From: CBDUXP01 sp965371225 [NCBI: uncultured bacterium]
GTDB taxonomy: Bacteria > Abyssobacteria > SURF-5 > CBDUXP01
Direction of reading: 5' to 3'
Assembly: GCA_965371225.1 (NCBI GenBank)
Contig: CBDUXP010000114.1
Coordinates: forward strand, 1 to 6,241
DNA: 6,241 nt
Both the position numbers and the translations under genes were made by a program. The stretch's first letter is position 1, and each line of letters begins with the position of its first letter. This document shows positions 1-6,241 of this stretch, piece by piece. The notes under the pieces are model-generated. The model was not told the origin of the DNA, made no database searches, and saw nothing but the letters and a program-made list of their open reading frames with translations.

Positions 1-10
1 CTTGCCATTC

Positions 11-36
11 GGGCGGACACGCAGGTCCGCCCCTAC
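11..36. repeat. Palindromic repeat unit 1 (8-bp stem, 6-base loop, CTAC tail)
   Basis: GGGCGGAC (11-18) is perfectly complementary to GTCCGCCC (25-32) around the six-base loop ACGCAG, and CTAC follows at 33-36. The right end, GCCCCTAC, is shared with the hairpin at 133-164, so the two look like members of one dispersed palindromic family. Similar short GC-rich intergenic palindromes (REP-like or MITE-like) are common in several GC-rich phyla. The class assignment is an inference. Confidence 0.6.
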
Positions 37-58
37 GCAGGAACATTTGCACGTGGAG

Positions 59-80
59 GGCACGGCTGCCACGCCGTGCC
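59..80. repeat. Palindromic repeat unit 2 (8-bp stem, 6-base loop)
   Basis: GGCACGGC (59-66) pairs perfectly with GCCGTGCC (73-80) around the six-base loop TGCCAC. Stem and loop lengths are the same as in the unit at 11-32, although the stem sequence differs. It lacks the CTAC tail and runs into GC-rich sequence. Equal geometry with a different sequence suggests compensatory change within a structured repeat family, but this rests on two units only. Confidence 0.5.
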
Positions 81-107
81 GCGCGGGCCGGTCTGCGGAA
101 AGCCGGT

Positions 108-120
108 TGCGCGAAGCGCA
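108..120. repeat. Short hairpin TGCGC-GAA-GCGCA
   Basis: TGCGC (108-112) and GCGCA (116-120) form a perfect five-base stem closed by a GAA loop. Alone it could be chance in GC-rich DNA. It is listed because it lies between two longer palindromes in a tightly packed cluster. Confidence 0.3.
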
Positions 121-132
121 GAGGCGGATGCC

Positions 133-164
133 GGGCCGGGCGGTTCCAAGAACCCGGCCCCTAC
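133..164. repeat. Palindromic repeat unit 3 (8-bp stem, GCCCCTAC end)
   Basis: GGGCCGGG (133-140) pairs perfectly with CCCGGCCC (153-160). An inner TT/AA pair (144-145 with 151-152) can extend the stem past a three-base bulge. CTAC follows at 161-164, giving the same GCCCCTAC right end as the unit at 11-36. Another small hairpin, CGCGGG-TG-CCCGCG, follows at 165-178. The shared end makes membership in a common repeat family likely. Confidence 0.5.
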
Positions 165-254
165 CGCGGGTGCCCGCGCCGGGATGTCGCGCCGCCGGGC
201 CCAGGGCTTAAACTGCCGCTAGGGGCGGAGTTCCGGCATCGCGCAGGGTCGCCG

Positions 255-283
255 TTGAGGGGGGCCGCGGACGCTGCTAGAAT
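255..283 (+). promoter_or_regulatory. Sigma70-like promoter of the gcv operon, extended -10
   Basis: TTGAGG (255-260) matches the -35 consensus in its first four bases. After a 17-base spacer, TAGAAT (278-283) matches the -10 consensus in five of six positions. It is preceded by TGC (275-277), an extended -10 element. Transcription would start near 290, giving a leader of about 44 bases before the gcvPA ATG. This is the best promoter candidate in the upstream region. No operator or riboswitch is recognised around it. Confidence 0.6.
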
Positions 284-318
284 CCTTAGCCCCACACGTC
301 GCCGCCGCCCGTCGACAC

Positions 319-322
319 GAGG
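319..322 (+). promoter_or_regulatory. Weak ribosome binding site of gcvPA
   Basis: GAGG lies 11 bases before the ATG at 334, which is rather far for a Shine-Dalgarno. It is nevertheless the only purine-rich match near that start. The start is supported mainly by the N-terminal protein sequence (MAYIPNT), which looks like the normal beginning of the GcvPA family. Confidence 0.4.
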
Positions 323-333
323 TTCCCGGATCT

Positions 334-1704
334 ATGGCGTATATTCCGAACACTGACGCGGATCGCGAGGCGATGCTCGCCACGCTGGGCCTGAAGACGG
401 TGGATGCCCTGTTCGCGGACATCCCGAAATCCGCGCGGCCGGTCCGGCCCCCCGAGGTGCCCGGTCCGCTCGCGGAATGGCAGATCGCCCAGGTCATGGG
501 CGCGCAGGCCGGCCGCAACCGCAACACGCAGGAGGCCGCGTCCTTTCTCGGCGCGGGGATCTACGACCACCATATCCCCACCGCGGTGTGGGACCTGGTG
601 AATCGCGGCGAGTTCAAAACGGCGTACACGCCCTACCAGCCGGAGGTCAGCCAGGGCTTCCTCCAGACCATTTACGAGTACCAGTCCATGATCTGCGCGC
701 TCACCGAGATGGACATCTCGAACGCGTCGCTGTACGACGGGGCGGGCGCCGCGGTGGAAGCCATGCTCATGGCCGTAAAGCGCACGAAGCGGCCGGTCGT
801 CGCGGCGTCCGAAGCGCTGCACCCGGACACCCGCGCGGTGCTCGAAACCTATGCGCGCATGCTGGACCTCCGCTACGTGCTCGTGCCGCACGCAAAGGGC
901 ATCACCGACCTTAACGCGGTGGACGAGCTGGTGACGGAGGACGTGGCGTGCCTCATCACGCAGGCGCCGAACTTCTTCGGCATCATCGAGGGGACGGACG
1001 GGGAACTAGGCGAGCGCGCGCACCGGCACGGCGCCAAGTGGATCGTAAGCTGCGACCCGGTGAGCCTCGGCCTCCTGCACGGGCCGGGGGCTTACGGTGC
1101 GGACATCGCCGTGGGGGAGGGGCAGGGGCTCGGCATCCCCCAGGCCCTGGGTGGCGCCACGTTCGGCTTCCTCGCCATCAAGAACGAAGGGCTCGCGCGG
1201 CGCGAGCGCATGCTGAAGTTTATGCCGGGGCGCCTGTGCGGCTCGACGCTCGACGCGCGGGGGGAAGAGGCGTACGCGCTTTCCCTGACTACGCGCGAGC
1301 AGCACGTCAAGCGCGAGCGGGCCACGTCGAACATCTGCACCAACCAGGCGCTGCTCGCGCTCGCGGCGACCGTGCACCTGAGTCTGCTCGGCAGCGCCGG
1401 CCTGCGCGAGGTGGCGCACCAGTGCCTGCAGAAGGCGCACTACGCCGCGAAGAAACTCACGCGCACGCCGGGGGTCAACCTCGCGTTTCCGAAACAACCG
1501 TTCTTCAAGGAATTTGCGCTCAAACTGCCCGGCGACCCGGCCAAGCTGAATCGCGCGCTCAAGAAGGTGAACATCATCGGCGGGTATCCGCTGGAGGCTC
1601 ACTACCCGGCGCTGGAGAACGGGGTCCTGCTCGCGGTCACGGAGAAGCGGAGTCGCACCGAGATTGACGCGCTGGCGGCGGAGGTGGCGACGTGGAGCCG
1701 CTAA
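334..1704 (+). CDS. gcvPA: Glycine dehydrogenase (decarboxylating) subunit 1, GcvPA
   Basis: This is the alpha subunit of the two-subunit P-protein of the glycine cleavage system, a cytosolic enzyme that with GcvPB decarboxylates glycine and passes the aminomethyl group to the lipoyl arm of GcvH. The 456-residue length is normal for the family (about 440-460). Family signatures read in order: YIPNTDADREAML at the N-terminus, FLGAGIYDHHIP, TAYTPYQPEVSQGFLQ, the ASLYDGA segment, and late TTREQHVKRERATSNICTNQ. The PLP lysine is carried by the beta subunit, so its absence here is expected. The N-terminus aligns in character with the family from the ATG at 334. The gene is first in the operon, behind a sigma70-like promoter, and its last 13 bases overlap the next gene, implying coupled translation at matched levels. 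No truncation or frameshift is seen. Confidence 0.97.
   Translation: MAYIPNTDADREAMLATLGLKTVDALFADIPKSARPVRPPEVPGPLAEWQIAQVMGAQAGRNRNTQEAASFLGAGIYDHHIPTAVWDLVNRGEFKTAYTPYQPEVSQGFLQTIYEYQSMICALTEMDISNASLYDGAGAAVEAMLMAVKRTKRPVVAASEALHPDTRAVLETYARMLDLRYVLVPHAKGITDLNAVDELVTEDVACLITQAPNFFGIIEGTDGELGERAHRHGAKWIVSCDPVSLGLLHGPGAYGADIAVGEGQGLGIPQALGGATFGFLAIKNEGLARRERMLKFMPGRLCGSTLDARGEEAYALSLTTREQHVKRERATSNICTNQALLALAATVHLSLLGSAGLREVAHQCLQKAHYAAKKLTRTPGVNLAFPKQPFFKEFALKLPGDPAKLNRALKKVNIIGGYPLEAHYPALENGVLLAVTEKRSRTEIDALAAEVATWSR
1680..1687 (+). promoter_or_regulatory. Strong Shine-Dalgarno that fixes the GTG start of gcvPB-gcvT
   Basis: GGAGGTGG at 1680-1687 lies inside the end of gcvPA. The GGAGGT core ends six bases before the GTG at 1692, which is ideal spacing. 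This decides the start: the first in-frame ATG (1743) would remove LIFEGGAPGRTAVY, which is characteristic of GcvPB N-termini. Confidence 0.75.
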
Positions 1705-4220
1705 TCTTCGAGGGGGGCGCGCCCGGCCGCACCGCCGTCTACATGCCGGAGCTGGACGTTCCCGAGCAGGCGCTGGACGCGCTGCTCCCCGAGGGCGCGG
1801 TGCGCAGCACCTTGCTGTTGCCCCAGCGCGGGGAACTGGAGGTGGTGCGCCACTTCACCCGCCTCGCGCAGCGGAACATGGGCATCGACACCGCGTTCTA
1901 TCCGCTCGGGTCGTGCACCATGAAGTACAACCCGAAGATCAACGACGCGATGGCGTTCCTGGCCGGGTACGCCCACGTTCACCCATACCAGGCCCCAGCC
2001 GAAATTCAAGGCGCTCTCGAACTCCTGTGGCAACTGGACCAGTGGCTGTGCGACATCACGGGGTTCGCCGCCGCCTCATTCCAGCCGGCCGCGGGGGCGC
2101 ACGGCGAACTCACGTCGCTCATGATGTTCAAGGCGTACTTCGCGGCGCAGGGGGATTCCGGACGCACCACGATCCTCGTTCCGGACTCGGCGCACGGCAC
2201 GAACCCGGCGAGCGCTGCCATGTGCGGGTTCACGGTGCAGGAGATTCCGTCCACCAGCGAGGGGGAGGTGGACCTGGCCGCGATCCGGGCAGCCGCCGGC
2301 CCACACGTGGCAGGCATCATGCTCACCGTCCCGAACACGGCCGGCCTCTTCGAACGGGATATCGAAGCGGTCATCGGCGCCATTCGCGACTGCGGCGGGC
2401 TCCTCTATTGCGACGGCGCGAACCTCAACGCCATGGTGGGCCGCTGCCGGCCCGGCGAGCTGGGCTTCGACGCCATGCACATCAATCTGCACAAGACCTT
2501 CTCCACGCCGCACGGCGGTGGCGGGCCGGGGGGCGGACCCATCGTAGTGTCGGAACGGATCGCGCCATACCTACCGGTCCCGCTCGTCAAGGAACACAAC
2601 GGTACGTACGCCTGGGACTGGGCGCGTCCGGCCAGCATCGGGAAAGTCCGCGGGTTTTATGGCGCGTTCGCCGTGGCAGTGCGTGCCGTGGCGTACATTC
2701 TCGCGCAAGGGCCGGCGGGGCTCCGGGCGATCGCGGACAACGCGGTGCTGAACGCGAACTATGTCCGGGAACGGCTCAAGGGCCTGTTCGACCAGCCGTA
2801 CGACCGGACGTGCATGCACGAATTCGTCATGGCGCCCACGGCCGCCATGAAAGCGGCCGGCACGACGACGATGGATATCGCCAAGCGGCTGCTCGATTTC
2901 GGTATGCACGCCCCCACGATCTATTTCCCCCTGATCGTGGATCAGGCGATCATGTTCGAACCGACCGAGACGGAGTCCAAAGAAGCGCTGGACGGTTTCG
3001 TGGACGCGATGACGCAGATCGCGCAGGAGGCCGTCGACGCCCCTGACGTCCTTCACCACGCGCCCACGCTCACGCCCGTGACTCGCGTGGACCTGAATCT
3101 GGCCAACGGCTGGCGGGATTACAACTACGCCACGCGGGTGGTGCGCCGGCCGCCGCTCCTGTCGATGCACATGCGGGCCGGCGCCACCATGTTCAACTTC
3201 GCGAACTGGCACATGCCGCTCTTCTACACGAGCGTGGAAGAGGAGCACCGCGCAGTGCGGGAGGCCGTCGGCCTTTTCGACATCTCCCACATGGGCGAGG
3301 TGTATTTCGAGGGTCCGCAAGCCGCGGCCACGCTGCAGCGGCTCCTCGCAAACGATGTCACGCGGCTCGAGCCGGGGCGGGCGCAGTACACCATGCTCCT
3401 CAACGAAGCCGGCCATGTGGTCGATGATTGCTACCTCTATATGCTCGCGCCCGACCGGTACCTGCTCGTGATCAACGCGGCCACGCGCGAAAAGGACGTG
3501 GCGTGGATGCAACAGCACCTCACGGGCAACAGCGTCTCCATGACCGAACGCAGTCTCGAGACCGGCCTGTTCTCGCTGCAAGGCCCGAAGGCCCTGGCGC
3601 TCGCCCGCCGACTCGTCGACGGGCCCTTTCCAGAGAAGAAGAACCGTATCGTCGAAACCACGCTAGGCCGGATCCCCTGCCTCGTGTCGCAATCCGGCTA
3701 CACGGGGGAGGACGGGGTGGAGATCTATCACGGCGTGCGCGATTCGGTCCGCCTGTGGGACGCGGTGATGGCGGCGGGCCAGGCGGACGGCATCCGGCCC
3801 ATCGGGCTCGGAGCGCGGAACACCCTCCGCGCCGAGATGGCGTACTGCCTCTACGGCAGCGAACTGAACGAGGAGACCACCCCGCTGGAGGCGAACCTGG
3901 GCTGGGTGGTGAAGTTGGACACCGATTTCATCGGGGCGGAACGCTTGCGCGAACAGCAGGCCGCCGGCATCACGCGCACGCGCGTGGGGTTCCGCATCCC
4001 GGCGGGCGCCGTTCCGCGCCAGCACGATCCGGTCGCGATCAACGGCGAGAGCATTGGCGAGGTCACCTCGGCGGTGCACGGCGTGTCGGTGGACGCGGTG
4101 CTCGGCATGGCCTACGTGCCCGTCGAATGGAGCGAACCGGGCACCAAGATTATGGTCGGCTCGGGCGCGAAACGGGCGGAGGCCACCATCGTCAGCCTGC
4201 CGTTTTACCACCGGGGATGA
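1692..4220 (+). CDS. Fused glycine dehydrogenase subunit 2 and aminomethyltransferase (GcvPB-GcvT)
   Basis: One unbroken 842-residue frame carries two complete glycine cleavage enzymes. Residues about 1-480 are GcvPB, the PLP-binding beta subunit of P-protein: PLIFEGGAPGR, PELDVPEQ, YPLGSCTMKYNPKIN, DSAHGTNPASAA, CDGANLNAMVG, then NLHKTFSTPHGGGGPG, where K268 is the expected Schiff-base lysine. Residues about 485-842 are GcvT, which releases ammonia and forms 5,10-methylene-tetrahydrofolate: FDISHMGEV, AGHVVDDCYLY (D578/D579, the conserved catalytic-region aspartate), GYTGEDGVEIY (669-679), GLGARNTLR (705-713) and TTPLEANLGW. Both parts have near-normal length, so this is a head-to-tail fusion and not a fragment. 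The junction (about 465-486) contains no stop or shift. N710 replaces the aspartate usual in GLGARD. The start is GTG with a strong Shine-Dalgarno. A sequencing loss of a stop is possible but unlikely. No canonical terminator follows. Confidence 0.95.
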   Translation: MEPLIFEGGAPGRTAVYMPELDVPEQALDALLPEGAVRSTLLLPQRGELEVVRHFTRLAQRNMGIDTAFYPLGSCTMKYNPKINDAMAFLAGYAHVHPYQAPAEIQGALELLWQLDQWLCDITGFAAASFQPAAGAHGELTSLMMFKAYFAAQGDSGRTTILVPDSAHGTNPASAAMCGFTVQEIPSTSEGEVDLAAIRAAAGPHVAGIMLTVPNTAGLFERDIEAVIGAIRDCGGLLYCDGANLNAMVGRCRPGELGFDAMHINLHKTFSTPHGGGGPGGGPIVVSERIAPYLPVPLVKEHNGTYAWDWARPASIGKVRGFYGAFAVAVRAVAYILAQGPAGLRAIADNAVLNANYVRERLKGLFDQPYDRTCMHEFVMAPTAAMKAAGTTTMDIAKRLLDFGMHAPTIYFPLIVDQAIMFEPTETESKEALDGFVDAMTQIAQEAVDAPDVLHHAPTLTPVTRVDLNLANGWRDYNYATRVVRRPPLLSMHMRAGATMFNFANWHMPLFYTSVEEEHRAVREAVGLFDISHMGEVYFEGPQAAATLQRLLANDVTRLEPGRAQYTMLLNEAGHVVDDCYLYMLAPDRYLLVINAATREKDVAWMQQHLTGNSVSMTERSLETGLFSLQGPKALALARRLVDGPFPEKKNRIVETTLGRIPCLVSQSGYTGEDGVEIYHGVRDSVRLWDAVMAAGQADGIRPIGLGARNTLRAEMAYCLYGSELNEETTPLEANLGWVVKLDTDFIGAERLREQQAAGITRTRVGFRIPAGAVPRQHDPVAINGESIGEVTSAVHGVSVDAVLGMAYVPVEWSEPGTKIMVGSGAKRAEATIVSLPFYHRG

Positions 4221-4276
4221 TGCGTGCCGGCGTCGGCCGGGGGACGGGCCCATCCCCATCGCGGCCGCCGCATTCC

Positions 4277-4305
4277 TTGACGTGCTGCGGCGTGCACGCT
4301 AGCGT
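4277..4305 (+). promoter_or_regulatory. Putative promoter of the FHA-HEAT/HIT gene pair
   Basis: TTGACG (4277-4282) matches the -35 consensus in five of six bases. A 17-base spacer leads to TAGCGT (4300-4305), a weak -10 with T, A and final T conserved. The spacing and the TAGNNT pattern equal those of the gcv promoter at 255-283, which raises the credibility. A transcript would begin near 4312, about 30 bases before the ATG at 4344. AGGAG at 4312-4316 is 27 bases from that ATG, too distant to be a normal ribosome binding site. Confidence 0.4.
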
Positions 4306-4307
4306 GC
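4294..4307. promoter_or_regulatory. Perfect 14-bp palindrome, candidate operator
   Basis: GCACGCTAGCGTGC reads the same on both strands with no spacer. It spans the predicted -10 (4300-4305) of the FHA-HEAT promoter, where a dimeric repressor site would block polymerase. No regulator gene is visible nearby. Chance occurrence in GC-rich DNA or a simple hairpin remain alternatives. Confidence 0.35.
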
Positions 4308-4343
4308 TATCAGGAGCCAGCCCGCACCGCCACGCCGGGCCCC

Positions 4344-5573
4344 ATGCAACTCATCGTTAAGGAAAAGGGCCACGCCGCCCGCACCGTCCACTTGTCGCGC
4401 GGGGACATGGTCATCGGGCGCTCCCGGCAGGCCGACATCCGCTTGGAGAATTTCTACGCGTCCGGCAAACACTGCATGCTCCAGTATGACGGGACTACGC
4501 TGAAGCTGCACGACCTGAGCACGACGAACGGCACGTTCTACAACGGCCAGAAGATTGACGAAACGCTGGTTCGGGAAGGGGACCGGATCCTCGTGGGAAC
4601 GGCGCTGATCCTGGTCACCGGTGACGATGCCGGGCCGAACCTCCGCCAGCTCGCGGCGCAGTACGACGAAGGGGACGCGCTCGCGCGGGAACAGGTGGTC
4701 GGCATGCTCGGGGAACTGGCGGATCCGTCCGCCGTGGACCTGCTCCGGCAGGCCCTGCAGGACGAGAGCGCCCCCGTCCGCGAAACGGCGGCGGCCGCGT
4801 TGGGCAGCATCGGCGCGCCGGGAGCCGGCGCGGAGTTAGCCGCTTGCCTCGGGGACGACGAACCCGGCGTCCGCCAGCGGGCTACGTGGGCGCTCATCCG
4901 GACGGCGGATACTGCGGCGGTCCCACCGCTGATCGACACGGTGCTGGAAGGGTCCGACGACGCACGAGTAGCCGCGATCAACGTCCTGGGTATGCTGCGC
5001 GTGCAACAAAGCAGCTCTGCGATGATCCGTGCGCTCACCGCGGACACCCACCGAGTCCGCGAGGCCGCCGTCAAGGCGCTGGGAGCGCTGGGCGATGTCG
5101 GAGCCCTGCCGCACCTGGTCGAGGCGCTGGCGAAGCCCGACCGGTTTCCAATGCTCTGGGTGGTGGAAGCGTTGGGTGCTTTGCGTGACCTGGGCGCGTT
5201 GCCGCACCTGGTCGAGCAGTTGGATTATCCGGTGGTGGAGGTGCGCGAGGCGGCCGCCCACGCACTCGGGCAGGTCTGGTCGCGGCAGAGCATCACGCAT
5301 CTCATCGGCGCGCTTCAGGACCCGAGCGCCAGCGTCCGGCGCAGCGCCGCGGCCAGCCTGGAACGCATCCGGCGATCCCTGGACCCCGACCCGACCACCG
5401 CGAGCGCGAATGACTCGACCGGCGGCACGCTCTTGCTGGGCGACATCGGGGAGAGCCTGGCGGCCCTCGCGGATGGGACCGGGCCGGTAACCATTCAGCT
5501 GGACATCGCGTACTGGCAGCGCTGGTGGGCGGAAGTCGGCCCGCGGCTGCCCGCGGGACCGGCGGAGGGGTAG
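4344..5573 (+). CDS. FHA domain and HEAT-repeat protein
   Basis: A 409-residue cytosolic protein without signal peptide or membrane segment. Residues about 1-95 form an FHA (forkhead-associated) phosphothreonine-binding domain with all hallmark positions: G25-R26, S40-x-x-H43, and T61-N62-G63-T64, so phosphopeptide binding is probably intact. Residues 114-331 form seven HEAT-like repeats (PBS-lyase HEAT type), nearly all exactly 31 residues long, with a partial eighth repeat at 332-344; they would stack into a curved helical scaffold. A Ser/Thr/Asn-rich stretch at 351-362 links to a C-terminal segment (363-409) with a YWQRWW cluster, which I do not recognise. The architecture suggests an adaptor recognising Ser/Thr-phosphorylated partners; the partner is unknown and no kinase gene is in the window. 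The ATG at 4344 opens directly into the FHA first strand and no in-frame upstream start exists. The gene ends exactly where the HIT gene begins. Confidence 0.9.
   Translation: MQLIVKEKGHAARTVHLSRGDMVIGRSRQADIRLENFYASGKHCMLQYDGTTLKLHDLSTTNGTFYNGQKIDETLVREGDRILVGTALILVTGDDAGPNLRQLAAQYDEGDALAREQVVGMLGELADPSAVDLLRQALQDESAPVRETAAAALGSIGAPGAGAELAACLGDDEPGVRQRATWALIRTADTAAVPPLIDTVLEGSDDARVAAINVLGMLRVQQSSSAMIRALTADTHRVREAAVKALGALGDVGALPHLVEALAKPDRFPMLWVVEALGALRDLGALPHLVEQLDYPVVEVREAAAHALGQVWSRQSITHLIGALQDPSASVRRSAAASLERIRRSLDPDPTTASANDSTGGTLLLGDIGESLAALADGTGPVTIQLDIAYWQRWWAEVGPRLPAGPAEG
4683..5336 (+). repeat. Seven in-frame HEAT repeats, about 93-base period
   Basis: Repeats start at residues 114, 146, 177, 208, 239, 270 and 301; the first is 32 residues and the rest are 31. 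Most begin with Arg and share an A-x-x-A-L-G-x-L core followed by a second helix ending in L-x-x-x-L. Repeats five and six are the most alike: they share ALPHLVE and a 17-base identical DNA stretch at 5107-5123 and 5200-5216, exactly 93 bases apart, consistent with internal duplication. Confidence 0.75.
5564..5570 (+). promoter_or_regulatory. Shine-Dalgarno of the HIT gene within the FHA-HEAT stop region
   Basis: GGAGGGG ends three bases before the ATG at 5574, and its GGAGG core leaves a five-base spacing. The intervening three bases are the TAG stop of the upstream gene, so terminating ribosomes sit on this site, which favours translational coupling. It also supports the ATG at 5574 as the start. 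Confidence 0.65.
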
Positions 5574-6095
5574 ATGCCCGGGAAGTACGACGGGCCGGCA
5601 CCGTGGGCGCACCTGGCGACTCCGGACAAGCTGGCGTACGCGCGGGGCCGCCGTCCGGAGGTGGAGTGTCTCCTCTGCGCGGTGTTGGCGCGCGACCCGG
5701 ACGTGGAACGCCTGGAAATCTTTCGGACCAAACGCTTCGCGGTATCCGCTAACTTGTACCCGTACAATCCGGGGCACCTGCTCTTGTTTCCCCTGCGCCA
5801 CATCGTTGACATCCGGGACCTGCAGCGCGCGGAGCAGCGGGAGCTGGCGGACCTGCAGGCGTGCACGCTGGGCGTGCTGGAGGCGATGTACCAGCCCACG
5901 GGATTCAACGTGGGGTTCAATCTGGGCCGGAGCGCGGGCGCGAGCGTCCGCCACCTCCACCTGCACGTGGTACCGCGCTACGATACGGAGATGGGTTTTC
6001 TCGAGATGCTGTCGCAGACGCGGACCGTAGTCGAAGACCCCCGCAGGACGGTCCGGCGTCTGCGCGCGCGTTTCCGGCGTAGTTGGCGCGACTAG
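5574..6095 (+). CDS. HIT-family protein, Ap4A phosphorylase/hydrolase-like
   Basis: A 173-residue cytosolic protein of the histidine-triad superfamily, whose members hydrolyse or phosphorolyse dinucleoside polyphosphates or other nucleotide adducts. The triad is H127-x-H129-x-H131 within RHLHLHVVPRY; H129, the middle histidine, is the expected nucleophile. C32-x-x-C35 near the N-terminus resembles the zinc-binding pair of many HIT proteins. LYPYNPGHLLLFPLRHI (61-77) and GFNVGFNLGRSAGAS (110-124) are typical of the branch that includes mycobacterial Ap4A phosphorylase, so that activity is the best guess, but the substrate cannot be fixed from sequence. The C-terminal 20 residues are Arg-rich. 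The ATG directly follows the FHA-HEAT stop, with a Shine-Dalgarno in the upstream gene, so the two are probably co-translated. Its stop overlaps the convergent gene. Confidence 0.9.
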   Translation: MPGKYDGPAPWAHLATPDKLAYARGRRPEVECLLCAVLARDPDVERLEIFRTKRFAVSANLYPYNPGHLLLFPLRHIVDIRDLQRAEQRELADLQACTLGVLEAMYQPTGFNVGFNLGRSAGASVRHLHLHVVPRYDTEMGFLEMLSQTRTVVEDPRRTVRRLRARFRRSWRD

Positions 6096-6241
6096 GGCGC
6101 TGCCGCGGGCGGCTCCCGCGCCGGTTCCGCACGCGCGGCGCGCCGGCTGTCCAAGGACGCCCGAAGTTCCGGCACCACGATCCCGTCGAAGTCCGTAAAC
6201 GCCACGTCGGGCTGTGCGAGCGCGTACAACAGCGTCGGCAC
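6092..6241 (-). CDS. 3' end of an unrecognised convergent gene (partial)
   Basis: On the - strand an open frame enters from the right edge and runs 49 codons to a TAG stop at 6094-6092. The visible C-terminus reads VPTLLYALAQPDVAFTDFDG and continues with IVVPELRASLDS, then an Arg/Ala/Pro-rich tail ending PAAAP. About 86% of its codons end in G or C (42 of 49 counted), as expected of a real gene here, and the first 30 residues look protein-like with mixed hydrophobic and acidic residues. I do not recognise the family. The gene converges on the HIT gene, and the two stop codons share CTAG (6092-6095). No start is in the window. It could be a chance open frame, as it is short. Confidence 0.5.
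   Translation of the reverse strand: MPTLLYALAQPDVAFTDFDGIVVPELRASLDSRRAARAEPAREPPAAAP

Follow-up and report, generated by a model that had tools for sequence, protein, structure and literature searches.

The window (the whole stretch of 6,241 nt analysed, from contig CBDUXP010000114.1 of an uncultured bacterium) carries a gene for GcvPA and, overlapping its end by 13 nt, a single frame encoding both GcvPB and GcvT. The latter two are normally separate proteins, consecutive enzymes of glycine breakdown. The features are as follows.

255..283, + strand: promoter-like site upstream of gcvPA, TTGAGG-17-TAGAAT with TG before the second hexamer (consensus scan 9/12, weak)
334..1704, + strand: gcvPA, glycine dehydrogenase subunit 1, 456 aa (NF001696, 570.6 bits, cut-off 364; PF02347)
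1674..1688, + strand: ribosome-binding site region of the fusion gene, GGAGGU, within the end of gcvPA (anti-SD duplex −10.8 kcal/mol)
1692..4220, + strand: gcvPB-gcvT fusion gene (ORF with Pfam and NCBIfam matches)
1692..3104, + strand: GcvPB part, residues 1–471 (NF003346 family model; 1wyt_B)
2493..2495, + strand: K268 codon, NLHKTF motif of GcvPB (K in 14 of 14 ungapped rows; 16 rows gapped)
3072..3143, + strand: junction, residues 461–484 (normal-length GcvPB tail running into a normal GcvT start)
3162..3908, + strand: GcvT folate-binding domain, residues 491–739 (PF01571, E 2.2e-88)
3423..3425, + strand: D578 codon, first of the conserved DD pair of GcvT (D578 and D579 in 21 of 21 ungapped rows)
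3708..3710, + strand: E673 codon, GYTGEDG of GcvT (E in 21 of 21 ungapped rows)
3816..3818, + strand: R709 codon, GLGAR of GcvT (R in 21 of 21 ungapped rows)
3975..4208, + strand: GcvT C-terminal barrel, residues 762–839 (PF08669, E 7e-19)

The promoter-like site is weak evidence, the scan finding one such site versus 0.4 (sd 0.6) in shuffles, and an Rfam scan of the window, run at the gathering threshold, matched no glycine riboswitch. Among 69 start-like codons lying internally and in frame, only 1.4% equal the anti-SD energy of the fusion gene's ribosome-binding site. The fusion gene appears to form one overlapping transcription unit with gcvPA.

Two complete enzymes in one frame

From a GTG start at 1692 the frame encodes 842 aa and contains no internal stops; re-reading of the ORF gave the same coordinates, 1692–4220, as the initial annotation. 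The stop-free run is 850 codons long, compared with a maximum of 583 and a median of 327.5 in 200 first-order Markov sequences of window length. That annotation had also described full-length GcvPB followed by full-length GcvT, and both halves indeed pass Pfam and NCBIfam cut-offs. GDC-P (residues 46–388), GcvP2_C (349–448), GCV_T (491–739) and GCV_T_C (762–839) all exceed their gathering cut-offs; Aminotran_5 falls slightly under its own. The GcvPB equivalog model NF003346 covers residues 2–471 with 678.7 bits (cut-off 441), and the GcvT models NF001567 (residues 484–841) and TIGR00528 score 376.8 and 320.2 bits (cut-offs 300 and 235.85); a further GcvT model, NF010093, remained under its cut-off (272.3 of 459 bits). 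GcvPB is complete to about residue 482 and GcvT from about residue 483, with no added linker. The presence of a separate partner subunit, GcvPA, likewise supports assignment to GcvPB. We rejected single-chain GcvP (about 950 aa, both halves), since PA is a separate ORF here and TIGR00461 reached 364.6 of 859.2 bits.

The signature motifs of both halves, previously described as intact, are conserved at the catalytic positions checked in alignment rows without a gap. These include K268 in the NLHK motif, which we take to be the PLP lysine, and the DD pair, TGEDG glutamate and GLGAR arginine of GcvT. Both halves look functional, and each would be expected to be active. The best solved relative of the PB half is 1wyt_B (residues 3–472, 486.7 bits), while the GcvT half matches the solved structures 1yx2 and 1woo.

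The AlphaFold model of the fusion protein (pTM 0.54) has two folded cores and a low-confidence junction (pLDDT <50 at residues 461–484). Its GcvT half superimposes closely on solved GcvT (TM 0.95–0.96 by target length, rmsd 1.2–1.7). The PB half is uneven (pLDDT <50 at residues 1–23, 42–99 and 273–279) and fits 1wyt_B less closely (TM 0.74 by target length, rmsd 12.8); the lack of its partner subunit in the model may be the reason. Given the low-confidence junction, a flexible tether between PB and T fits the model better than a fixed tunnel.

Distribution among relatives

No ORF with both parts was found in 156 loci. A scan of genome contigs, from which 80 loci were kept out of at least 594 rows, gave a best PB identity of 58% among the matches listed, and the viral contigs scan gave no match. 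A wider genome search was centred on 15 anchor genomes (1517 genomes counted, some more than once); among the matches listed there, PB identity never exceeded 58% and no PB-T fusion appeared. These searches cover groups with an anchor, which leaves out for example Planctomycetota and Armatimonadota; one used the PB family alone as query, and several were listed with E cut-offs between 1e-165 and 1e-178, so that a more distant fusion would be missed. PB rows with frames longer than 700 aa, other than single-chain GcvP, were inspected at sequence level in eight genomes of the G001 phylum and in G013, G056, G166, G215 and G257; in none of them does GcvT share the frame of PB. Open frames of 883–896 in the G001 phylum were rejected as fusions, as they read PB and T through one or two stops.

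The plasmid search matched 841 records, of which 17 contained 80% of the query at a single place; among the best 20, matches to both halves fell into two pieces, and wherever there was annotation it gave P and T as separate genes (two records, H3 and H9, were inspected in detail). Our search of papers, as distinct from protein databases such as UniProt and InterPro, found no description of a PB-T fusion; in the retrieved portions of PMC10327494 and PMC4894688, 'fusion' denotes an instrument name and a lacZ reporter, respectively.

In trees, the PB part lies on a long terminal branch (0.62) beside L120, L123 and L127 (support 0.90), and the T part on a still longer one (0.92) beside L069 (support 0.96). 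The two placements disagree and neither names a lineage.

Origin, working and alternative readings

The frame itself is real, and it very probably represents a true fusion of the genes for two glycine-cleavage enzymes; what tempers this confidence is that it is a single sequence, with no second copy in the 156 loci or among the matches listed in the genome searches. Such a gene would likely have originated from abutting PB and T genes, in that order and in the same frame, by loss of the intervening stop codon and ribosome site. Through its PB half the protein would pair with GcvPA to make a P-protein of the usual kind, which decarboxylates glycine and charges GcvH on its lipoyl arm, and the GcvT half, tethered through PB's own C-terminal tail, would then unload the same GcvH onto tetrahydrofolate.

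The P-protein of Thermus is alpha2-beta2. The initial annotation expected two GcvT domains on each such P core, and the separate gcvPA just upstream makes this the natural expectation here, although the alpha2-beta2 composition itself is carried over from Thermus. Equal amounts of P and T sites, the 1:1 stoichiometry proposed there, would follow from the fusion, but this is uncertain because a second gcvT may exist elsewhere in the host genome. A kinetic gain from keeping T beside freshly loaded GcvH is speculative. According to the portion of PMC7733448 available, the aminomethyl group is protected in the H-protein cavity until T-protein is met, which weakens the need for channelling of a labile free intermediate; the benefit might instead be a milder one, a faster encounter with loaded H-protein.

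It is a serious possibility that the lost stop was fixed by drift and that the fusion brings neither a channelling nor a stoichiometric advantage. The PB tail serves as the linker, with nothing added, the junction is predicted to be flexible, GcvH already shields the aminomethyl arm according to that same source (PMC7733448), and the fusion was not found elsewhere in the 156 loci. Nevertheless, both halves and the open junction have been kept on long branches (although these do not date the fusion itself), and GcvT has been fused independently to another neighbouring enzyme in two Chloroflexota-titled records.

Alternatively, the frame might be real while the enzyme works as two proteins, GcvT being made separately by internal initiation near 3138–3171 or the tether being cut after translation. 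We consider this improbable. Four start-like codons do lie in frame at the head of GcvT (GTG 3138, GTG 3141, ATG 3165 and ATG 3171), and the junction, predicted to be disordered, would be open to proteases. However, none of the four has a ribosome-binding site like that of gcvPB: their anti-SD energies, +1.9, −1.1, −1.7 and +0.3, respectively, compare with −10.8 at gcvPB and −10.0 at the HIT gene, and are weaker than those at 71–99% of 69 other internal start-like codons. GcvT lies in frame behind PB, with no stop before it and no Shine-Dalgarno site to give it a start of its own. The missing site for gcvT is not decisive, since FHA, another gene of the window, has a weak Shine-Dalgarno site too (−2.5).

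Least probable is a sequencing or assembly artefact in which two genes lost their stop through a miscalled base or an indel: the sequence is single with no close relative found, PB and T are abutting genes elsewhere, and a single substitution would turn any of three junction codons (W474 TGG, Y477 TAC and Y479 TAC) into a stop, but a stop at any of these would leave a PB tail of 13, 16 or 18 residues, below all 127 distinct relatives, an indel would leave T without a start codon and PB without a stop until 3425 or 3469, and a separate T would have no Shine-Dalgarno site. Measured from the T461 position up to the stop, the 127 distinct tails of 144 PB ORFs are 19–41 residues long (median 23), so that a stop at Y479 would miss the shortest by just one residue; GcvT's own start in the fusion lies at +23. 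GcvT relatives have a few residues and then (K/R)-x-T-P-L at their start, for which the fusion has VVRRPPLL. In the two other frames there are no start codons within 3040–3209 and no stops between 3094 and 3425. The stretch 3090–3170, singled out earlier as where a stop or frameshift might lie, contains no stop in the fusion frame as given. GC3 is 0.85–1.0 in 20-codon windows starting at residues 461 to 501, versus 0.88 for the whole ORF, and being undisturbed it gives no hint of a frame change.

Comparison with known systems

It has long been asked whether the glycine cleavage enzymes act as a loose set or form a channelling complex, and a natural P-T fusion is a ready construct to test proximity. 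The fusion is likewise of use as a part in one-carbon and CO2-fixation engineering, a field in which P and T are otherwise added separately, as in the assays of PMC7227101 and PMC10185560, where the portions available describe them as separate proteins at 5 uM each.

The locus resembles the two-subunit GcvPA/GcvPB system with GcvT of Thermus thermophilus (1WYT type) in that PA is separate and adjacent and both halves match; it differs in that PB and T form one polypeptide. The nearest arrangement is the tandem gcvPB-gcvT of the G001 phylum (L001, L139, L140, L143–L146, L150 and L151), P before T and adjacent. Unlike in the fusion, a stop separates the genes at these nine loci and gcvT has a GGAGG-type site and an ATG. 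Actinobacterial plasmids also carry adjacent gcvP and gcvT in this order, with a 4-nt overlap in the Rhodococcus record, but their gcvP is the full single-chain gene, whereas here PB only is fused to T.

In dimethylglycine dehydrogenase/oxidase and sarcosine oxidase alpha, the N-terminal part is a flavin oxidase. The GcvT half matched chains of these enzymes (4pab, 5l46, 1pj5 and 2gag), in which a C-terminal GcvT-like folate domain similarly stands behind a catalytic domain making a one-carbon intermediate. Unlike in those oxidases, the N-terminal part here is a PLP decarboxylase and the intermediate is carried on GcvH. We rejected membership of that family, as the protein has no flavin oxidoreductase domain and only P-protein, aminotransferase V and GcvT families match at E ≤0.001.

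Two SHMT-GcvT fusions of 1057 and 1061 aa (G014/L157 and G010/L158) occur in Chloroflexota-titled records and indicate that fusion of GcvT to a pathway neighbour recurs. As here, GcvT is at the C-terminus behind a neighbouring pathway enzyme, but it is joined to serine hydroxymethyltransferase, which acts after GcvT in the pathway, and about 230 residues separate the Pfam domains. If the present reading holds, GcvT would have been joined to the neighbour before it in one lineage and to the one after it in another. We advance only tentatively the fuller proposal that a single alpha2-beta2 core bears P and T sites in covalent pairs, where tethered T would capture loaded GcvH before it diffuses away, and that, together with SHMT-GcvT, bacteria have wired GcvT to a neighbour more than once.

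The fusion gene and its surroundings

The initial annotation read GcvPB followed by GcvT in a single frame with conserved motifs intact in both halves, and both parts of that reading are borne out. The window carries the following genes:

334-1704, + strand: gcvPA
1692-4220, + strand: gcvPB-gcvT fusion gene
4344-5573, + strand: FHA-HEAT repeat protein gene (N-terminal FHA domain and HEAT/PBS-lyase-like repeats)
5574-6095, + strand: HIT-family protein gene (strong ribosome site)

The GTG start of the fusion gene lies within the end of gcvPA (13-nt overlap), downstream of a strong ribosome-binding site, and its 842 codons are uninterrupted by a stop. Against the GcvPB model the first 471 residues score 678.7 bits (cut-off 441), and against the GcvT model residues 484-841 score 376.8 bits (cut-off 300). 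The nearest solved sequences are subunit 2 of the Thermus P-protein (1wyt_B; residues 3-472) for the GcvPB (PB) half and Bacillus subtilis GcvT (1yx2; residues 483-841) for the GcvT (T) half. K268 of the PB half is conserved in 14 of 14 ungapped alignment rows, and Y566, D578, D579, E673, R709 and R713 of the T half in 21 of 21. Both halves are likely to be active.

We know of no connection between the FHA-HEAT or HIT genes and glycine cleavage. A reverse-strand open frame (6092-6241, -), identified by eye, has a stop codon overlapping that of the HIT gene and is probably where a convergent gene ends. The non-coding upstream positions 1-60 contain short imperfect palindromes, for example around gggcggacacgcaggtccgccc, and a repeat search of positions 1-333 detected no repeats of at least 12 bases.

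Could the join be an artefact?

If a single-base indel had joined two separate genes, either PB read in a shifted frame would extend to 3425 or 3469, far into GcvT, or T would need a start in a shifted frame, and positions 3040-3209 contain no ATG, GTG or TTG in the shifted frames. If a single substitution had removed a stop, only W474, Y477 or Y479 could be the former stop codon, and PB would have ended 13, 16 or 18 residues past T461. PB tails in relatives are 19 to 41 residues long (median 23; 127 distinct tails, from 144 PB ORFs at 147 loci). This is a good test though not a conclusive one, because the Y479 case falls short by just one residue. Shine-Dalgarno pairing was absent at the candidate GcvT starts 3138, 3141, 3165 and 3171 (+1.9 to -1.7 kcal/mol, compared with -10.8 at the gcvPB start), but this is weak proof against a separate GcvT, since the FHA gene start also pairs weakly (-2.5). 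Taken together, the fusion is likely real. The GcvT head begins exactly where a PB tail normally ends, and the protein therefore comprises a complete PB and a complete T with no added linker.

Predicted structure and the possible effect of tethering

An AlphaFold2 model built on 30 aligned sequences (mean pLDDT 81.7, pTM 0.54) is confident in the PB core and GcvT, with pLDDT below 50 at residues 1-23, 42-99, 273-279 and the junction, 461-484. The modelled GcvT superposes closely on solved GcvT (TM 0.95-0.96 by target, rmsd 1.2-1.7), the modelled PB more poorly on 1wyt_B (TM 0.74 by target, rmsd 12.8). Given confident cores and a low-confidence junction, the two domains look independently folded in this model, with the PB tail as a flexible tether.

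The N-terminal region of T-protein is reported to be essential for association with H-protein (PMC7733448); because this N-terminus is attached to PB here, the tether has to allow it to function. The same study reports that H-protein conceals the aminomethyl arm until T-protein meets it and that release of the arm limits the overall rate under that study's conditions, so a plausible gain is that tethering makes it more likely for T-protein to meet H-protein. As to the predicted channelling and 1:1 stoichiometry, a sealed channel is neither needed nor indicated, and equal numbers of P and T sites would follow if the genome has no second gcvT.

Related gene arrangements and fusions

None of 151 PB ORFs (at least 200 bits) also contained GcvT among 156 loci examined at the sequence level, which were picked for similarity to the window rather than at random and of which 77 have GcvT matches. 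Nor was a PB-T fusion seen among the matches listed in genome searches around 15 anchor genomes, some of which reached only E <= 1e-165 to 1e-178.

Other long frames occur among these relatives. At L152:1387-3999 (-) a single frame (871 aa within the available stretch; GDC-P 1-402, GcvP2_C 736-837) encodes both GcvPA and GcvPB; it is either a fusion of PA to PB or a single-chain GcvP whose PB half is of the split type. Four others (L078:2525-5485, L091:1462-3900, L153:1761-4499 and L154:1372-3549) have 250-490 open-frame residues ahead of PB, in which no further Pfam family was found at E <= 1e-8; these may be open by chance.

In the phylum of genome G001, PB and T are in tandem rather than fused; at the nine loci read across the boundary (L001 and L144 being one and the same site), a stop (TAA or TAG) lies between them, as does a GGAGG-type site before ATG. 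On one Rhodococcus plasmid, gcvP and gcvT are separate but overlap by 4 nt. Such arrangements show how loss of a stop could fuse PB and T.

Unusually long frames with GcvT matches in genomes G014 and G010, from records bearing the titles Candidatus Thermoflexus japonica and Anaerolinea sp., proved to be single ORFs with serine hydroxymethyltransferase (SHMT) at the start and GcvT at the end:

L157:217-3390, - strand: SHMT-GcvT single ORF, 1057 aa (G014)
L158:196-3381, - strand: SHMT-GcvT single ORF, 1061 aa (G010)

About 230 residues separate the Pfam domains; for this middle part, a search with partial ORFs L155 and L156 gave no Pfam match at E <= 1e-8. Each ORF is the sole GcvT-like match listed in its genome at E <= 1e-20. 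A limited literature search found no description of the SHMT-GcvT fusion, which may still have been reported. With these ORFs in view, GcvT may have been wired to its pathway neighbours more than once: in SHMT-GcvT it is joined to the enzyme that follows it, whereas in the window it is joined to the enzyme that precedes it. The PB-T fusion is a variation on the glycine cleavage system, itself already known.
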